This document shows positions 1 through 64,000 of a stretch of 64,000 nucleotides of DNA, piece by piece. The notes below the pieces were generated by a model, which was not told the DNA's origin, ran no database searches, and saw nothing but the letters and a program-made list of their open reading frames with translations. Origin of the DNA: Burkholderia pyrrocinia (lineage in GTDB: Bacteria > Pseudomonadota > Gammaproteobacteria > Burkholderiales > Burkholderiaceae); NCBI RefSeq assembly GCF_018417535.1, contig NZ_CP070977.1, positions 1,922,001-1,986,000 on the forward strand. Direction: 5' to 3'. A program made the translations under genes and the position numbers. Each line of letters opens with the position of its first letter. Positions within the stretch are counted from its first letter, which is position 1.

Positions 1-2
1 TC

Positions 3-3000
3 GCCATCGTCGATGGGCAAAAGCTCATCGACATCGACATCGAAACCGCCGGGCGCGAACAGCGCAAAGGCAATATCTACAAAGGTGTCGTCACCCGCAT
101 CGAGCCGTCGCTCGAAGCGTGCTTCGTCAACTACGGCGAAGACCGCCACGGCTTCCTGCCGTTCAAGGAAGTCGCCCGCCAGTACTTCAAGGAAGGCATC
201 GACATGCGCTCCGCGCGCATCCAGGATGCTCTGCGCGAAGGCCAGGAGCTGATCGTCCAAGTCGAGAAGGAAGAGCGTGGCAACAAGGGCGCCGCCCTCA
301 CGACCTTCATCTCGCTCGCCGGCCGCTATCTCGTGCTGATGCCGAACAATCCGCGCGGCGGCGGTGTGTCGCGCCGGATCGAGGGCGACGAGCGCCAGGA
401 ACTGCGCGAAACGATGTCGCAACTGCAGATTCCCGACGGCATGAGCATGATCGCCCGCACCGCGGGCATCGGCCGCAGCGCCGAGGAACTGCAGTGGGAC
501 CTGAACTACCTGCTGCAACTGTGGCGCGCGATCGAAGCGGCGTCGCAAAGCGGCAACGCCGGCCAGCCGATGCTGATCTACCTGGAATCGAGCCTCGTGA
601 TCCGCGCGATCCGGGACTATTTCCAGCCCGATATCGGCGAAATCCTGATCGACACGACCGAGATCTATGATCAGGCCCGTGCGTTCATGGACATCGTGAT
701 GCCGGACAACGTGTCGAAGGTGAAGCGTTACCACGACGACGTGCCGCTGTTCTCCCGCTTCCAGATCGAGCACCAGATCGAAACGGCCTACTCGCGCACG
801 GTGCCGCTGCCGTCCGGCGGCGCGATCGTGATCGACCACACCGAAGCGCTCGTCGCGATCGACGTGAACTCGGCGCGCGCGACCAAGGGCGCGGATATCG
901 AGGAAACGGCGACCCGCACGAACCTCGAAGCGGCCGACGAGGTCGCCCGCCAGCTCCGCCTGCGCGACCTCGGCGGCCTGATCGTGATCGATTTCATCGA
1001 CATGGAATCGGCGAAGAGCCAGCGTGAAGTCGAGCAGCGCCTGAAAGACGCGCTCAAGCATGACCGTGCGCGCGTGCAGATGGGCAAGATCTCCCGCTTC
1101 GGCCTGATGGAGCTGTCGCGCCAGCGCCTGCGTCCGGCGCTGTCGGAAGGCAGCCACGTGACTTGCCCGCGCTGTAACGGCACCGGCCACATCCGCGATA
1201 CCGAATCGTCCGCGCTGCAGGTCCTGCGGATCATTCAGGAAGAAGCGATGAAGGAAAATACCGCGGCGATCCACTGCCAGGTGCCGGTCGAGGTGACCGC
1301 CTTCCTGCTCAACGAAAAGCGCCAGGAAATCAACAAGATCGAGTCGCGCTTCAAGGTCGGCATCGTGCTGATCCCGAACAAGCACCTCGATACGCCGCAC
1401 TACAAGCTCGAGCGCCTGCGCCACGACGACGCGCGCCTCGACGATCCGCGCGCGTCCTGGAAGATGGCCGAGGAAGCTGCCCGCGAACTCGAGTCGGAAA
1501 CCGGCTACAGCAAGCGCACGGCAGAAGTGAAGCCGAAGCAGGAAGCCGCGGTCAAGGGCATCACGCCCGAGCGTCCGGCTCCGAGCGCGGCCCCGCAGCG
1601 CCCGGTCGAGCCCGTTCCGGCCCCCGCACCTGTGGCCGCGGCAAGCGGCGGCTTCATCGGCTGGCTGAAGGGCCTGTTCGGCGTGTCGCCGGCTCCGGCG
1701 CCCGCGCCGGTTGCTCCGGCGCCGGCGAAGGAACAGGCAGCCCGCCCGGCTCGCGAGCGCACCGAGAAGACCGAGCAGCGCGGCGGCGATCGCAACCGCA
1801 ACCGTCGTGGCGGCGCCCAGCAGGCGCAAGGCGGCCGCGACCAGGCAGCAGCAGGCCGTGGCCAGCCGCAACGCCAGGAACGCGAAGGCAAGGAAGCGCG
1901 CGAACCGCGTGAAGGCCGTGAGCCGCGCGAGGGTCGCGAACCGCGTGAAGGTCGTGAAAACCGCGAAGGTCGTGAGGGCCGCGAAGGTCGCGAGGGCCGT
2001 GGCCAGCGCGAAGGTCGCGAACCGCGCGAGCCGCGTGAAAGCCGTGAGCCGCGTGAACCGCGCGAGAATCGCGAACCGCGCGAGCGTGCCGAGCAGCCGG
2101 AAGGCGTCGACGCAGCCGGCCGTGGCGAGCGCCAGGAACGCGGCGAGCGTCGCGAGCGCGGCGAACGCCGCAAGCCGACCCAGCATGCGGCCACGCTCGA
2201 GACCGTCACCCGTGGTGAAAACCATCCGGAATCGGAAGCCGACAAGGTCGTCGCAGACGCCCTGCCCGGCGCCGACCTGGCAGCCGATGCGGAAGCCGTC
2301 GCGCGTGACGGCGAGGAACGTCGTCGCCGCCGTCGCGGCCGCCGTGGCGGTCGTCGCGAGCGCGACGAAGACGGCGCACTCGTCGACCAGGCCGAGCAAG
2401 GCGCGGATGGCGAAGCCGCAGCGCAAACCGTGACGCCGGAAGCACCGGCCGCTGCCGAACCGGCCCATACGGCCGCACCGGCAGTCGTCGCGGCCGTGGC
2501 CGCGGCAGGCGCCGTCGTCGCCGAAGCAGCGGTCGAGCAGCATGCTGCACCGGCCGCTGTGGAAGCTCCGCCGGCACCGGCACACGCCGAAGTGGCTCCG
2601 GCCGCTCCGGTCGAGCCCGCGGTCGCCGCCCCGGCAGCAAAACCGGCACCGGTCGCACCGGCCGTCGACACGGAAGCCGGTCCGGCTCCGGTCGCGGTTT
2701 CGCCGACCGACGCGTTCGAAGTGCCGGCAGCAGCACCGGCCGCGGTCGAGGCGCCGCAGGCCGCGCCCGTCGAGCAAGCCGCACCGGCCGTGACGACCGA
2801 AGCCGCTCCGGTGGCTGTCGAGCCGGCGCATGTCGAAGCGGCGCCGGTCGAGGCCGTCGCAGCACCGGCACCGGCTCCGGCCTCCGCTCCGGCCCCCGCA
2901 CAACCTGCAGCCGCGCCCGCTTCGGCGAGCCTGGACGTCGTGCTGGAGCAGGCCGGTCTCGTCTGGGTGAACACGGACGCCGACAAGTTCGCCGCTGCGC

Positions 3001-3110
3001 AGGAAGCCGCGTCGCAACTCCCGCGTCCGGCCCGCGTGCCGCGCGAACGCAAGGTGCTGCCGCCGGCCGATACGGCCCCGATGCAGCAGGTCGAAACGAC
3101 GCACCACTGA
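3..3110 (+). CDS. rne: Ribonuclease E, 3' part (5' end outside window)
   Basis: Endoribonuclease that starts mRNA decay and processes rRNA and tRNA precursors. The reading frame is open from the first bases, so the start lies upstream of the window. The fragment begins inside the S1 RNA-binding domain ([20 protein letters not shown]). The catalytic core shows [11 protein letters not shown] (Asp at 861) and VIDFIDM (Asp at 990 and 999), the metal-binding aspartates of RNase E/G. The zinc-link CPRCNGTG (Cys codons at 1164 and 1173) follows, as in E. coli RNase E. Downstream is a long low-complexity tail: a short hydrophobic/amphipathic segment ([12 protein letters not shown], about 1647-1683), a run of Arg/Glu repeats (1878-2087), an Arg-rich patch and an Ala/Pro-rich end. 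The tail length fits RNase E rather than RNase G. The tail is probably the degradosome scaffold; this is inferred. Confidence 0.96.
1878..2087 (+). repeat. In-frame Arg-Glu repeat tract in the rne tail
   Basis: About 210 bases of degenerate 6- and 12-base units encoding REG, REPREG and REPRE motifs over and over. It lies in the non-catalytic C-terminal region of RNase E. Codons alternate between synonymous forms (cgt/cgc, gaa/gag), so DNA identity between units is imperfect. Such tracts tend to vary in length between strains and are probably disordered, RNA-binding protein segments (inference). Confidence 0.8.
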
Positions 3111-3131
3111 CCGGCGCATCGCCCGACCAGG

Positions 3132-3157
3132 AAAAGCCCGCCTCCGGCGGGCTTTTT
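3132..3157 (+). terminator. Intrinsic terminator after rne
   Basis: GC hairpin with arms aaaagcccgcc and ggcggg, followed by a T run, 20 bases after the rne stop. It separates rne from moaA. Confidence 0.85.
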
Positions 3158-3241
3158 CATGTCCGCGCTGCGGGTTTCCGCCCACCGGACCGGTCGGCCG
3201 CTTGCGGCTAAAATACAGGTCTGGCTCGCACTTCTTTCAAC

Positions 3242-4354
3242 ATGTCCCGACGCATCATTCCTCTCGCCGACGTCAGCGGGATGCCAGACGTCTCCGGCGT
3301 CGCGCATGCCCCTGACGGCACGCTGGCCGACACGTTCGCCAGGCCGCTGCGCGACCTGCGCATCTCGGTGACGGATCGCTGCAACTTTCGCTGCGTGTAC
3401 TGCATGCCGCGCGCGGTCTTCGACAAGGATTACCCGTTCCTGCCGCACAGCGCGCTGCTCACGCACGAGGAAATCGAACGTGTGGCGCGACTCTTTGTCG
3501 CACACGGCGTCGAGAAGATCCGCATCACGGGCGGCGAGCCGCTGCTGCGCAAGAACCTCGAATTCCTGATCGAGCGCCTCGCGCGCCTGACCACCCATGA
3601 CGGCCGCCCGCTCGACCTGACGCTGACGACCAACGGCTCGCTGCTCGCGCGCAAGGCGCGCGCGCTGAAGGACGCCGGGCTCACGCGCGTGACGGTCAGC
3701 CTCGACGCGCTCGACGAGACGCTGTTCAAGCGCATGAACGACGCCGAATTCGCGAGCGCCGACGTGCTCGACGGCATCTTCGCCGCCCAGGCCGCGGGCC
3801 TCGCGCCGGTCAAGGTCAACATGGTCGTGAAGCGCGGCACCAACGACAGCGAGATCCTGCCGATGGCCGAGCGTTTCCGCGGCACCGGCGTGATCCTGCG
3901 CTTCATCGAATACATGGACGTCGGCACGTCGAACGGCTGGAACATGACCGAGGTGCTGCCGTCGGCCGACGTTGTCGCGCGGATCGCCGAACATTACCCG
4001 CTCGTGCCGCTCGAAGCGCACACGGCGGCCGAGACCGCCCAGCGCTGGGGCTATGCGGACGGCAGCGGCGAGATCGGCGTGATCTCGAGCGTCACGCAGG
4101 CCTTCTGCGGCGACTGCACGCGCGCGCGGCTGTCGACCGAAGGCAAGCTGTATCTGTGCCTGTTCGCGTCGACGGGCCACGACCTGCGCGCACTCGTGCG
4201 CGGCGGCGCGAGCGACGCCGAGATCGCGACCGCGATCGCCCGCATCTGGCAGGCCCGCACCGACCGCTATTCGCAACTGCGCGGCAGCGCGTTGGCCGAA
4301 ACCTCGCCCGACGGCGCCGGCAAGCGCGTCGAAATGTCCTATATCGGCGGCTGA
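3242..4354 (+). CDS. moaA: GTP 3',8-cyclase MoaA
   Basis: First step of molybdenum-cofactor synthesis: a radical SAM enzyme that, with MoaC, turns GTP into cyclic pyranopterin monophosphate. The 370-residue product has the SAM cluster motif CNFRCVYC (Cys47, 51, 54) and the second, C-terminal cluster cysteines (Cys289, 292, 306, in CGDCTRARL). It ends in the Gly-Gly typical of MoaA. MobA follows after 28 bases and moeA after that, so the three probably form one transcription unit. A -10-like TAAAAT lies at 3209-3214, with no clear -35. The about 40-residue extension before the SAM motif is modest and the ATG used is the first in frame. Confidence 0.96.
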
Positions 4355-4382
4355 CGCACGCCGCCCATTCCGCCTGCGCACA

Positions 4383-5000
4383 ATGCCCGTTTCCGCCCCT
4401 CCTTCGATCGCCGGCCTGCTGCTCGCGGGCGGACGCGCCACGCGCATGGACGGCGTCGACAAGGGCCTGCAACTGCTCGACGGTACGCCGCTCGCGCTGC
4501 ACGTGCTGCGCCGGCTCTCGCCGCAGGTCGACGAAACGCTGATCAGCGCGAATCGCCACGCCGACCGCTATGCCGAGCTCGGCGCGCCGTTCGACGCGCG
4601 CATCGTGGCGGACGACACGCCCGATTTCCCAGGCCCGCTCGCGGGCCTGCTCGCCGGCATGCGGGCCGCGCGCGCGCCGCTCGTCGCGTGCTCGCCATGC
4701 GATACGCCGTTTCTGCCCGCCGACCTCGTCGCGCGGCTGCTTGCGGCGCTCGATGCGCAACAGGCCGACATCGCGATGGCGGTGACCGTCGATGCGCAGC
4801 AGGCGCGCTCGCCGCAGCCGACGTTCGCGCTGCTGCACACGGCGCTGGCCGACGATCTCGCCGCGCGGCTCGCGGCCGGCGACCGCAAGGTGCGTGCGTG
4901 GTACGCACGCCACAAGACGGTCGAAGTCGAGTTTCGCGACGAGCGTGCGTTTTACAATGCCAACTCCTGGCAGGAACTCGCCGCGCTGGCCCGTCGCTGA
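4383..5000 (+). CDS. mobA: Molybdenum cofactor guanylyltransferase MobA
   Basis: Attaches GMP to molybdopterin to form the guanine dinucleotide cofactor. The 205-residue protein has the nucleotidyltransferase signature LLLAGGRATRMDGVDKGL near the N-terminus and CDTPFLP, which carries the metal-binding Asp. Length is normal for MobA (about 195-205). It sits between moaA and moeA, consistent with a cofactor operon. Its presence suggests bis-MGD enzymes in this organism (inference). Confidence 0.93.
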   Translation: MPVSAPPSIAGLLLAGGRATRMDGVDKGLQLLDGTPLALHVLRRLSPQVDETLISANRHADRYAELGAPFDARIVADDTPDFPGPLAGLLAGMRAARAPLVACSPCDTPFLPADLVARLLAALDAQQADIAMAVTVDAQQARSPQPTFALLHTALADDLAARLAAGDRKVRAWYARHKTVEVEFRDERAFYNANSWQELAALARR

Positions 5001-5112
5001 CGGCATCCGCACCGTTCCCGCCCGGCGCCCGCCGCATGCGAAACCCGCACCCACGCACCCTCCTCGCGCCACCGGCCACGAACCCGATACGCCTCGCGGC
5101 GCAGTCCGACTG

Positions 5113-6411
5113 ATGATCACGCAATCCTCGCCCGCCTCCCGAACCGCACCCGATGCCGATGCCCCGCTGTCGCTCGCCGACGCGCAGGCGCTCGCGTGCC
5201 GCTTCGCGGTGCCCGTCGACGCGTGCGACTCGGTGCCGCTGCGCGACGCGCTCGACCGCGTGCTCGCGGCCGACGTGAGCGCGCCGTTCGACATTCCCGC
5301 GTACGACAACTCGGCGATGGACGGCTATGCGTTCGCCGGTGGCACCAGCGCGTACGCGTCGCCGCAGGGGGACGTCGCGCTGACGGTCGCCGGCACCGCG
5401 TTCGCGGGCCATCCGTTCGACGGCGCCGTGGCCGCCGGGGCATGCGTGCGCATCATGACGGGCGCGCCGATGCCGGCCGGATGCGACACGGTGATTCCGC
5501 AGGAACGCGTGCGCGTCGACGGCGACACGATCCGCTTCGCCGCACACGACATCGCACGCGGCGCGAACTGCCGCAAGGCCGGCGAGGATCTCGCGCGCGG
5601 CGCCTGTGCGCTCGCCACGGGCCGCATCCTGCGGCCGTCCGACCTAGGCCTGCTCGCATCGTTCGGCATCACCGACGTCACGGTGCGCCGGCGCGTGCGC
5701 GTTGCCGTGTTCTCGACCGGCGACGAACTGCGCGAGCCCGGCGAGCCGCTCGGCCGCGGCGCGCTGTACGACAGCAATCGCGGGATGCTGATCGCGATGC
5801 TCGAAAGGCTGCACGTCGACGCGATCGATCTCGGAATCGTCCGCGACGATCCGGCCGCGCTCGAAGCCGCGTTGCGCGACGCCGTCGCCGCGCAGGCCGA
5901 CGTGGTCATCACGTCGGGCGGCGTATCGGTCGGCGAAGCCGACTTCACACGCGACGTGATGGCGCGGCTCGGCGACGTCACATTCGCGAGCCTCGCGCTG
6001 CGGCCCGGCCGGCCGCTCGCGTTCGGTACGCTCGCGCGCTCGGCCGACGGCGCCGGTCACGCACTGTTCTTCGGGCTGCCAGGCAATCCGGTCGCGTCCG
6101 CCGTGACGTTCTACGCGATCGTGCGCCCCGCGCTGCTGACGCTGGCCGGCGCGCAAACGCCGCCGCCGGCGATGTACACGGCGCTCAGCACGCAGGCGCT
6201 GAAGACGCGTCCCGGCCGCACCGAGTACCTGCGCGGCATCGCGACGCGCGCCGCCGACGGCCGCTGGCACGTCGCGCCGGCCGGTTCGCAGAGTTCCGCG
6301 TCGCTGAGCGGCCTCGCGGCCGCCAACTGTTTCATCGTCCTGGGCCACGATACCGCGGCAGTCGACGCGGGCACCCCGGTCGACATCCTGCCGCTCGACG
6401 GCCTGATCTGA
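5113..6411 (+). CDS. moeA: Molybdopterin molybdenumtransferase MoeA
   Basis: Inserts molybdate into adenylylated molybdopterin. The 432-residue product carries DNSAMDGYAF, MTGAPMPAGCDTVIPQE, the MPT-binding TSGGVSVGEADF and GLPGNPVAS, in the MoeA order. The frame is open further upstream to 4792, but that part overlaps mobA in another frame and has no MoeA similarity, so the ATG at 5113 is taken as the start. The partner adenylyltransferase mog lies separately at 32801. Confidence 0.95.
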   Translation: MITQSSPASRTAPDADAPLSLADAQALACRFAVPVDACDSVPLRDALDRVLAADVSAPFDIPAYDNSAMDGYAFAGGTSAYASPQGDVALTVAGTAFAGHPFDGAVAAGACVRIMTGAPMPAGCDTVIPQERVRVDGDTIRFAAHDIARGANCRKAGEDLARGACALATGRILRPSDLGLLASFGITDVTVRRRVRVAVFSTGDELREPGEPLGRGALYDSNRGMLIAMLERLHVDAIDLGIVRDDPAALEAALRDAVAAQADVVITSGGVSVGEADFTRDVMARLGDVTFASLALRPGRPLAFGTLARSADGAGHALFFGLPGNPVASAVTFYAIVRPALLTLAGAQTPPPAMYTALSTQALKTRPGRTEYLRGIATRAADGRWHVAPAGSQSSASLSGLAAANCFIVLGHDTAAVDAGTPVDILPLDGLI

Positions 6412-6450
6412 ATTCCACTATCGGTATATCTCTACGGGGGCAATCCGCAC

Positions 6451-6726
6451 ATGAAGAAACAAATTTCATCGATCGCCGCGGGGCAGACCGCAAAGGCGCT
6501 GATCCTCGTCTACCTGACGTTCAGCGTGCCGATCGTGCTGCTCGGCATTCTCGTCGCGTACATCCGCTACGGAATGGTCGAACTGAGCACGATCCTGAGC
6601 GCACTGCTGCTGAACGCCATCCTCGGCTTCGTGCTGCTGTGGATCGCATGCCACGCATACAACTGGGTCGCGTCGCGCTTCGGCGGCATCGAGATCGTGC
6701 TGTCCGATCCGCCGGAGGAAGCGTGA
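6451..6726 (+). CDS. Small inner-membrane protein, function unknown
   Basis: 91 residues with two predicted membrane helices (roughly residues 18-40 and 45-68), a Lys start and an acidic C-terminal tail (SDPPEEA). A purine-rich acgggggc lies about 10 bases before the ATG. The stop overlaps the GTG start of the acetyltransferase gene by 4 bases (GTGA), so the two are translationally coupled. I recognise no functional family. Confidence 0.8.
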   Translation: MKKQISSIAAGQTAKALILVYLTFSVPIVLLGILVAYIRYGMVELSTILSALLLNAILGFVLLWIACHAYNWVASRFGGIEIVLSDPPEEA

Positions 6727-7208
6727 GCGACACGCCGCTGATCCGCGCAGCCGAAGCGCGCGACGTCGGCGCAATCCTCGCGCTGATGCGCGAGCTGGCC
6801 GAGTTCGAGAAGCTCACGCACCTGTTCGTCGCGACCGAAACGAATCTCGCCGACGCGCTGTTCGGCGAGCGGCCTGCCGCCGAAGCGCTCGTCGCCGAAC
6901 GCAACGGCGCGATCGTCGCGTATGCGCTGTTCTTCCACAACTATTCGACGTTCGTCGGCCGTCGCGGCCTCTATCTCGAGGATCTGTACGTACAGCCGTC
7001 GCAGCGCGGCACCGGCCTCGGCACCGCGATGCTGCGTCACCTCGCAGCACTGGCCGTCGAGCGCCGTTGCGGGCGTTTCGAATGGTCGGTCCTCGACTGG
7101 AACCAGCCCGCGATCGATTTCTACGAGAAAATGGGCGCAACCGTGCTGCCCGAATGGCGCATCGTCCGCGTGACCGACGACGCGCTGGACACGCTCGCCG
7201 GACATTGA
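6723..7208 (+). CDS. GNAT-family N-acetyltransferase
   Basis: 161-residue acetyltransferase of the diamine/spermidine acetyltransferase-like branch. The acetyl-CoA loop is QRGTGLGTAML and the preceding strand is LYLEDLYV. The C-terminal DWNQPAIDFYEKMGA is typical of the group. The GTG start overlaps the upstream stop, which explains why it was chosen over an ATG further in. The substrate cannot be told from sequence; polyamines or an amino acid are likely. Confidence 0.88.
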   Translation: MSDTPLIRAAEARDVGAILALMRELAEFEKLTHLFVATETNLADALFGERPAAEALVAERNGAIVAYALFFHNYSTFVGRRGLYLEDLYVQPSQRGTGLGTAMLRHLAALAVERRCGRFEWSVLDWNQPAIDFYEKMGATVLPEWRIVRVTDDALDTLAGH

Positions 7209-7241
7209 GCGCGGGCCAGCCGAGCCGGTGATCGCATCATG

Positions 7242-7270
7242 AAAAAACGGGCGCCGCGGCGCCCGTTTTC
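7242..7270. terminator. Bidirectional terminator between the GNAT gene and rmuC
   Basis: Perfect GC palindrome (cgggcgccgcggcgcccg) flanked by an A run on the left and T4 on the right. It serves the convergent GNAT (+) and rmuC (-) genes. Confidence 0.85.
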
Positions 7271-7296
7271 GTTCCGGCCGGTATCGGCAACGCGCG

Positions 7297-8775
7297 TCAC
7301 GCGTCGTCCGCATCGGCGCCGTCGGTGCCTTCCGCACCGAGCAGCCCGGCCGCCGTGTCGCCCGGCAGCGCCTCGACCTGCTTCAGCTTGCGGCTCATCA
7401 CGCGCGTACGCTGCTCGGCGGACTCGATCGAGCGCGTGACCGTTTCGAGCTGCGCCTTCGTGCGCGCGAGCACGTCGCCGAACTTGCCGAACTCCGTCTT
7501 CACTGCGCCGAGCACCTGCCACACCTCGCTCGACCGCTGCTCGATCGCGAGCGTGCGGAACCCCATCTGCAGGCTGTTCAGCAGCGCCGTGAGCGTCGTC
7601 GGCCCCGCGATCGTCACGCGAAAGTCGCGCTGCAGCAGGTCGGTCAGCCCCGGGCGGCGCAGGATCTCCGCATAAAGCCCCTCGGTCGGCAGGAACAGCA
7701 GCGCGAAGTCGGTCGTGTGCGGCGGTGCGACGTACTTCTCGGCAATCGTGCGCGCCTCCAGCCGCACGCGCGCTTCGAGCGCGCGGGCCGCTTCCTCGAC
7801 CGCCGGCGCATCGGCGCGCTCCTGTGCGTCAATCAGCCGCTCGTAGTCTTCGCGCGGGAATTTCGCGTCGATCGGCAACCACACCGGCGGTGCGTCGCGC
7901 GTGCCCGCATCGCGGCCCGGCAGCCGGATCGCAAACTCGACGCGCTCGGTGCTCTTCGGCACCGTCGCGACGTTCTTCGCGTACTGCTCGGGCGTCAGCA
8001 TCTGTTCGAGCAGCGCCTCGAGCTGCACTTCGCCCCAGGTGCCGCGCGTCTTCACGTTGGTCAGCACCTTTTTCAGATCGCCGACGCCCGCCGCGAGCGT
8101 CTGCATCTCGCCGAGCCCGCGATGGACCTGCTCGAGCCGGTCAGACACGAGCTTGAACGATTCGCCGAGCCGCTGCTCGAGCGTCGCATGCAGTTTCTCG
8201 TCGACGGTGCGGCGCATCTCCTCGAGCTTCGCCGCATTGTTGGTCTCGATTTCCTTCAGCCGCTGTTCGAGCGTCGCGCGCACCTCGCCGATCCGGCGAT
8301 CGTTCGCCTCGGTCAGTTGCGTGAGCTGCCGGTTCAACGTGTCGCCGAACAGCCTGAGCGCGGCCGTCTGCTCCTCGCGCGCCTGCTGCGCCTGGCGCTG
8401 CACGCTCTCGCGCATCGCGTCGAACTGCTGCGCATTGCCGGCGACGAGCTTGCCGAGCTGCTGGGCGAAACCCTCGATCTGGTTGTTCTGCACGGTCGCG
8501 ACGCTCGTCAGTTGCGCGGCGAGCGTCTGCTGAAGCTGCGAGAAGCTGCCGGCCAGCTCGGTGCGCGAACCGCGCGCGTTCTCGACGATCTCGCCGCGCA
8601 ATTCGCGTTCGAGCCGCTCGACCGCGCGCGCCTGCGCATGCGCGGCATCCTCGATCTGGTCGCCGAGCACCGCCGTATCGTCGTGGCGGCCGCCGCCGCG
8701 CACGATCGCGACGATCGCCACCGCGAGCGCGACGGCCAGCACGACGACCGCCGCAAGCAACAACGTCATCGTCAT
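7297..8775 (-). CDS. rmuC: DNA recombination protein RmuC
   Basis: 492-residue RmuC-family protein. An N-terminal membrane helix (LLLAAVVVLAVALAVAIVAI) is followed by about 200 residues of Gln/Glu-rich coiled coil and then the conserved nuclease-like core (TRGTWGEVQLEALLEQMLTP, LPIDAKFPREDY). In E. coli RmuC limits inversions at short repeats. Its ATG overlaps the stop of the upstream dehydrogenase gene by 4 bases (ATGA), so they are translated from one message. The product ends in an acidic Asp/Ala tail. Confidence 0.94.
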   Translation of the reverse strand: MTMTLLLAAVVVLAVALAVAIVAIVRGGGRHDDTAVLGDQIEDAAHAQARAVERLERELRGEIVENARGSRTELAGSFSQLQQTLAAQLTSVATVQNNQIEGFAQQLGKLVAGNAQQFDAMRESVQRQAQQAREEQTAALRLFGDTLNRQLTQLTEANDRRIGEVRATLEQRLKEIETNNAAKLEEMRRTVDEKLHATLEQRLGESFKLVSDRLEQVHRGLGEMQTLAAGVGDLKKVLTNVKTRGTWGEVQLEALLEQMLTPEQYAKNVATVPKSTERVEFAIRLPGRDAGTRDAPPVWLPIDAKFPREDYERLIDAQERADAPAVEEAARALEARVRLEARTIAEKYVAPPHTTDFALLFLPTEGLYAEILRRPGLTDLLQRDFRVTIAGPTTLTALLNSLQMGFRTLAIEQRSSEVWQVLGAVKTEFGKFGDVLARTKAQLETVTRSIESAEQRTRVMSRKLKQVEALPGDTAAGLLGAEGTDGADADDA

Positions 8776-9761
8776 GCGCGCGGCTTCCCGATCACGTCAG
8801 GGTTGATCGGATTCGGCGGCTGCCCGGCGCGCGGCCCCTCGCCCAGTGCGGCGATCAGGTTGTCGGCGGCGAGGTTCGCCATCGCGCGGCGCGTCTTTTC
8901 GGTCGCGCTCGCGATATGCGGCGTCAGCACGACGTTCGGCACCTCGAGCAGCGCCGGATGCACGGTCGGCTCGCCTTCGTACACGTCGAGGCCGGCCGCG
9001 GCGATCGTCCCGTCGCGCAGCGCGTCGGCCAGCGCTGCGTCGTCGACGATCCCGCCGCGCGCGATGTTGGTCAGCGTCGCGGTGGGCTTCATCTTCGCGA
9101 ACTCGGCCGCGCCGATCGTGTGATGGTTCTCCTTCGTGTACGGCAACACGAGCACGACGTGATCGGCGCGCGCGAGCAGCGCATCCTTCGACACGTATTC
9201 GGCGTTCAGCTCGGCCTCGATCTCGGGCGCGACCCGCGACCGGTTGTGATAAATCACCTGCATCCCGAAGCCGCGTGCGCGGCGCGCGAGCGCCTGCCCG
9301 ATGCGGCCCATCCCGATGACGCCGAGCGTCGAGCCGTAAATGTCGGTGCCGAGGAAACCGTCGTACGCCCACTTCTGCCAGTGACCGGCGCGCAGCCAGT
9401 GCTCGGATTCGGCGATCCGGCGCGCGGCGGCCATCATCAGCGCCCAGCCGAAATCGGCGGTCGACTCGTTCAGCACGTCGGGCGTGTTGGTGCCGAGCAC
9501 GTTCGCCGCGTTGAACGCGGCCATGTCGAAGTTGTTGTAGCCGACCGCCATGTTCGACACGACACGCAGGCGCGGCGCCGCCGCGAGCGCCGCCGCGCCG
9601 ACCGGGTCGCCGGCCGTCAGCGCGCCGTCCTTGTCGGCCAGACGCGCGGCGAGCGCATCGGGAGCGAGCGCGTCACCGTCGTTCCAGTCGACTTCGAAAT
9701 ACTGCTTGAGGCGTTCGATCACGTCCGGAAAGATCGGACGCGCGACCAGGATCTTCTGCAT
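8772..9761 (-). CDS. D-2-hydroxyacid dehydrogenase (glyoxylate/2-ketogluconate reductase type)
   Basis: 329-residue NAD(P)-dependent reductase. The Rossmann motif is GVIGMGRIGQALARRARG. Catalytic residues sit in NIARGGIVDDAAL (Arg), in DVYEGEP (Glu) and in LTPHIASATEKTR (His). It resembles GhrB/TkrA enzymes that reduce glyoxylate, hydroxypyruvate or 2-ketogluconate; which one is not decidable here. The start MQKILVARP is preferred because GGAG lies 6 bases before it. Longer starts at 9767 and 9800 lack a spaced ribosome-binding site. Confidence 0.9.
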   Translation of the reverse strand: MQKILVARPIFPDVIERLKQYFEVDWNDGDALAPDALAARLADKDGALTAGDPVGAAALAAAPRLRVVSNMAVGYNNFDMAAFNAANVLGTNTPDVLNESTADFGWALMMAAARRIAESEHWLRAGHWQKWAYDGFLGTDIYGSTLGVIGMGRIGQALARRARGFGMQVIYHNRSRVAPEIEAELNAEYVSKDALLARADHVVLVLPYTKENHHTIGAAEFAKMKPTATLTNIARGGIVDDAALADALRDGTIAAAGLDVYEGEPTVHPALLEVPNVVLTPHIASATEKTRRAMANLAADNLIAALGEGPRAGQPPNPINPDVIGKPRA

Positions 9762-9842
9762 CGCCATCTCCGTATGCCGCGGGCCGATCGCGGCGCACAT
9801 CGCGCCGCCGGGATCGCCCGCGCCGAGTTGAAAGTTGTCAGG

Positions 9843-11273
9843 TTACGCCGGGAAGAAAATCAGCGACGTCAGCAGGAACACCGGCACCAGGATCACGAGC
9901 GCCCAGCCGAGGTACGCGAAGAAGCTCGGCATCTTCACGCCGCGTGACTCCGCGATCGCCTTCACCATGAAGTTCGGCGCGTTGCCGATATAGCTGTTCG
10001 CGCCCATGAACACCGCGCCCGCGGAAATCGCGGCGAGCGTCGACGCGCCCGTCGTCATCAGCGCCTGCGCATCGCCGCCCGCGAGGTTGAAGAACACCAG
10101 ATACGTCGGCGCATTGTCGAGGAACGACGACAGCAGGCCCGTCGCCCAGAAGTACATCGCGTCGATCGGCTTGCCGTCCGGCCCCGTGACGAGATGGACG
10201 ATCTGCGCGAACGCGCCGTCCGCGCCCGCGCGCAGGATCACGATCACCGGCGCGATCGTCACGAAGATCCCCGCGAACAGCTTCGCGACCTCCTCGATCG
10301 GCGCCCAGTTGAACGCGTTGCCTTCACGCGCGGAACGCGGCGTCAGCGCAAGCGATGCGAGCGTCACGACCACGAGCGCGACGTCGCGCGCGAGGTTCTG
10401 CAGCGCGACGTGCGTGCCCCACACGTCGAACGTGATGCCCGGCTTCCAGATGCCGCTCATCAGCACGAGCGCGACGATGGCCGCGAGCAGCACGAAGTTG
10501 ATCTTGCCGTCGATCGACAGCGCCGCGCCGTCGGGCGTCGGATCGAGCGCGGCCGGCCGCTCCTCGCCGCCCTTCCGGTAGAAATACGTGTCGAGCACGA
10601 AGAACAGCGCCAGCAGCACCACGCAGATGAACAGCATCGGCAGCGCGAGATGGGTCGTCGTCCAGAAGAAGCTCACGCCGTTCAGGAAACCGAGGAACAG
10701 CGGCGGATCGCCGAGCGGCGACAGCGAGCCGCCCGCGTTCGCGACGAGGAAGATGAAGAAGATCACGACGTGCACGACATGCTTGCGGTTGTCGTTCGCG
10801 CGCAGCAGCGGCCGGATCAGCAGCATCGCGGCGCCCGTCGTGCCCATCACGCTCGCGAGCAGCGTGCCGAGCGCGAGGATCGCCGTGTTCAGCTTCGGCG
10901 ATCCATGCAGGTTGCCGTTCACGCAGATGCCGCCTGCCACCGTATAGAGCGCGGTGAGCAGCACGATGAACGGGATGTATTCCTCGAGCAGCGCATGCAC
11001 GAGCGTGCCGAACGCGGTGCCCGCGCCGAATGCGAACGCGAACGGAATCAGGAACACGACCGCCCACCCGGCTGCAATCTTGCCGAAGTGGTGATGCCAG
11101 AACACGGGGGCGACAAGCGGAAACAGTGCGATGGACAGCAGGATCCCGGCAAACGGGATGCCCCAGAGTGCGGACAGCGTGGCACCGTCGAGCGTTGCGG
11201 CCGATGCAAGCGCGGGAACGGCGCCAAGCGCGACTCCCGACGCCATGCCCGCCCAGGCGGCATGTCGTTTCAT
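9843..11273 (-). CDS. Sodium:proton antiporter, NhaD / citrate-transporter superfamily
   Basis: 476-residue polytopic membrane protein of the ion-transporter superfamily. It has about 11-12 hydrophobic segments. Conserved stretches include NGNLHGSPKLNTAILALG, NAGGSLSPLGDPPLFLGFL and FLDNAPTYLVFFNLAGG, as in NhaD-type Na+/H+ antiporters. The first about 25 residues look like a cleavable signal (MKRHAAWAGMASGVALGAVPALASA). It is a single-gene unit, separated from lutC-like and dehydrogenase genes by short gaps. Confidence 0.88.
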   Translation of the reverse strand: MKRHAAWAGMASGVALGAVPALASAATLDGATLSALWGIPFAGILLSIALFPLVAPVFWHHHFGKIAAGWAVVFLIPFAFAFGAGTAFGTLVHALLEEYIPFIVLLTALYTVAGGICVNGNLHGSPKLNTAILALGTLLASVMGTTGAAMLLIRPLLRANDNRKHVVHVVIFFIFLVANAGGSLSPLGDPPLFLGFLNGVSFFWTTTHLALPMLFICVVLLALFFVLDTYFYRKGGEERPAALDPTPDGAALSIDGKINFVLLAAIVALVLMSGIWKPGITFDVWGTHVALQNLARDVALVVVTLASLALTPRSAREGNAFNWAPIEEVAKLFAGIFVTIAPVIVILRAGADGAFAQIVHLVTGPDGKPIDAMYFWATGLLSSFLDNAPTYLVFFNLAGGDAQALMTTGASTLAAISAGAVFMGANSYIGNAPNFMVKAIAESRGVKMPSFFAYLGWALVILVPVFLLTSLIFFPA

Positions 11274-11316
11274 GCAGAACTTCCTTGTTCGAGTGGTAGT
11301 GGATGCGGCAGGCGCG

Positions 11317-11979
11317 TCATGCGCCCCGGACGACGATCACGTGCACGCGGTACGGGCCGTGCGCGCCCAGTACGATGGTCTGCTCGATGTCGCCGGTGCG
11401 CGACGGGCCCGACACGAAGTTGACCGCGCGCGGCAATTCGCCGCGCTCCGAACGGATCAGCGCGAACGCGTCTTCATGACCGGCGACGATCCGCGACGCG
11501 GGCACGATTGCGATGTGCGTCTCCGGCAACAGGCCGGCCGACGCGTAGGTATCGGGGCCGGACAGCAGCACCAGCGAACCCGTTTCGGCGGTCGCGCAAA
11601 AGCAGCCCGTGAGGCCGACGAGATCGCCGTCGCGCGGCTTGCGGCACTCGACCGACAGGCCTGCGCCGGCCCAGTCGAGATCGGCCAGCGTGCGCCATGC
11701 GACGGCCTGCGTCGGCAGGCCGTGAGCGGAAAGATAGCGGGCAGCGGCGTCCGGTGCATCGGCGAGCGCCGCGACTTCGTCGACCGTGGTCGACAGGCGT
11801 GCCGCTTCGTCGGCGAATGCGGCAACGAGATCGGCCGGCACCGGCGGGCGCGGGCCCTGCGGATGACGCGCAAGATAGTCGGCGACGCCGTCTCGCTCCG
11901 CCGCATCGGGCTCGGCCGCGCGCCCCTGCGCCGCGCGAATGCGCGCGAGGATCTGGCGACGGGCAGCAGAAGTGTCCAT
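11317..11979 (-). CDS. lutC: LUD-domain protein, LutC/YkgG family
   Basis: 220-residue LUD-domain protein. In L-lactate oxidation LutC works with the iron-sulfur proteins LutA and LutB. Visible features are the helical N-terminus (ARRQILARIRAAQG) and the C-terminal core (SGPDTYASAGLLPETH, FVSGPSRTGDIEQTIVLGAHGP) with the SRTGDIE signature. A GAGGAC ribosome-binding site precedes the ATG at 11979; the frame upstream is not used. No lutA or lutB lies beside it, which is unusual. Confidence 0.85.
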   Translation of the reverse strand: MDTSAARRQILARIRAAQGRAAEPDAAERDGVADYLARHPQGPRPPVPADLVAAFADEAARLSTTVDEVAALADAPDAAARYLSAHGLPTQAVAWRTLADLDWAGAGLSVECRKPRDGDLVGLTGCFCATAETGSLVLLSGPDTYASAGLLPETHIAIVPASRIVAGHEDAFALIRSERGELPRAVNFVSGPSRTGDIEQTIVLGAHGPYRVHVIVVRGA

Positions 11980-12067
11980 GAACGGTCCTCGTGACGTTGG
12001 CGTGCAATACCGTCGGATTATACCGGCCGCCCCTGCCGCCACGCACCTTCGACCGAACGGCCGACGC

Positions 12068-13267
12068 TCACTTCGACGCGTCTTCCTCGACCGGCTGCGC
12101 GATGCCGAACACCTGGCGCAGGTACGCGAGATACGCCTTGTCGTCGCACATGCTCTTGCCCGGCGAATCCGACAGCTTCGCGACCGGCTGGCCGTTGCAG
12201 CGAACCATCTTGATCACGATCTGCAGCGGCACGTAGCCGAGGTCGTTGGTGAGGTTCGTGCCGACGCCGAACGCGAGCTTGCAGCGGCCGCGGAACCGTT
12301 CGTACAACTGCATGACCTTCGGGATGTCGAGCGCGTCCGAGAACACGAGCACCTTCGTGCGCGGGTCGCACCGGTTCGCCTCGTAATGGCGCAGCATCCG
12401 CTCGCCCCAGTCGAACGGATCGCCCGAATCGTGGCGCGCGCCGTCGAACAGCTTGCAGAAGTACATGTCGAAGTCGTTCAGGAACGCGTCCATCCCGTAG
12501 ACGTCCGACAGCGCGATCCCGAGGTCGCCGCGGTATTCCTTCGCCCACATCTCGAAGCCGTAGATCTGCGAGTCGCGCAGCCGCGGGCCGAGCGCCTGGC
12601 ACGCCTGCAGGTACTCGTGGGCCATCGTGCCGAGCGGCGTGATGTCGTGCTTCATCGCGTACAGCACGTTGCTCGTGCCCGCGAACTGCGGGCCGAGGCC
12701 GTCGCGCAGCGTGAGCGCGACCTCCTCGTGCCAGACCTTCGAGAAGCGCCGGCGCGTGCCGTAGTCGGCGATCTTGCAGTCGGCGAAATCGGGTTTCGCG
12801 CCGAGCAGCTTGATCTTCTCGCGCAGCCGCTCGCGGCCTTCGCGATAGTCGGGCTCGCGCTGCGTGTTGCGGAAATAGACTTCGTTGACGATCGCGAGCA
12901 CCGGGATCTCGAACAGGATCGTGTGCAGCCACGGCCCCTCGATCACGATGTCGATCTCGCCGTTGCCCTTCGGCGAAGGCGTGATCGAGATGTACTTCTC
13001 GTTCAGGTGGAACAGCGCGAGGAAGTCGACGAAATCGCTCTTGATGAAGCGCATCCGCCGCAGGTAGTCGAGTTCGACGTCGGAAAAACGCAGCGAACAC
13101 AGGCCGCGCACCTCGTCGCGGATCTCGTCGATGTACGGCACGAGATCGACGCCTTGCGTGCGGCACTTGAAACGGTATTCGACGTTTGCGGCCGGGAAGT
13201 GATGCAGGACGACCTGCATCATCGTGAACTTGTAGAGATCCGTGTCGAGCAGCGAAGTGATGATCAT
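12068..13267 (-). CDS. pncB: Nicotinate phosphoribosyltransferase
   Basis: 399-residue enzyme of NAD salvage that makes nicotinate mononucleotide from nicotinate and PRPP with ATP. The N-terminus [21 protein letters not shown] and the later [12 protein letters not shown] (substrate/phosphate loop) are hallmarks of PncB. The start at 13267 ([13 protein letters not shown]) matches family N-termini; the frame runs open upstream but that part looks non-coding. It is divergent from fdxA. Confidence 0.95.
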
Positions 13268-13572
13268 GATTGCGGCACCGCCAATATCGTGACAGGGTCC
13301 CGGCGCACCGCGCGCCGCCCGGTCTGTTGGCCATGTTACTCGAATGCGGGCCCGACCATCGCGAAACCGCCTGCCGCGCTGCCCCGTCGCGCCGAATACG
13401 GGTTCCCCATTGCGCGTCCCGCGGCGGCCCACTGAGCGCGCCCCCCATAAACTAATCACGAAACGATATAAGCTAGAAAGGCGACCACGCCATACGGGTT
13501 TTGCGCTTCAGTTACAATGCCGCTTTTGGCGCAAACGCCACCCCATATATACCGCCAAGCAGGAGCGTTTTA
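13268..13572. other. Intergenic region between pncB and fdxA
   Basis: 305 bases with no gene I can support. It should hold divergent promoters. For fdxA a -10-like TACAAT lies at 13513-13518, without a good -35. TTTGCGC (13499-13505) and GCGCAAA (13529-13535) form an inverted repeat around this -10. A small hairpin TGGCG-CAAA-CGCCA follows at 13527-13540, in the likely leader. Confidence 0.5.
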
Positions 13573-13896
13573 ATGACTCACGTTGTGACCGAAGGCTGCA
13601 TCAAGTGCAAATACACGGATTGCGTGGATGTGTGCCCGGTGGATTGCTTCCGTGAAGGTCCCAACTTTCTCGCCATCGATCCGGACGAGTGCATCGACTG
13701 CGCCGTGTGCGTCGCCGAGTGCCCGACCAATGCGATCTATGCCGAAGAAGACGTTCCGGGCGACCAGCAGCAGTTCACCGAGCTGAACGCCGAGCTGGCA
13801 AAGGGCTGGCCGTCGATCACGAAGACCAAGCCGGCACCGGCCGACGCGGACGAATGGAAGGACGTGCAGGACAAGCTGCACCTGCTCGAGCGATGA
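13573..13896 (+). CDS. fdxA: 7Fe ferredoxin (3Fe-4S / 4Fe-4S) FdxA
   Basis: 107-residue electron carrier of the Azotobacter FdI type. The N-terminal cysteines [17 protein letters not shown] and the second set [12 protein letters not shown] give one 3Fe-4S and one 4Fe-4S cluster. The C-terminal extension (about 50 residues) is normal for the family. The start is [14 protein letters not shown] sits 7 bases upstream, whereas the longer in-frame start at 13501 adds residues absent from the family. Confidence 0.95.
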
Positions 13897-13943
13897 TCGC
13901 GCGGCGGCCGCAGAAATTTTTTGTGCGGCGCGCGCCAAAGGGG

Positions 13944-13972
13944 TTGACGGGTTAGCCGACACTCCATATAAT
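13944..13972 (+). promoter_or_regulatory. Sigma-70 promoter of the tRNA-Asn pair
   Basis: TTGACG (13944-13949), a 17-base spacer, then a perfect TATAAT (13967-13972). The start of transcription is expected near 13979, about 14 bases before the first tRNA. This is one of the two best sigma-70 promoters in the window. Confidence 0.85.
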
Positions 13973-13992
13973 CTCGTTTCTCTGCTGTTTGT

Positions 13993-14068
13993 TCCCCGAT
14001 AGCTCAGTCGGTAGAGCGCCGGACTGTTAATCCGTAGGTCCCTGGTTCGAGCCCAGGTCGGGGAGCCA
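13993..14068 (+). tRNA. tRNA-Asn (anticodon GTT)
   Basis: 76 bases with encoded CCA. Acceptor arm TCCCCGA/TCGGGGA with G73, anticodon loop CTGTTAA with GTT, and T arm CCTGG-TTCGAGC-CCAGG. Cloverleaf is complete. Confidence 0.97.
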
Positions 14069-14079
14069 AAAACGCAAAG

Positions 14080-14105
14080 GCCCGTTGAAAGTGGACGGGC
14101 TTTTT
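14080..14105 (+). terminator. Terminator-like hairpin between the two tRNAs
   Basis: GCCCGT/ACGGGC stem with a 9-base loop, followed by TTTTT. It may end a first transcript or act as a processing spacer. Confidence 0.6.
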
Positions 14106-14141
14106 GCTGGTAACCGCGAACACGCAGATGTACCGATTTAT

Positions 14142-14217
14142 TCCCCGATAGCTCAGTCGGTAGAGCGCCGGACTGTTAATCCGTAGGTCCCTGGTTCGAG
14201 CCCAGGTCGGGGAGCCA
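14142..14217 (+). tRNA. tRNA-Asn (anticodon GTT), second copy
   Basis: 76 bases, identical to the copy at 13993, with encoded CCA. I see no separate good promoter in the 73-base spacer, so it is probably cotranscribed with the first despite the hairpin. Confidence 0.97.
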
Positions 14218-14223
14218 GACAGC

Positions 14224-14251
14224 AAAAGGCCCGTCATTCGACGGGCCTTTT
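14224..14251 (+). terminator. Terminator after the tRNA pair
   Basis: Perfect 12-bp stem (aaaaggcccgtc/gacgggcctttt) with a 4-base loop, followed by a T-rich stretch. Confidence 0.85.
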
Positions 14252-14337
14252 GTTTTTCCGGCCGCCCTTTCGCGTTTTCGTGGCCCGGTCCCGCGCATGC
14301 TAGAGTCTCTGTCCCGCATTCGTATCCGGTTCCGTCG

Positions 14338-14823
14338 ATGAAGCACCGCCTCCTGCGCGCCGCACCCCTCGCCCTCCTGCTCCCCGCATTCGCCGCCGCG
14401 CCGCTCGCGCACGCGGAGGAAGTCGGCAGCGTCAACACCCATTTCCGCGTAACGGGCTCCGACCGCGTCGTCGTCGAGGCGTACGACGATCCGGTCGTAA
14501 ACGGCGTGACCTGCTACGTGTCCCGCGCACGCACGGGCGGCATCAAGGGCACGCTCGGCGTCGCCGAGGATCCGAGCGAAGCGTCGATCGCGTGCCGGCA
14601 GGTCGGCACGATCAGCTTCAAGGAACCGCTCAAGCAGCAGACCGACGTGTTCAGCGAGCGCATGTCGTTCATCTTCAAGACGCTGCACGTCGTGCGCGTG
14701 GTCGACAAGAAGCGCAACACGCTCGTCTACCTGACCTACAGCGACCGCATCGTCAGCGGCAGCCCGAAGAACGCCGTCACCGCGGTGCCGATGCCGGCCG
14801 GCACGACGATTCCGGTCAAGTAA
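14338..14823 (+). CDS. creA: CreA-family periplasmic protein
   Basis: 161 residues with a signal peptide (cleavage likely after APLAHA) and the CreA core: [20 protein letters not shown], the Cys-containing [13 protein letters not shown] and [20 protein letters not shown]. The role of CreA is unknown; in E. coli it lies beside creBCD, which are not present here. Length matches the family. Confidence 0.9.
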
Positions 14824-14885
14824 AGCCCCCACCCGCCGGGCGCGCGAGCGATACACTGTCGGTTCGACCGCTTCCGCGCCCGATC

Positions 14886-15785
14886 ATGTCCGCCACCCGC
14901 CTCCCAGACTCTGCACGCTACTGGCGCACGCCGTTGCTGCCGGACGCGGATCTCGTCACGGCCACCTATCGCGACCACACGTTCGCGCCCCACTGGCACG
15001 ACGCGTACACGATTCCCGTGATTCTCGAAGGCGCGGAACGTTTCACCTATCGCGGCAGCGGCTACGTCGCCGAAACGGGCACCGTTCCCGTGATCAATCC
15101 CGGCGAAGTGCATACGGGCTCGCGCGCGGCCGACGAAGGTTGGTGCTATCGCGTCAGCTACATGCCGGTCGAATTCATCCGCGAACTCGCAAGCGCGATC
15201 GCCGGCCGCCCGCAGGACGCCCCGTGGTTTGCCCCCGACGTGATTCGCGACGCCGACCTCGCGGCCCGGCTCACGCTGGCGCACCGGATGATGGAGGCAG
15301 GCAGCGCGCGCGCGCCGGTCGCGCATGCTCACGGGCAGCCGGCCGGCGATCCGGCCTCCGGCGCGCCGCGCATCTATGATCCGCTCGCGGCCGAAACGGC
15401 GATGCTCGACGCGCTGTCGACGCTGATCGTGCGCCATGCCGACGCGCTGCCGCGCCCGGCGCCGCTCGCGGCGGACGAACCGCGCGTCGATGCGATGCGC
15501 GAGCGGCTCGCCGCCGATCTCACGTGCACGGTGACGCTCGACGAAGTCGCGCAGGCGGCCGGCCTGTCGCCGTTCCACGCGGCGCGCCTGTTCACCCGTA
15601 CGACCGGCATGCCGCCGCATGCATGGCGCAACCAGTTGCGATTGCAGCGCGCGCTGGCGCCGCTGCGCGCAGGCGTGCCCGTAGCCGACGTCGCGGCGGC
15701 CAGCGGCTTCGTCGACCAGAGCCATTTCACGCGGCATTTCAAACGGATGTTCGGCGTGCCGCCCGGACGCTGGCAGGCAAGCTGA
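14886..15785 (+). CDS. AraC-family transcriptional regulator
   Basis: 299 residues. An N-terminal cupin-like sensor (HWHDAYTIPVILEGAERFTYRG, residues about 35-100) is followed by a C-terminal AraC DNA-binding domain with two helix-turn-helix units (TLDEVAQAAGLSPFHAARLF and VADVAAASGFVDQSHFTRHF, ending FGVPPGRWQ). It precedes azlCD on the same strand and may control that exporter; in many genomes AraC/azlC pairs occur together (inference). A -10-like TACACT lies at 14852-14857. The upstream part of the frame overlaps creA and was not included. Confidence 0.92.
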   Translation: MSATRLPDSARYWRTPLLPDADLVTATYRDHTFAPHWHDAYTIPVILEGAERFTYRGSGYVAETGTVPVINPGEVHTGSRAADEGWCYRVSYMPVEFIRELASAIAGRPQDAPWFAPDVIRDADLAARLTLAHRMMEAGSARAPVAHAHGQPAGDPASGAPRIYDPLAAETAMLDALSTLIVRHADALPRPAPLAADEPRVDAMRERLAADLTCTVTLDEVAQAAGLSPFHAARLFTRTTGMPPHAWRNQLRLQRALAPLRAGVPVADVAAASGFVDQSHFTRHFKRMFGVPPGRWQAS

Positions 15786-15918
15786 CGCGCGGTTTCCCGC
15801 TTCCGGCACCCGGCCGTCGCTTGCCGCCGCGCCGGCAAACGCCCGGGCATCCGCCTCGAACCCCGCGAGCGCAAGAACATACAAGCCCGCAAACCACCGG
15901 CCCGCTATCCTCCCACTC

Positions 15919-16686
15919 ATGGAGGAGCGCTCTTTGAACCCGACACCCGCATCACCCCCTCGCCGCCCGCTCAACGAATGGCTCGACGGCGCGCGCGACA
16001 CGATCCCGATGATGATCGGCGCGGCGCCATTCGGCGTGATCTTCGGCACGCTCGTCGGCGGCGGCCCGCTCGCCGCGTGGCACGGCGCGCTGATGTCGCT
16101 CGCCGTGTTCGCGGGCTCGGCACAGTTCATCGCGCTCGGCCTGATCGCGGGCAGCGCGAGCTTCGTCGTCGTGCTGGCGACGACGCTGATCGTGAACCTG
16201 CGCCACCTGCTGTACAGCGCGACGCTCGCGCCCTATGTCGCGCACCTGCCGCTGCGCTGGCGCGCCACGCTCGGCGCGCTGATGACCGACGAGGTGTTCG
16301 CGGTCGCCTATGCGCACTACCGGCACTTCCCTCCCGGTGCGATCGGCCCGCACTACTTCTTCGGCTCCGGGCTCGCGATGTACCTGAACTGGCAGGTCTG
16401 GACCCTCGCGGGCATCGGCTTCGGCGCGGCGTTCCCCGGCCTGCAGTCGCTCGGCCTCGATTTCGCGATGGCGGCGACCTTCATCGCGATCGTCGTCCCG
16501 CAGCTCGGCACGCTGCGCTATTTCGCGGCGGCCGCGACGGCCGGCACGCTCGCGTACTTCTGGCAGGGCTGGCCGTACAAGCTCGGACTGCTCGGCGCGG
16601 TCGCCGCCGGCGTCGCGATCGGCGTCGCGCTCACGCTGCTGCACGAACGCGCGCGCGCCGGCTCGCGCACGGAGGCCGCATCGTGA
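15919..16686 (+). CDS. azlC: AzlC-family branched-chain amino acid exporter, large subunit
   Basis: 255-residue membrane protein with about 7 helices. The AzlC signature appears as IPMMIGAAPFGVIFGTL and the pore-side AGSAQFIALGLIAGS, LRHLLYSATLAP. With AzlD it forms a branched-chain amino acid exporter (LIV-E family). GGAGG (15921) lies inside the reading frame, so MEERSL is accepted, although a start at a later Met cannot be excluded. The stop overlaps the azlD GTG by 4 bases. Confidence 0.9.
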   Translation: MEERSLNPTPASPPRRPLNEWLDGARDTIPMMIGAAPFGVIFGTLVGGGPLAAWHGALMSLAVFAGSAQFIALGLIAGSASFVVVLATTLIVNLRHLLYSATLAPYVAHLPLRWRATLGALMTDEVFAVAYAHYRHFPPGAIGPHYFFGSGLAMYLNWQVWTLAGIGFGAAFPGLQSLGLDFAMAATFIAIVVPQLGTLRYFAAAATAGTLAYFWQGWPYKLGLLGAVAAGVAIGVALTLLHERARAGSRTEAAS

Positions 16687-17021
16687 GCTACGCGCTGCTG
16701 ATCCTCGGGATGGCCGTCATCACGTACGCAATCCGCACGACGCTGTTCCTGTTCGGTGAGCGGCTGACCTTCCCGCCGCTCGTGCGGACCGCGCTCGGCT
16801 TCGTGCCCGTCACCGTGCTGACCGCGATCATCGTGCCGATGACCGTGTCGCCGCATGGCGGCACGGCCGAGCTGACCTGGCGCAATCCGCAGCTCGTCGG
16901 CGCGCTCGCCGCCGTGCTCGTGTCGGCGGCGACCCGCCGCCCGCTCGTGACGATCGCGGCGGGGCTCGCGGTATTCTTTTTCTGGCAAGGGATCGTGCTG
17001 CCGCACTGGCTGCCCGTCTGA
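16683..17021 (+). CDS. azlD: AzlD-family branched-chain amino acid exporter, small subunit
   Basis: 112 residues with four hydrophobic segments and the family pattern ITYAIRTTLFLFGERLTFPP, ALGFVPVTVLTAIIVP. The GTG start is coupled to azlC (GTGA). The stop codon sits inside a perfect inverted repeat CTGAGCG-AA-CGCTCAG (17018-17033), which lacks a T run. Confidence 0.88.
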   Translation: MSYALLILGMAVITYAIRTTLFLFGERLTFPPLVRTALGFVPVTVLTAIIVPMTVSPHGGTAELTWRNPQLVGALAAVLVSAATRRPLVTIAAGLAVFFFWQGIVLPHWLPV

Positions 17022-17182
17022 GCGAACGCTCAGCCACGCGCACTCAAGTTTCCGCCCGGCGTGCCGATATAGGGAATGAAAACCCGCCACCGGCCTCGGC
17101 GCGCACCGGTCAGTCGACGCTGCGCCCGTACCGGTGCGCCGTGCCGGCCGCCGGCTTGCGCGGGCCGCCATCGAGACGATTC

Positions 17183-17965
17183 ATGGGCCAGATCACCCTT
17201 TCCCTCAAGGACGACACGCTCGAGTCCCTGCGCAAGGACTACGACGCGTTCGTCCGCGTGTCGCTGAAACTCGACCCGCAGTTCGCGACGCCGTCGTTCG
17301 AGGATTTCCTGCGCGCGAAGCTGCTCGACAACATGGTGCCGCTGACCGAGCACGCGGTGCAGCGGATGCTGCAGGGCGGCCAGTACGCGTGGGCAAAGCG
17401 CACGCTCGACAAGGAGTTTCCGGACGTCGTCGCGATCCTGATGCGGCAGGCCGCCGAATTCGGTTTCGGCTTCGCATCGCGCTCCGAATGGACGCCCGAC
17501 GAACTCGCAAAGGCGTGCCGCGACTGGGCGAAGGCGATCGTCGCCGAAGCGCAGGGCGACCCGTCGCTGATCGACCCGCTCGCGTCGCAGATCAAGAGTG
17601 CGGCCCAGGACATCCAGACGCTCGAGGAACTGATGCAGACGCCCGCGTGGCGGCTCGCGGAATCGCTGCGGCAACGGATTTACGAGGCCAAGCTCGCGTG
17701 CGAGATGAGCGTCGGCAGCACCGCGCGCGACAAGCTCGGTGAACTGCGCGGGCTGCTGCGGCTCGGGCTCGCGCATGGCTCGTTCCAGAAGCAGGAAGCG
17801 CAGCAGATCATGGAATATCTGCGGCTGCTGAAGCCGGAGATATTCGTCGAAGAGCCGTACGACGTCTTCGCGCGGCTCGCCGCGTGGCTGCGCAGCGTAT
17901 TCACGCCGGCCGCCGCGCGACCCGCGCAGGGCCCGGGACAAGGGCAAGGACAGCGCCGGCCGTGA
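17183..17965 (+). CDS. Conserved-looking protein of unknown function
   Basis: 260 residues, soluble, predicted mostly helical with many charged residues, no signal peptide and no membrane segment. It begins with a strand-helix motif (MGQITLSLKDDTLESLRKDYDAF) that recalls a ribbon-helix-helix start, but this is weak. The last about 25 residues are Ala/Pro/Gln/Gly-rich. The in-frame start at 17141 is possible, but the sequence before MGQITL looks non-coding. Codon use equals that of its neighbours. I do not recognise the family. Confidence 0.75.
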   Translation: MGQITLSLKDDTLESLRKDYDAFVRVSLKLDPQFATPSFEDFLRAKLLDNMVPLTEHAVQRMLQGGQYAWAKRTLDKEFPDVVAILMRQAAEFGFGFASRSEWTPDELAKACRDWAKAIVAEAQGDPSLIDPLASQIKSAAQDIQTLEELMQTPAWRLAESLRQRIYEAKLACEMSVGSTARDKLGELRGLLRLGLAHGSFQKQEAQQIMEYLRLLKPEIFVEEPYDVFARLAAWLRSVFTPAAARPAQGPGQGQGQRRP

Positions 17966-18000
17966 CCGCGCGCCCGTTCTGCTGAAAGCATGACCCGATG

Positions 18001-18035
18001 AAAACGGCCCGGTTCGCACGAAGCGAACCGGGCCG
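18001..18035 (-). terminator. Terminator of the secreted Ala/Lys-rich protein gene
   Basis: 13-bp perfect stem (CGGCCCGGTTCGC / GCGAACCGGGCCG) with a 5-base loop; on the minus strand it is followed by TTTT. It also faces the convergent gene ending at 17965. Confidence 0.85.
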
Positions 18036-18095
18036 CCGGACAGCCACCGTCACGACGCGCCCTCCGGGGCGAGCGTCGTGCGGCACCAGCGCCGC

Positions 18096-18497
18096 TTACT
18101 GCGTGGCGCCCTGGGCCGATGCACCGCCTTCCGCGCCGACCGATGCGCCGCCTTCGGTCGCTTCGTCGGCCTTCGCCTTGGCCGAGCCAACATGGCTCTT
18201 GGTCGACTTCGCGGCATGCTTCACGTGCTTCTTGGCCGAATGGACGGCCGACGACGCCGTATCCTTCGCGCCGTCGGCTGCCGCACCGACCGCCTCGGTT
18301 GCGCCGCCGACCGGATTGCCCGACGCGTTCGCGCCGGCGCTGCCCTGCACGCCCGCGCCGACACCCGCCGCCGGGGTCTGAGCCTGCACGCCGGCACCTG
18401 CCGCACCCTGCGCCGCCGTACCCGTCTGGGCAAACGCGGCCGAAGTGGCGAACGCCGTCAGCGCGGCACCGATCAGCATCGTACGAATCTTGGACAT
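18096..18497 (-). CDS. Secreted Ala/Gly/Lys-rich low-complexity protein
   Basis: 133 residues. A clear signal peptide (MSKIRTMLIGAALTAFATSAAFA) precedes a Gly/Ala-rich segment, then a Lys/His/Ala stretch (VHSAKKHVKHAAKSTKSH) and an acidic Gly/Ala end. GAGGA lies 6-7 bases before the ATG at 18497, which fixes the start. The mature part looks disordered and resembles histone-H1-like or stress-type periplasmic proteins only in composition. Function unknown. Confidence 0.8.
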   Translation of the reverse strand: MSKIRTMLIGAALTAFATSAAFAQTGTAAQGAAGAGVQAQTPAAGVGAGVQGSAGANASGNPVGGATEAVGAAADGAKDTASSAVHSAKKHVKHAAKSTKSHVGSAKAKADEATEGGASVGAEGGASAQGATQ

Positions 18498-18767
18498 GAC
18501 GATCCTCCTCAAGAAATTGTGGGCGCGGACCGCAGCGATGCGGCCCGTCGCGTCCCCCGCCGCAACACGCAGCAGGTACGACAAAAGACCCGCGGCCCGC
18601 ACGGCCGGTTCTCGAATCTCTCAGACTGTTACCCACCGTTTCATTTGCTGACGAATCGCTCACAGTCCTTAACAACTGCGTGCCGCGGCCGGCCGCGCTC
18701 GCGCGCCGGCCCGCGGTGCCGTATGATGCGGGGCGATTCCTCCTGCGCATTGCGCACCCTCTTCGTC

Positions 18768-18986
18768 ATGCCCAATCTGGATTTCACGCTGACCGGCGAA
18801 TACGTCGAGCTGCACAACCTTCTCAAGATCACCGGCCTCGCGGACAGCGGCGGCACCGCGAAGCTGATCGTCGCGTCCGGCGCGGTGAAAGTCGACGGCG
18901 CGGTCGAGCTTCGCAAGACCTGCAAGATCCGCGCGGGCCAGGTCGTGCTGCTCGGCGACACGCGCATCGCGGTGCGCGAGGCCTAG
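18768..18986 (+). CDS. S4-domain RNA-binding protein (YbcJ-like)
   Basis: 72 residues, essentially a lone S4 domain: YVELHNLLKITGLADSGGTAK, SGAVKVDGAVELRKTCKIR and AGQVVLLGD. Such proteins (E. coli YbcJ) bind RNA and may take part in ribosome or RNA maturation. A -10-like TATGAT lies at 18722-18727. The frame is open far upstream, but the ATG at 18768 gives the family length. Confidence 0.88.
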   Translation: MPNLDFTLTGEYVELHNLLKITGLADSGGTAKLIVASGAVKVDGAVELRKTCKIRAGQVVLLGDTRIAVREA

Positions 18987-19122
18987 GCTAGGGTCGTTCC
19001 CCCTGCCCCCGACATGGCCATCGGCGCGCGCGTTCGACACAGTACGAATAAAGCCGTAAGCTAGCCGTCTCTCAAAATAAATACAGACAGCGCGGGCCCG
19101 TACCCGCGCGAGCGCCCATTCC

Positions 19123-20511
19123 ATGTCGCATTCCGGTCTCACGCGGACGGCCGCTGCGCCGCCGTCCCTGTCCAGTCACGCCGCCGATACCGCGCGCCTC
19201 GCCGCACCGCTCGCGATCGCGCAACTTTCACAGATGGCGATGAGCGTCACCGACACGGTGCTGCTCGGTTCGCTCGGCCCCGATTCGCTCGCGGCCGGCG
19301 GTCTCGGCGCGAACTTCTTCTTCGTCATCGTGACCATTCTGCAAGGCGTGCTGTCGTCGGTCAGCGTGAGCGTCGCGCATGCGCGCGGCGCCCAGGCCGA
19401 GGACCGCGTGCCGCACATCTACTGGACGGGCTTCGCGCTGTCCGTGCTGCTCGCGATTCCGGCAATCATCGCGCTGTCGCTGGCCGAACCGATCCTGCTG
19501 ATGTTCCACGAGCCGCCGCTGCTCGCGCGCCACGTCGGCGAATACACAGGCATCCTGCGCTTCGCGGCGCTCGGCAGCCTGATCGGCGTCGGGCTGATGC
19601 GCGCGTTCCTGCCGGCGATCGGTGCCGCGCGACGGCTGCTGTGGGTGTCGATCGGCGGCGTCGGCGTCAACGGCGTGCTGAACTACGGGTTGATCCACGG
19701 CGCATTCGGGCTGCCGCGCCTCGGCTTTCTCGGTTCGGCGGTCGCGACGACGATCACGATCTGGCTCACCGCGCTCGCGCTGATCTGGCTGCTGCACGGC
19801 CGGCAGCGCTTCCGCCATTTCGTGACCGCGGCGCGCCCGAAGCTGCCCGTGATGGGCGAGCTGATCGGCATCGGCTGGCCTGTCGCGATCACGTACGGAG
19901 TCGAATCGACGCTGTTCCTCGGCACCGGCCTCACGGTCGGCGTGCTCGGCGCGACGTCGCTCGCCGCGCACCAGATCGCGCTGAACGTCGCGTCGGTGTC
20001 GTTCATGGTGCCGCTCGCGATCGGCCAGGCCGCCAATGTCCGCGTCGGCTACTGGGTCGGCGCGGGCTCGCCCGTCGCCGCGCGGCATGCGGGCTTCGTC
20101 GCGCTCGCGCTCGGCGTCGCGTTCATGTCGCTGTCTGGCGTCGTGATGATCGTCGCGCCGCACACGATCGTCGGCCTGTACCTTCACCTCGATGACCCGG
20201 CCAACGCGGCCACGGTGTCGCTCGCCGCGTCGCTGCTCGGCATCGCCGCGGTGTTCCAGATCGTCGACGGGATGCAGACCGTCGCGTCGGGCGCGCTGCG
20301 CGGCCTGAAGGACACGCGCGTCCCGATGCTCGCCGCGACCTTCGGCTACTGGGGCATCGGCTTCCCGACCGGCTACTGGTTCGCGTTCCATGCGGGCCTC
20401 GGCGCGCGTGGCCTGTGGTGGGGACTCGCGGCCGGCCTCGCGAGCGTCGCGGCGCTGATGGCCTGGCGCTTTCATCTGAAGACCGCGTCGCTCATCGCGG
20501 CGCGGCACTGA
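19123..20511 (+). CDS. MATE-family multidrug efflux protein (NorM-like)
   Basis: 462 residues, 12 predicted membrane helices. Family patterns: AAPLAIAQLSQMAMSVTDTVLLGSLG near the N-terminus, ALNVASVSFMVPLAIGQAANVRVG in the middle repeat, and RGLKDTRVPMLAATFGYW late in the protein. It probably exports cationic drugs with Na+ or H+. Stands alone. Confidence 0.92.
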   Translation: MSHSGLTRTAAAPPSLSSHAADTARLAAPLAIAQLSQMAMSVTDTVLLGSLGPDSLAAGGLGANFFFVIVTILQGVLSSVSVSVAHARGAQAEDRVPHIYWTGFALSVLLAIPAIIALSLAEPILLMFHEPPLLARHVGEYTGILRFAALGSLIGVGLMRAFLPAIGAARRLLWVSIGGVGVNGVLNYGLIHGAFGLPRLGFLGSAVATTITIWLTALALIWLLHGRQRFRHFVTAARPKLPVMGELIGIGWPVAITYGVESTLFLGTGLTVGVLGATSLAAHQIALNVASVSFMVPLAIGQAANVRVGYWVGAGSPVAARHAGFVALALGVAFMSLSGVVMIVAPHTIVGLYLHLDDPANAATVSLAASLLGIAAVFQIVDGMQTVASGALRGLKDTRVPMLAATFGYWGIGFPTGYWFAFHAGLGARGLWWGLAAGLASVAALMAWRFHLKTASLIAARH

Positions 20512-20653
20512 GCGCGACACGACACGAAATCGCGGCCGGCGCTATGCTTGTCGGCTGAAGACCTCAAGACGCCGTGCAAGCGGCGCGACTGCCTCACGAT
20601 ACGTCTGACGCCGCGCGACGCGCGGCCTTTCCCCTTTCCAGGAGGAGTGCATC

Positions 20654-22048
<1,395 letters not shown>

Positions 22049-22060
22049 AGGCAGGACGAC

Positions 22061-22087
22061 GGGCGCGGCGCGAAGCGCGCAGCGCCC
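22061..22087. terminator. GC hairpin between fumC and the thioesterase gene
   Basis: GGGCGC/GCGCCC outer stem with an inner GCGC/GCGC stem and GAA loop, lying between convergent genes. It lacks a T run, so terminator function is uncertain. Confidence 0.35.
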
Positions 22088-22095
22088 GCGGACGG

Positions 22096-22608
22096 TCAGA
22101 CCGCGCCCTTCGCGACCTCTTCCGGCTTCATCTCGACGATCTTGTCGAGCGCGGCCCGCACGTCGGCCGCATATTTCGCGAGCACCTTCTGTTCGTCGGT
22201 CTCGGGCACGAACGGCGGCACCGGCACCGGGTTGCCGTTCTCGTCGACCGCGACGAACACGACAAGGCAGTCGGTCGTCTGGCGCAGCACGCCGCCCTTC
22301 GGGTCGCCGGCGTGCACGGACACATGGATGTGCATGCTGGTGCGGCCCGTCGCGACGACGCGCGCCTTCAGCTCGACGAGATTGCCGACCAGGATCGGAC
22401 GCTGGAAACGGATGTTGCCGACGCTGACCGTCACGCAATAGCGGCTCGACCAGACGGCCGCGCACGCATAGGCGACCTCGTCGATCCACTTCATCAGCGC
22501 GCCGCCATGCACCTTGCCGCCGAAGTTCACGGACGACGGCTCGGCGAGGAAGCGGAATACGGTTTCGGTGCGGTCGAGGGCGGCCGGTACGGGGGACGGT
22601 TGGGACAT
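22096..22608 (-). CDS. Acyl-CoA thioesterase (hotdog fold, YciA/ACOT type)
   Basis: 170 residues. The hotdog motif NFGGKVHGGALMKWIDEVAY contains the catalytic Asp, and a second conserved strand is HVSVHAGDPKGG. Hydrolyses acyl-CoA to free acid and CoA. The ATG at 22608 has GGAG 8 bases upstream and matches family length; the open frame beyond is not coding. On the minus strand a TATAAT (about 22645-22655) may be its -10. Confidence 0.88.
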   Translation of the reverse strand: MSQPSPVPAALDRTETVFRFLAEPSSVNFGGKVHGGALMKWIDEVAYACAAVWSSRYCVTVSVGNIRFQRPILVGNLVELKARVVATGRTSMHIHVSVHAGDPKGGVLRQTTDCLVVFVAVDENGNPVPVPPFVPETDEQKVLAKYAADVRAALDKIVEMKPEEVAKGAV

Positions 22609-22736
22609 CTTGTTGGCTCCAGGCGGCAGGGGCGCTGTAATCGGGCCATTATACGTTGCACTGCGGCAACGCGTCGCGGCGCGCCCCGTGTGGCGCGGCG
22701 GCGTTGGCCGCCCCCACGCGCATGAATCGGCGCCCG

Positions 22737-22877
22737 TCAGCGGCGTATCGTGATGCCCTGATCGATCGTTCCGTACATCTCGAGGCTGCCGCCCCGCTCG
22801 CCGGCGGTGCCCGCGCCGCCCTGCGCACAGGCCGCGCAGACGAGCGCGGCCGCCAACAGGCAAAAAATCGTCTTCAT
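22737..22877 (-). CDS. Small lipoprotein-like protein (46 residues)
   Basis: A short ORF. It starts MKTIFCLLAAALVCAACAQGG, which looks like a lipoprotein or Sec signal with Cys at residue 17 as the possible lipidation site. The -3 residue is Cys instead of the usual Leu, so the lipobox is imperfect. The short mature part is Gly-rich and ends SLEMYGTIDQGITIRR. No strong ribosome-binding site is visible. The remainder of the gap (22609-22736 and 22878-23078) holds no gene I can support. Confidence 0.6.
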   Translation of the reverse strand: MKTIFCLLAAALVCAACAQGGAGTAGERGGSLEMYGTIDQGITIRR

Positions 22878-23078
22878 CGTTGCATCGTGTCACGTGCGGC
22901 GGCCCGCTGCCGCCCCGTTCGGCCATTCTACGCGTGCCCTGCTCGGGGCCGCAGTCCGGTCCGCCGCAGGGCCGGTACCCGCGCCGCCATCGCTGCATCC
23001 GACATTTCAGCCGGATCCGAAACATCGAATGCCGGCACCCACTACACTGCAAGTCATCCCGCCTGACGAGACACGACG

Positions 23079-23786
23079 ATGACCGATCACGACGACCACC
23101 ACTTTCCGGGCCTGAGCCGCATCGGCGCGCTGATCGCCGACCCGGGGCGCGCCGCGATGCTGTGGGTGCTGATGGACGGCAGCGCACGACCGGCCGGCGA
23201 ACTGACGATGATCGCGGGGCTGTCGCCGTCTGCGGCGAGCGCGCACCTTGCGCGGCTGACCGACGGCGGCCTGCTCGCGCTCGACGTGCGCGGCCGGCAC
23301 CGCTATTACCGGATCGCATCGGCCGACATCGCGGCGTCGCTCGAGGCGCTCGCGAACGTCGCCCGCGCGGCCGCGCCGCACCGCCCGGTTCCGCCGCCGT
23401 CGCGCACGGTGCCGGCCGAACTGCGCTACGCGCGCACCTGCTACGACCACATGGCCGGCGAGCTCGCGGTGCGCATCTTCGACGGGCTCACCGCGCGCGG
23501 CTGGCTGCTCGCCAGCGGCGATGCGATCGAGACCACCGAACTCGGCACCCAGGCACTCGCGCAATGGGGCATCGACGTCGCCCAGCAGCGCGCGCGCCGG
23601 CGCCGTTTCGCGTGCGGCTGTCTCGACTGGAGCGAGCGGCGCTCGCATCTCGGCGGCGCGCTCGGCGCCGCGCTGCTCGACAGCTTCTGCGCGCACGGCT
23701 GGATCGAGCGCTCCGCTCGGCCGCGCGTGCTGCGCGTCACCGTGCCCGGGCAGCAGGTTTTCGACGGGTGGCTTACGTCCGCTTGA
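23079..23786 (+). CDS. ArsR-family transcriptional regulator
   Basis: 235 residues. N-terminal winged helix-turn-helix of ArsR/SmtB type (PGRAAMLWVLMDGSARPAGEL, then SPSAASAHLARLTDGGLL and RGRHRYYRIA, residues about 18-90). The C-terminal half is an extra domain with a Cys pair (FACGCLDWSERRSHLGG), a layout seen in larger ArsR-like regulators. Ligand unknown; metal binding through these cysteines is a guess. A -10-like TACACT is at 23043-23048. Confidence 0.87.
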   Translation: MTDHDDHHFPGLSRIGALIADPGRAAMLWVLMDGSARPAGELTMIAGLSPSAASAHLARLTDGGLLALDVRGRHRYYRIASADIAASLEALANVARAAAPHRPVPPPSRTVPAELRYARTCYDHMAGELAVRIFDGLTARGWLLASGDAIETTELGTQALAQWGIDVAQQRARRRRFACGCLDWSERRSHLGGALGAALLDSFCAHGWIERSARPRVLRVTVPGQQVFDGWLTSA

Positions 23787-23948
23787 CGCCTGTATTGCGG
23801 CTGCACGACAACGGCGCGCGATGGACAGGTTTTGTTACATCGCGTGCCATCCGGCTTACAAAACACCGAGCATTGAAACAGGCCGAGCGGATATTGTGAA
23901 CTCAACGGCACGAATCGACGCGCCGCGATAACGACGAAGACGTTCACC

Positions 23949-26522
23949 ATGGCCACCCTGTTCACGCTCAAGCGAACCGCCCGCTACACGCTGCTCGCGT
24001 TCGCCGCGCTTGCGGCACTGCCCCCCGCATTCGCGCAATCGGCCGATGCCCGGCCGTATGCGGCCGCGGCACGGCAACCGGGTGGCGATCCGCCGAGCCG
24101 CGTCGCGCGGCTCAATTACCTGTCCGGCGCCGTGACGACCGAACCGGCCGGCACTGATACCTGGTCGTATGCCGCCGTAAACCGGCCGCTGACGACCGGC
24201 GACCAGCTCTGGAACGATGCCGGCGCGCGCTCGGAACTGCACATCGGCTCGACCGCGGTGCGGCTCGGCAATTCGACGAGCCTGTCGGTGCTGAACCTCG
24301 ACGACACGACGACGCAACTGAAGGTCGGCCTCGGCACCGTATCGACGCACGTGCGCGAGCTGCCGGCCGGCGGGGCGTACGAAATCGACACGCCGAACCT
24401 CGCGCTCGGCATCACGAGCCCCGGCGACTATCGCGTCGATGTCGCGCCGAACGGCGCGAGCACGACGGTAACGGTGCGCAGCGGCAGCGCGACCGTCTAC
24501 GGCAGCAACGGGCAGTATCCGCTGTCGCCCGGACAGCAGGTCGTGTTCACGGGCACCGACCTGCAGGTTGCGCAGCAATCGCCGGCGCCTGGGCCCGATG
24601 CGCTCGACCAGTGGGCTGCCAGCCGCGACGCGGCCGAGGAGCGCTCGGTATCGGCCCGCTACGTGTCTCGCGACGTTCCCGGCTACCAGGATCTCGACGC
24701 GAACGGCACGTGGCGCGAAACCCCGAATTACGGCGCGGTATGGGTGCCGAACGACACGCCGGCCGACTGGGCGCCGTATCACGACGGCCACTGGATCTGG
24801 CAGGCGCCGTGGGGCTGGACATGGGTCGACGATGCACCGTGGGGCTTCGCGCCGTATCACTACGGTCGCTGGGCGTACGTGGACGATAGCTGGGCATGGG
24901 TGCCCGGCCCGATGGTCGTCAGCGAGCCGCCCGTCTATGCGCCGGCGCTCGTCGCGTTCGTCGGTGGCGGCGGCGGTCCCGACTGGAGCGTCGCGCTTAC
25001 CGTCGGCGGCGTCGCCGCGGCCGGCTGCGCATGGTTCGCGCTCGGCCCGGGCGAATCGTGGCACCCGGGCTGGGGCGGCTGGAGCCCGCACTACTACGAC
25101 CGCGTGAACCGCAACATCGTGGTGAACAACGTCAACGTGAACGTGAACAAGACCGTGAACGTGACGAACATCACCAATATCACCAACATCAACAAGACGT
25201 ACGTGAACTTCCACGCGCCGCACGCGATCACGGCCGTGCCGGCCTCCGCGTTCGTGCACGGCCAGCCTGTTGCGCACTTCTCGCAGCACGTCGATCCGCA
25301 GCAGTGGCGCAACGCGCACGTGACACCGGGTACGCCCGGCATTGCGCCGGTGCGCCAGAGCTTTACCGGCGGGTTGCGCAATGCCGACTACCGTCCGCCG
25401 GCGGCCATCGCGCAGCACCCGTACGTCGCGACGCGCAATCCTGCGGTGCCGGCCGCGTATCGCGACCAGGCCGCCGCCCACCTCGCGCAGCAAGGCGGGC
25501 GCGTACCGGGCGCCGGCGCCCCCGTCGTGAAGACGAACGTGCCGGCCGACTACACGGCTCGCCCGGTTCGCGTTCCAGGCAACCCGAACGGCGGCGCATG
25601 GGCCATGCACAACGTACAGCTCGTGAATCCGCACGGCCCCGTCGTGCAGCCGACACGCGCGCCGCGCGAAGGCCAGCCGCCCGCCGTGCAGGCCGGACGG
25701 ACGGGTGCACCGGTGCCAGTGCCGGTGCCGGGCGCGCCCAATATCGCGCGGCCGGCGAACGGCGAGAACCCCAATGCGCCGCGCTTCGCCAACGGCGGCA
25801 TGCCGCAGGCACCGGGTAACCCGGCACCGCATCAGGCATTCGGGCCCGGAAACGGCGTCCCGCATCCGCCGGTGGCCGGCAATTTCCCGTCGGCCATCGG
25901 CAACACGCACGCAGCCGAGGCGCCGTCGCCTGCATGGATGCAGCCGCACACGCCGATGGAGCGCCAGCGCCCCACCCCGCCGACCGCGCTCCACGCGGCA
26001 GGACAGAATGCGCTGCCGCCCGTGCGCAGCGCGGTGCCGGTGCCGCATCCTGACGGCGCGCCGGCGCCGCAGGGCGCGCATCCCGACGGCCGGAACGAAG
26101 CGCCGCGTGCGCTGCCGCAACCGCGGATCGACACGACAGCGCAGATCCCGCAGCCACGTCCGCGCCCGGAATTGCCGACGCCGGCCCAGCATGCGCAGCC
26201 GCAGCCGCAACCGGAACGGGCCGCCCCCGCGCCGCAACCGCGCCCCGAATTCGCGCAACCGGCACCGCACCGCGAAGTCGCGCCGCCGCGCGTGAACGAG
26301 TACCACCCGCCGGCCCCCGCCGTGCACGAAATGCCGCGCCCGCAACCGCAGGCGCCGCGCGTGGAACCACGGCCGTCGATGCCCGCGCCGCACATGGAGC
26401 CGCGACCGTCGATGCCCGCACCCCGGATGGAACCGCGGCCGCAACCGGCGCCGCACGTCGAAGCACCGCGCCCGAGCAACCCGCCGCCGCAAGGCGGTCA
26501 CGATGAGCGGCACCGCCAGTAA
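23949..26522 (+). CDS. Large secreted FecR/DUF6600-type protein with Asn-rich and Pro-rich regions
   Basis: 857 residues. Signal peptide at residues 1-30 (ALPPAFAQS). Residues about 50-200 form a FecR-like domain (RLNYLSGAVTTEPAG, WNDAGARSELHIG, LGNSTSLSVLNL). Residues about 250-325 hold Trp/Tyr-rich tandem units typical of DUF6600 proteins (WAPYHDGHWIWQAPWGWTWV, PWGFAPYHYGRWAYVDDSW). A Val/Asn repeat (NVNVNVNKTVNVTNITNITN) at about 390-415 is followed by a Pro/Gln/Ala-rich tail of about 400 residues with a tandem repeat. No TonB or sigma-factor gene adjoins, so it is not a classical FecR regulator. Role in the envelope or surface is inferred. Confidence 0.85.
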   Translation: MATLFTLKRTARYTLLAFAALAALPPAFAQSADARPYAAAARQPGGDPPSRVARLNYLSGAVTTEPAGTDTWSYAAVNRPLTTGDQLWNDAGARSELHIGSTAVRLGNSTSLSVLNLDDTTTQLKVGLGTVSTHVRELPAGGAYEIDTPNLALGITSPGDYRVDVAPNGASTTVTVRSGSATVYGSNGQYPLSPGQQVVFTGTDLQVAQQSPAPGPDALDQWAASRDAAEERSVSARYVSRDVPGYQDLDANGTWRETPNYGAVWVPNDTPADWAPYHDGHWIWQAPWGWTWVDDAPWGFAPYHYGRWAYVDDSWAWVPGPMVVSEPPVYAPALVAFVGGGGGPDWSVALTVGGVAAAGCAWFALGPGESWHPGWGGWSPHYYDRVNRNIVVNNVNVNVNKTVNVTNITNITNINKTYVNFHAPHAITAVPASAFVHGQPVAHFSQHVDPQQWRNAHVTPGTPGIAPVRQSFTGGLRNADYRPPAAIAQHPYVATRNPAVPAAYRDQAAAHLAQQGGRVPGAGAPVVKTNVPADYTARPVRVPGNPNGGAWAMHNVQLVNPHGPVVQPTRAPREGQPPAVQAGRTGAPVPVPVPGAPNIARPANGENPNAPRFANGGMPQAPGNPAPHQAFGPGNGVPHPPVAGNFPSAIGNTHAAEAPSPAWMQPHTPMERQRPTPPTALHAAGQNALPPVRSAVPVPHPDGAPAPQGAHPDGRNEAPRALPQPRIDTTAQIPQPRPRPELPTPAQHAQPQPQPERAAPAPQPRPEFAQPAPHREVAPPRVNEYHPPAPAVHEMPRPQPQAPRVEPRPSMPAPHMEPRPSMPAPRMEPRPQPAPHVEAPRPSNPPPQGGHDERHRQ
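26363..26461 (+). repeat. 33-base tandem repeat in the secreted protein's tail
   Basis: Two full 33-base units encoding EPRPSMPAPHM and EPRPSMPAPRM (26363-26395, 26396-26428) and a diverged third (EPRPQPAPHVE). In frame with the Pro-rich tail. Confidence 0.75.
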
Positions 26523-26540
26523 GTGCCGCAAACGTGGAAC

Positions 26541-26580
26541 AAAAAGGCCCGACCGGCATCAGCCGGTCGGGCCATCTTTC
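26541..26580. terminator. Bidirectional terminator between the FecR-like gene and thyA
   Basis: Perfect 12-bp stem (ggcccgaccggc/gccggtcgggcc), 4-base loop, A5 on the left and a T-rich right side. Serves convergent genes. Confidence 0.85.
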
Positions 26581-26624
26581 TGCGGGGGCCGGGCCGGTGA
26601 AACCGCGCGGTCCGGGCCGGGCAA

Positions 26625-27596
26625 TCAGACCGCCATCGGCGCGGTCAGCGGCTCGTGGTGGCGGTAGCCGACGAGCGAAAAATCGGACGGCTCGATCTGC
26701 TCCAGCCACTCGGGCGCATAGACGCCCGTCTTCGCGTATTCGGGCACGCGCTCGGCAATCTCGAGCCGCGGGCTTTCGTACGGCTCGCGCGCAAGCTGTT
26801 GCTGCAGCATGTCGAGCTGGTTCTCGTAGATGTGCGCATCGCCGATGAAATACGTAAACCAGCGCGGCGTGTAGCCCGTCAGGCGGCCGACGAGCGACAG
26901 CAGCGCGGCCCCTTCCGTCAGGTTGAACGGCGTGCCGAGCCCGACGTCGTTGCTGCGGATGTACAGGCACAGCGAGATCTCGCGCTTCGTCGCGTTCGGC
27001 AGGAACTGGTACAGCAGATGGCATGCAGGCAGCGCGATCTGGTCGAGCACGGCCGGATTCCACGCGTGAAACAGGATGCGACGGTCGGCCGGGTTCTCCA
27101 TGATCGTGTCGAGGCACTGGCGCAACTGGTCGATCGCCTTGTACAGCAGCACCTTCGGCGCGCCGTCTTCGTCAAAACGCGTGACGATCCGGAAACCGCG
27201 ACGCGTCGCGTCGGCGATCTGCGCGTCGGCGCCCGCGTCGAGCACCTTGTATCCCGGCCACTGACGCCATTGGACCCCGTACACGTCGCCGAGATCGTCG
27301 ACGCCCTGGCGATACGGGTTCGCAAGCCATTGCGCGTTCTCGTTCGCGTTCGCGTCCCACACCTTGCAGCCAAGCGCGCGGAAATCGGCCGCGCTACGCG
27401 ACGCGCGCAGGAAACCGACCAGTTCGCCGATCGCGGACTTGAACGCGAGCTTCTTGGTCGTGACGGCCGGGAAGCCTTGCTGCAGGTCGAAGCGCAGCAT
27501 CGCGCCCGGCATGCTGACGGTGCGGATCCCCGTGCGGTTCTCCTGCCAGCTGCCGGTATCGAGAATGGTACGAACGAGGTCGAGATACTGTTTCAT
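26625..27596 (-). CDS. thyA: Thymidylate synthase ThyA
   Basis: Methylates dUMP to dTMP using methylene-tetrahydrofolate. The 323-residue protein has the catalytic Cys in [11 protein letters not shown], the phosphate-binding [10 protein letters not shown] and the C-terminal TAPMAV. It is about 60 residues longer than E. coli ThyA (264) because of insertions in the middle, around [20 protein letters not shown]. The start [10 protein letters not shown] matches the family and has GAAGGAA 5-6 bases upstream. It forms a functional pair with folA at 30136, which recycles the dihydrofolate produced. Confidence 0.96.
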
Positions 27597-27637
27597 GCGG
27601 GTTCCTTCGGCCGCGAGGGCGGCCGTACCCGCCAATT

Positions 27638-29035
27638 TTAGCAAGCGTGCTGCGGAAGCTCCGGCAACGGCGCCGAAAACCCTGCCAGCGTATCGCCGCG
27701 GTCGCGCATTCCGTGCGCACACATCAGCCGGTAAAGCGTGACGCGCGACACGCCGAGTTCGCGTGCGGCGTCCGCAAAACGGCCGCGATGGCGCAGCAGC
27801 GCCTGCTCGATCGCCTGCCGTTCGGCCGCTTCCCGCGCCTCCAGCAGCGACACGGGCGCGAGGGTCGCGAAGGCGTGCAGCTCGAGATCGGCCGCGGTGA
27901 TCATCCTGCCTTCCGACATCACGATCGCACGGCGCACGCGATTGATCAGCTCACGCACGTTGCCCGGCCACGAATAGCCGTACAGCGAGGCCACCGCATC
28001 AGGGGAAAAGCCGCGCAGGCGGCGATGCGCATCGCCCTTGAAACGCTCGAGCATGTGGCGCGCGAGCACCTCGATGTCCTTGCCGCGCGCACGCAGCGGC
28101 GGCTCTTCGATCTTCAGCACGCACAGGCGATGGAACAGGTCTTCGCGGAACCGTCCTTCGCGCAACGCCGTTTCCATGTCCACATGCGTCGCGCAGATCA
28201 CGCGCACATCGACCGGCACCGACACGTGCGCACCGAGCCGTTCGATCTTGCCTTCCTGCAGGAAGCGCAACAGGCTCGCCTGGCTTTCGAGCGGCAGGTC
28301 GCCGATCTCGTCGAGAAACAGCGTGCCGCTGTTGGCGGCCTCGACGCGGCCGATCTTGCGCTGGTTCGCGCCAGTGAATGCGCCGCGCTCGTAGCCGAAC
28401 AACTCGGCCTGCAGCAACGTCGACGGGATCGCCCCGCAATTGATCGCGATGAACGGCGCCTGCGCGCGCGACGAGCGCTCGTGAATCGCGACCGCCGTCA
28501 GTTCCTTGCCCGTACCCGATTCGCCGGAGATGAACACCGGTGCATCGGTCGCCGCGACGCGACGGATTGTCCTGAAGAGTCCGAGCATCGCATCGCAGGT
28601 ACCGACCATCTCGCCTTCGCTGCGCCCCGCACCGGCGGGCGGCACAACAGGTTCGGTCAGCGCGACCATGCCATGCGCATGACCGACGGTCTCGACGATC
28701 CGCGACGTCTCGTACGGCATCGTCACGTAGTCGAAGCAATAATCGCGAATGAGATGGCGCAACGTGGCGTCCTGCAACTGGCCGCGCCGCGTCGCGGCGA
28801 TCCAGCCGATGTGCTGGATGCTCAGGCAGGATTCGAGTTCGCGCAGGTCCGAGGGCTTGAAGCCCGGCGAGAAATCGAGCAGACCGGCCGTTGCAACGCC
28901 GTGCTGCACGACGCGCCGTACGTCGCGTACGGTCTCCGCGAGATCGACACGCCAACCGCATTCGTCGAAATGGCCGCGCAACGCGTCGTTCGGTTCGCGC
29001 GAATAATAGATCACGTGCCGCTGATCGGCTCCCAT
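27638..29035 (-). CDS. Sigma-54-dependent enhancer-binding regulator (VpsR/FleQ-like)
   Basis: About 465 residues. The N-terminal domain (residues about 1-125, with [15 protein letters not shown] and [17 protein letters not shown]) resembles the degenerate receiver of VpsR-type regulators and lacks a clear phosphoacceptor pocket. The AAA+ domain has Walker A GESGTGKE, the sigma-54 contact loop GAFTGA, Walker [12 protein letters not shown] and the R-finger region FREDLFHRL. The C-terminus is a Fis-type helix-turn-helix ([19 protein letters not shown]). The Met at 29035 has GGGGTGGG upstream and is preferred; Met at 29059 is possible. VpsR-like regulators often answer to cyclic di-GMP and control exopolysaccharide; that is inference here. 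It is divergent from a sigma-54 promoter. Confidence 0.9.
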
Positions 29036-29072
29036 ATGCCCACCCCGTTCATCAACCATCTAACGATTGCCG

Positions 29073-29092
29073 CGCACGTCAAGTCACGTGCG
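29073..29092. promoter_or_regulatory. Inverted repeat upstream of the sigma-54 regulator gene
   Basis: CGCACGT and ACGTGCG arms (7 bp) separated by 6 bases. It lies 37-57 bases upstream of the preferred start. Possible operator; the binding protein is unknown. Confidence 0.4.
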
Positions 29093-29399
29093 AAAGGATC
29101 GAATCGGGTCAGCCAATGGTGGCTCGATTCGCCATGCCGATGCGCGGCAACGACAAAGCCTCGCATGATGGCGCTTATCTCGCGTCCGTTTTTTTGATCA
29201 AGACAGCTTAGTTATAGGCACTGAATACGACAAATCGATTTCAGCGCCAGTGGCGATGCGGCCGAATCGCTCAGGAAGTCGACGCACGTCAATCATCTGC
29301 ACATAGCACTTGCGCAGCGAAGTGTTCTTTCATCGGCACACGCGCAGATTTTCATCCTTGAAGCGTATCGATTGAATCCGCAGTATTCCCGAGCCCCCT

Positions 29400-29417
29400 T
29401 GTTTCAGGCCTGAAACA
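29400..29417. promoter_or_regulatory. 18-bp palindrome, candidate enhancer (UAS) for the sigma-54 activator
   Basis: TGTTTCAGGCCTGAAACA is a perfect palindrome, followed at 29419-29426 by a second half site TTTCAGGC. Its centre lies about 108 bases upstream of the predicted transcription start near 29517, the usual distance for an enhancer-binding protein site. Confidence 0.6.
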
Positions 29418-29490
29418 TTTTCAGGCGTTTCCCACCACAATTCTCAACGCTTGCGCGTGAATCGCAGTCGTGACAACGGTCCCGGCGCGA

Positions 29491-29506
29491 TGGCATGCAT
29501 TTCGCT
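29491..29506 (+). promoter_or_regulatory. Sigma-54 (RpoN) promoter
   Basis: TGGCATGCATTTCGCT matches the sigma-54 consensus TGGCACGNNNNTTGCW at all but two defined positions, with the invariant GG and GC dinucleotides 10 bases apart. Start of transcription expected near 29517, 19 bases before the ATG at 29536. Confidence 0.7.
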
Positions 29507-29535
29507 GAATACGGAAAACATCGGAGACAGCGACC

Positions 29536-29862
29536 ATGCGAAAAAATCTTTTACTTGCTTTCGCGCCGGTAGCGATTGCGCTCGCGGCCGCCGGCCCGCC
29601 CGTGCCGGCGCACGCGGGTAAAACCGTGAAGCTGGATCGCGCGATGCTGCTTGCCGAAAATGCGCCAAGCATACAGCCCGGCAACGGGTTCAGCATCGTG
29701 ACCGTGTCGGCACCGCAACCGCTGCCCGCAGGCAAGACTTCGGTGACGCTGTGGGACGAGATCCCGCCACCGCCCCAACTGCCGACGCCGCTCCCGGTAC
29801 CACTGCCAGGCGACGTGCAGCACGCGATGGAGAGAAACGCGCAAGGCACCACGCGCCAGTGA
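29536..29862 (+). CDS. Small secreted protein under a sigma-54 promoter
   Basis: 108 residues. Signal peptide (MRKNLLLAFAPVAIALAAAG, cleavage probably after VPAHA). The mature part of about 80 residues contains KTVKLDRAMLLAENAPSI, a strand-rich middle (GFSIVTVSAP, GKTSVTLWDEI) and a Pro-rich run (PPPPQLPTPLPVPLPG). No cysteines. GGAG at 29523-29526 precedes the ATG. Flanked by a sigma-54 promoter and its own terminator, so it is a one-gene unit. Function unknown; surface or biofilm matrix role is only a guess from the neighbouring regulator. Confidence 0.8.
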   Translation: MRKNLLLAFAPVAIALAAAGPPVPAHAGKTVKLDRAMLLAENAPSIQPGNGFSIVTVSAPQPLPAGKTSVTLWDEIPPPPQLPTPLPVPLPGDVQHAMERNAQGTTRQ

Positions 29863-29964
29863 GCATGCGTCGATCCATTCGATTAGTATTCCGTATTGAT
29901 TGAATTGGCCGGACAGCATCGATCGGGACCACCATCACCGCCCCCCGCAACACGAGACGGTTTT

Positions 29965-29996
29965 GTGCCCCGTCCCCCGGCGGGCACTCTTTTTAT
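29965..29996 (+). terminator. Terminator of the small secreted protein gene
   Basis: GTGCCC/GGGCAC stem with an 11-base GC-rich loop, followed by tcTTTTTatt, about 100 bases after the stop. Confidence 0.6.
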
Positions 29997-30135
29997 TCAA
30001 TCCGTCACCGCGACGCATGGCATCACGCGTCGTGGCGCGCGGTACTGGAAAGCGGATGCGCGTGTCCGGAATCCTGCACGCACCGCCGTTCCGGTAGAAT
30101 CGGCGCCATTCCGGTTTTCCTCTTTCCCGACCTTC

Positions 30136-30636
30136 ATGACGACGTTGACCCTGATCGTCGCGCGCGCCCGCAACGGCATCATCGGCCGCGACAACCAGTT
30201 GCCCTGGAAACTTCCCGAGGACCTCGCGTTCTTCAAGCGCACGACGATGGGCGCGCCGATCGTGATGGGCCGCAAGACCCATGAGTCGATCGGCCGGCCG
30301 CTGCCGGGCCGCCGCAATATCGTCGTCACGCGCGACGCAGCGCGCCGCTTCGATGGCTGCGACACGGTCACGTCGCTCGCCGACGCGCTGGCCCTCGCGG
30401 CGCGCGACGGGGTGCCCGAGGCATTCCTGATCGGCGGTGCGCAACTCTACGCGGAAGGCCTCCTGCTCGCGGACAAACTGGTCGTCACCGAGATCGATGC
30501 CGACTTCGACGGCGACGCATCGTTTCCGGCACCCGACGCCGCGCACTGGCAGGAAGTCTCGCGCGATGCGCACCAGGCGGCCGCACCGAACACATTCGGC
30601 TATGCGTTCGTCGTCTACGAACGCAAGCGCGGCTGA
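30136..30636 (+). CDS. folA: Dihydrofolate reductase FolA
   Basis: Reduces dihydrofolate to tetrahydrofolate with NADPH; target of trimethoprim. 166 residues with the family N-terminus [31 protein letters not shown] (catalytic Asp/Glu in LPEDL), [16 protein letters not shown] and IGGAQLY. Start ATG at 30136 fits family length; a -10-like TAGAAT is at 30095-30100. The protein pairs with ThyA. Confidence 0.96.
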
Positions 30637-30654
30637 CGCGTCGCGCTCAATGAG

Positions 30655-30686
30655 AAAAGCCCGACCAGTTCACGGTCAGGCTTTTT
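30655..30686. terminator. Bidirectional terminator between folA and pmbA
   Basis: AAAAGCCCGACC / GGTCAGGCTTTTT stem with one mismatch and a 7-base loop; A run on one side and T run on the other. Confidence 0.75.
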
Positions 30687-30716
30687 CAATTCGTGGCGGC
30701 CTGCGCCGCGCGCGGC

Positions 30717-32087
30717 TTACTGCCCCGCGATCGTCATCTGCTCGATCAGCACCGAGCCCGTTTCCTTCGTGCCGCGCACGATCGAATCCGCGCCGATCGC
30801 GACGATATGCCGGAACATCTCCTGCAGCGTGCTCGCGACGGTGATTTCCTCAACCGGATACTGGATCACGCCGTTCTCAACCCAGAAACCTGCCGCGCCG
30901 CGCGAATAGTCGCCCGTCACATAGTTCACGCCCTGCCCCATCAGCTCGGTCAGAAGCAGACCCGTACCGAGCTTCTTCAGCATCGCGTCGAAATCGTCGC
31001 CCGGCTGCGTGGTCGAGCTGCGCAGCGCGAGGTTGTGCGAGCCACCCGCGTTGCCGGTGGTCTGCGTGCCGAGCTTGCGTGCCGAATAGGTCGACAGGAA
31101 GTAGCCTTCGACGACGCCGTCCTTGACGACGCTGCGCGCACGCGTACGCACACCTTCCTCGTCGAACGGCGCGCTGCCCATCGCGCGCGGCACGTGCGGA
31201 TCCTCGACGACCTGGATGTGCGGCGCAAACACCGGCTTGCCGAGGCTGTCGACGAGGAACGACGTCTTGCGGTACAGCGCGCCGCCGCTCACGGCCTGCA
31301 CGAAGGCGCCGAGCAGGCCGGCCGCGAGCGGCGCCTCGAACAGCACGGGGACCTTGCGGGTGTCGAGACGGCGCGCGCCCATCCGCGCGAGCGCACGCTC
31401 GGCCGCGTAACGGCCCACCGCTTCCGGTGCCGCGAGATCGATCGCGCTGCGCTTCGACGAATACCAGTCGTCGCGCTGCATGTGTCGGCCGCTGCCCGCG
31501 ATCGGCGCGCATGCGATGTAGTGGCGCGAGTACGGATAGCCGGACAGGAAGCCGCGCGACGTCGCGAGCACGAACTGCGAATGCTGCGCCGACACGCTCG
31601 CACCTTCCGAATTGCGGATCTGCGGGCTGACCGCGAATGCGGCATCTTCCGCGCGGCGGGCGAGCTCGACGGCCTCGTCGGCCGTCAGCGCCCACGGGTG
31701 ATAGAGATCGAGGTCGCGCGGGTCGGTTTCGAGCAACTCGGCCTCGGCGAGGCCGGCCGCTTCGTCCTCGGCCGTGAAGCGCGCGATGTTGTAGGCGGCG
31801 GCGACGGTATCCTTGATCGCGGCCGGCGAGAAGTCCGACGTGCTCGCGTTGCCGCGCTTCTTGCCGATGAACACGGTCACGCCGACCATCTTGTCGCGGT
31901 TGTGCTCGATCGTTTCGACTTCGCCGCGACGCACCGACACCGACAGGCCGTCGCCCTCGGAGATTTCGGTCGCGGCGTCCGACGCGCCGAGTGCCTTCGC
32001 ATGGCGAAGGATGTCCGACGCGATTTCTTTGAGCTGGTCCTGCGTGTGCGGGAAATAGCGCGCTTGTACGTCGAGATTGGCTGCCAT
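30717..32087 (-). CDS. pmbA: Metalloprotease PmbA (TldE)
   Basis: 456 residues, TldD/PmbA (U62) family. With TldD it forms a protease that processes modified peptides such as microcin and CcdA. Conserved C-terminal features: [19 protein letters not shown] and [21 protein letters not shown]. Catalytic metal residues belong to TldD, as expected. It lies divergent from yjgA, the usual arrangement in proteobacteria. Confidence 0.93.
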
Positions 32088-32214
32088 CGTCTTGGTATCC
32101 GGTGGCGGGCGGGCGCCCGCATGTTCAAAATGTTGCGTATCCCGCGATCATAGCAAGGTCCGGGGCCGGGCACAGACAAGCTTGGGGTGCGCGCGCCGCG
32201 ATACAATGCCGCCC

Positions 32215-32820
32215 ATGACACGCAAAACCCGAATCCAGCCGATCGAGCATGCCGTCGAAGACGACGACAACGGCTACGATCGCCCCAGCAAATCCCAACT
32301 CAAGCGCGAGATGCACGAGCTGCAGGTGCTCGGCCAGGCGCTCGTCGATCTGCCGAAAGACGCGCTGAAGCGCATGCCGATGCCCGAAAGTCTGTCGGAC
32401 GCCGTTCGCGAGGCGCGCCGGATCACCGATCACGAAGGCAAGCGCCGCCAGCTCCAGTACGTCGGCCGCGTGATGCGCTCGCTGACCGACGACGAGACGG
32501 CCGCGCTGCGCACCGCGCTCGACGCGCAGCGCGGCGTCAACAAGGCCGCGACGGCCCGCCTGCACTGGATCGAGCGCACGCGCGACCAGTTGCTCGCCAA
32601 CGACGACGCGCTGACCGAATTCCTGCGCCAGCACCCCGAGGCCGACATCCAGGAAGGCCGCACGCTGATCCGCAACGCGCGCAAGGAAGCGCAGCAAGGC
32701 AAGCCGCCGCGCTACTTCCGCGAGCTGTTCCAGTGGATCAAGACCTCGAGCGGCACGCCCGGCGGGGACGACGAAGCGGCCGACGACGCCGGAGACGACC
32801 ATGACGACGACGAAGCCTGA
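32215..32820 (+). CDS. yjgA: Dual-action ribosomal maturation protein DarP (YjgA)
   Basis: 201 residues of the UPF0307/YjgA family, a 50S-assembly factor. Recognisable stretches: [49 protein letters not shown] and [10 protein letters not shown]. It ends in an Asp/Glu-rich tail. An upstream ATG at 32206 overlaps the -10-like TACAAT (32202-32207), so 32215 is preferred. The gene overlaps mog by 20 bases. Confidence 0.93.
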
Positions 32821-33412
32821 CCACCCGGACGAGCTCGTCGTCGGCCTCGTGTCGATCAGCGACCGCGCCAGCACGGGCGTCTACGAAGACAAGGGCATTC
32901 CGGCGCTGCAGGAGTGGCTCGCCGGCGCGCTGGTCTCGCCGTGGCGCGCCGAAACGCGTCTGATCCAGGACGACGCGCCGACGATCTCCGCAACCCTCGC
33001 CGAACTCGTCGACGTCGCCGGCTGCGACCTCGTGCTGACGACGGGCGGCACGGGCCCCGCGCGCCGTGACGTGACACCCGAGGCCACGCTGGCCGTGGCG
33101 ACGAAGGAAATGCCGGGATTTGGCGAACAGATGCGGCAGATCAGCCTGAATTTCGTGCCGACCGCGATCCTGTCGCGGCAGGTTGCGGTGATCCGCGAGA
33201 CGGCCGACCATGCGGCGCTGATCATCAACCTGCCCGGCCAGCCGAAGTCGATCCGGGAAACGCTCGAAGGGCTGCGCGATGCCGACGGCAAGTCGACCGT
33301 GTCCGGCATCTTTGCCGCGGTGCCCTACTGCATCGACCTGATCGGCGGCCCGTACATCGAGACCGACGCCGCGGTGGTCGCGGCGTTCCGGCCGAAAAGC
33401 GCGCAGCGCTGA
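32801..33412 (+). CDS. mog: Molybdopterin adenylyltransferase Mog
   Basis: 203 residues. Adenylylates molybdopterin so that MoeA can insert molybdenum. Signature [38 protein letters not shown] and [17 protein letters not shown]. Starts within the last 20 bases of yjgA in another frame. Completes the Moco set begun with moaA-mobA-moeA at 3.2-6.4 kb; moaC, moaD and moaE are not in this window. Confidence 0.94.
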
Positions 33413-33446
33413 ACGTTTGTCGAGCGCTGAGCGCGTGCCGGCCCGC

Positions 33447-34067
33447 TCAGGCGGCCGGCGCCGACTCGCCTGCCGACGCCGGCGCGGCCGGAATCAGGAA
33501 ATGCTCGCGGTAGTACTTCAGCTCGTCGATCGACTCGTGGATGTCCGCGAGCGCCGTGTGCATCGCGCGCTTCTGGAAGCCCTTGTAGATCGCGGGCTGC
33601 CAGCGGCGGCACAGCTCCTTCAGCGTGCTCACGTCGAGATTGCGGTAGTGGAAGAATTTCTCGAATTCCTGCATCCAACGCGCCATGAAACGGCGGTCCT
33701 GGCAGATCGAATTGCCGCACATCGGCGACTTGCCGGGCGATACGTACTGCGCGAGGAACGCCTGCAGCTGCGCGGCGGCTTCCGCCTCGGTTACGGTCGA
33801 CGCGCGCACGCGGTCGATCAGGCCCGAGCGGCCGTGCGTCGACTTGTTCCAGTCGTCCATCTTCGCGAGCGTTTCGTCGCTCTGGTGGATCGCGAACACG
33901 GGGCCTTCGACGGCCATGTCGAGCGTGGAATTGGTCACGACGACCGCGATCTCGATGATGCGGTCGTTATCCGGGTCGAGGCCCGTCATCTCCATGTCGA
34001 GCCAGACGAGGTTCAACTCGTTGCGCACGAGCGCGGGCTGGCTGGCGGAAGCGGCGGTATCGGTCAT
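33447..34067 (-). CDS. orn: Oligoribonuclease
   Basis: 206-residue DEDDh 3'-5' exonuclease that degrades 2-5-base RNA and the cyclic di-GMP product pGpG. Motif [14 protein letters not shown] carries the Asp/Glu pair; motif III holds [16 protein letters not shown] and [20 protein letters not shown] with the final Asp/His. Length is slightly over the family's 180-200. Divergent from the M48 protease gene. Confidence 0.96.
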
Positions 34068-34184
34068 GAGTCATCCTGGAAAATGGCGGACGGCGCGCGG
34101 CGCCGCCCGGGCGGGCGGCATCGCATCAGCGGGACCGGTCCGCAAGAACATATAATTCTCGCATAGAACCCTTTGGCGCCTTCG

Positions 34185-35444
34185 ATGTCACCCTTTTCGT
34201 TCACCCTGCTGTTCGCGCTCGCCGTGCTCGCGATGGTCGTCACCAAGCTGTGGCTCGCGTCGCGGCAAATCCGCTTCGTTGCCGCGCACCGCAACGGCGT
34301 GCCCGCGCAGTTCAGCGCAACCATCCCGCTGACCGCCCACCAGCGCGCGGCCGACTATACGGTCGAGCGTACCCGGCTGACGATGCTTGAGATCGTCGTC
34401 AGCGCGGCCGTGCTGGTCGGCCTCACGCTGCTCGGCGGCATCGGCGCGCTCGACACGCTGCTGACCGGCTGGCTCGGCCGCGGCTACGGGCAGCAGGTCG
34501 CGCTCGTCGCCGCCGTGCTCGTGATCACGAGCGTGATCGACGTCCCGTTCGAGTATTACCGCCAGTTCGGAATCGAGCAGCGTTTCGGCTTCAACCGGAT
34601 GACGAAGCGGCTGTTCTTCACCGACATGCTGAAAAACTCGCTGCTCGGCGCCGTGCTTGGCCTGCCGCTGCTGTTCGTCGTGCTGTGGCTGATGAACCAG
34701 GCCGGCAGCCTTTGGTGGCTGTGGACCTGGATCGTCTGGGTCGCGTTCCAGATGCTCGTGCTGCTGATCTACCCGACCTTCATCGCACCGATCTTCAACA
34801 AGTTCGAGCCGCTGAAGGACGACGCGCTGCGCTCGCGCATCGAGTCGCTGATGAAGCGCTGCGGCTTCGCGGCGAAGGGGCTGTTCGTGATGGACGGCAG
34901 CCGCCGCTCCGCGCACGGCAACGCGTACTTCACGGGCTTTGGCGCGTCGAAGCGGATCGTGTTCTTCGACACGCTGCTCGCGCGCCTGTCCGGCCAGGAA
35001 ATCGAAGCCGTGCTCGCGCACGAACTCGGCCATTTCAAGCGCCGCCACGTGATGAAGCGGATGCTCGTGTCGTTCGTGCTGAGCCTCGTGCTGCTTGCGC
35101 TGCTCGGCTGGCTGGCGCAACGCACGTGGTTCTATACGGGGCTCGGTGTCACGCCGTCGCTCGACACGAGCAATGCGGGCGCCGCGCTCGTGCTGTTTTT
35201 CCTCGCGATTCCGGTGTTCCTGTTCTTCGCCACGCCGTTCAGCAGCCTCGCGTCGCGCAAGCACGAATTCGAGGCCGACGCGTTCGCGGCCAGCCAGACC
35301 GACGCGCAGGATCTCGTCAGCGCGCTCGTGAAGCTCTATGAAGACAACGCGTCGACGCTGACGCCCGACCCCGTCTACACGGCCTTCTACTACTCGCATC
35401 CGCCCGCATCGCAGCGGATCGACCGCCTGCTGCAGCACGCATGA
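34185..35444 (+). CDS. M48-family zinc metalloprotease (Ste24/CAAX protease-like)
   Basis: 419 residues, integral membrane protease. About 7 helices surround the zinc motif HELGH (in [17 protein letters not shown]) with the second ligand Glu in [11 protein letters not shown]. Resembles Ste24 CAAX prenyl protease 1 homologues of proteobacteria. The ATG at 34185 fits; a TTG at 34173 is also in frame. A -10 TATAAT is at 34151-34156. Overlaps rsgA by 4 bases (ATGA), so the two are coupled. Confidence 0.9.
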
Positions 35445-36382
35445 GCCGGCCGACCTCCCGCAAGCCGGCCCCGCGCGCGTCGGGCGCGCAACGTGTCGAA
35501 GGCCGCGTGATCGCGGCGCATGGGCGCCACTACATCGTCGCGCCCGACGACGGCGGCCCGATGCTGCAGTGCTTCCCGCGCGGCAAGAAGAGCGACATCG
35601 CGGTCGGCGACCGCGTCGTGTACGAACACGCGTCGGCCGACCAGGGCGTGATCGTCGAGATCGGCGAACGGCGCAACCTGCTGTACCGTTCCGACCAGTT
35701 CAAGTCGAAGCTGTTCGCAGCCAACCTCGACCAGTTGCTGATCGTGCTCGCGACCGAGCCCTATTTCAGCGAGGACCTGCTCGGCCGCGCGCTGATCGCC
35801 GCCGAGGCGAACGAGCTGAAGCCGCTCGTCGTGCTGAACAAGATCGACGTCGAAGCCGCGCTGCCGGTTGCGCGCGAGCGCCTCGCACCGTACCGCGCGC
35901 TCGGCTACGACGTGCTCGAGCTGTCGGTGAAGGGCTCGCCCGACGACGCGCGCGCGCAACTGATGCCGCACCTCGCCGGGCATTCGACGATCCTGCTCGG
36001 CCAGTCCGGGATGGGCAAGTCGACGCTCGTGAACCTGCTCGTTCCCGATGCCGAAGCTGCGACGCGCGAGATCTCGGCCGCGCTCAACAGCGGTCGCCAC
36101 ACGACGACGTTCACGCGCCTCTACCCGCTGCAGGGCGGCGGCGCACTGATCGATTCGCCGGGCTTCCAGGAGTTCGGCCTCTACCATCTGACGGAAGGCC
36201 GTCTCGAGCGCGCGTTTCCGGAATTCCGGCCGCTGCTCGCGGACTGCCGTTTCTATAATTGCCATCATCTGCAAGAGCCCGGCTGCGCGATTCTCGAAGC
36301 GGTCGACGACGGCCGCATCGCACCGTCACGGCATGCGCTGTATGCGCAGCTCGTGCATGAAGCGAGCCAGATCGTCCGCTGA
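35441..36382 (+). CDS. rsgA: Ribosome small-subunit GTPase RsgA
   Basis: 313-residue circularly permuted GTPase that matures 30S subunits. An N-terminal OB fold ([20 protein letters not shown]) comes first. The G motifs occur in the permuted order: NKID (G4), [14 protein letters not shown] (G1) and [10 protein letters not shown] (G3). A C-terminal zinc site with [12 protein letters not shown] follows. Translationally coupled to the M48 protease. Confidence 0.95.
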
Positions 36383-36446
36383 TCGCGCGACAGGCGCGCG
36401 GCGGCCGGCCGTACTGTTCGGCCGGCCTTCACCGACAGGAGCCGCC

Positions 36447-36764
36447 ATGCGTTTCAAGGCACCCGATCTTGCGACGGCGCAGCATTGGGCCAACGTGCTT
36501 CAGGTGGCCGGCATCGGCTGCGAGCTGCATAACTGCTACGCGACCGGTGCCCTCGGCGGCCTGCCCGCCGACGCGTGCACGCCCGAGCTGTGGCTCGACG
36601 ACGAACGCGACGACGCGCTCGCGCGCCGGCTCCTCGATACCGCATCGAACGGCGCGTCGGCCGGTGCCACGCCATGGCGCTGCCGACAGTGCGGCGAGAC
36701 GCTCGAGGCCCAGTTCACGGCGTGCTGGCAATGCGGCGCCGTGCGCGATCCGCGCGACGACTGA
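36447..36764 (+). CDS. DUF2007-like protein with zinc ribbon
   Basis: 105 residues. The N-terminal half looks like a DUF2007 (putative signal-transducing) domain (RFKAPDLATAQHWANVLQVAGIGCELHN). The C-terminal half is a zinc ribbon with two CxxC pairs (CRQCGETLEAQFTACWQCG). AGGAG at 36437 lies about 6 bases before the ATG. The extended frame to 36333 overlaps rsgA and is not used. Confidence 0.78.
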   Translation: MRFKAPDLATAQHWANVLQVAGIGCELHNCYATGALGGLPADACTPELWLDDERDDALARRLLDTASNGASAGATPWRCRQCGETLEAQFTACWQCGAVRDPRDD

Positions 36765-36772
36765 CCCACAGC

Positions 36773-36803
36773 AAAAAGGCCGGCATCATGCCGGCCTTTG
36801 CCT
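36773..36803. terminator. Bidirectional terminator before the CobD/CbiB-like gene
   Basis: aaaaaggccggca / tgccggcctttg stem with a 3-base loop, serving convergent genes. Confidence 0.8.
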
Positions 36804-36827
36804 TTCATCGGGCGCTGCGCCGCCCCG

Positions 36828-37766
36828 TCACGACACCCAGACGGCAAGCGTCAGCATCAGCAGCAGGATCATCCACAGGATCACCGCGCGCCAGACGAGG
36901 CCAACCGCCGACTGCAGCGTCCGCGGCGTGCAATCGTCACCGACCGTCAGCGGGCCGCTGTCGCCGACCGCCAGCGCGTCGAGGCTCGACGGTTCCGCAA
37001 GCGGCCCCGCGAGACGTGCGCCGAGCGCCCCGCTGCCGGCTGCCAGCAGCACGCCGTCGTTCGGGTCGGGCCACTGGCGCGTGTGGTTGCGCCACGCGTA
37101 GATCGCATCCTCGAAATTGCCGACGATCGCGAAGCCGAGTGCGGTGAGTCGCGCGGGAATCCAGTCGATCACGAAGAATGCGCGTTGCGCGAACGTCGAG
37201 AAGGCGGCCGTGCGGTCGTCGCCCGGCGTCGACCAGCTACGTGCGAGGTATTCGGAAATCCGGTATAGCACGGCGCCGGCCGGGCCGATCGGCAACACAT
37301 ACCAGAAGAACACGCCGAACACGTGGCGATGCGACGCGACCACTGCGTGGATCAGCGTGTGTCGAACGATTTCGCCGACCGGCATGTCGACCGTGTCGAT
37401 GCCCGTCCACTCGTGCAGGATTTCGCGCGCGCGCGGCACGTCGTCGTTGTTGAGCGCGAGGTGGATGTCGGTGAAGTAGTGGCTGAACTGGCGGAAGCCG
37501 AGCGTGAAATACACGACGACCACGTTCCACAGGAACGCGAGCACGAAGCTCACCTTGTACAGCAGGAAATAGATCAGCGCGACGATCAGCACCCACGGCA
37601 ACACGACCGCGAGCCACGCGAGGATGCCGTGCTTCTGCTTGCCGGCGTCGAGACCATGCGCGACGGTTTCCGCATGAAACTGGAACAGCGCGAACACTGG
37701 ATTGTTCGGCGACAACGCGCGGACCTGTTCGATGATGAGGGCGAGGAGAACCGAAAAGAAAGTCAT
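36828..37766 (-). CDS. CobD/CbiB-family membrane protein
   Basis: 312 residues. Several hydrophobic stretches at the N-terminus and residues 45-100, a soluble middle, and a C-terminal helix (AVILWMILLLMLTLAVWV). The ordered signature RAREILHEWTGIDTVDMPVGEIVRHTLIHAVVASHRHVFGVFFW matches CobD/CbiB/AmpE relatives. No cobalamin genes adjoin, so a cobinamide function is doubtful. The exact role is unknown. Confidence 0.82.
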   Translation of the reverse strand: MTFFSVLLALIIEQVRALSPNNPVFALFQFHAETVAHGLDAGKQKHGILAWLAVVLPWVLIVALIYFLLYKVSFVLAFLWNVVVVYFTLGFRQFSHYFTDIHLALNNDDVPRAREILHEWTGIDTVDMPVGEIVRHTLIHAVVASHRHVFGVFFWYVLPIGPAGAVLYRISEYLARSWSTPGDDRTAAFSTFAQRAFFVIDWIPARLTALGFAIVGNFEDAIYAWRNHTRQWPDPNDGVLLAAGSGALGARLAGPLAEPSSLDALAVGDSGPLTVGDDCTPRTLQSAVGLVWRAVILWMILLLMLTLAVWVS

Positions 37767-37886
37767 GCGTGGCGCCGTCTTCGGAGTTATGTCATTTTTT
37801 GCATAACGATAGCACAGCGTAAGCCCCGCATGGCTGCCGGCGCGGTCGCCCGGTGGCCGACCGCGCGCGCCGGCCGGCGTGTACGC

Positions 37887-38573
37887 CTATGCGGCGACCA
37901 AGAAGCGGTACAGATTGCGAAACATGCCGGCAGTTGCGCCCCAGATGAAGTAATGCCCGCCTGGTTCGCCGTTCGGATAAGGCATCGCAAAAAAACGACG
38001 TTCGCCGCCTTCCCAGCGAAACACGCGGACCTGATGGTTCGCGGGATTCATCAGGAACGCGAGCGGCACCTCGAAGATCTCGGCCACTTCGAACGTGTCG
38101 GCCTGCACGGTAAACGGCGGATGCACGAGCCCGACCACCGGCGCCACGCGGAAGCCGGTGCCGGTCAGGTAGTCGGGCAGCGCACCGAGGATTTCGACAC
38201 GTTCGGCGGCCAGCCCGATCTCTTCCTTCGCCTCGCGCAGCGCGGTGGCAGTCGCATCGCGATCGAACGGTTCGCGACGGCCGCCGGGAAAGCTGATCTG
38301 CCCGGCATGGTCGTTCAGGTGGTCGGCGCGCTGGGTCAGCAGCACGGTGAGGCCCGACTCGCGGACCACGAGCGGCACGAGCACGGCCGCGCTACGCGGA
38401 TCGACACCTTCCTGCAGCCTCGCCTCCCCGGGCTCGACACTCCAGTCGAGCGTGCGCGCGAAACGCTCGCGCAAGCCGGACGGTGTCATCAGGCGGGGAT
38501 CGATGGCGGGCAGGCCGGCGCCGGTGCCTTCGACCGGCAAGACTTCGGGATCGATGATGGGGCGGCGATTCAA
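37887..38573 (-). CDS. Nudix hydrolase, CoA pyrophosphatase type
   Basis: 228 residues. The Nudix box GRREPFDRDATATALREAKEEIGL conforms to GX5EX7REUXEEXGU, and the upstream QRADHLNDHAGQISFPGG matches the CoA-pyrophosphatase (NUDT7/YeaB) signature. Likely hydrolyses CoA and related esters. Separated from the CobD-like gene by about 120 bases; no gene is seen in that gap. Confidence 0.9.
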   Translation of the reverse strand: MNRRPIIDPEVLPVEGTGAGLPAIDPRLMTPSGLRERFARTLDWSVEPGEARLQEGVDPRSAAVLVPLVVRESGLTVLLTQRADHLNDHAGQISFPGGRREPFDRDATATALREAKEEIGLAAERVEILGALPDYLTGTGFRVAPVVGLVHPPFTVQADTFEVAEIFEVPLAFLMNPANHQVRVFRWEGGERRFFAMPYPNGEPGGHYFIWGATAGMFRNLYRFLVAA

Positions 38574-38621
38574 TGGGGCTCTCGGGTTCGTGTCGTATCG
38601 AGCATATTGTCGCGCCAGAAT

Positions 38622-38651
38622 GAAAAAAGCACCCGGGTGGGTGCTTTTTCC
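38622..38651 (-). terminator. Terminator of the rpsP-rimM-trmD-rplS operon
   Basis: AAAAAAGCACCC / GGGTGCTTTTT stem with a 4-base loop just after the rplS stop; minus-strand T6 run. It also separates the Nudix gene. Confidence 0.85.
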
Positions 38652-38660
38652 TTACAGATC

Positions 38661-39056
38661 TTACTCTTGGGAAGCTGCTGCGGTGCGATCCTTCGACACC
38701 AGCTTTTCCTTGATTCGAGCCGACTTGCCCGAACGCTCGCGCAGGTAGTACAGCTTCGCGCGACGCACATCACCGCGGCGCTTCACGACGATGCTCGCCA
38801 GCAGCGGCGAGTACGTCTGGAACGTACGCTCGACGCCTTCGCCCGACGAGATCTTGCGGACGATGAAGTTCGAGTTCAGGCCACGGTTGCGAATCGCGAT
38901 CACGACGCCTTCGTAAGCCTGAACGCGCTTGCGGTTACCTTCAACCACGTTCACGTTCACGATCACCGTGTCGCCCGGGGCGAATTCGGGGATCGTCTTG
39001 CCGGCGAGCGCGCGCTCGATTTCTTCCTGCTCAAGTTTTGCGATGAGGTTCATCAC
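38661..39056 (-). CDS. rplS: 50S ribosomal protein L19
   Basis: 131 residues, slightly longer than the usual 115. Clear L19 motifs: [83 protein letters not shown]. Last gene of the rpsP operon, before the terminator at 38622. Confidence 0.98.
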
Positions 39057-39185
39057 TGACTCCTAATGCCATCATGGCGGCGTTTGCGCCTGCCTGCTTC
39101 CAGGCCGGCCCCGACAGAGGATGGGTTCACATCAGGCGCCGCACACGCATGTACGGCACCGCCAATTCCCGCCCGCGACGCCGCC

Positions 39186-39980
39186 TCAGGAGGCGTCCTT
39201 CGCTTCGCGTGCGAGGTTCGCAAGCCATGCCTCGTCGGCACGGCTCAACAACTTTTCGCGACGCGCCCGGACGATCAGGTCCGGCCGCTTCCGCAACGTA
39301 TTCCTCAATGCTTCCTGGCGCCGCCACCGCTCGATCTCGGCATGATGCCCGCCGAGCAGCACGTCCGGTACGCGCACGCCATCGTATTCCTCGGGACGCG
39401 TGTAGTGCGGACAATCGAGCAGGCCGTCGACGAAACTGTCCTGCACGGCCGACTGCGAATCGTTCAGCACGCCGGGCAGCAACCGCACGACCGCATCCAT
39501 CATCGCCATCGCCGGCAGTTCCCCGCCCGACAGCACGAAATCGCCGAGGCTGATTTCCTCGTCGACGCAACGGTCGAGCAGGCGCTGGTCGATCGCTTCG
39601 TAGCGGCCGCACAGCACGACGACACCCGGCTCCTGCGCCATCCGCACCGCACGCTCGTGCGTGAGCGGCGCGCCCTGCGGCGACATCATCACGACACGCG
39701 TGCTCGCGATGCCCTGCTCCGCCTGCGCCGCCTTCGCCGCGCCGATCGCAGCTTCGAGCGGCCTGGCCAGCATCACCATACCTGGACCGCCGCCGTACGG
39801 ACGATCGTCGACCGTGCGGTAGTTGTCCGTCGTGAAATCACGCGGGTTCCAGGTGCGCAGCCCGAAGCGCCCTTGCTTGACGGCCCGGCTGGTGATTCCC
39901 CAGTCGGTCAGTGCGCGGAACATCTCGGGAAAGAGCGTGACGACGTCGAACTGCACCGCGCTCTCGTTAACCTGGTTCAT
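39186..39980 (-). CDS. trmD: tRNA (guanine37-N1)-methyltransferase TrmD
   Basis: 264-residue SPOUT methyltransferase; makes m1G37 and prevents frameshifting. SAM-binding knot motifs: [28 protein letters not shown] and [13 protein letters not shown]. Begins 1 base after the rimM stop at 39982. The longer frame upstream overlaps rimM and is not used. Confidence 0.97.
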
Positions 39981-39981
39981 T

Positions 39982-40659
39982 TCAGTAATCGGCTTCCCAG
40001 TCGACGACGATACGACGCGCCGCCTGATCCACCGTTTTGACGTATACGCCGACAAACGGGATCAGCCGTTCGTCGGTAGTCGGCTGACCGTCTTTGCCGG
40101 TCGCCGGGTACTCGACACGCATGATCGAATGCACGCCGTTGTCGATCATCCCGCTCACCTTCCCGAGCGCCACCGATTGCTCGTTGACGACATCGAGACC
40201 GATCAGGTCGACCCAATAGAATTCGTCCGCGGCCAATGCCGGGAAATCTTCCCGGCGCACGAACACGCGAAAGCCGCGCATGGCCAGCGCGGCATCGCGG
40301 TCGCTGACGCCCGCGGGTTGCGCAACGACCGTGTCGCTGTGCGTCTTCGACTGCATGATGCGGACGGAAAGCCGCTCCGCACCTCGTTCCAGCCACCAGC
40401 GGCGCGCGTTCAGCAGCGCGTCGCCGCCGCGACCGGCGTCGGCATGCGTCGCCACCTTGATCCAGCCCTTCAGGCCGTAGGCGTCGACCACCGCCCCGAC
40501 CTCGACGGCATCGTCGGGCCAGGCTTGCGTCGCCTCAAGACTGCCCGGTTCGGCAGCCTGTCCGGCGTTCGCGACAACGTCGCGCTCGACCGGCTTGCGG
40601 ACGAATGCGCCGAATGACGCACGCCCGCGCCTTGCATTACCGGAATCGTGACCCGCCAT
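39982..40659 (-). CDS. rimM: Ribosome maturation factor RimM
   Basis: 225 residues. Binds S19 in the 30S head. Domain order: RimM N-terminal ([21 protein letters not shown]) and PRC-barrel ([37 protein letters not shown]). N-terminal extension of about 50 residues, longer than in E. coli. Start at 40659 (MAGHDSG); a TTG one codon earlier is possible. Confidence 0.93.
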
Positions 40660-40701
40660 CAATGCACCTCACAGCCGGCACGACCGGCACACCGTGCCAT
40701 G

Positions 40702-40956
40702 TTAGGCAGCCGGTTGCGCCTTTTGCGCTTCCTTCACGAGACGCTCGACGGTCGGCGACAGTTGCGCGCCAACACCTTGCCAGTACGTCAGGCGGTCCTG
40801 AGCGATACGCAGCGATTCGCCCTTCGTGGCGACCGGGTTGTAGAAACCGACGCGCTCGATGAAGCGGCCGTCACGACGGTTACGCGAATCGGTAGCAACG
40901 ATGTTGTAGAACGGGCGCTTCTTCGAGCCGCCACGAGCCAGACGGATGATAACCAT
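40702..40956 (-). CDS. rpsP: 30S ribosomal protein S16
   Basis: 84 residues. [20 protein letters not shown] and [14 protein letters not shown] are diagnostic. First gene of the operon, preceded by the promoter at 41002-41030. Confidence 0.98.
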
Positions 40957-41001
40957 ATGATGTCCTTCGGAAAACCGGGTTCGAAACTACTGAAACACGC
41001 G

Positions 41002-41030
41002 ATTATAGCCGGAAACCAGAGGTACAACAA
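41002..41030 (-). promoter_or_regulatory. Sigma-70 promoter of the rpsP operon
   Basis: On the minus strand: TTGTTG (41030-41025), 17-base spacer, TATAAT (41007-41002). Expected start of transcription near 40995, about 40 bases before the rpsP ATG. Confidence 0.8.
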
Positions 41031-41108
41031 ACACTTACGCGGAAAAAATCCGCGGACGGCCTGTCTGCCGGGCATACAATCGTCGTGTCCAGGACGTTCC
41101 CGACCGTC

Positions 41109-42248
41109 ATGCCGCTCCTTCGCGCCGCCCCGACGCGCCGCGCGCAGCACCGTTTCATCGCGCTGCTTGCCGGCCTAGCCTGCCTCGCGTCCGCAACGGC
41201 GTTTACCGCGCCGTTGCCGGTCGATGAACTCGTCGTGCCGCCCGGCTTCCACGTGGAAGTGCTGACCGACGCGGTACCGACCGCACGCGAAATGGCGTGG
41301 TCGCCACGCGGCATCCTGTATGTCGGCACGCGGGAAGGCCGCGTACATGCGTTCGAGATGCACGAGGGCCGGATCAGCGCGCGCCACGTGATCGCGTCCG
41401 GGCTCGACATGCCCGTCGGCGTCGCCTACCGCGACGGGGCGCTCTATATATCCGCCGTGTCTCGCATCCTGCGCCTCGATCGCATCGATGACCGCCTCTC
41501 CAAGCCACCGCCCCCTGTCGTCGTGACCGACGCGCTGCCGACCGAACACCATCATGGCTGGAAATTCATTGCGTTCGGCCCCGACGGCAAGCTTTACGTG
41601 CCGACCGGCGCACCGTGCAATGTCTGTCTCGCCGATCGCAGCCGCTACGCGATCATCGCACGCATGAAGGCCGACGGCAGCGGAAGCGAGGTCGTCGCCC
41701 GCGGCGTGCGCAATACGGTCGGCTTCGCATGGCACCCCGATTCGGGCGAGCTCTGGTTTACCGACAACGGGCGCGACATGATGGGCGACGACGTGCCCGA
41801 CGACAAGCTGAACCGCGCACCGCGTGCCGGCCTCGACTTCGGCTTTCCTTACTGCCATGGCGGCGATACGCCCGACCCCGAATTCGGCAGCGCCGACGTA
41901 TGCCGCCGCTATGTACCGCCTGTATTGAAACTTGGTGCACACGTCGCGGCACTCGGCATGCGCTTCTATACCGGGCCGATGTTTCCGGCGTCGTATCGCA
42001 ATAACGTGTTCATCGCCGAACACGGTTCGTGGAACCGCAGCACGAAGGTCGGCTACCGCGTGATGCGCGTCGTCGTATCGGCGGACGGCAGCCACGCGCG
42101 CCAGACCCCGTTCGTCACGGGCTGGCTGCGGCCCGACGGCACGGTATGGGGACGCCCGGCCGACGTGCTGCCGCTGCCGGACGGTTCGCTGCTCGTCAGC
42201 GACGACTACGCAGGCGCAATCTACCGCGTGACCTATGCGGCACCTTGA
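41109..42248 (+). CDS. Secreted sorbosone/glucose dehydrogenase-like beta-propeller protein
   Basis: 379 residues. Twin-Arg-poor signal segment (HRFIALLAGLACLASATAFT) then a six-bladed propeller typical of the L-sorbosone/PQQ-glucose dehydrogenase family. Recognisable motifs: HHGWKFIAFGPDGKLYVPTG, NTVGFAWHPDSGELWFTDNGRD and FIAEHGSWNRSTKVGYRV. Cysteines in GAPCNVC and YCHGG. Whether PQQ binds is unknown. Start at 41109 (MPLLRAAP); the GTG at 41085 is less likely. A -10-like TACAAT at 41075-41080 lies divergent from the rpsP promoter. Confidence 0.88.
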   Translation: MPLLRAAPTRRAQHRFIALLAGLACLASATAFTAPLPVDELVVPPGFHVEVLTDAVPTAREMAWSPRGILYVGTREGRVHAFEMHEGRISARHVIASGLDMPVGVAYRDGALYISAVSRILRLDRIDDRLSKPPPPVVVTDALPTEHHHGWKFIAFGPDGKLYVPTGAPCNVCLADRSRYAIIARMKADGSGSEVVARGVRNTVGFAWHPDSGELWFTDNGRDMMGDDVPDDKLNRAPRAGLDFGFPYCHGGDTPDPEFGSADVCRRYVPPVLKLGAHVAALGMRFYTGPMFPASYRNNVFIAEHGSWNRSTKVGYRVMRVVVSADGSHARQTPFVTGWLRPDGTVWGRPADVLPLPDGSLLVSDDYAGAIYRVTYAAP

Positions 42249-42356
42249 CGCAGGCCGGGGGTGACCGGGCCCGACCGGGCATCGTAGAATGCGTGCCGGG
42301 CCGCGCGCCCGGGCCGGCCCGCCGGCGCCCATGCCAACGACAATACGCCGCCATCC

Positions 42357-42824
42357 ATGTCCAGCAGCACCGCACCGTCCCGCCGCTTCCGCTCCAAGAC
42401 GCTCACCGCCGCCCTCGCGTTCCTGTTCGGATCGCTCGGCGCGCATCGCTTCTATCTGTACGGCTTGCGCGATGTGTACGGCTGGGCACACCTGCTCGCG
42501 ACGATCGTCGGCATCCCGGGCTTCCTGCTGCTCGCCGCGACCCAGCGCAGCGCCGGCCTCGGCTGGTGGCTCGCGCTACCCGGCGCGATCTCGCTCCTGG
42601 CGGCGTTCATCGCCGCACTCGTCTACGGGCTGCGCCCCGACGAAAAGTGGGACGCGCAATTCAACGCGGAAACGGGCAAACACAGCCGGTCGGGCTGGAC
42701 CGTGATCTTCGTCGTGATCTTCTCGCTGCTGATCGGCGCGTTCCTGCTGATGACCGCGCTCGCGCTGTCGTTCCAGACGTATTTCGAATCGCAGGTCGAA
42801 GCAGCGAAGCAGATTTCGCAGTAA
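42357..42824 (+). CDS. TM2-domain membrane protein
   Basis: 155 residues with four hydrophobic stretches. The TM2 signature is LFGSLGAHRFYLYGLRDVYG (residues about 20-45). Soluble middle (GLRPDEKWDAQFN) and another helix (WTVIFVVIFSLLIGAFLLM). Role unknown. A -10-like TAGAAT is at 42285-42290. A hairpin at 42843-42864 (ACCGGCGCC/GGCGCCGGT) follows the stop; it has no T run. Confidence 0.85.
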   Translation: MSSSTAPSRRFRSKTLTAALAFLFGSLGAHRFYLYGLRDVYGWAHLLATIVGIPGFLLLAATQRSAGLGWWLALPGAISLLAAFIAALVYGLRPDEKWDAQFNAETGKHSRSGWTVIFVVIFSLLIGAFLLMTALALSFQTYFESQVEAAKQISQ

Positions 42825-42876
42825 GCGCAGCGAACGCGACGCACCGGCGCCAACAGGCGCCGGTATTGCGCGCCGG

Positions 42877-44043
42877 TCAGAACAGGTTCAACTGCATGTC
42901 GTCGCGAGACTTCGCGCCGGCTGCACGTACTGCAACACGCGGCGCCGACACCGCGGCGGCCGGCGCGCCGCGAAATTGCGACAGATCGAGGATGCCGTTC
43001 GCGCGCTCGTTCAGCCCGAGCCGCTTGACGGCCTGGCGGAAACGCTGCCGCAACAGGTCGGCCCAGATCCCCTCGCCCTTCATCCGTTTCGAGAAATCCG
43101 AGTCGTAGTCTTTCCCGCCGCGCATGTCGCGCACGCGGTTCATCACGCGCTCCGCGCGATCGGGAAAATGCGCGGTGAGCCAGTTCTTGAACAGCGGCGC
43201 GACCTCCCACGGCAACCGCAGGATGATGTAGCTCGCATGCGTCGCGCCCGCTTCCGCGCACGCTTCAAGCACGCGCTCCATGTCGGGCTCGGTGACGAAC
43301 GGAATCACCGGCGCAATGCTCACGCCGACCGGCACGCCCGCATCGCGCAGTGCGCGGATCGTGCGCAACCGGCGCGCCGGTGTCGCCGCACGCGGCTCGA
43401 GCGTGCGTGCAAGATCGGCGTCGAGCGTCGTGATCGTGACCGCCGCCATCACCTGCCCGCGCTCGGCCATCGGTGCAAGCAGGTCGAGATCGCGCTCGAT
43501 CAGCGACGATTTCGTGATCGCGGCGAACGGCAATCCGCGATCATGCATGACCTGGATCACGCTGCGCGTGATGCGCAGGTCGCGCTCGACCGGCTGGTAG
43601 GCGTCGGTGTTGACGCCAAGCGCGATCGGCTCCGGCATGTAGCGCTTCCTCGAAATCTCGCGCTCGAGCAGTTCGGCCGCATTGACCTTCGCGTAGATGC
43701 GGCTTTCGAAATCGAGCCCCGGCGACAGGCCGAGATAGCTGTGCGTCGGCCGCGCGAAGCAGTAGATGCAGCCGTGCTCGCAACCGCGATACGGATTGAG
43801 CGATACGCTGAACGGAATATCGGGCGACTGGTTGTGCGTCAGGATGCTTTTCGCACGCTCCTCGAACACCTGCGTGCGAAGCGGCGCGGGGAAGTCGGCA
43901 TCGTCCGACTCGTGCGTCCAGCCGTCGTCGACCGCTTCGCGCTGCGCGATCTCGTACCGCCCCTGCAGGTTGTCGACCGCGCCGCGCCCCTTGCGGGGCG
44001 CGGGCGGCGCTACCGGAAATTCGTTGTCGGACCGATTGCCCAT
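42877..44043 (-). CDS. Radical SAM protein of the PA0069 family, SOS-controlled
   Basis: About 388 residues. The SAM cluster motif CEHGCIYC occurs in LNPYRGCEHGCIYCFARPTH. Further stretches: ITKSSLIERDLDLLAPMAE and IAPVIPFVTEPDME. Family members (PA0069, Rv2578c) resemble spore photoproduct lyase and are reported in LexA regulons (established knowledge). Start at 44043 has GGGTGGG upstream; the ATG at 44055 is possible. A LexA box lies 29 bases upstream, at 44070-44089. Confidence 0.9.
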   Translation of the reverse strand: MGNRSDNEFPVAPPAPRKGRGAVDNLQGRYEIAQREAVDDGWTHESDDADFPAPLRTQVFEERAKSILTHNQSPDIPFSVSLNPYRGCEHGCIYCFARPTHSYLGLSPGLDFESRIYAKVNAAELLEREISRKRYMPEPIALGVNTDAYQPVERDLRITRSVIQVMHDRGLPFAAITKSSLIERDLDLLAPMAERGQVMAAVTITTLDADLARTLEPRAATPARRLRTIRALRDAGVPVGVSIAPVIPFVTEPDMERVLEACAEAGATHASYIILRLPWEVAPLFKNWLTAHFPDRAERVMNRVRDMRGGKDYDSDFSKRMKGEGIWADLLRQRFRQAVKRLGLNERANGILDLSQFRGAPAAAVSAPRVAVRAAGAKSRDDMQLNLF

Positions 44044-44069
44044 GTGCCCACCCATTCGCCTGCACCCAA

Positions 44070-44089
44070 TACTGTATATTTATACAGTA
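44070..44089. promoter_or_regulatory. LexA (SOS) box
   Basis: TACTGTATATTTATACAGTA matches the 20-base LexA consensus TACTGTATATATATACAGTA at 19 of 20 positions. It is the core of a longer perfect inverted repeat (44060-44099, 19-bp arms, 2-base spacer). It overlaps a likely -10 on the minus strand, so LexA binding would block transcription of the radical SAM gene. Confidence 0.9.
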
Positions 44090-44145
44090 TTGGGTGCAGC
44101 ATGCCAAGGGCAGGATAAGGGGCCCGACAACAGGCCGCCGGCACG

Positions 44146-44634
44146 TCACTCGCCGACCGCGATCGTCAGCGTCTCCTTGATTTCCTCCATCACGACATAG
44201 CTCTTCGACTGCACGGCGCCGGGCAACTGCAGCAGGATGTCGCCGAGCAGCTTCCGGTAGTCGGCCATCTCGCCGATCCGCGCCTTGATCAGGTAGTCAA
44301 AATCACCGGACACGAGGTGGCATTCGAGCACCTCGTCGATCTTCATCACTTCCCGACGGAATTGCTCGAACATGTTGCCGCCCTTGTGGCCGAGCGTGAT
44401 CTCGACGAACACCAGCAGCGCGGCACCCAGCTGGCCCGGGTCGACCCGCGCGTGATAGCCGGTGATCACGCCGTCCCGCTCCATGCGCCGCACACGCTCG
44501 ATGCACGGCGTGACGGTCAATCCGACCTGTTCCGCGAGGTCTTTCATCGCCATCCGGCCGTCGTCCTGGAGCAGCTTGAGGATGCGCCGGTCGAGCTTGT
44601 CGAGCGAGCGTACGGGCTGACGTTGTGTTCTCAT
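44146..44634 (-). CDS. Lrp/AsnC-family regulator, probably of dadA
   Basis: 162 residues. N-terminal helix-turn-helix (LDRRILKLLQDDGRMAMKDLAEQVGLTVTPCIERVRRMERDG) and C-terminal RAM domain (MKIDEVLECHLVSGDFDYLIKARI). Divergent from dadA, the arrangement of DadR/Lrp regulators of D-alanine catabolism. Start at 44634 (MRTQRQPVRSLDKLDRR) matches family N-termini. Effector probably alanine or leucine; inferred from context. Confidence 0.9.
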   Translation of the reverse strand: MRTQRQPVRSLDKLDRRILKLLQDDGRMAMKDLAEQVGLTVTPCIERVRRMERDGVITGYHARVDPGQLGAALLVFVEITLGHKGGNMFEQFRREVMKIDEVLECHLVSGDFDYLIKARIGEMADYRKLLGDILLQLPGAVQSKSYVVMEEIKETLTIAVGE

Positions 44635-44779
44635 TTGTTTATGCTGAAAACCTGAAAAATACGATAACAAAACCTGGACATTCGACAATACCATAGCGCA
44701 AAAAACTAGATCAGCTAGAGGTTACACGGAGCCGCGGGTGCGCCCGGCCTCGATCTGGTCCCTTCCATCTGGAGCAGCT

Positions 44780-46066
44780 ATGCGAGTCGTCATTCTGGGC
44801 AGCGGTGTAGTGGGCGTGGCAAGCGCGTATTACCTCGCGCGCGCCGGTCATGAAGTCACGGTGATCGACCGGGAAGCCGGCCCGGCACTCGAGACGAGCT
44901 TCGCGAACGCAGGCCAGATCTCCCCCGGCTATGCCGCGCCGTGGGCCGCGCCCGGCGTGCCGCTGAAGGCCGTCAAGTGGATGTTCGAAAAGCACGCACC
45001 GCTTGCGATCCGTCTCGACGGCACGCGCTTCCAGCTCCAGTGGATGTGGCAAATGCTGCGCAACTGCACGGCCGAGCGCTATTCGGTCAACAAGGGCCGC
45101 ATGGTCCGTCTCGCCGAATACAGCCGCGACTGCCTGCAGGCGCTGCGCGCCGACACCGGCATCCAGTACGAAGGCCGCACGGGCGGCACGCTGCAACTGT
45201 TCCGCACGCAGCAGCAACTCGACGGCGCGGCGAAGGACATCGCCGTGCTGCAGGAAGCGAACGTGCCGTTCGAACTGCTGTCGCCGGCCGACCTGAAGAA
45301 CGCCGAACCGGCGCTCGCCGCCGTTGCGCACAAGCTGACGGGCGGCCTGCGCCTGCCGGGCGACGAAACGGGCGATTGCCAGTTGTTCACGACGCGCCTC
45401 GCGGCGCTTGCCGAATCGCTCGGCGTCAAGTTCCGCTACAACACGCCGATCGATGCGCTCGCGATTGCGGGCGGCAAGATCGCCGGCGTGCAATGCGGCA
45501 GCGAGACGGTGCGCGCGGACGCATACGTCGTCGCGCTCGGCTCGTACTCGACCAGCTTCATCTCGAACCTGATGAAGATCCCGGTCTATCCGCTGAAGGG
45601 CTATTCGATCACCGCGCCGATCGTCAACGAAGCGGCCGCGCCCGTGTCGACCGTGCTCGACGAGACCTACAAGATCGCGATCACGCGCTTCGACCAGCGC
45701 ATCCGCGTCGGCGGCATGGCGGAAATCGTCGGCTTCGACAAGAACCTGCGCGCCGCGCGCCGCGAAACGCTCGAGATGTGCGTGAACGACCTGTTCCCGG
45801 GCGGCGGCGACACGTCGAAGGCGACGTTCTGGACGGGCCTGCGCCCGATGACGCCGGACGGCACGCCGATCGTCGGCCGTACGCCGGTGTCGAACCTGTT
45901 CCTGAACACCGGCCACGGTACGCTCGGCTGGACGATGTCGTGCGGTTCGGGCCAGTTGCTCGCAGACCTGATCTCGGGCAAGAAGCCGGCGATCCAGGCC
46001 GACGACCTGTCGGTGCATCGTTACCTGAAGGAAGTGGCCGGCCAGACGCGCCCGGCATACGCATAA
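44780..46066 (+). CDS. dadA: D-amino acid dehydrogenase small subunit DadA
   Basis: 428-residue FAD enzyme that oxidises D-amino acids (D-alanine) to keto acids, feeding the respiratory chain. FAD motif [21 protein letters not shown]. Conserved later motifs: [17 protein letters not shown] and [24 protein letters not shown] 6 bases before the ATG at 44780. No dadX racemase gene follows; the nearest downstream is convergent. Confidence 0.95.
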
Positions 46067-46110
46067 GCCACGGCTGCCCGCAGCAATGCGGGTCGGTCGG
46101 CATCAAGAAG

Positions 46111-46135
46111 AAAGGCGCCCAGAGGGCGCCTTTTT
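46111..46135. terminator. Bidirectional terminator between dadA and the acyl-CoA dehydrogenase
   Basis: AAAGGCGCCC / GGGCGCCTTT perfect stem, 3-base loop, T5 on the right and A-rich left. Confidence 0.85.
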
Positions 46136-46159
46136 CATTTCATCGGATGCGTTGCGGGA

Positions 46160-47950
46160 TCAGAACTGGTCTTCCGTCAACGCGAGCACACTCTCGTTGC
46201 CCTTCGCGCCGACGATCGACGCTTCGAGCGCGCCGGCCTGCACGAGAACGTGCTCCGCATAGCATTGCGCGATCGCGATCTTCGCGTCGAAGAACGCCGG
46301 GTCGCTCGCGCGGTTCGCCTGCGCCGCCACCAGCGCGCGCGCCATCTGCCACCCGCACAGCACCACGCCCGCCAGCTTCAGGTACGGCACGCTGCCCGCG
46401 AACACCGCGTTCGGGTCCCGCTTCACGTTCGCCACCACGTAGTCCACCACCGACGACAGCGCACCCGCACCCTTTTCCAGCTGCGCCTTCATCGACGCGG
46501 CCGCCGCACCGTCCAGCCTGCCCAGCGCCGCCACCGTCTCGCCGATCTCCGCGATCAGCGCCTGCGCCACCGCGCCGCCGTCGCGCATCGTCTTGCGACC
46601 CACCAGGTCGTTCGCCTGGATCGCCGTCGTCCCTTCGTAGATCGCCAGGATCCGCGCATCGCGATAGTACTGCGCCGCGCCCGTCTCCTCGATGAAGCCC
46701 ATCCCGCCGTGCACCTGCACGCCCAGGCTCGCCACGTCGTTCACCATCTCCGTGCTCCAGCCCTTCACCACCGGCACCAGATACTCGTAGATTGCCTGAT
46801 GACGCGCACGCGTCGCCTCGTCCGGATGGCGGTGGGCAAGGTCGCTGTGCGCGGCCGCCACGTACGCCAGCGCCCGCGCGCCTTCGGTCAGCGCTCGCAT
46901 CGTGCCGAGCATCCGGCGCACGTCCGGGTGATGGATGATCGTCACCGACTGCTTGGCCGAGCCGTCCACCGGGCGGCTCTGCACGCGTTCCTTCGCGAAT
47001 TCCGCCGCCTTCTGGTACGCGCGGTCGGCCACGCCGATCCCCTGCATCCCGACCCCGAAGCGCGCCGCGTTCATCATGATGAACATGTATTCGAGGCCGC
47101 GGTTCTCTTCGCCGATCAGGTAGCCGATCGCGCCGCCGTGGTCGCCGTACTGCAGCGCCGCCGTCGGGCTCGCCTTGATCCCGAGCTTGTGCTCGATCGA
47201 CACGCAGTGCACGTCGTTGCGCGCGCCCGGCGAGCCGTCCTCGTTGACCATGAACTTCGGCACGATGAACAGCGAGATGCCCTTCACGCCTTCCGGCGCG
47301 TTCGGCGTGCGCGCCAGCACCAGGTGGACGATGTTGTCCGCCATGTCGTGCTCGCCCCACGTGATGAAGATCTTCGTGCCGAACACCTTGTACGTGCCGT
47401 CGCCCTGCGGCTCGGCGCGCGAGCGCACCAGCGCCAGATCGGAGCCCGCCTGCGGCTCGGTCAGGTTCATCGTGCCGGTCCATTCGCCCGAGATCAGCTT
47501 CGGCACGTAGCGCTGCTTCTGCGCGTCGGTGCCGGCCGTCAGCAGCGCCTCGATCGCGCCGTCGGTCAGCAGCGGGCACAGCGCGAACGACAGGTTCGAC
47601 GCGTTCAGCATCTCGATGCACGGCGTCGCGATCAGCTTCGGCAGCCCCTGGCCGTCGTACTCGGCCGGATGCTGCAGCCCCTGCCAGCCGCCTTCGACGA
47701 ACTGGCGAAACGCTTGCGCGAAGCCCGGCGTCGCGGTCACGACGCCGTCCTTCCAGCTGCTCGGGTTGCGGTCGCCTTCGACGTTCAGCGGCGCCAGCAC
47801 CTCGCCGCAGAATTTCGCGGACTCGTCGAGCACGGCCTGCGCCGTGTCGTAACCGGCATCCTCGAAACCCGGCAACTGCGCAACGGCGTCGATGCCCGCG
47901 AGTTCCTTCAGCACGAACAGCATGTCCTTGACGGGTGCGACATAACTCAT
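46160..47950 (-). CDS. Acyl-CoA dehydrogenase (long, DmdC/FadE-like class)
   Basis: 596 residues, about 200 longer than short-chain dehydrogenases, the length of the class that includes AcdA and DmdC. The N-terminal part contains TAGTDAQKQRYVPKLISGEWTGTMNLTEPQAGSDL; FAD-binding GTKIFITWGEHDM; catalytic Glu region QVHGGMGFIEETGAAQYYRDARILAIYEGTTAIQAND. It hands electrons to the EtfAB encoded just upstream (48.0-49.7 kb). Substrate not predictable. Overlapping ORFs in other frames here are GC shadows. Confidence 0.92.
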   Translation of the reverse strand: MSYVAPVKDMLFVLKELAGIDAVAQLPGFEDAGYDTAQAVLDESAKFCGEVLAPLNVEGDRNPSSWKDGVVTATPGFAQAFRQFVEGGWQGLQHPAEYDGQGLPKLIATPCIEMLNASNLSFALCPLLTDGAIEALLTAGTDAQKQRYVPKLISGEWTGTMNLTEPQAGSDLALVRSRAEPQGDGTYKVFGTKIFITWGEHDMADNIVHLVLARTPNAPEGVKGISLFIVPKFMVNEDGSPGARNDVHCVSIEHKLGIKASPTAALQYGDHGGAIGYLIGEENRGLEYMFIMMNAARFGVGMQGIGVADRAYQKAAEFAKERVQSRPVDGSAKQSVTIIHHPDVRRMLGTMRALTEGARALAYVAAAHSDLAHRHPDEATRARHQAIYEYLVPVVKGWSTEMVNDVASLGVQVHGGMGFIEETGAAQYYRDARILAIYEGTTAIQANDLVGRKTMRDGGAVAQALIAEIGETVAALGRLDGAAAASMKAQLEKGAGALSSVVDYVVANVKRDPNAVFAGSVPYLKLAGVVLCGWQMARALVAAQANRASDPAFFDAKIAIAQCYAEHVLVQAGALEASIVGAKGNESVLALTEDQF

Positions 47951-47984
47951 GGTGTGTCTCCCCTGCTCTCTTCTGTCGATGGCG

Positions 47985-48014
47985 AAAAAAAGGGGCGCTC
48001 GTCGCGCCCCTTTT
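47985..48014 (-). terminator. Terminator after etfA
   Basis: AAAAGGGGCGC / GCGCCCCTTTT stem, 5-base loop, minus-strand T run. It lies between etfA and the acyl-CoA dehydrogenase, so the two are partly separate units or attenuated. Confidence 0.75.
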
Positions 48015-48047
48015 CCCGTGTGCTTACCGCTGAAGCGTCACGCCGTG

Positions 48048-48983
48048 TCAGCCGAGCTCGGCCACGAGCTCCGGCACGAGCGCGAACAGATCGCCGACGA
48101 GGCCGTAGTCGGCCACGCTGAAGATCGGCGCTTCCGGATCCTTGTTGATCGCGACGATCACCTTCGAATCCTTCATGCCGGCCAAGTGCTGAATCGCACC
48201 CGAGATGCCGACCGCGATGTACAACTGCGGCGCGACGATCTTGCCGGTCTGGCCGACCTGGTAGTCGTTCGGCACGTAGCCCGCGTCGACTGCCGCGCGC
48301 GATGCGCCCAGTGCCGCGCTCAGCTTGTCGGCCAGCGGCTCCAGCACCTTCGTATAGTTCTCTCCGCTGCCCAGACCGCGGCCGCCCGACACGATGATCT
48401 TCGCGCTGGTGAGTTCCGGACGGTCCAGCTTCGTCACTTCACGGCTCACGAACTGCGACTTGCCGGCATCGGCCGCTGCTTCGATCTTCTCGATCGCTGC
48501 GCTGCCGCCTTCGGCCGCAACCGGATCGAAACCCGTCGCACGCACCGTGACGACCTTGATCGGATCGCTCGACTGCACCGTCGCGATTGCGTTGCCTGCG
48601 TAGATCGGGCGCTCGAACGTATCAGCACTGTCAACAGCGGTGATGTCCGAGATCTGCGCGACGTCCAGCTTCGCTGCGATGCGCGGCGCGATGTTCTTGC
48701 CGTAGGCCGTCGCCGGCGCGAGGATGTGCGAGTAGTCCTTCGCGATGTTCAGCGCGGTCGCTTCGACGTTTTCCGCCAGGCCTGCTTCGAGCTGCGGCGC
48801 GTCGGCCAGCAGCACCTTCGAAACACCCGCGATCTTTGCCGCTGCGTCTGCAGCCGCTTGCGCATTGTGGCCCGCGACCAGCACGTGAATATCACCGCCG
48901 ATCTTCACCGCCGCCGCCACCGTGTTCAGCGTCGCGGCCTTGATCGACGCGTTGTCGTGTTCTGCAATCACCAGAATCGTCAT
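48048..48983 (-). CDS. etfA: Electron transfer flavoprotein, alpha subunit
   Basis: 311 residues. FAD-binding C-terminal domain with [47 protein letters not shown] and [23 protein letters not shown]. Takes electrons from acyl-CoA dehydrogenases to ubiquinone via ETF-QO. Follows etfB by 16 bases. Confidence 0.96.
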
Positions 48984-48999
48984 TTCTATCCGCTCCCTC

Positions 49000-49749
49000 T
49001 TACAGCACCTTGGCTTCGGTCTTCAGCTTCTCGACCAGCGTCTTCACGTCCGGCACCTTCACGCCGGCTGCGCGCTTCGGCGGCTCGACCACCTTCAGCG
49101 TCTTCAGACGCGGCGTCACATCCACGCCCAGGTCTTCCGGCTTCACGATTTCCAGCGGCTTCTTCTTCGCCTTCATGATGTTCGGCAACGTCACGTAGCG
49201 CGGCTCGTTCAGGCGCAAGTCGGTCGTCACGACCGCCGGCAGCGTCAGCGACAGCGTTTCCGCGCCGCCGTCGACTTCACGCGCGACCGTGGCCTTGCCG
49301 TCGGCAACCGTCACCTTCGACGCGAACGTCGCTTGCGGCAGGCCTGCCAGCGCAGCCAGCATCTGGCCCGTCTGGTTCGAATCGTCGTCGATGGCCTGCT
49401 TGCCGAGGATCACCAGTTGCGGCTGTTCCTTGTCGACCAGCGCCTTCAGGATCTTCGCGACGGCCAGCGGCTCGACGCTGTCGTTCGACTCGACGAGGAC
49501 CGCGCGATCCGCACCGATCGCCAGCGCCGTGCGCAGCGTTTCCTGCGCCTGCGTGACGCCCACCGACACGGCGATCACTTCGGTCGCGACGCCCGCTTCC
49601 TTCAGGCGCACGGCTTCTTCGACGGCGATTTCATCGAACGGGTTCATCGACATCTTCACGTTCGCGATGTCGACACCCGTGTTGTCCGACTTCACGCGGA
49701 CCTTCACGTTGTAATCGACCACTCTTTTCACTGGCACCAGGATTTTCAT
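49000..49749 (-). CDS. etfB: Electron transfer flavoprotein, beta subunit
   Basis: 249 residues. [20 protein letters not shown] is the EtfB N-terminus; AMP-binding and signature regions [16 protein letters not shown] and [19 protein letters not shown]. Start at the ATG, not the GTG two codons before. A possible TetR-type operator lies 130 bases upstream. Confidence 0.96.
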
Positions 49750-49879
49750 GCACACGCTCCAAAGTTACGAATACGACCAGAGGCCATTCTATAGCGAGGC
49801 CTCATGACTGCGCGGCCAAGCGGACCCATCCATCGTGGCTGTCGAGGATACCGCTTCTTGGCGACGCGCCAATGATAGC

Positions 49880-49891
49880 GAACGGTCGTTC
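49880..49891. promoter_or_regulatory. Candidate TetR-type operator upstream of etfBA
   Basis: GAACG-GT-CGTTC, an inverted repeat in an AT-rich stretch. It resembles sites of TetR-family fatty-acid regulators (FadP/PsrA-like) by general form only. It is about 130 bases upstream of etfB, next to a -10-like TATCAT on the minus strand. Confidence 0.35.
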
Positions 49892-49904
49892 TATTTTAAA
49901 AGAG

Positions 49905-49933
49905 AAAAAACCCGGACGCAAAGCCCGGGTTTT
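49905..49933 (-). terminator. Terminator of metNIQ
   Basis: ACCCGG / CCGGGT stem with flanking A/T pairs and a minus-strand T run; lies between metQ and etfB on the same strand. Confidence 0.7.
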
Positions 49934-49977
49934 CGATCATCAACTCTAATCGCGCCGGGCGCCCCGTGCTCCGGCCC

Positions 49978-50772
49978 TTACCAGGCGGCAATGACCGCGC
50001 CGTCGAACTTGCCTTCGATGAACTGCTTCACGTCGGCCGAGTGATAGGCGGCGACCAGTTTCGCGACCCACGGCTTGTTCCGGTCCGCCTCGCGAATCGC
50101 GAGGATGTTCGCGTACGGACCGTTCGGGCCCTCGATCGCGATCGCGTCCTGTTTCGGCTTCAACCCCGCTTCCATCGCGTAGTTGGTATTGATCGCGGCC
50201 GCGTCGACGTCGCCGAGCGAACGCGGAATCTGCGCCGCATCGAGCTCGACGATCTTCAGCTTGCGCGGATTGTCGACGATATCGAGCGGCGTCGCCTTCA
50301 GCCCCGCATCCGCGCGCAGCTTCAGGAGGCCCTGCTTTTGCAGCAACAGCAGCGCACGGCCGCCGTTGGTCGGATCGTTCGGGACCGCAACGCGCGCGCC
50401 AGGCTTCAGCTCGGCCAGCGACTTCACGCGCTTCGAATAGATGCCCATCGGGAACGTGACGGTATCCGCGACCTTGATCAGCTTGTAGCCGCGATCCTTC
50501 ACCTGCGCCTGCAGATACGGATCGTGCTGGTAGCTGTTCGCATCGAGGTCGCCCGACGCGAGCGCCGCGTTCGGCTGCACATAATCGGAGAATTCGACGA
50601 TGCGGATCTCGAGGCCGCTTTTCGCCGCGACCTTCTTCACCGCTTCCATGATCTGCGCGTGCGGCCCGCCCGTCACGCCCACCTTGATGGTTTCGGCCTG
50701 TGCGTGCGCGCCCGCGAACAGCGCGGCTGCGCCGAGTGCCGCCGCGAACTTCAGCATGAAGCGTCGTTGCAT
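49978..50772 (-). CDS. metQ: Methionine ABC transporter, substrate-binding protein MetQ
   Basis: 264 residues. NlpA/MetQ family: ETIKVGVTGGPHAQIME, IVEFSDYVQPNAALASGDLDANSYQHDPYL and NGPYANILAIREADRNKPW. The signal peptide (AALGAAALFAGAHAQA) has no lipobox cysteine, so this MetQ appears to be a soluble periplasmic protein rather than a lipoprotein. It is the last gene of metNIQ. Confidence 0.93.
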   Translation of the reverse strand: MQRRFMLKFAAALGAAALFAGAHAQAETIKVGVTGGPHAQIMEAVKKVAAKSGLEIRIVEFSDYVQPNAALASGDLDANSYQHDPYLQAQVKDRGYKLIKVADTVTFPMGIYSKRVKSLAELKPGARVAVPNDPTNGGRALLLLQKQGLLKLRADAGLKATPLDIVDNPRKLKIVELDAAQIPRSLGDVDAAAINTNYAMEAGLKPKQDAIAIEGPNGPYANILAIREADRNKPWVAKLVAAYHSADVKQFIEGKFDGAVIAAW

Positions 50773-50803
50773 CGTCTCTCTCCCCTAACGGATCAGTTTC
50801 GTC

Positions 50804-51457
50804 TTATTTGTGGCTCAGCCGGCGGACGAGCCAGTCGCCGAACGACTGCACGATCTGCACGAACACGATCAGGATCGCGACGACCGTCCACATCACTTCC
50901 GGCAGATAACGCTGGTAGCCGTAGCGGATCCCGAGATCGCCGAGCCCGCCACCGCCGATCGCACCTGCCATCGCCGAATAGCCGACCAGCGACACGAACG
51001 TGATCGTCAGGCCCGCAACGACGCCCGGCAGCGATTCGGGCAGCAGCACCTTGAATACGATCTGCGACGTGGTCGCGCCCATCGATTGCGCAGCCTCGAT
51101 CAGCCCGCGGTCGACTTCGCGCAGCGCCGTCTCGACGAGACGCGCGATGAACGGTGCGGCCGCCAGCGTCAGCGGCACGACCGCCGCGGCCGTGCCGATC
51201 GACGAACCCGTCACGAGCCGCGTAAACGGAATCACCGCGACCAGCAGGATGATGAACGGCGTCGAGCGAACGGCGTTCACGATGCCGCCGAGCACACGAT
51301 TCACGGCGAGGTTCTGCAGCACGCCCTGGCGGTCGGTCAGATAGAGCAGCACGCCGAGCGGCAGGCCGACGAGTGCGCCGACCGCCCCGGAGATGCCGAC
51401 CATGATCAGCGTCTCCCAGAACGACTGCACGAACATATCGAACATCTCACTCAACAT
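50804..51457 (-). CDS. metI: Methionine ABC transporter permease MetI
   Basis: 217 residues, five to six helices with the transporter inner-membrane signature ([31 protein letters not shown]). Starts 11 bases inside the metN end, indicating translational coupling. Confidence 0.94.
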
Positions 51458-52481
51458 ACGAAAGCTCCTCTACCACCACACCTTGCTCGCGCAGGAACGC
51501 GAGCGCCTGCCCGACCTTGCCCGGCTCGCCGCCCGCGAGCACCGCGAGCGAACCGAATGCCTGCCCCTGGATCTCGTCGATCTGGCCGTGCAGGATGTTG
51601 AAATCGAGTTCGTACCGGCGGATCGTCTCCGACAGGATCGGCTGGTCGACACCCGAGCCCGTGAACGCGAGCCGCAGCAGATGCCCGCTGCCCGTCTTCA
51701 ACCGCTCGGCCACGCGCGCCTTCAGCGCGGGCGGCAGTTCCTGCGCGATCACGTCGCCGATCAGCGCGCGCGTCACTTCGTGATGCGGCTGCAGGAACAC
51801 GTCGATCACGCGGCCTTCCTCGACCACGCGCCCCGCATCGAGCACAGCGACGCGATCGCACACCTGCTTGATCACTTCCATCTGGTGCGTGATCAGCACG
51901 ATCGTCAGGCCGAGCTCGCGATTGATGCGCTTCAGCAGGTCGAGGATCGAACGTGTGGTCTCGGGATCGAGCGCGGACGTCGCTTCGTCCGACAACAGCA
52001 CCTTCGGCTGGCTCGCGAGCGCGCGTGCGATGCCGACGCGCTGCTTCTGTCCGCCGCTGATCTGCGACGGGTAACGATCCTTCTGCGCGGACAGCCCGAC
52101 GAGGTCGAGCAGCGGCAGCACCGCTGCCTCGATCTCGGAACGGCTAGCGCCGGCCAGCTCCAGCGGCAGCGCAACATTGTCGAACACCGTGCGCGACGAC
52201 AGCAGGTTGAAGTGCTGGAAGATCATGCCGATCTCGCGGCGCGCCTCGCGCAGCTGGCCTGCCGGCAGCAGCGTGAGATCGCGCCCGCCGACGACGACAT
52301 TGCCTTCGGTCGGCCGCGTGAGCAGGTTGATGGTGCGCACGAGCGTGCTCTTGCCGGCGCCGCTTCGGCCGATGATGCCGAACACCTCGCCCTGCGGGAT
52401 CGTCAGGTTGACGTTGTGCAGCGCCTCGACCCAGCCGCTCGGCCCGGGGAAACGCTGCGAAAGATTACGTAATTCGATCAT
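51447..52481 (-). CDS. metN: Methionine ABC transporter ATPase MetN
   Basis: 344 residues. Walker [14 protein letters not shown] signature [16 protein letters not shown], Walker [14 protein letters not shown], then a C-terminal NIL regulatory domain with [25 protein letters not shown] that senses methionine. Start [11 protein letters not shown] at 52481; a longer frame to 52604 is not supported. A strong hairpin lies just upstream. Confidence 0.95.
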
Positions 52482-52495
52482 GTAAACAAAACGGC

Positions 52496-52526
52496 GACCG
52501 GCTGGCGAGCAGGCCCGCCAGTCGGC
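52496..52526 (-). promoter_or_regulatory. Hairpin in the metN leader
   Basis: 10-bp inverted repeat (52498-52507 against 52516-52525, one mismatch) with an 8-base loop, followed on the minus strand by tcgccGTTTTGTTTAC and the ATG. It could be an attenuator or a translational control element. I see no known SAM riboswitch. Confidence 0.4.
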
Positions 52527-52696
52527 CGCCGATGCATCTGGAATAGCCGGCGATTTTACCGCAAACCCCTCATTCCACTTAATAATCGATTTCGATCTTT
52601 TCATAACTTCACGAAATTAGAGGGGCGCTGCTGGCCCGCCGCAACAATGCCGCGACTATGATCCGGAACACCGACCAACGAACAGGGACACGCCAG

Positions 52697-53617
52697 ATGA
52701 CCGCCATCACCACGCCGGCCGCCGCACCTGCCACCGCCGGATCGGCGCCTGCGTCGCCGCCCGCGCCGAAAATGGGTCGGCTGCGCACCGCGGACGGGCT
52801 CGAACTGGCGTCGTACCGCTGGCCGGCCGGCGACGGCACCGCGCCGCCGCGCGCGACGATCGCGCTCGTGCACGGCCTCGCCGAACACGCGGGCCGCTAT
52901 GCCGCGCTCGCCGGCCGGCTGAACGCGGCCGGCATCGACGTGCTCGCGATCGATCTGCGCGGGCACGGCCAGTCGCCCGGCAAGCGGGCCTGGGTCGAGC
53001 GTTTCGACGGTTACCTGAACGATGCGGATGCGCTGGTTGCCGAAGCCGCGCGCGGCAATACGCCGCTGTTCCTGATGGGACACAGCATGGGCGGCGCGGT
53101 CGCCGCGCTGTACGCGATCGAACGCGCGCCGGCCCGCGGCCACGCGCTGACGGGCCTCGTGCTGTCGAGCCCGGCGCTCGCACCGGGGCGCGACGTGCCG
53201 CGCTGGATGCTCGCGGTGAGCCGCGTCATCAGCCGCGCGTGGCCGACCTTCCCCGCGATCCGGATCGATGCGGCGCTGCTGTCGCGCGATCCGGCCATCG
53301 TCGCGGCCAATCGCGCCGATCCGCTCGTGCATCACGGTGCGGTGCCCGCACGCACCGGTGCGGAGATTCTCGACGCGATGGCGCGCATCGAACGCGGCCG
53401 CGGCGCGCTGCGCGTCCCGGTGCTCGTTTATCACGGCACCGAGGACAAGCTGACCGAACCCGACGGCAGCCGAGCGTTCGGCGCGCGCGTCGGCTCGCCC
53501 GATCGCACGCTGACGCTATACGAAGGCGGCTTCCACGAAACGATGAACGATCTCGAACGCGATCGCGTGATCGACGCGCTGATCGCGTGGATTCACGCGC
53601 GCGTGCCGGCTCGCTGA
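52697..53617 (+). CDS. Alpha/beta hydrolase, monoacylglycerol lipase type
   Basis: 306 residues. Oxyanion region LVHGLAEHAGRY, nucleophile GHSMGG (Ser), Asp in YHGTEDKLTEP and His in EGGFHETMND. Highest likeness to bacterial monoglyceride lipases/lysophospholipases. Starts at the ATG 52697 (Pro/Ala-rich N-terminus), weak AGGGA upstream. Confidence 0.88.
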   Translation: MTAITTPAAAPATAGSAPASPPAPKMGRLRTADGLELASYRWPAGDGTAPPRATIALVHGLAEHAGRYAALAGRLNAAGIDVLAIDLRGHGQSPGKRAWVERFDGYLNDADALVAEAARGNTPLFLMGHSMGGAVAALYAIERAPARGHALTGLVLSSPALAPGRDVPRWMLAVSRVISRAWPTFPAIRIDAALLSRDPAIVAANRADPLVHHGAVPARTGAEILDAMARIERGRGALRVPVLVYHGTEDKLTEPDGSRAFGARVGSPDRTLTLYEGGFHETMNDLERDRVIDALIAWIHARVPAR

Positions 53618-53648
53618 TCAAGCGCACACGCCGGCGGCGGCCGGCCGG

Positions 53649-54572
53649 TCAGATGCCGGCCAGCACGCGCAGATGCGCGACGACGCTGCGCCCGAGCGCG
53701 GACAGGTTGTAGCCGCCTTCGAGGCAGCTCACGATGCGGCCCTGCGCATGACGACGCGCCACGTCGACGATCTGCGCGGTCAGCCATTCGAAGTCGGCTT
53801 CGACGAGGCCGAGATTGCCGATGTCGTCCTCGCGATGCGCATCGAAGCCGGCCGACACGAACAGCATCTGCGGCTTGAACGCGTCGAGACGCGGCAGCCA
53901 GAACATGTCGACGGCTTCGCGGATCGCCATCCCGTTGCTGCGCGCGGGCATCGGCAGGTTGACCATGTTCGGCGCCTGGTGATCGGCGCCCGAGAACGGG
54001 TACAACGGATGCTGGAAGAAACTGCACATCAGCACGCGCTCGTCGTTCGCGAATGCCGCCTCGGTGCCGTTGCCGTGGTGCACGTCGAAATCGATGATCG
54101 CGACACGCTCGATGCCGTGTACGTCGAGCGCATGCCGTGCGGCGATCGCGACGTTGTTGAAGAAGCAGAAACCCATCGCGCGCGCGGGCTCCGCATGGTG
54201 GCCGGGCGGCCGGACACTGCAAAACGCATTCGCATAGCGGCCTTCGATCACTGCGTCGGTCGCCGCGATCGCGGCACCGGCCGCGCGCAGTGCCGCGCGC
54301 CACGTGTCGCGGTTCATCAGCGTATCGGGATCGATCTCGACGTAGCCGTCGACCGGCGTCATGCCTCGGATGTAGTCGATGTGTGCCTGCGTATGCACGC
54401 GGCCCAGCGCCACCTCGCTCGCGAACGGCGCGGTTTCGTGCACGATCAGATCGTCGATGCGGCTCGCGATCAGTTGATCCTGGATCGCCGACAATCGGGC
54501 CGGGCATTCCGGATGCCATTCCCCCATCTCGTGCAGCATGCAGTCGGGGTGCGTATAGAAAGCGGTTGCCAT
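53649..54572 (-). CDS. Histone deacetylase-family protein (class II / acetylpolyamine amidohydrolase-like)
   Basis: 307 residues. Zinc and active-site motifs RPPGHHAEPARAMGFCFFNN, DFDVHHGNGTE and SAGFDAHREDDIGNLGL are intact. In bacteria such enzymes deacetylate acetylpolyamines or lysine residues; the real substrate is unknown. Convergent with the alpha/beta hydrolase. Confidence 0.9.
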   Translation of the reverse strand: MATAFYTHPDCMLHEMGEWHPECPARLSAIQDQLIASRIDDLIVHETAPFASEVALGRVHTQAHIDYIRGMTPVDGYVEIDPDTLMNRDTWRAALRAAGAAIAATDAVIEGRYANAFCSVRPPGHHAEPARAMGFCFFNNVAIAARHALDVHGIERVAIIDFDVHHGNGTEAAFANDERVLMCSFFQHPLYPFSGADHQAPNMVNLPMPARSNGMAIREAVDMFWLPRLDAFKPQMLFVSAGFDAHREDDIGNLGLVEADFEWLTAQIVDVARRHAQGRIVSCLEGGYNLSALGRSVVAHLRVLAGI

Positions 54573-54741
54573 AAGCTGTCATCCGCAGCGCGCAGTGCGC
54601 CGCAGGTCTCCATCAATGATGTCCATCGTCTGCCGCGAATTCGCCGCTAACTTACCACAATGGGGGCCTGCATCGCCCCGGCGCGTGGGATGCGTCGGGT
54701 ATACTGCGCCGAACCCAATCGCCCTGTCCGCCCGCTTCGAC

Positions 54742-55962
54742 ATGAATTCCAGCAAGCCTGCCGCCCTTCTCTCCGCGCTGTTCCGTGTTCGCGCTCCGCT
54801 CGTCGCTGCCGCAGCCGTCGCCGCAGCCCTCGGCGCCGCGCCTGCCGGCGCGCAGACGCAGCCTGCGAAGCCTGCCGGCAAGCTCGTCGCACAGGCCCAG
54901 CCCCAGCAGCCGGCGCCGCAAGGCCAGACCTTCGAAGAGGAAATCGTTCCGCAGCGTTACGCGAACAACGCCAAGGTCGACGCATTCATCGACGAGATGG
55001 TGAGCCGCAACGGCTTCGACTCCGCAAGCCTGCATGCGCTGTTCTCGCGCATCAGCTATTCGGCAACGGCGGTCAAGCTCGTGAAACCGGCCGCGTCGCC
55101 GACGGTCAAGAACTGGCGCGTCTATCGCTCGCGTTTCATCGAGCCGATCCGCATCAATGCGGGCGTGAAGTTCTGGAAGGCTAACCAGGCGACGCTGCAG
55201 CGTGCATCCGAGGAATTCGGCGTGCCGCCCGAGGTGATCGTCGGCATCATCGGCGTCGAGACGATCTATGGCCGCTACATGGGCAATTTCCGCGTGCTCG
55301 ATGCGCTGACGACGCTCACGTTCGACTATCCGGACACCCCGAATCGCGACAGCCGCCAGGCAACGTTCCGCAAGAACCTCGAGGATTTCCTGGTCTGGAC
55401 CCGCGACAACCAGCTCGACCCGACCACCGTGCTCGGCTCGTATACGGGCGCGATCGGGATTCCGCAATTCCTGCCGAGCAGCATCCGCGAATATGCCGTC
55501 GACTTCGACGGCACGGGCCACGTCGATCTGCGCAGCAGTCCCGTCGACGCGATCGGCAGCGTCGCGAACTACCTGAAGCAGCACGGCTGGGAAACCGACC
55601 GCCCGGTGGTCTGGCAGATCACGCCCGATACGGGCAGCCTGGGCATCGCACAGGCCGCCGCCGACGGCCAGCCCGAACCGCACTGGGCGCTGTCGCAACT
55701 GATGCGCGCGGGCATGACGCTGAACGAACCGGCGGTCAACATCACCACCGAAGCCGCCACGCCGGTGACCGTGGTCGACCTGCCGTCGCCGGGGCGCGCG
55801 ACCGAATACATGCTCGGACTCAAGAATTTCTACGTGCTGACGCGCTACAACCGCAGCTTCTTCTACGCACTCACCGTGTATCAGCTCGGCGAGGCCGTGA
55901 AGGCGCAGATGGAAGCGAGCGGCGCGCTGAAGCCGGCCGCCGACGACGCGCAAGCGCAGTAA
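54742..55962 (+). CDS. mltB: Lytic murein transglycosylase B
   Basis: 406 residues, GH103. Signal peptide (LFRVRAPLVAAAAVAAALGAAPAGA); no lipobox, so probably soluble. Catalytic Glu in GVETIYGR and substrate motifs IGIPQFLPSSIREYAVDFDG. Cleaves peptidoglycan to 1,6-anhydro ends. Start at 54742 gives a normal signal; a -10-like TATACT lies at 54700-54705. Confidence 0.93.
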   Translation: MNSSKPAALLSALFRVRAPLVAAAAVAAALGAAPAGAQTQPAKPAGKLVAQAQPQQPAPQGQTFEEEIVPQRYANNAKVDAFIDEMVSRNGFDSASLHALFSRISYSATAVKLVKPAASPTVKNWRVYRSRFIEPIRINAGVKFWKANQATLQRASEEFGVPPEVIVGIIGVETIYGRYMGNFRVLDALTTLTFDYPDTPNRDSRQATFRKNLEDFLVWTRDNQLDPTTVLGSYTGAIGIPQFLPSSIREYAVDFDGTGHVDLRSSPVDAIGSVANYLKQHGWETDRPVVWQITPDTGSLGIAQAAADGQPEPHWALSQLMRAGMTLNEPAVNITTEAATPVTVVDLPSPGRATEYMLGLKNFYVLTRYNRSFFYALTVYQLGEAVKAQMEASGALKPAADDAQAQ

Positions 55963-55966
55963 GCAA

Positions 55967-56024
55967 CGCACCCGCCCAAAGAAAAAACGCCGCAACTGCG
56001 GCGTTTTTTCTTTGGGCGGGTGCG
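55967..56024. terminator. Long perfect inverted repeat, bidirectional terminator of mltB and cysM
   Basis: 28-bp perfect arms with a 2-base loop (55995-55996), centred on acgccgca-ac-tgcggcgt with six A and six T at its inner flanks. It ends 8 bases from the cysM stop. Confidence 0.9.
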
Positions 56025-56032
56025 GGCCGGGC

Positions 56033-56935
56033 TCAGGCCGGGAACACGCCCGTGGACAGATAGCGGTCGCCGCGATCGCAGATGATGAACACGATCGTCG
56101 CGTTCTCCACCTGACGCGCGATGCGCATCGCGACTTCGCACGCGCCGCCAGACGAAATGCCAGCGAAGATGCCTTCGACAGCCGCCAGCCGGCGCGCCAT
56201 CGTTTCGGAGGCGGCCTGGCTCACGTTCTCGACGCGGTCGACGCGGCTGCGATCGAAGATCGTCGGCAGATAGGCTTCCGGCCACTTGCGGATGCCCGGA
56301 ATGCGCGAACCTTCTTCCGGCTGCGCACCGACGATCTCGATCGCGGGATTCTGTTCCTTCAGATACCGCGACACGCCCATGATCGTGCCGGTCGTGCCCA
56401 TCGCCGACACGAAGTGCGTGACGCGCCCGTCGGTATCGCGCCAGATCTCCGGGCCCGTCGCTTCGTAGTGCGCAACGGGATTGTCGGGATTCGCGAACTG
56501 GTCGAGGATCACGCCCTTGCCTTCGCGCTGCATCTGGTCCGCGAGGTCGCGCGCCAGTTCCATCCCGCCCTTCACGGGCGTCAGGACGATTTCGGCGCCG
56601 TAAGCGGCCATGCTCTGGCGGCGCTCGACCGACAGGTCCTCCGGCATGATCAGCACCATCTTGTAGCCGCGGATCGCCGCTGCCATTGCGAGCGCGATGC
56701 CGGTGTTGCCGCTCGTCGCCTCGATCAGCGTATCGCCCGGCTTGATGTGCCCGCGTGCCTCGGCCTTGCTGATCATCGACAGCGCCGGGCGATCCTTCAC
56801 GGAACCGGCCGGGTTGTTGCCTTCGAGCTTCGCGAGCACCACGTTGTTGCGCGCGCGAATCTCGTCGTCCGGCAAGCGGACCAGTTGCACGAGCGGCGTA
56901 TTGCCGATCGTGTCTTCGATAGTTTTGTAAGCCAT
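56033..56935 (-). CDS. cysM: Cysteine synthase B (CysM)
   Basis: 300 residues, PLP enzyme. PLP lysine in NPAGSVKDRPA; phosphate loops EATSGNTGIA and AMGTTGTIMGVSRY. Uses O-acetylserine with sulfide or thiosulfate. Starts at MAYKTIEDTIGNTPLVQL. The CysM versus CysK call rests on the length and KWPEAYLPTIFD near the end. Confidence 0.92.
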   Translation of the reverse strand: MAYKTIEDTIGNTPLVQLVRLPDDEIRARNNVVLAKLEGNNPAGSVKDRPALSMISKAEARGHIKPGDTLIEATSGNTGIALAMAAAIRGYKMVLIMPEDLSVERRQSMAAYGAEIVLTPVKGGMELARDLADQMQREGKGVILDQFANPDNPVAHYEATGPEIWRDTDGRVTHFVSAMGTTGTIMGVSRYLKEQNPAIEIVGAQPEEGSRIPGIRKWPEAYLPTIFDRSRVDRVENVSQAASETMARRLAAVEGIFAGISSGGACEVAMRIARQVENATIVFIICDRGDRYLSTGVFPA

Positions 56936-57070
56936 GGGAATACCGTGAGTACGAGGCCGATCAATCGATCGATTGTAAACCAGCACCGCCGCTCGCGCCG
57001 GCAACCCCTTTGCGACGATGGAATACGCATGCGGCGCGACGCGCGATCGCCGCGCACGCAGTGTGCACGC

Positions 57071-57094
57071 AAAAAACCCGCGGCGTGCCGCGGG
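57071..57094 (-). terminator. Terminator after the comEA-like gene
   Basis: CCCGCGGC / GCCGCGGG with a 2-base loop and a minus-strand T6 run. Confidence 0.8.
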
Positions 57095-57149
57095 AAGCCG
57101 TCGCAAAGACGGCGACTGAAGGAGCCCTTTGCCTGTCGCGCGCGACGCG

Positions 57150-57512
57150 TTACTTCTGCGCGGTGCGGGCAGGTGCAGCGGCAGGCTTTGCGGCCGCCGG
57201 CTTGCCCGCGACCGGTGCGGCCGCGGTGCCTGCGCCGGCCGCGCCTGAGCCGGCCGCGCCTATCGTCAGCCCTTCCTGCTGAAGTCGCTCGACGGTATGG
57301 CCGCCCATGCCTTTCACGCGTGACGCGAGATCTTGCGCATTCCTGAACGGACCGCGCGCGCCGCGTTCGTCGAGAATCGCCTTCGCCCGCGCCGGGCCGA
57401 TGCCCTTGATGCCGACGAGCGCATCCTCGTTCGCGGTGTTGACGTCGACGGCCGCCCAGGCCGACGCGACTGCGCCGAGCATGACCGCTGCGGCAAACCA
57501 TTTCCTGATCAT
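57150..57512 (-). CDS. ComEA-like helix-hairpin-helix DNA-binding protein
   Basis: 120 residues. N-terminal signal/anchor (MIRKWFAAAVMLGAVASAWA), then a HhH motif (VDVNTANEDALVGIKGIGPARAKAI and MGGHTVERLQQEGL), then an Ala/Pro/Lys-rich tail. ComEA binds double-stranded DNA during uptake; small proteobacterial members may serve other roles. ATG at 57512 has GGAG 9 bases upstream. Confidence 0.87.
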   Translation of the reverse strand: MIRKWFAAAVMLGAVASAWAAVDVNTANEDALVGIKGIGPARAKAILDERGARGPFRNAQDLASRVKGMGGHTVERLQQEGLTIGAAGSGAAGAGTAAAPVAGKPAAAKPAAAPARTAQK

Positions 57513-57585
57513 GTGCTGGATCTCCGATGAAAACGGCCGGCGGCTGCCGACCGTGAGACCCAGTCTATCGATGCAACGCTTCCGC

Positions 57586-58578
57586 TTAAACCTGGCCGGA
57601 TAGCCAACGCACGTAGCGGTCGACACCTTCCTGCACGGTCAGGAACGGTGCGTCGTAGCCGGCCACGCGGAGTTTCGTCTGGTCGGCCTGCGTGAAGCAC
57701 TGGTACTTGCCGCGCAACGCATCGGGGAATGCCACGTATTCGATCAGCCCCTGCTCGACCTGCTGCGCGAGCGTCAGCGGCGGCAGGTTGTCGAGCGCAC
57801 GCAGCGTGTTCACGACCGTCGACGCGATGTCGTTGAACGGCTGCGCACGCCCGGTGCCGAGGTTGAAGATGCCCGACTTCTCCGGATGATCGAAGAAGAA
57901 CAGGTTCACTTTTGCGACGTCCTCGACCGACACGAAGTCACGCGTCTGCTCGCCCGGTGCATAGCCGTTGTACTCGCCGAACAGCTTCACCTTGCCTTCC
58001 GCGCGGAACTGGTTGAAGTTGTGGAACGCAACCGACGCCATGCGCCCCTTGTGCGTCTCGCGCGGGCCGTACACGTTGAAATAGCGGAAGCCGGCGATCT
58101 GGCTCTTCGCGGTCGGCAGCACGCGACGGATCACCTGGTCGAACAGGAACTTCGAATAGCCGTACACGTTCAGCGGCGCCTCGACGTCGCGCTCCTCGAC
58201 GAAACGCGTCGAGCCGCCGTAGATCGCGGCCGACGACGCGTACAGGAACTGCGCGCCCTGTGCGAGGCAGGCGTCGAGCACCGCGCGGCTATAGCGGAAG
58301 TTGTTGTCCATCATGTAGCGGCCGTCGGTTTCCATCGTGTCCGAACAGGCGCCTTCGTGGAACACCGCGCGCACCTTGCCGAAATCGCCGCGCGCGAAGC
58401 GTTCGACGAATTCCGTCTTGTCCAGATAGTCGTCGATCTCGCAATCGACGAGATTCCGGAACTTGTCCGCGCGCGTCAGGTTGTCGACCGCGATGATGCG
58501 CGTCTCGCCGCGCTCGTTGAGCGCCTTGACGATGTTCGCGCCGATAAAGCCGGCTGCGCCGGTGACGATGAGGGTCAT
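57586..58578 (-). CDS. hldD: ADP-L-glycero-D-manno-heptose 6-epimerase
   Basis: 330 residues (family length 330). Rossmann motif [20 protein letters not shown]; catalytic YGYSKFLFD with Tyr/Lys; [11 protein letters not shown]. Last step in ADP-heptose synthesis for LPS inner core. Follows hldA by 63 bases. Confidence 0.96.
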
Positions 58579-58641
58579 GATCATCCTGCCTGAAAAATGC
58601 GAGCTGTTCATGCGACGCGCTCGTCGCGCCGCCGAACGCAC

Positions 58642-59592
58642 TCAGTGAAACAGTTCGTCGTAGTCCACCGTGGCCGTGCCGAGCTTGCCGACCACGATGC
58701 CTGCCGCGCGATTCGCTAGCACGACCGCATCGACGAGCGGCACACCCGCGCCGAGCATCGTCGCGATCGTCGCGATCACGGTATCGCCCGCGCCCGACAC
58801 ATCAAACACCTCACGCGCGAGCGCCGGTGCGTGCAGTTCGCCGGTGGAGGAAAAAAGCGTCATCCCCTCTTCCGAGCGTGTGAGCAGCAGCGCGTCGATG
58901 TCAAGCTCGGCGCGCAGATGCGCGACGCGCGCGCGCAAATCGTCTTCCGATTTCCACTGCCCGACCACTTCGCGCAATTCCGCGCGGTTCGGCGTGATCA
59001 GCGATGCGCCACGGTAGCGCGCCCAGTCGTCGCCCTTCGGGTCGACAAGGACGGACTTGCCGGCCGCACGGGCCTTCTCGATCATCGTCGTGACGTGTGT
59101 CAGGCCGCCTTTCGCGTAATCCGACATCAGCACGACGTCGTGCTGCGGCAGCAGCGCGTCGAAACGCGCGAGCCCCGCGAGCAGCACCTCGTGCGTCGGC
59201 ATTGCCTCGAAGTCGACGCGCAGCAGTTGCTGCTGGCGCGCGAGCACGCGCAGCTTGATCGTGGTCGGCAGCGTCGGGTCGCGCTCGAGATGCGGCGTCA
59301 CACCGCTGCTGCCCAGCAGCTCGACGATCCGCTCGCCGGGTTCGTCGCAACCGACGACACACAGCAACCCGGCCTGGCCGCCGAGCGTCACGGCATTGCG
59401 CGCGACGTTGGCCGCGCCGCCGAGCCGCTCTTCCTGACGCTGCACGTGCACGACCGGCACCGGCGCTTCCGGCGAAATGCGCTCGACGTTGCCGAACCAG
59501 TAACGGTCGAGCATCACGTCGCCGACGACAAGCACGCGCGAACGCGCGATCTGCTCGCGCGGCACCTGAACGACTTCGCGGGGAGTATTCAT
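58642..59592 (-). CDS. hldA: D-glycero-beta-D-manno-heptose-7-phosphate kinase
   Basis: 316 residues, kinase domain only. PfkB signature RLGGAANVARNAVTLGG and DVSGAGDTVIATIATMLGAG. It lacks the C-terminal adenylyltransferase domain of E. coli HldE, so the HldC-type partner must be encoded elsewhere. Met at 59592 chosen; a start at 59631 would overlap ugd by about 30 bases. Confidence 0.93.
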   Translation of the reverse strand: MNTPREVVQVPREQIARSRVLVVGDVMLDRYWFGNVERISPEAPVPVVHVQRQEERLGGAANVARNAVTLGGQAGLLCVVGCDEPGERIVELLGSSGVTPHLERDPTLPTTIKLRVLARQQQLLRVDFEAMPTHEVLLAGLARFDALLPQHDVVLMSDYAKGGLTHVTTMIEKARAAGKSVLVDPKGDDWARYRGASLITPNRAELREVVGQWKSEDDLRARVAHLRAELDIDALLLTRSEEGMTLFSSTGELHAPALAREVFDVSGAGDTVIATIATMLGAGVPLVDAVVLANRAAGIVVGKLGTATVDYDELFH

Positions 59593-59599
59593 CGTGCGG

Positions 59600-61000
59600 T
59601 CAGCCACGGGAGGACGACTGGGGATCGACATACGGCCGGCCGATCGCGTAATAGTCGATGCCCAGTTCAGCCATCGCGTCCGGCTCGTACAGGTTGCGCC
59701 CGTCGAAGATCACCGGCGCCTTCAGTTCGGCCTTCAGGCGCATGAAATCGGGGCTCCGGAATTCCTTCCATTCGGTCACGATCACGAGCGCGTCCGCGCC
59801 CGTCACGGCGACGTCCTGCGTGTCGACGAGATGCAGCCGCGCGAGCGCCGCCGCATCGTCGCCGAAATCCAGCGCGAACACGCGCCGCGCCTCGTCGACC
59901 GCGACCGGATCGTATGCGCGCACGGTCGCGCCGCGCTCGAGCAGCGCGGCGATCAGGCGGCGGCTCGGCGCCTCGCGCATGTCGTCGGTGTTCGGCTTGA
60001 ACGCAAGGCCCCAGACCGCGAACTCGCGGCCGGTCAGGTCGGCGCCGAAACGCTGCTCGATCTTGCCGATCAGCACGTCCTTCTGTGCATGGTTGGCCGC
60101 CTCGACGGCTTCCAGGATGCGCAGCGGCTGGCCGTTCTCGCCCGCGGTGCGAATCAGCGCCTGGACGTCCTTCGGGAAGCACGAGCCGCCGTAGCCGACG
60201 CCCGCGTACAGGAAGTGGTAGCCGATGCGCGGATCGGAGCCGATCCCGCGGCGCACGGCCTCGATGTCGGCACCGACCTTGTCGGCGAGATTCGACATCT
60301 CGTTCATGAACGAGATGCGCGTCGCGAGCATCGCATTCGCCGCATATTTCGCAAATTCGGCCGAACGCACGTCCATGTAGATCGTCCGTTCGTGGTTGCG
60401 ATTGAACGGCGCGTAAAGCTTCTTCATCTTCTCGCGCGCGATCGTGCCCGTCTCGTCGTCGTCGACGCCGATGATGATCCGGTCCGGACGCATGAAATCC
60501 TCGACCGCGGCGCCTTCCTTCAGGAACTCCGGGTTCGACACGACCGAGAAGCGATGCGCGACGCTGCCCGCGAGCCCGCGTGCGGCAAGCGCCTCGTCGA
60601 CCACGCCGCGCACGCGCTGCGCGGTGCCGACCGGCACCGTCGACTTGTCGACGATCACCTTGAAGCCCGTCATGTGGCGGCCGATGTTGCGCGCGGCCTC
60701 GAGCACGTATTGCAGGTCGGCCGAGCCGTCCTCGTCGGGCGGCGTACCGACCGCAATGAACTGAATCTCGCCGTGCGCGACGCTCGCCTCGATGTCGGTC
60801 GAGAAGCGCAGGCGTCCCGCCGCACGGTTGCGCGCGATGATGTCCAGCAGCCCCGGTTCGTGAATCGGCATGCCGCCGTTATTCAGGATGTCGATCTTGC
60901 GCGGATCGACGTCGAGACAGAAGACGTCGTGACCGATCTCCGCGAGGCATGCGCCCGTGACGAGGCCGACATAGCCGGTGCCGATGATGGTGATTTTCAT
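59600..61000 (-). CDS. ugd: UDP-glucose 6-dehydrogenase
   Basis: 466 residues. [20 protein letters not shown] (NAD), catalytic Cys in [14 protein letters not shown], and the C-terminal [16 protein letters not shown]. Makes UDP-glucuronate, needed for L-Ara4N modification of lipid A in Burkholderia and for exopolysaccharide (family knowledge). Stop lies 8 bases before the hldA start. Confidence 0.96.
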
Positions 61001-61090
61001 AGATGTTCCGGTACTTCCCGGTAATTGACTAACTTGGCCGCCGGGACAAGCCCGGCGACAACCGCAGCGCGTTGGCTCCGCGTGCCGGGA

Positions 61091-62263
61091 TCAGCTCGAC
61101 ATCGCAGGTTCGACGCGGCGCGGCGCATAGGTTTCCCAGCCGCTGCATCCGGGGCACTGCCAGTAGAAAAGCCGCGCCCGGAAACCGCAATTCTGGCACG
61201 TATACCGTGGCAGATTTTTCGTGCGCTGCTTGATCAGCGCACGCATCATTTCAAGTTCCTTACGACGCGGTTCGTCGGCCGCCGTAATCTGCGCATCGAG
61301 CAGGTGCAGCATCCCCGACAGGTTCGGCGCCTTCTCCATCTGCGTGCGCGCGAGCATGTGCGCCGCATCCTGGCCGCGCAACCCCGCGATGTGCTGATAC
61401 GCGATGTCGAGCAGGTCGTTCGACGGATAGCGATCGACATACCCCATCAGCAACTCGGCGCCGTCGACATTCCTGCCGAGCGCGACATAGGCCTTCATCA
61501 GCTTGTCGGCGACGAGCGGCAGATATGCCGGGTTCTGCGCTTCGACGCGCTTCCAGTGCTCGATCGCGGCCGTGTGGTTGCCCTCCGCCTCCGCGGCATC
61601 GCCGGACAGGATCGTCGCGCGAACGTTCTGCGGGTTCACGGTCAGCGCGAGCCGCAATTGTTCTTCGGCCGCGGCGGCGTTCTTGCGCTGCAGCGCGTCC
61701 TGCGCGAGTTCGCAGTGAAACTGCGCGATTTCGGTGCCGAGCGGTTTGTCGCTCATCGACTCGATGCGCTTCGCAGTGTCGATCGACTTGTTCCAGTCCT
61801 TCTCGATCTCGTAGATCGTCAGCAGCGCCCGCTGCGCACCGAGCGCGTAGTCGCCGTCGGCGAGCTTGTGGAACGCCTCCTCGGCGCGATCGAGCAGGCC
61901 GGCTTTCAGGAAGTCCTGGCCGAGCTCGTACAGCGCGTGGTCGCGCTCGTTGACCGGCAGGTCCGTGCGGCTCAGCAGGTTCTGGTGCACGCGGATCGCA
62001 CGGTCGGTTTCGCCGCGACGGCGGAACAGGTTGCCGAGCGCGAAGTGCAGCTCGACCGTCTCGGGGTCGAGCTTGGCGACCTCGATGAACGCGTCGATCG
62101 CCTTGTCGGGTTGTTCGTTCAACAGAAAATTCAGGCCGCGAAAATACGATCGCGGCAGGTTGGCACTCTCCGACAGGAGATTCTTCAGGTCATAGCGTGA
62201 CGCCACCCAACCGAGCGCGAACGCGACCGGAATCGCGAGCAACCACCAGAAATCCAGATCCAT
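61091..62263 (-). CDS. lapB: LPS assembly protein LapB (YciM)
   Basis: 390 residues. N-terminal membrane helix (WWLLAIPVAFALGWVASRYD), a TPR region across the middle and a C-terminal rubredoxin-like metal site (CQNCGFRARLFYWQCPGCSGWETY). With FtsH it controls LpxC turnover and so LPS level (E. coli knowledge). Starts at MDLDFWWL. Confidence 0.94.
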   Translation of the reverse strand: MDLDFWWLLAIPVAFALGWVASRYDLKNLLSESANLPRSYFRGLNFLLNEQPDKAIDAFIEVAKLDPETVELHFALGNLFRRRGETDRAIRVHQNLLSRTDLPVNERDHALYELGQDFLKAGLLDRAEEAFHKLADGDYALGAQRALLTIYEIEKDWNKSIDTAKRIESMSDKPLGTEIAQFHCELAQDALQRKNAAAAEEQLRLALTVNPQNVRATILSGDAAEAEGNHTAAIEHWKRVEAQNPAYLPLVADKLMKAYVALGRNVDGAELLMGYVDRYPSNDLLDIAYQHIAGLRGQDAAHMLARTQMEKAPNLSGMLHLLDAQITAADEPRRKELEMMRALIKQRTKNLPRYTCQNCGFRARLFYWQCPGCSGWETYAPRRVEPAMSS

Positions 62264-62316
62264 GCGAAATATCGAAGCAGAGACGAAAACCGCGCGATTG
62301 TCGCGCGGCGTCCGTG

Positions 62317-62610
62317 TTAAATGACGGGCGGCATCGGCGGCTGGTCGATGACGGCAGGCGTTTCGCGCGCCGCGCGCAGATCGCGCTTCAGGCGCCCGTT
62401 CTCGAGGCGCAGACGGAAGATCGAAGGCAGCGCGGACAGCAGGCCGGCCAGCAGCCCCACGGCAAAGAACGCCAGGCCGATCAGGATCAGCGGCGCTTGC
62501 CACGCATAGCCGGCAACAAAATTCAGCGTCGCGGTTTGCGTATTGGCCAGCGCGAGCACCAGCAGCAGTACGAACACCAATACCCGGATCAGCCAGACGA
62601 TAAACTTCAT
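62317..62610 (-). CDS. lapA: LapA-family membrane protein (DUF1049)
   Basis: 97 residues, two helices (LIRVLVFVLLLVLALANTQ and APLILIGLAFFAVGLLAGLL) and a short coiled tail (RLRLENGRLKRDLR). Always beside lapB. ATG at 62610 is the family start. Confidence 0.92.
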   Translation of the reverse strand: MKFIVWLIRVLVFVLLLVLALANTQTATLNFVAGYAWQAPLILIGLAFFAVGLLAGLLSALPSIFRLRLENGRLKRDLRAARETPAVIDQPPMPPVI

Positions 62611-62749
62611 GAAGCCCTCTCTTTGTTGCGGTTTGCCGCGGCGCGCGACTCCCCTTCGTCGCACCGAATCGACCCGTATTGTAAAGGAAGCGTTTCCGCG
62701 GCTGCGCAGATCCTGCGCGCCCCATTGCGCCGCGATCGCCGGAAATGAA

Positions 62750-62776
62750 AAAAGCGCCCGCTAGGGGCGCTTTTCT
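62750..62776 (-). terminator. Terminator after ihfB
   Basis: AAAAGCGCCC / GGGCGCTTTT perfect stem, 5-base loop; minus-strand T run. It separates rpsA-ihfB from lapAB. Confidence 0.85.
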
Positions 62777-62819
62777 TTTCAGCCTTTGCCGGACAGGTTC
62801 CGGGCAAACCGAACGACGC

Positions 62820-63143
62820 TCAACGCTCGTCGTCCGGATCGTCAGCCTTCAGCGGCTCACCGGCGCGGCCGTCGACGCGTTCGCGCAATTCCTTGCCAGG
62901 CTTGAAGTGCGGCACGAATTTCTCGGGCACCTGCACTTTCTCCCCTGACTTCGGGTTGCGTCCGACGCGCGCCGGGCGACGGTTGAGGCCGAAGCTGCCG
63001 AAACCCCGAATTTCGATACGGTGCCCTTTTGCCAAGGCATCGGACATCGCATCGAGCATCGTTTTCACCGCGAAATCCGCATCCTTGAGGACAAGTTGCG
63101 GAAATCGCGATGCCAGCTGCGCGACCAACTCGGATTTGGTCAT
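62820..63143 (-). CDS. ihfB: Integration host factor, beta subunit
   Basis: 107 residues. [34 protein letters not shown] and [10 protein letters not shown](Q)V, the DNA-bending arm. About 13 residues longer than E. coli IHF-beta at the C-terminus, with an acidic tail (KADDPDDER). Next to rpsA as usual. Confidence 0.97.
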
Positions 63144-63165
63144 ACTTCAGCAGACCTCGTGAGGC

Positions 63166-64000
63166 TTACTGGTTCTGGCCGTCGAGCTTCGCCTTCAGCA
63201 GCGCGCCGAGGTTGGTCGTACCGGTCGCAGCCGAGCTGGTGTCAGCTTGCAGGCCACGGATCGCTTCCTGTTGTTCAGCCGAATCCTTCGCCTTGATCGA
63301 CAGGTTGATGCCGCGCGACTTGCGATCGATGTTGATCACCATCGCGTTGACCTTGTCGCCTTCCTTCAGCACGTTGCGTGCGTCTTCGACGCGATCCTGC
63401 GAGATTTCCGACGCGCGCAGGTAGCCTTCGACGTCGCCCGTCAGCGTGATGACCGCACCCTTCGCATCGACCGTCTTCACGACGCCGTCGACGATCGAGC
63501 CCTTGTCGTTCATTGCAACGTAGTTGCTGAACGGGTCGCCTTCGAGCTGCTTGATGCCGAGCGAAATACGCTCCTTCTCGACGTCGATACCGAGCACGAT
63601 TGCTTCGACTTCGTCGCCCTTCTTGTACTTGCGAACGGCTTCTTCGCCGGTTTCGCTCCACGACAGGTCCGACAGGTGGACCAGGCCGTCGATGCCGCCC
63701 GGCAGACCGATGAACACGCCGAAGTCGGTGATCGACTTGATTGCGCCCGTGATCTTGTCGCCCTTCTTGAAGTTGCGGCTGAAGTCATCCCACGGATTCG
63801 GCTTGCACTGCTTCATGCCGAGGCTGATACGACGACGGTCTTCGTCGATCTCGAGGACCATGACTTCGACTTCGTCGCCCAGCTGGACAACCTTCGACGG
63901 AGCAACGTTCTTGTTGGTCCAGTCCATTTCCGACACGTGGACGAGGCCTTCGATGCCCGATTCCACTTCGACGAATGCGCCGTAGTCGGTGATGTTCGTG
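63166..64000 (-). CDS. rpsA: 30S ribosomal protein S1, 3' part (5' end outside window)
   Basis: At least 278 C-terminal codons; the frame runs off the right edge. Several S1 repeats are visible: [26 protein letters not shown] ([13 protein letters not shown]), [15 protein letters not shown], with [22 protein letters not shown] and related linkers. The end is an Ala/Thr-rich tail. S1 is essential for translation initiation on mRNAs with weak ribosome-binding sites. Confidence 0.97.

Follow-up and report, generated by a model that had tools for sequence, protein, structure and literature searches.

A gene for an exported protein behind a sigma-54-type promoter in Burkholderia, probably the remnant of a Fap amyloid locus

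The window analyzed here is the whole 64 kb stretch of DNA (G000:C1:1922001-1986000, where C1 is the contig of the window's genome, G000). The original prediction described within it a self-contained module in which a palindrome, a sigma-54 promoter, a GGAG, a small open reading frame and a terminator lie beside a divergent activator, and all of these parts are present, arranged as follows.

27638..29059, minus strand: divergent sigma-54 activator (bEBP) with a VpsR domain (PF20161, PF00158, PF02954); in relatives the small gene and thyA adjoin it.
29349..29364, no strand: degenerate second box TTTTCATCCTTGAAGC, which has 2 mismatches and precedes the main box by 52 bases.
29400..29417, no strand: main palindrome TGTTTCAGGCCTGAAACA, with the conserved core GTTTCA-N4-TGAAAC at 29401-29416.
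29418..29424, plus strand: extra half-site-like TTTTCAG, read from the sequence.
29491..29506, plus strand: sigma-54-type -24/-12 element TGGCATGCATTTCGCT, 74 bases past the box core.
29523..29526, plus strand: GGAG, ribosome-binding, read from the sequence.
29536..29862, plus strand: open reading frame for an exported protein of 108 residues, of the LWDE family by profile membership.
29650..29685, plus strand: residues 39-50 of this protein (LAENAPSIQPGN), aligned to LD[DE]xxLxxQRG[GR] of fap-linked family members.
29740..29775, plus strand: residues 69-80 (SVTLWDEIPPPP), the conserved core of the protein in two family alignments.
29969..29993, plus strand: terminator-like hairpin with a T run (stem 29969-29984, then CACTCTTTTT).
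30136..30636, plus strand: folA (dihydrofolate reductase), named by eye from the sequence.

The palindrome TGTTTCAGGCCTGAAACA is the sole site in the 64 kb with up to three mismatches, against 0.00 in shuffled sequences. The promoter carries the GG-N10-GC core of sigma-54 elements; TGGCATGCATTTCGCT alone would not impress, with 0.56 matches at up to three mismatches in shuffles, and the strong evidence for the switch comes instead from conservation. The proposed 18-bp palindrome is present and perfect in the window, but the conserved unit is the 16-mer at 29401-29416, because the first T of the 18-mer occurs only in the window and in L075. Directly 3' of the box, ATTT[TC] is common among matches in the genus Burkholderia. 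Terminator-like sites number three in the scanned region against a shuffle mean of 1.3. Between the regulator start and the enhancer, at 29169-29196 on the plus strand, lies a conserved GGCGCTTATCTCGCGTC hairpin followed by seven T, which could mark the end of an antisense or leader transcript; a second sigma-54 site considered at 29169 was rejected, as it occupies the same position as this hairpin. A candidate sigma-54 promoter reading toward the divergent regulator, at a gap of 80, was not accepted because the window reads TCGC there and not TGG.

Comparison of orthologous intergenic regions, one of the checks by which the original prediction could have failed, bears it out: beside a VpsR-type activator, a gene for an exported protein is preceded by a sigma-54-type promoter and, at a fixed distance, an enhancer-like box. 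A box without mismatch in its 12 fixed bases, together with TGG-N10-GC, was found in 38 of 46 named loci (L039-L082, L104 and L114; gaps of 72-76, 85 and 86 allowed; upstream ATG used in L042, L043, L046, L048, L053-L056, L058, L059, L066 and L069), with a gap from box to promoter of 74 bases in 25 loci and 75 in 13. The eight loci without the box have regulators at most 66% identical to that of the window, which is itself up to 98% identical to those of B. metallica, B. aenigmatica and similar species, marking the window's genome as a Burkholderia near the cepacia complex. In a set of 26 fap-less sequences with a 74-base gap, to which the window belongs (L059, with gap 75, was left out), the 12 box bases are 100% identical; identity averages 98% in the promoter and is 84% in the spacer, and the 60 bases preceding the box, within which the second box TTTTCATCCTTGAAGC sits, reach 93%. 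Box and promoter also precede the LWDE gene in all 20 further loci fetched around it (gaps 60-99 scanned), the gap being 75 in 18 of them and 74 and 76 in one each; four carry a single mismatch in the box.

Ten fap loci that are more distant also offer a candidate promoter. Their best-matching boxes, searched over gaps of 40-139, lie at the following gaps, with mismatches in brackets: L200 74 (0), L201 75 (1), L205 75 (1), L202 85 (2), L203 85 (2), L197 66 (2), L191 64 (3), L195 53 (3), L192 133 (3) and L204 132 (4). L205 comes from the same genome as L171 and repeats it, and matches with three mismatches carry little weight. Excepting L192 and L204, which are weak, these gaps fall near 53, 64-66, 74-76 and 85, values separated by roughly one turn of the helix. 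Looping enhancers often tolerate changed spacing, so the fixed phase of box and promoter is an oddity.

The small protein had been taken for an orphan of no recognized family. Homology searches uphold this in so far as no Pfam or NCBIfam family fits it, nor any Pfam family six relatives tried; a profile, on the other hand, places it in a family of at least 571 members that normally opens a Fap amyloid operon. We name this family LWDE, after its core VTLWDE, and define it by that core following a signal-peptide-like start; the window protein has both, with residues 1-27 as the start (judged by eye). A single-sequence search with the window protein gave 64 relatives, of which those with an organism name are all Burkholderia. 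The profile, built from nine members, has at least 571 matches among 8000 candidates scored and matches 176 of 398 Burkholderiaceae genomes, including 57 of 61 of the genus Burkholderia. Residues V70-E75, P78 and P79 are invariant in both family alignments. A motif of the LD[DE]xxLxxQRG[GR] type lies between start and core in 118 of 118 listed proteins beyond the first 64 and in none of the first 64, a list that favors motif-bearing members because seven of the nine seed rows had the motif. Several g11 genomes have two profile matches each, and a second LWDE-like gene (IDDITLAAARGT, VKLWDE) lies on the far side of a fap operon at L171:5097-5546. Among the titles and opening lines of abstracts in the open-access literature we recognized no description of the LWDE gene, the fixed spacing or the FapD motif.

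Gene order bears on the origin of the module. Elsewhere in Burkholderiaceae the LWDE gene normally stands at the head of Fap functional-amyloid operons, ahead of fapA, and a C39 peptidase is present in 15 of 20 loci fetched around LWDE members. In fap-bearing loci thyA is followed by a divergent activator of the VpsR type, then by the box with its sigma-54 promoter, the LWDE gene and fapABCDEF; most have a second VpsR-type activator after these. L178, a Trinickia terrae contig, has thyA, the divergent regulator, box and promoter, LWDE gene, FapA and FapB-F, with NCBIfam scores of 81 bits for FapB, 61 for FapC, 209 for FapD, 33 for FapE and 361 for FapF, all below the curated cut-offs; its second VpsR-type regulator follows fapF and runs off the stretch. 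(L070 and L178, like L073 and L179, are the same contigs taken twice.) Three fap loci from distant families have an LWDE-like gene as well, found by profile in L192 (7e-6) and L204 (3e-6) and by eye in L191. Identification of the LWDE protein as FapA was rejected: FapA is a separate neighboring gene in all 15 fap-bearing loci of the 20-locus set, and FapA models match no LWDE protein tried (those of L191, L192, P0086 and P0112; the window protein also has no NCBIfam match). The FapA-like neighbors in L196, L200 and L201 match NF058617 below its cut-off, and that in L192 does not match it.

At the window locus fapABCDEF is missing, and folA occupies the place that the fap genes hold in fap-bearing relatives. 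With gene starts taken 20-39 bases past the promoter (as also in the dN/dS analysis), folA is the next gene, without fapB or fapC within 3 kb, in 26 named loci, and fapB and fapC come next in nine; folA was seen, by eye, to follow the second regulator in L185 only. Among the 61 genus genomes examined, nine have an operon-type FapF, always on the contig of the LWDE gene and 4-5 kb away from it, 48 have the LWDE gene without an operon-type FapF, and seven, that of the window included, have only a divergent FapF. The loss thus concerns this locus and not all Fap, since the window's genome has a divergent fap-like operon elsewhere. That cluster (C2:1859-1865 kb, L137:2560-7640) holds a FapF-like protein (C2:1859 kb), a C39 peptidase and two proteins with MSPDQLDEHRGG and LSDARLDAMRGG, and lies behind a box at gap 86 whose promoter, at C2:1864621, has a weaker score of 8 and is a candidate only. 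Another reduced form is seen at the thyA locus of L072 (L072:1-2900), where the box promoter precedes a FapC-like gene (388 residues as called) and then folA, with no LWDE gene; the same genome has an operon-type FapF at another place. According to one survey, fap genes are missing from the B. cepacia complex (PMC3792158), and another paper lists B. cepacia among species with Fap (PMC6173800); the LWDE family, as opener of fap operons, is kept in this complex. At 23949-26522 in the window, two genes from thyA, an exported-looking proline-rich protein of 857 residues with an asparagine/valine-rich stretch (VNNVNVNVNKTVNVTNITNITNI) is encoded, a type that also adjoins thyA in L178 and L179.

LWDE proteins beside fap carry LD[DE]xxLxxQRG[GR] or close variants, resembling the site of C39 peptidases, and FapE has a similar motif. 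The canonical double-glycine leader motif has spaced leucines before G and is cut by C39 peptidases. A loose motif scan also matched FapB and FapC often and was replaced by a strict pattern, with FapB, FapC, FapD and FapF as contrasts; this pattern is found in LWDE 17/23, FapE 21/30, FapA 9/23, FapB 1/30, FapC 0/30, FapD 0/30 and FapF 2/30 (0.000 to 0.007 in shuffled proteins), a description and not an independent test, since it was set after the LWDE and FapE sequences had been seen. The motif is present in 17 of 18 LWDE proteins of loci with fapD, the exception being a near-miss in the distant fap locus L204, which reads LDDRALAGIRAR and not RG. It is absent from the window protein, whose aligned residues 39-50 read LAENAPSIQPGN. 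Across 58 Burkholderiaceae pairs of regulator and LWDE gene it occurs in 24 of 24 rows with fap and 0 of 34 without; the 24 are 22 distinct rows because of the two contigs taken twice. Fap status was assigned by fapB/fapC versus folA as next gene in named loci and by fapD in the others, except that L064 and L076 were assigned by absence of an operon-type FapF from the genome; L072, with its fapC remnant, was left out. On the regulator tree fap and motif both change five times, which amounts to about five losses, L064 and others standing at weak forks, and all four contrasts that fall on well-supported branches are in agreement (p = 0.125). G205 has an operon copy of LWDE with the motif and an orphan copy without it, and the motif therefore follows the operon and not the mere presence of FapD in the cell.

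This distribution suggests that FapD recognizes the LD[DE]xxLxxQRG[GR] motif of LWDE proteins. Two reports describe the substrate of the C39 peptidase FapD as undetermined, and FapE as the sole Fap protein of P. sp. UK4 with a missing N-terminus in mass spectrometry (PMC5557850, PMC6173800). We put at slightly below an even chance the fuller proposal in which the LWDE motif and the SDxELxxxRG[KR]-type block of FapE are both FapD sites and LWDE is an overlooked seventh Fap component, freed from FapD in fap-less lineages and kept there as an exported factor in its own right, controlled by a VpsR-type enhancer in fixed helical phase.

Taken together, the family, gene order, spacing and motif distribution established from the sequences are best explained by reading the module as what is left of a Fap locus that retained its VpsR/sigma-54 switch and lost its FapD-type site, a reading to which we give a probability of about 80%. 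What had been called self-contained would thus be what remains at a locus without fap. From the ancestral gene order that we infer for the fap locus, the stretch between the LWDE gene and folA would have been deleted in the lineage of the window. The VpsR-type bEBP, probably once c-di-GMP is bound, would bind GTTTCA-N4-TGAAAC and, held in fixed helical phase, remodel sigma-54 polymerase 74-76 bases further on, so that the exported LWDE protein is made. In the intact operon this protein probably bears the site for the periplasmic C39 peptidase FapD; the orphaned protein appears to have lost the site and kept the VTLWDE core, which suggests that part of its role outlived Fap.

The divergent gene encodes a VpsR-domain bEBP, as had been proposed, with a VpsR domain (PF20161, 76.1 bits) and an AAA+ domain (PF00158, 227.6 bits) both above cut-off, a Fis-type helix-turn-helix (PF02954) and GAFTGA in the alignment, and it is the positional orthologue of the first regulator (reg1) of fap-bearing loci. 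Activators of this kind are known to act at a distance and remodel sigma-54 polymerase. In NCBIfam the regulator matches TIGR02915 best, at 390.4 bits against a cut-off of 502.6, and membership of the PEP-CTERM/PrsR group was rejected. Four VpsR-type paralogues, 57-59% identical to this regulator and with similar helix-turn-helix ends, are present in the window's genome; one, 59% identical and near polysaccharide-type genes, is probably BerB. BerB of B. cenocepacia is reported to bind c-di-GMP and the berA promoter region, with DNA binding unchanged by c-di-GMP in that assay (PMC5552954, PMC9684580), and BrfA, the bEBP beside fap in P. fluorescens, is reported to sense c-di-GMP (PMC9207406, PMC13101488). 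By analogy with BrfA and BerB, and from the paralogy, c-di-GMP is a plausible signal for switching on the window promoter.

The same box recurs in the window's genome at 20 places with up to one mismatch, against 0 for a backward control. When up to three mismatches are allowed, the composite pattern of box and promoter matches 12 times at gap 74 (control 0), 8 times at gap 75 (control 4) and 5 times at gap 80, which is out of phase (control 1); with up to two mismatches there are 7, 2 and 1 at these gaps. Across 61 genus genomes the gap-74 pattern with up to one mismatch has 105 matches against 1 in the control, spread over 49 genomes, of which 34 hold at least two, and many of the matches are the LWDE promoter itself. 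Sites in the window's genome include the following.

C1:3332 kb: SCPU, PapD-type chaperone and usher genes.
C3:1279 kb: a 188-residue protein with no Pfam match.
C1:1800 kb (two mismatches): a LuxR-type response regulator.
C1:3860 and C2:1205 kb: open reading frames behind the box.

The theme of the genes behind these sites is surface and matrix. At C1:1627.7-1628.2 kb (L132:7700-8200) two divergent box-promoter units, both of gap 74, face genes for a glycosyltransferase and an NfrA_C protein in one direction and, in the other, genes for a small protein of 101 residues and a DUF2334 protein. A gap-74 box with three composite mismatches lies just downstream of a VpsR-type paralogue and before a small open reading frame at C2:1286 kb (L142:7600-8111), possibly a second unit of regulator and small gene. 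A palindrome at gap 86 before a prpB-like gene was set aside, as it is presumably PrpR's own site.

The activator need not be dedicated to the small gene, given six other sites with up to one mismatch at gap 74 or 75 and the four paralogues. A similar helix-turn-helix in these paralogues, and the occurrence of one box and spacing before many genes, would fit a promoter worked by another of them, such as the probable BerB, or by several, rather than mainly by the neighbor; we consider this unlikely, though worth weighing, since the neighbor is accompanied by the box in 38 of the 46 named loci and in all 20 further ones, and no box was found before the probable berA, where the 0.8 kb upstream hold no sigma-54-like site scoring 8 or more.

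Rates of evolution bear on whether the gene and its promoter are instead a decaying relic, slowly eroding after fap loss and without present function. The median dN/dS of 27 fap-less LWDE sequences is 0.52 over 351 pairs (range 0.19-1.25), the motif is lost in 34 of 34 fap-less rows and the gene is missing from four of 61 genus genomes, all as expected of a relic. Against this, dN/dS is 0.22 for residues 67-82, the core, which is intact in 33 of 33 fap-less rows; the nine fap-linked sequences evolve no slower (median 0.60); the box is invariant in 26 sequences; and the gene is kept in 57 of 61 genomes. We therefore regard decay as improbable, and the low dN/dS and integrity of the core, with the invariant box, favor a retained function for the orphan LWDE protein; that it serves as a periplasmic or secreted helper for another matrix system is a guess at about even odds. 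The view suggested by the original prediction, that the protein is a new, dedicated surface factor unrelated to any known system, fits the anatomy and the lack of a Pfam or NCBIfam family, but is contradicted as to origin by LWDE membership and the fap context, and is very improbable.

If the locus is a Fap remnant, repeated loss of the amyloid operon provides a natural experiment on its first gene, in which the C39-type motif leaves with the operon and the switch and VTLWDE core do not. The question of the FapD substrate becomes testable with short peptides, and a box in phase with a sigma-54 promoter offers a sequence rule for finding polysaccharide, pilus and amyloid genes.

Several known systems resemble parts of this arrangement. 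Double-glycine leader peptides are alike in the shape of the motif, with leucines spaced ahead of G, and in having a C39 peptidase encoded in the operon, whereas the LWDE motif follows a signal-peptide-like start and its peptidase is separate (FapD) and not in an ABC transporter. The report on the PEP-CTERM box and PrsR (PMC1569441) describes an enhancer motif, spacer and sigma-54 element before genes for exported proteins, as here, but its spacer is 62.8 (s.d. 10.6) against 74-76, and the window protein is without a PEP-CTERM tail. BerB and the bep polysaccharide genes of B. cenocepacia (PMC5552954, PMC9684580) have in common an RpoN-dependent bEBP in the same genus; BerB acts on berA, and no matching box precedes the probable berA here. 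The fap operon of P. fluorescens PF07 is described as having an RpoN -24/-12 promoter and the adjacent bEBP BrfA (PMC9207406, PMC13101488). It shares the sigma-54-type promoter at its head, the neighboring bEBP and, with relatives of the window locus, the Fap genes; the window locus differs in being without fap, in having LWDE and not fapA as its first gene, and in the position of its regulator, which is divergent and upstream, whereas brfA lies downstream of fap.
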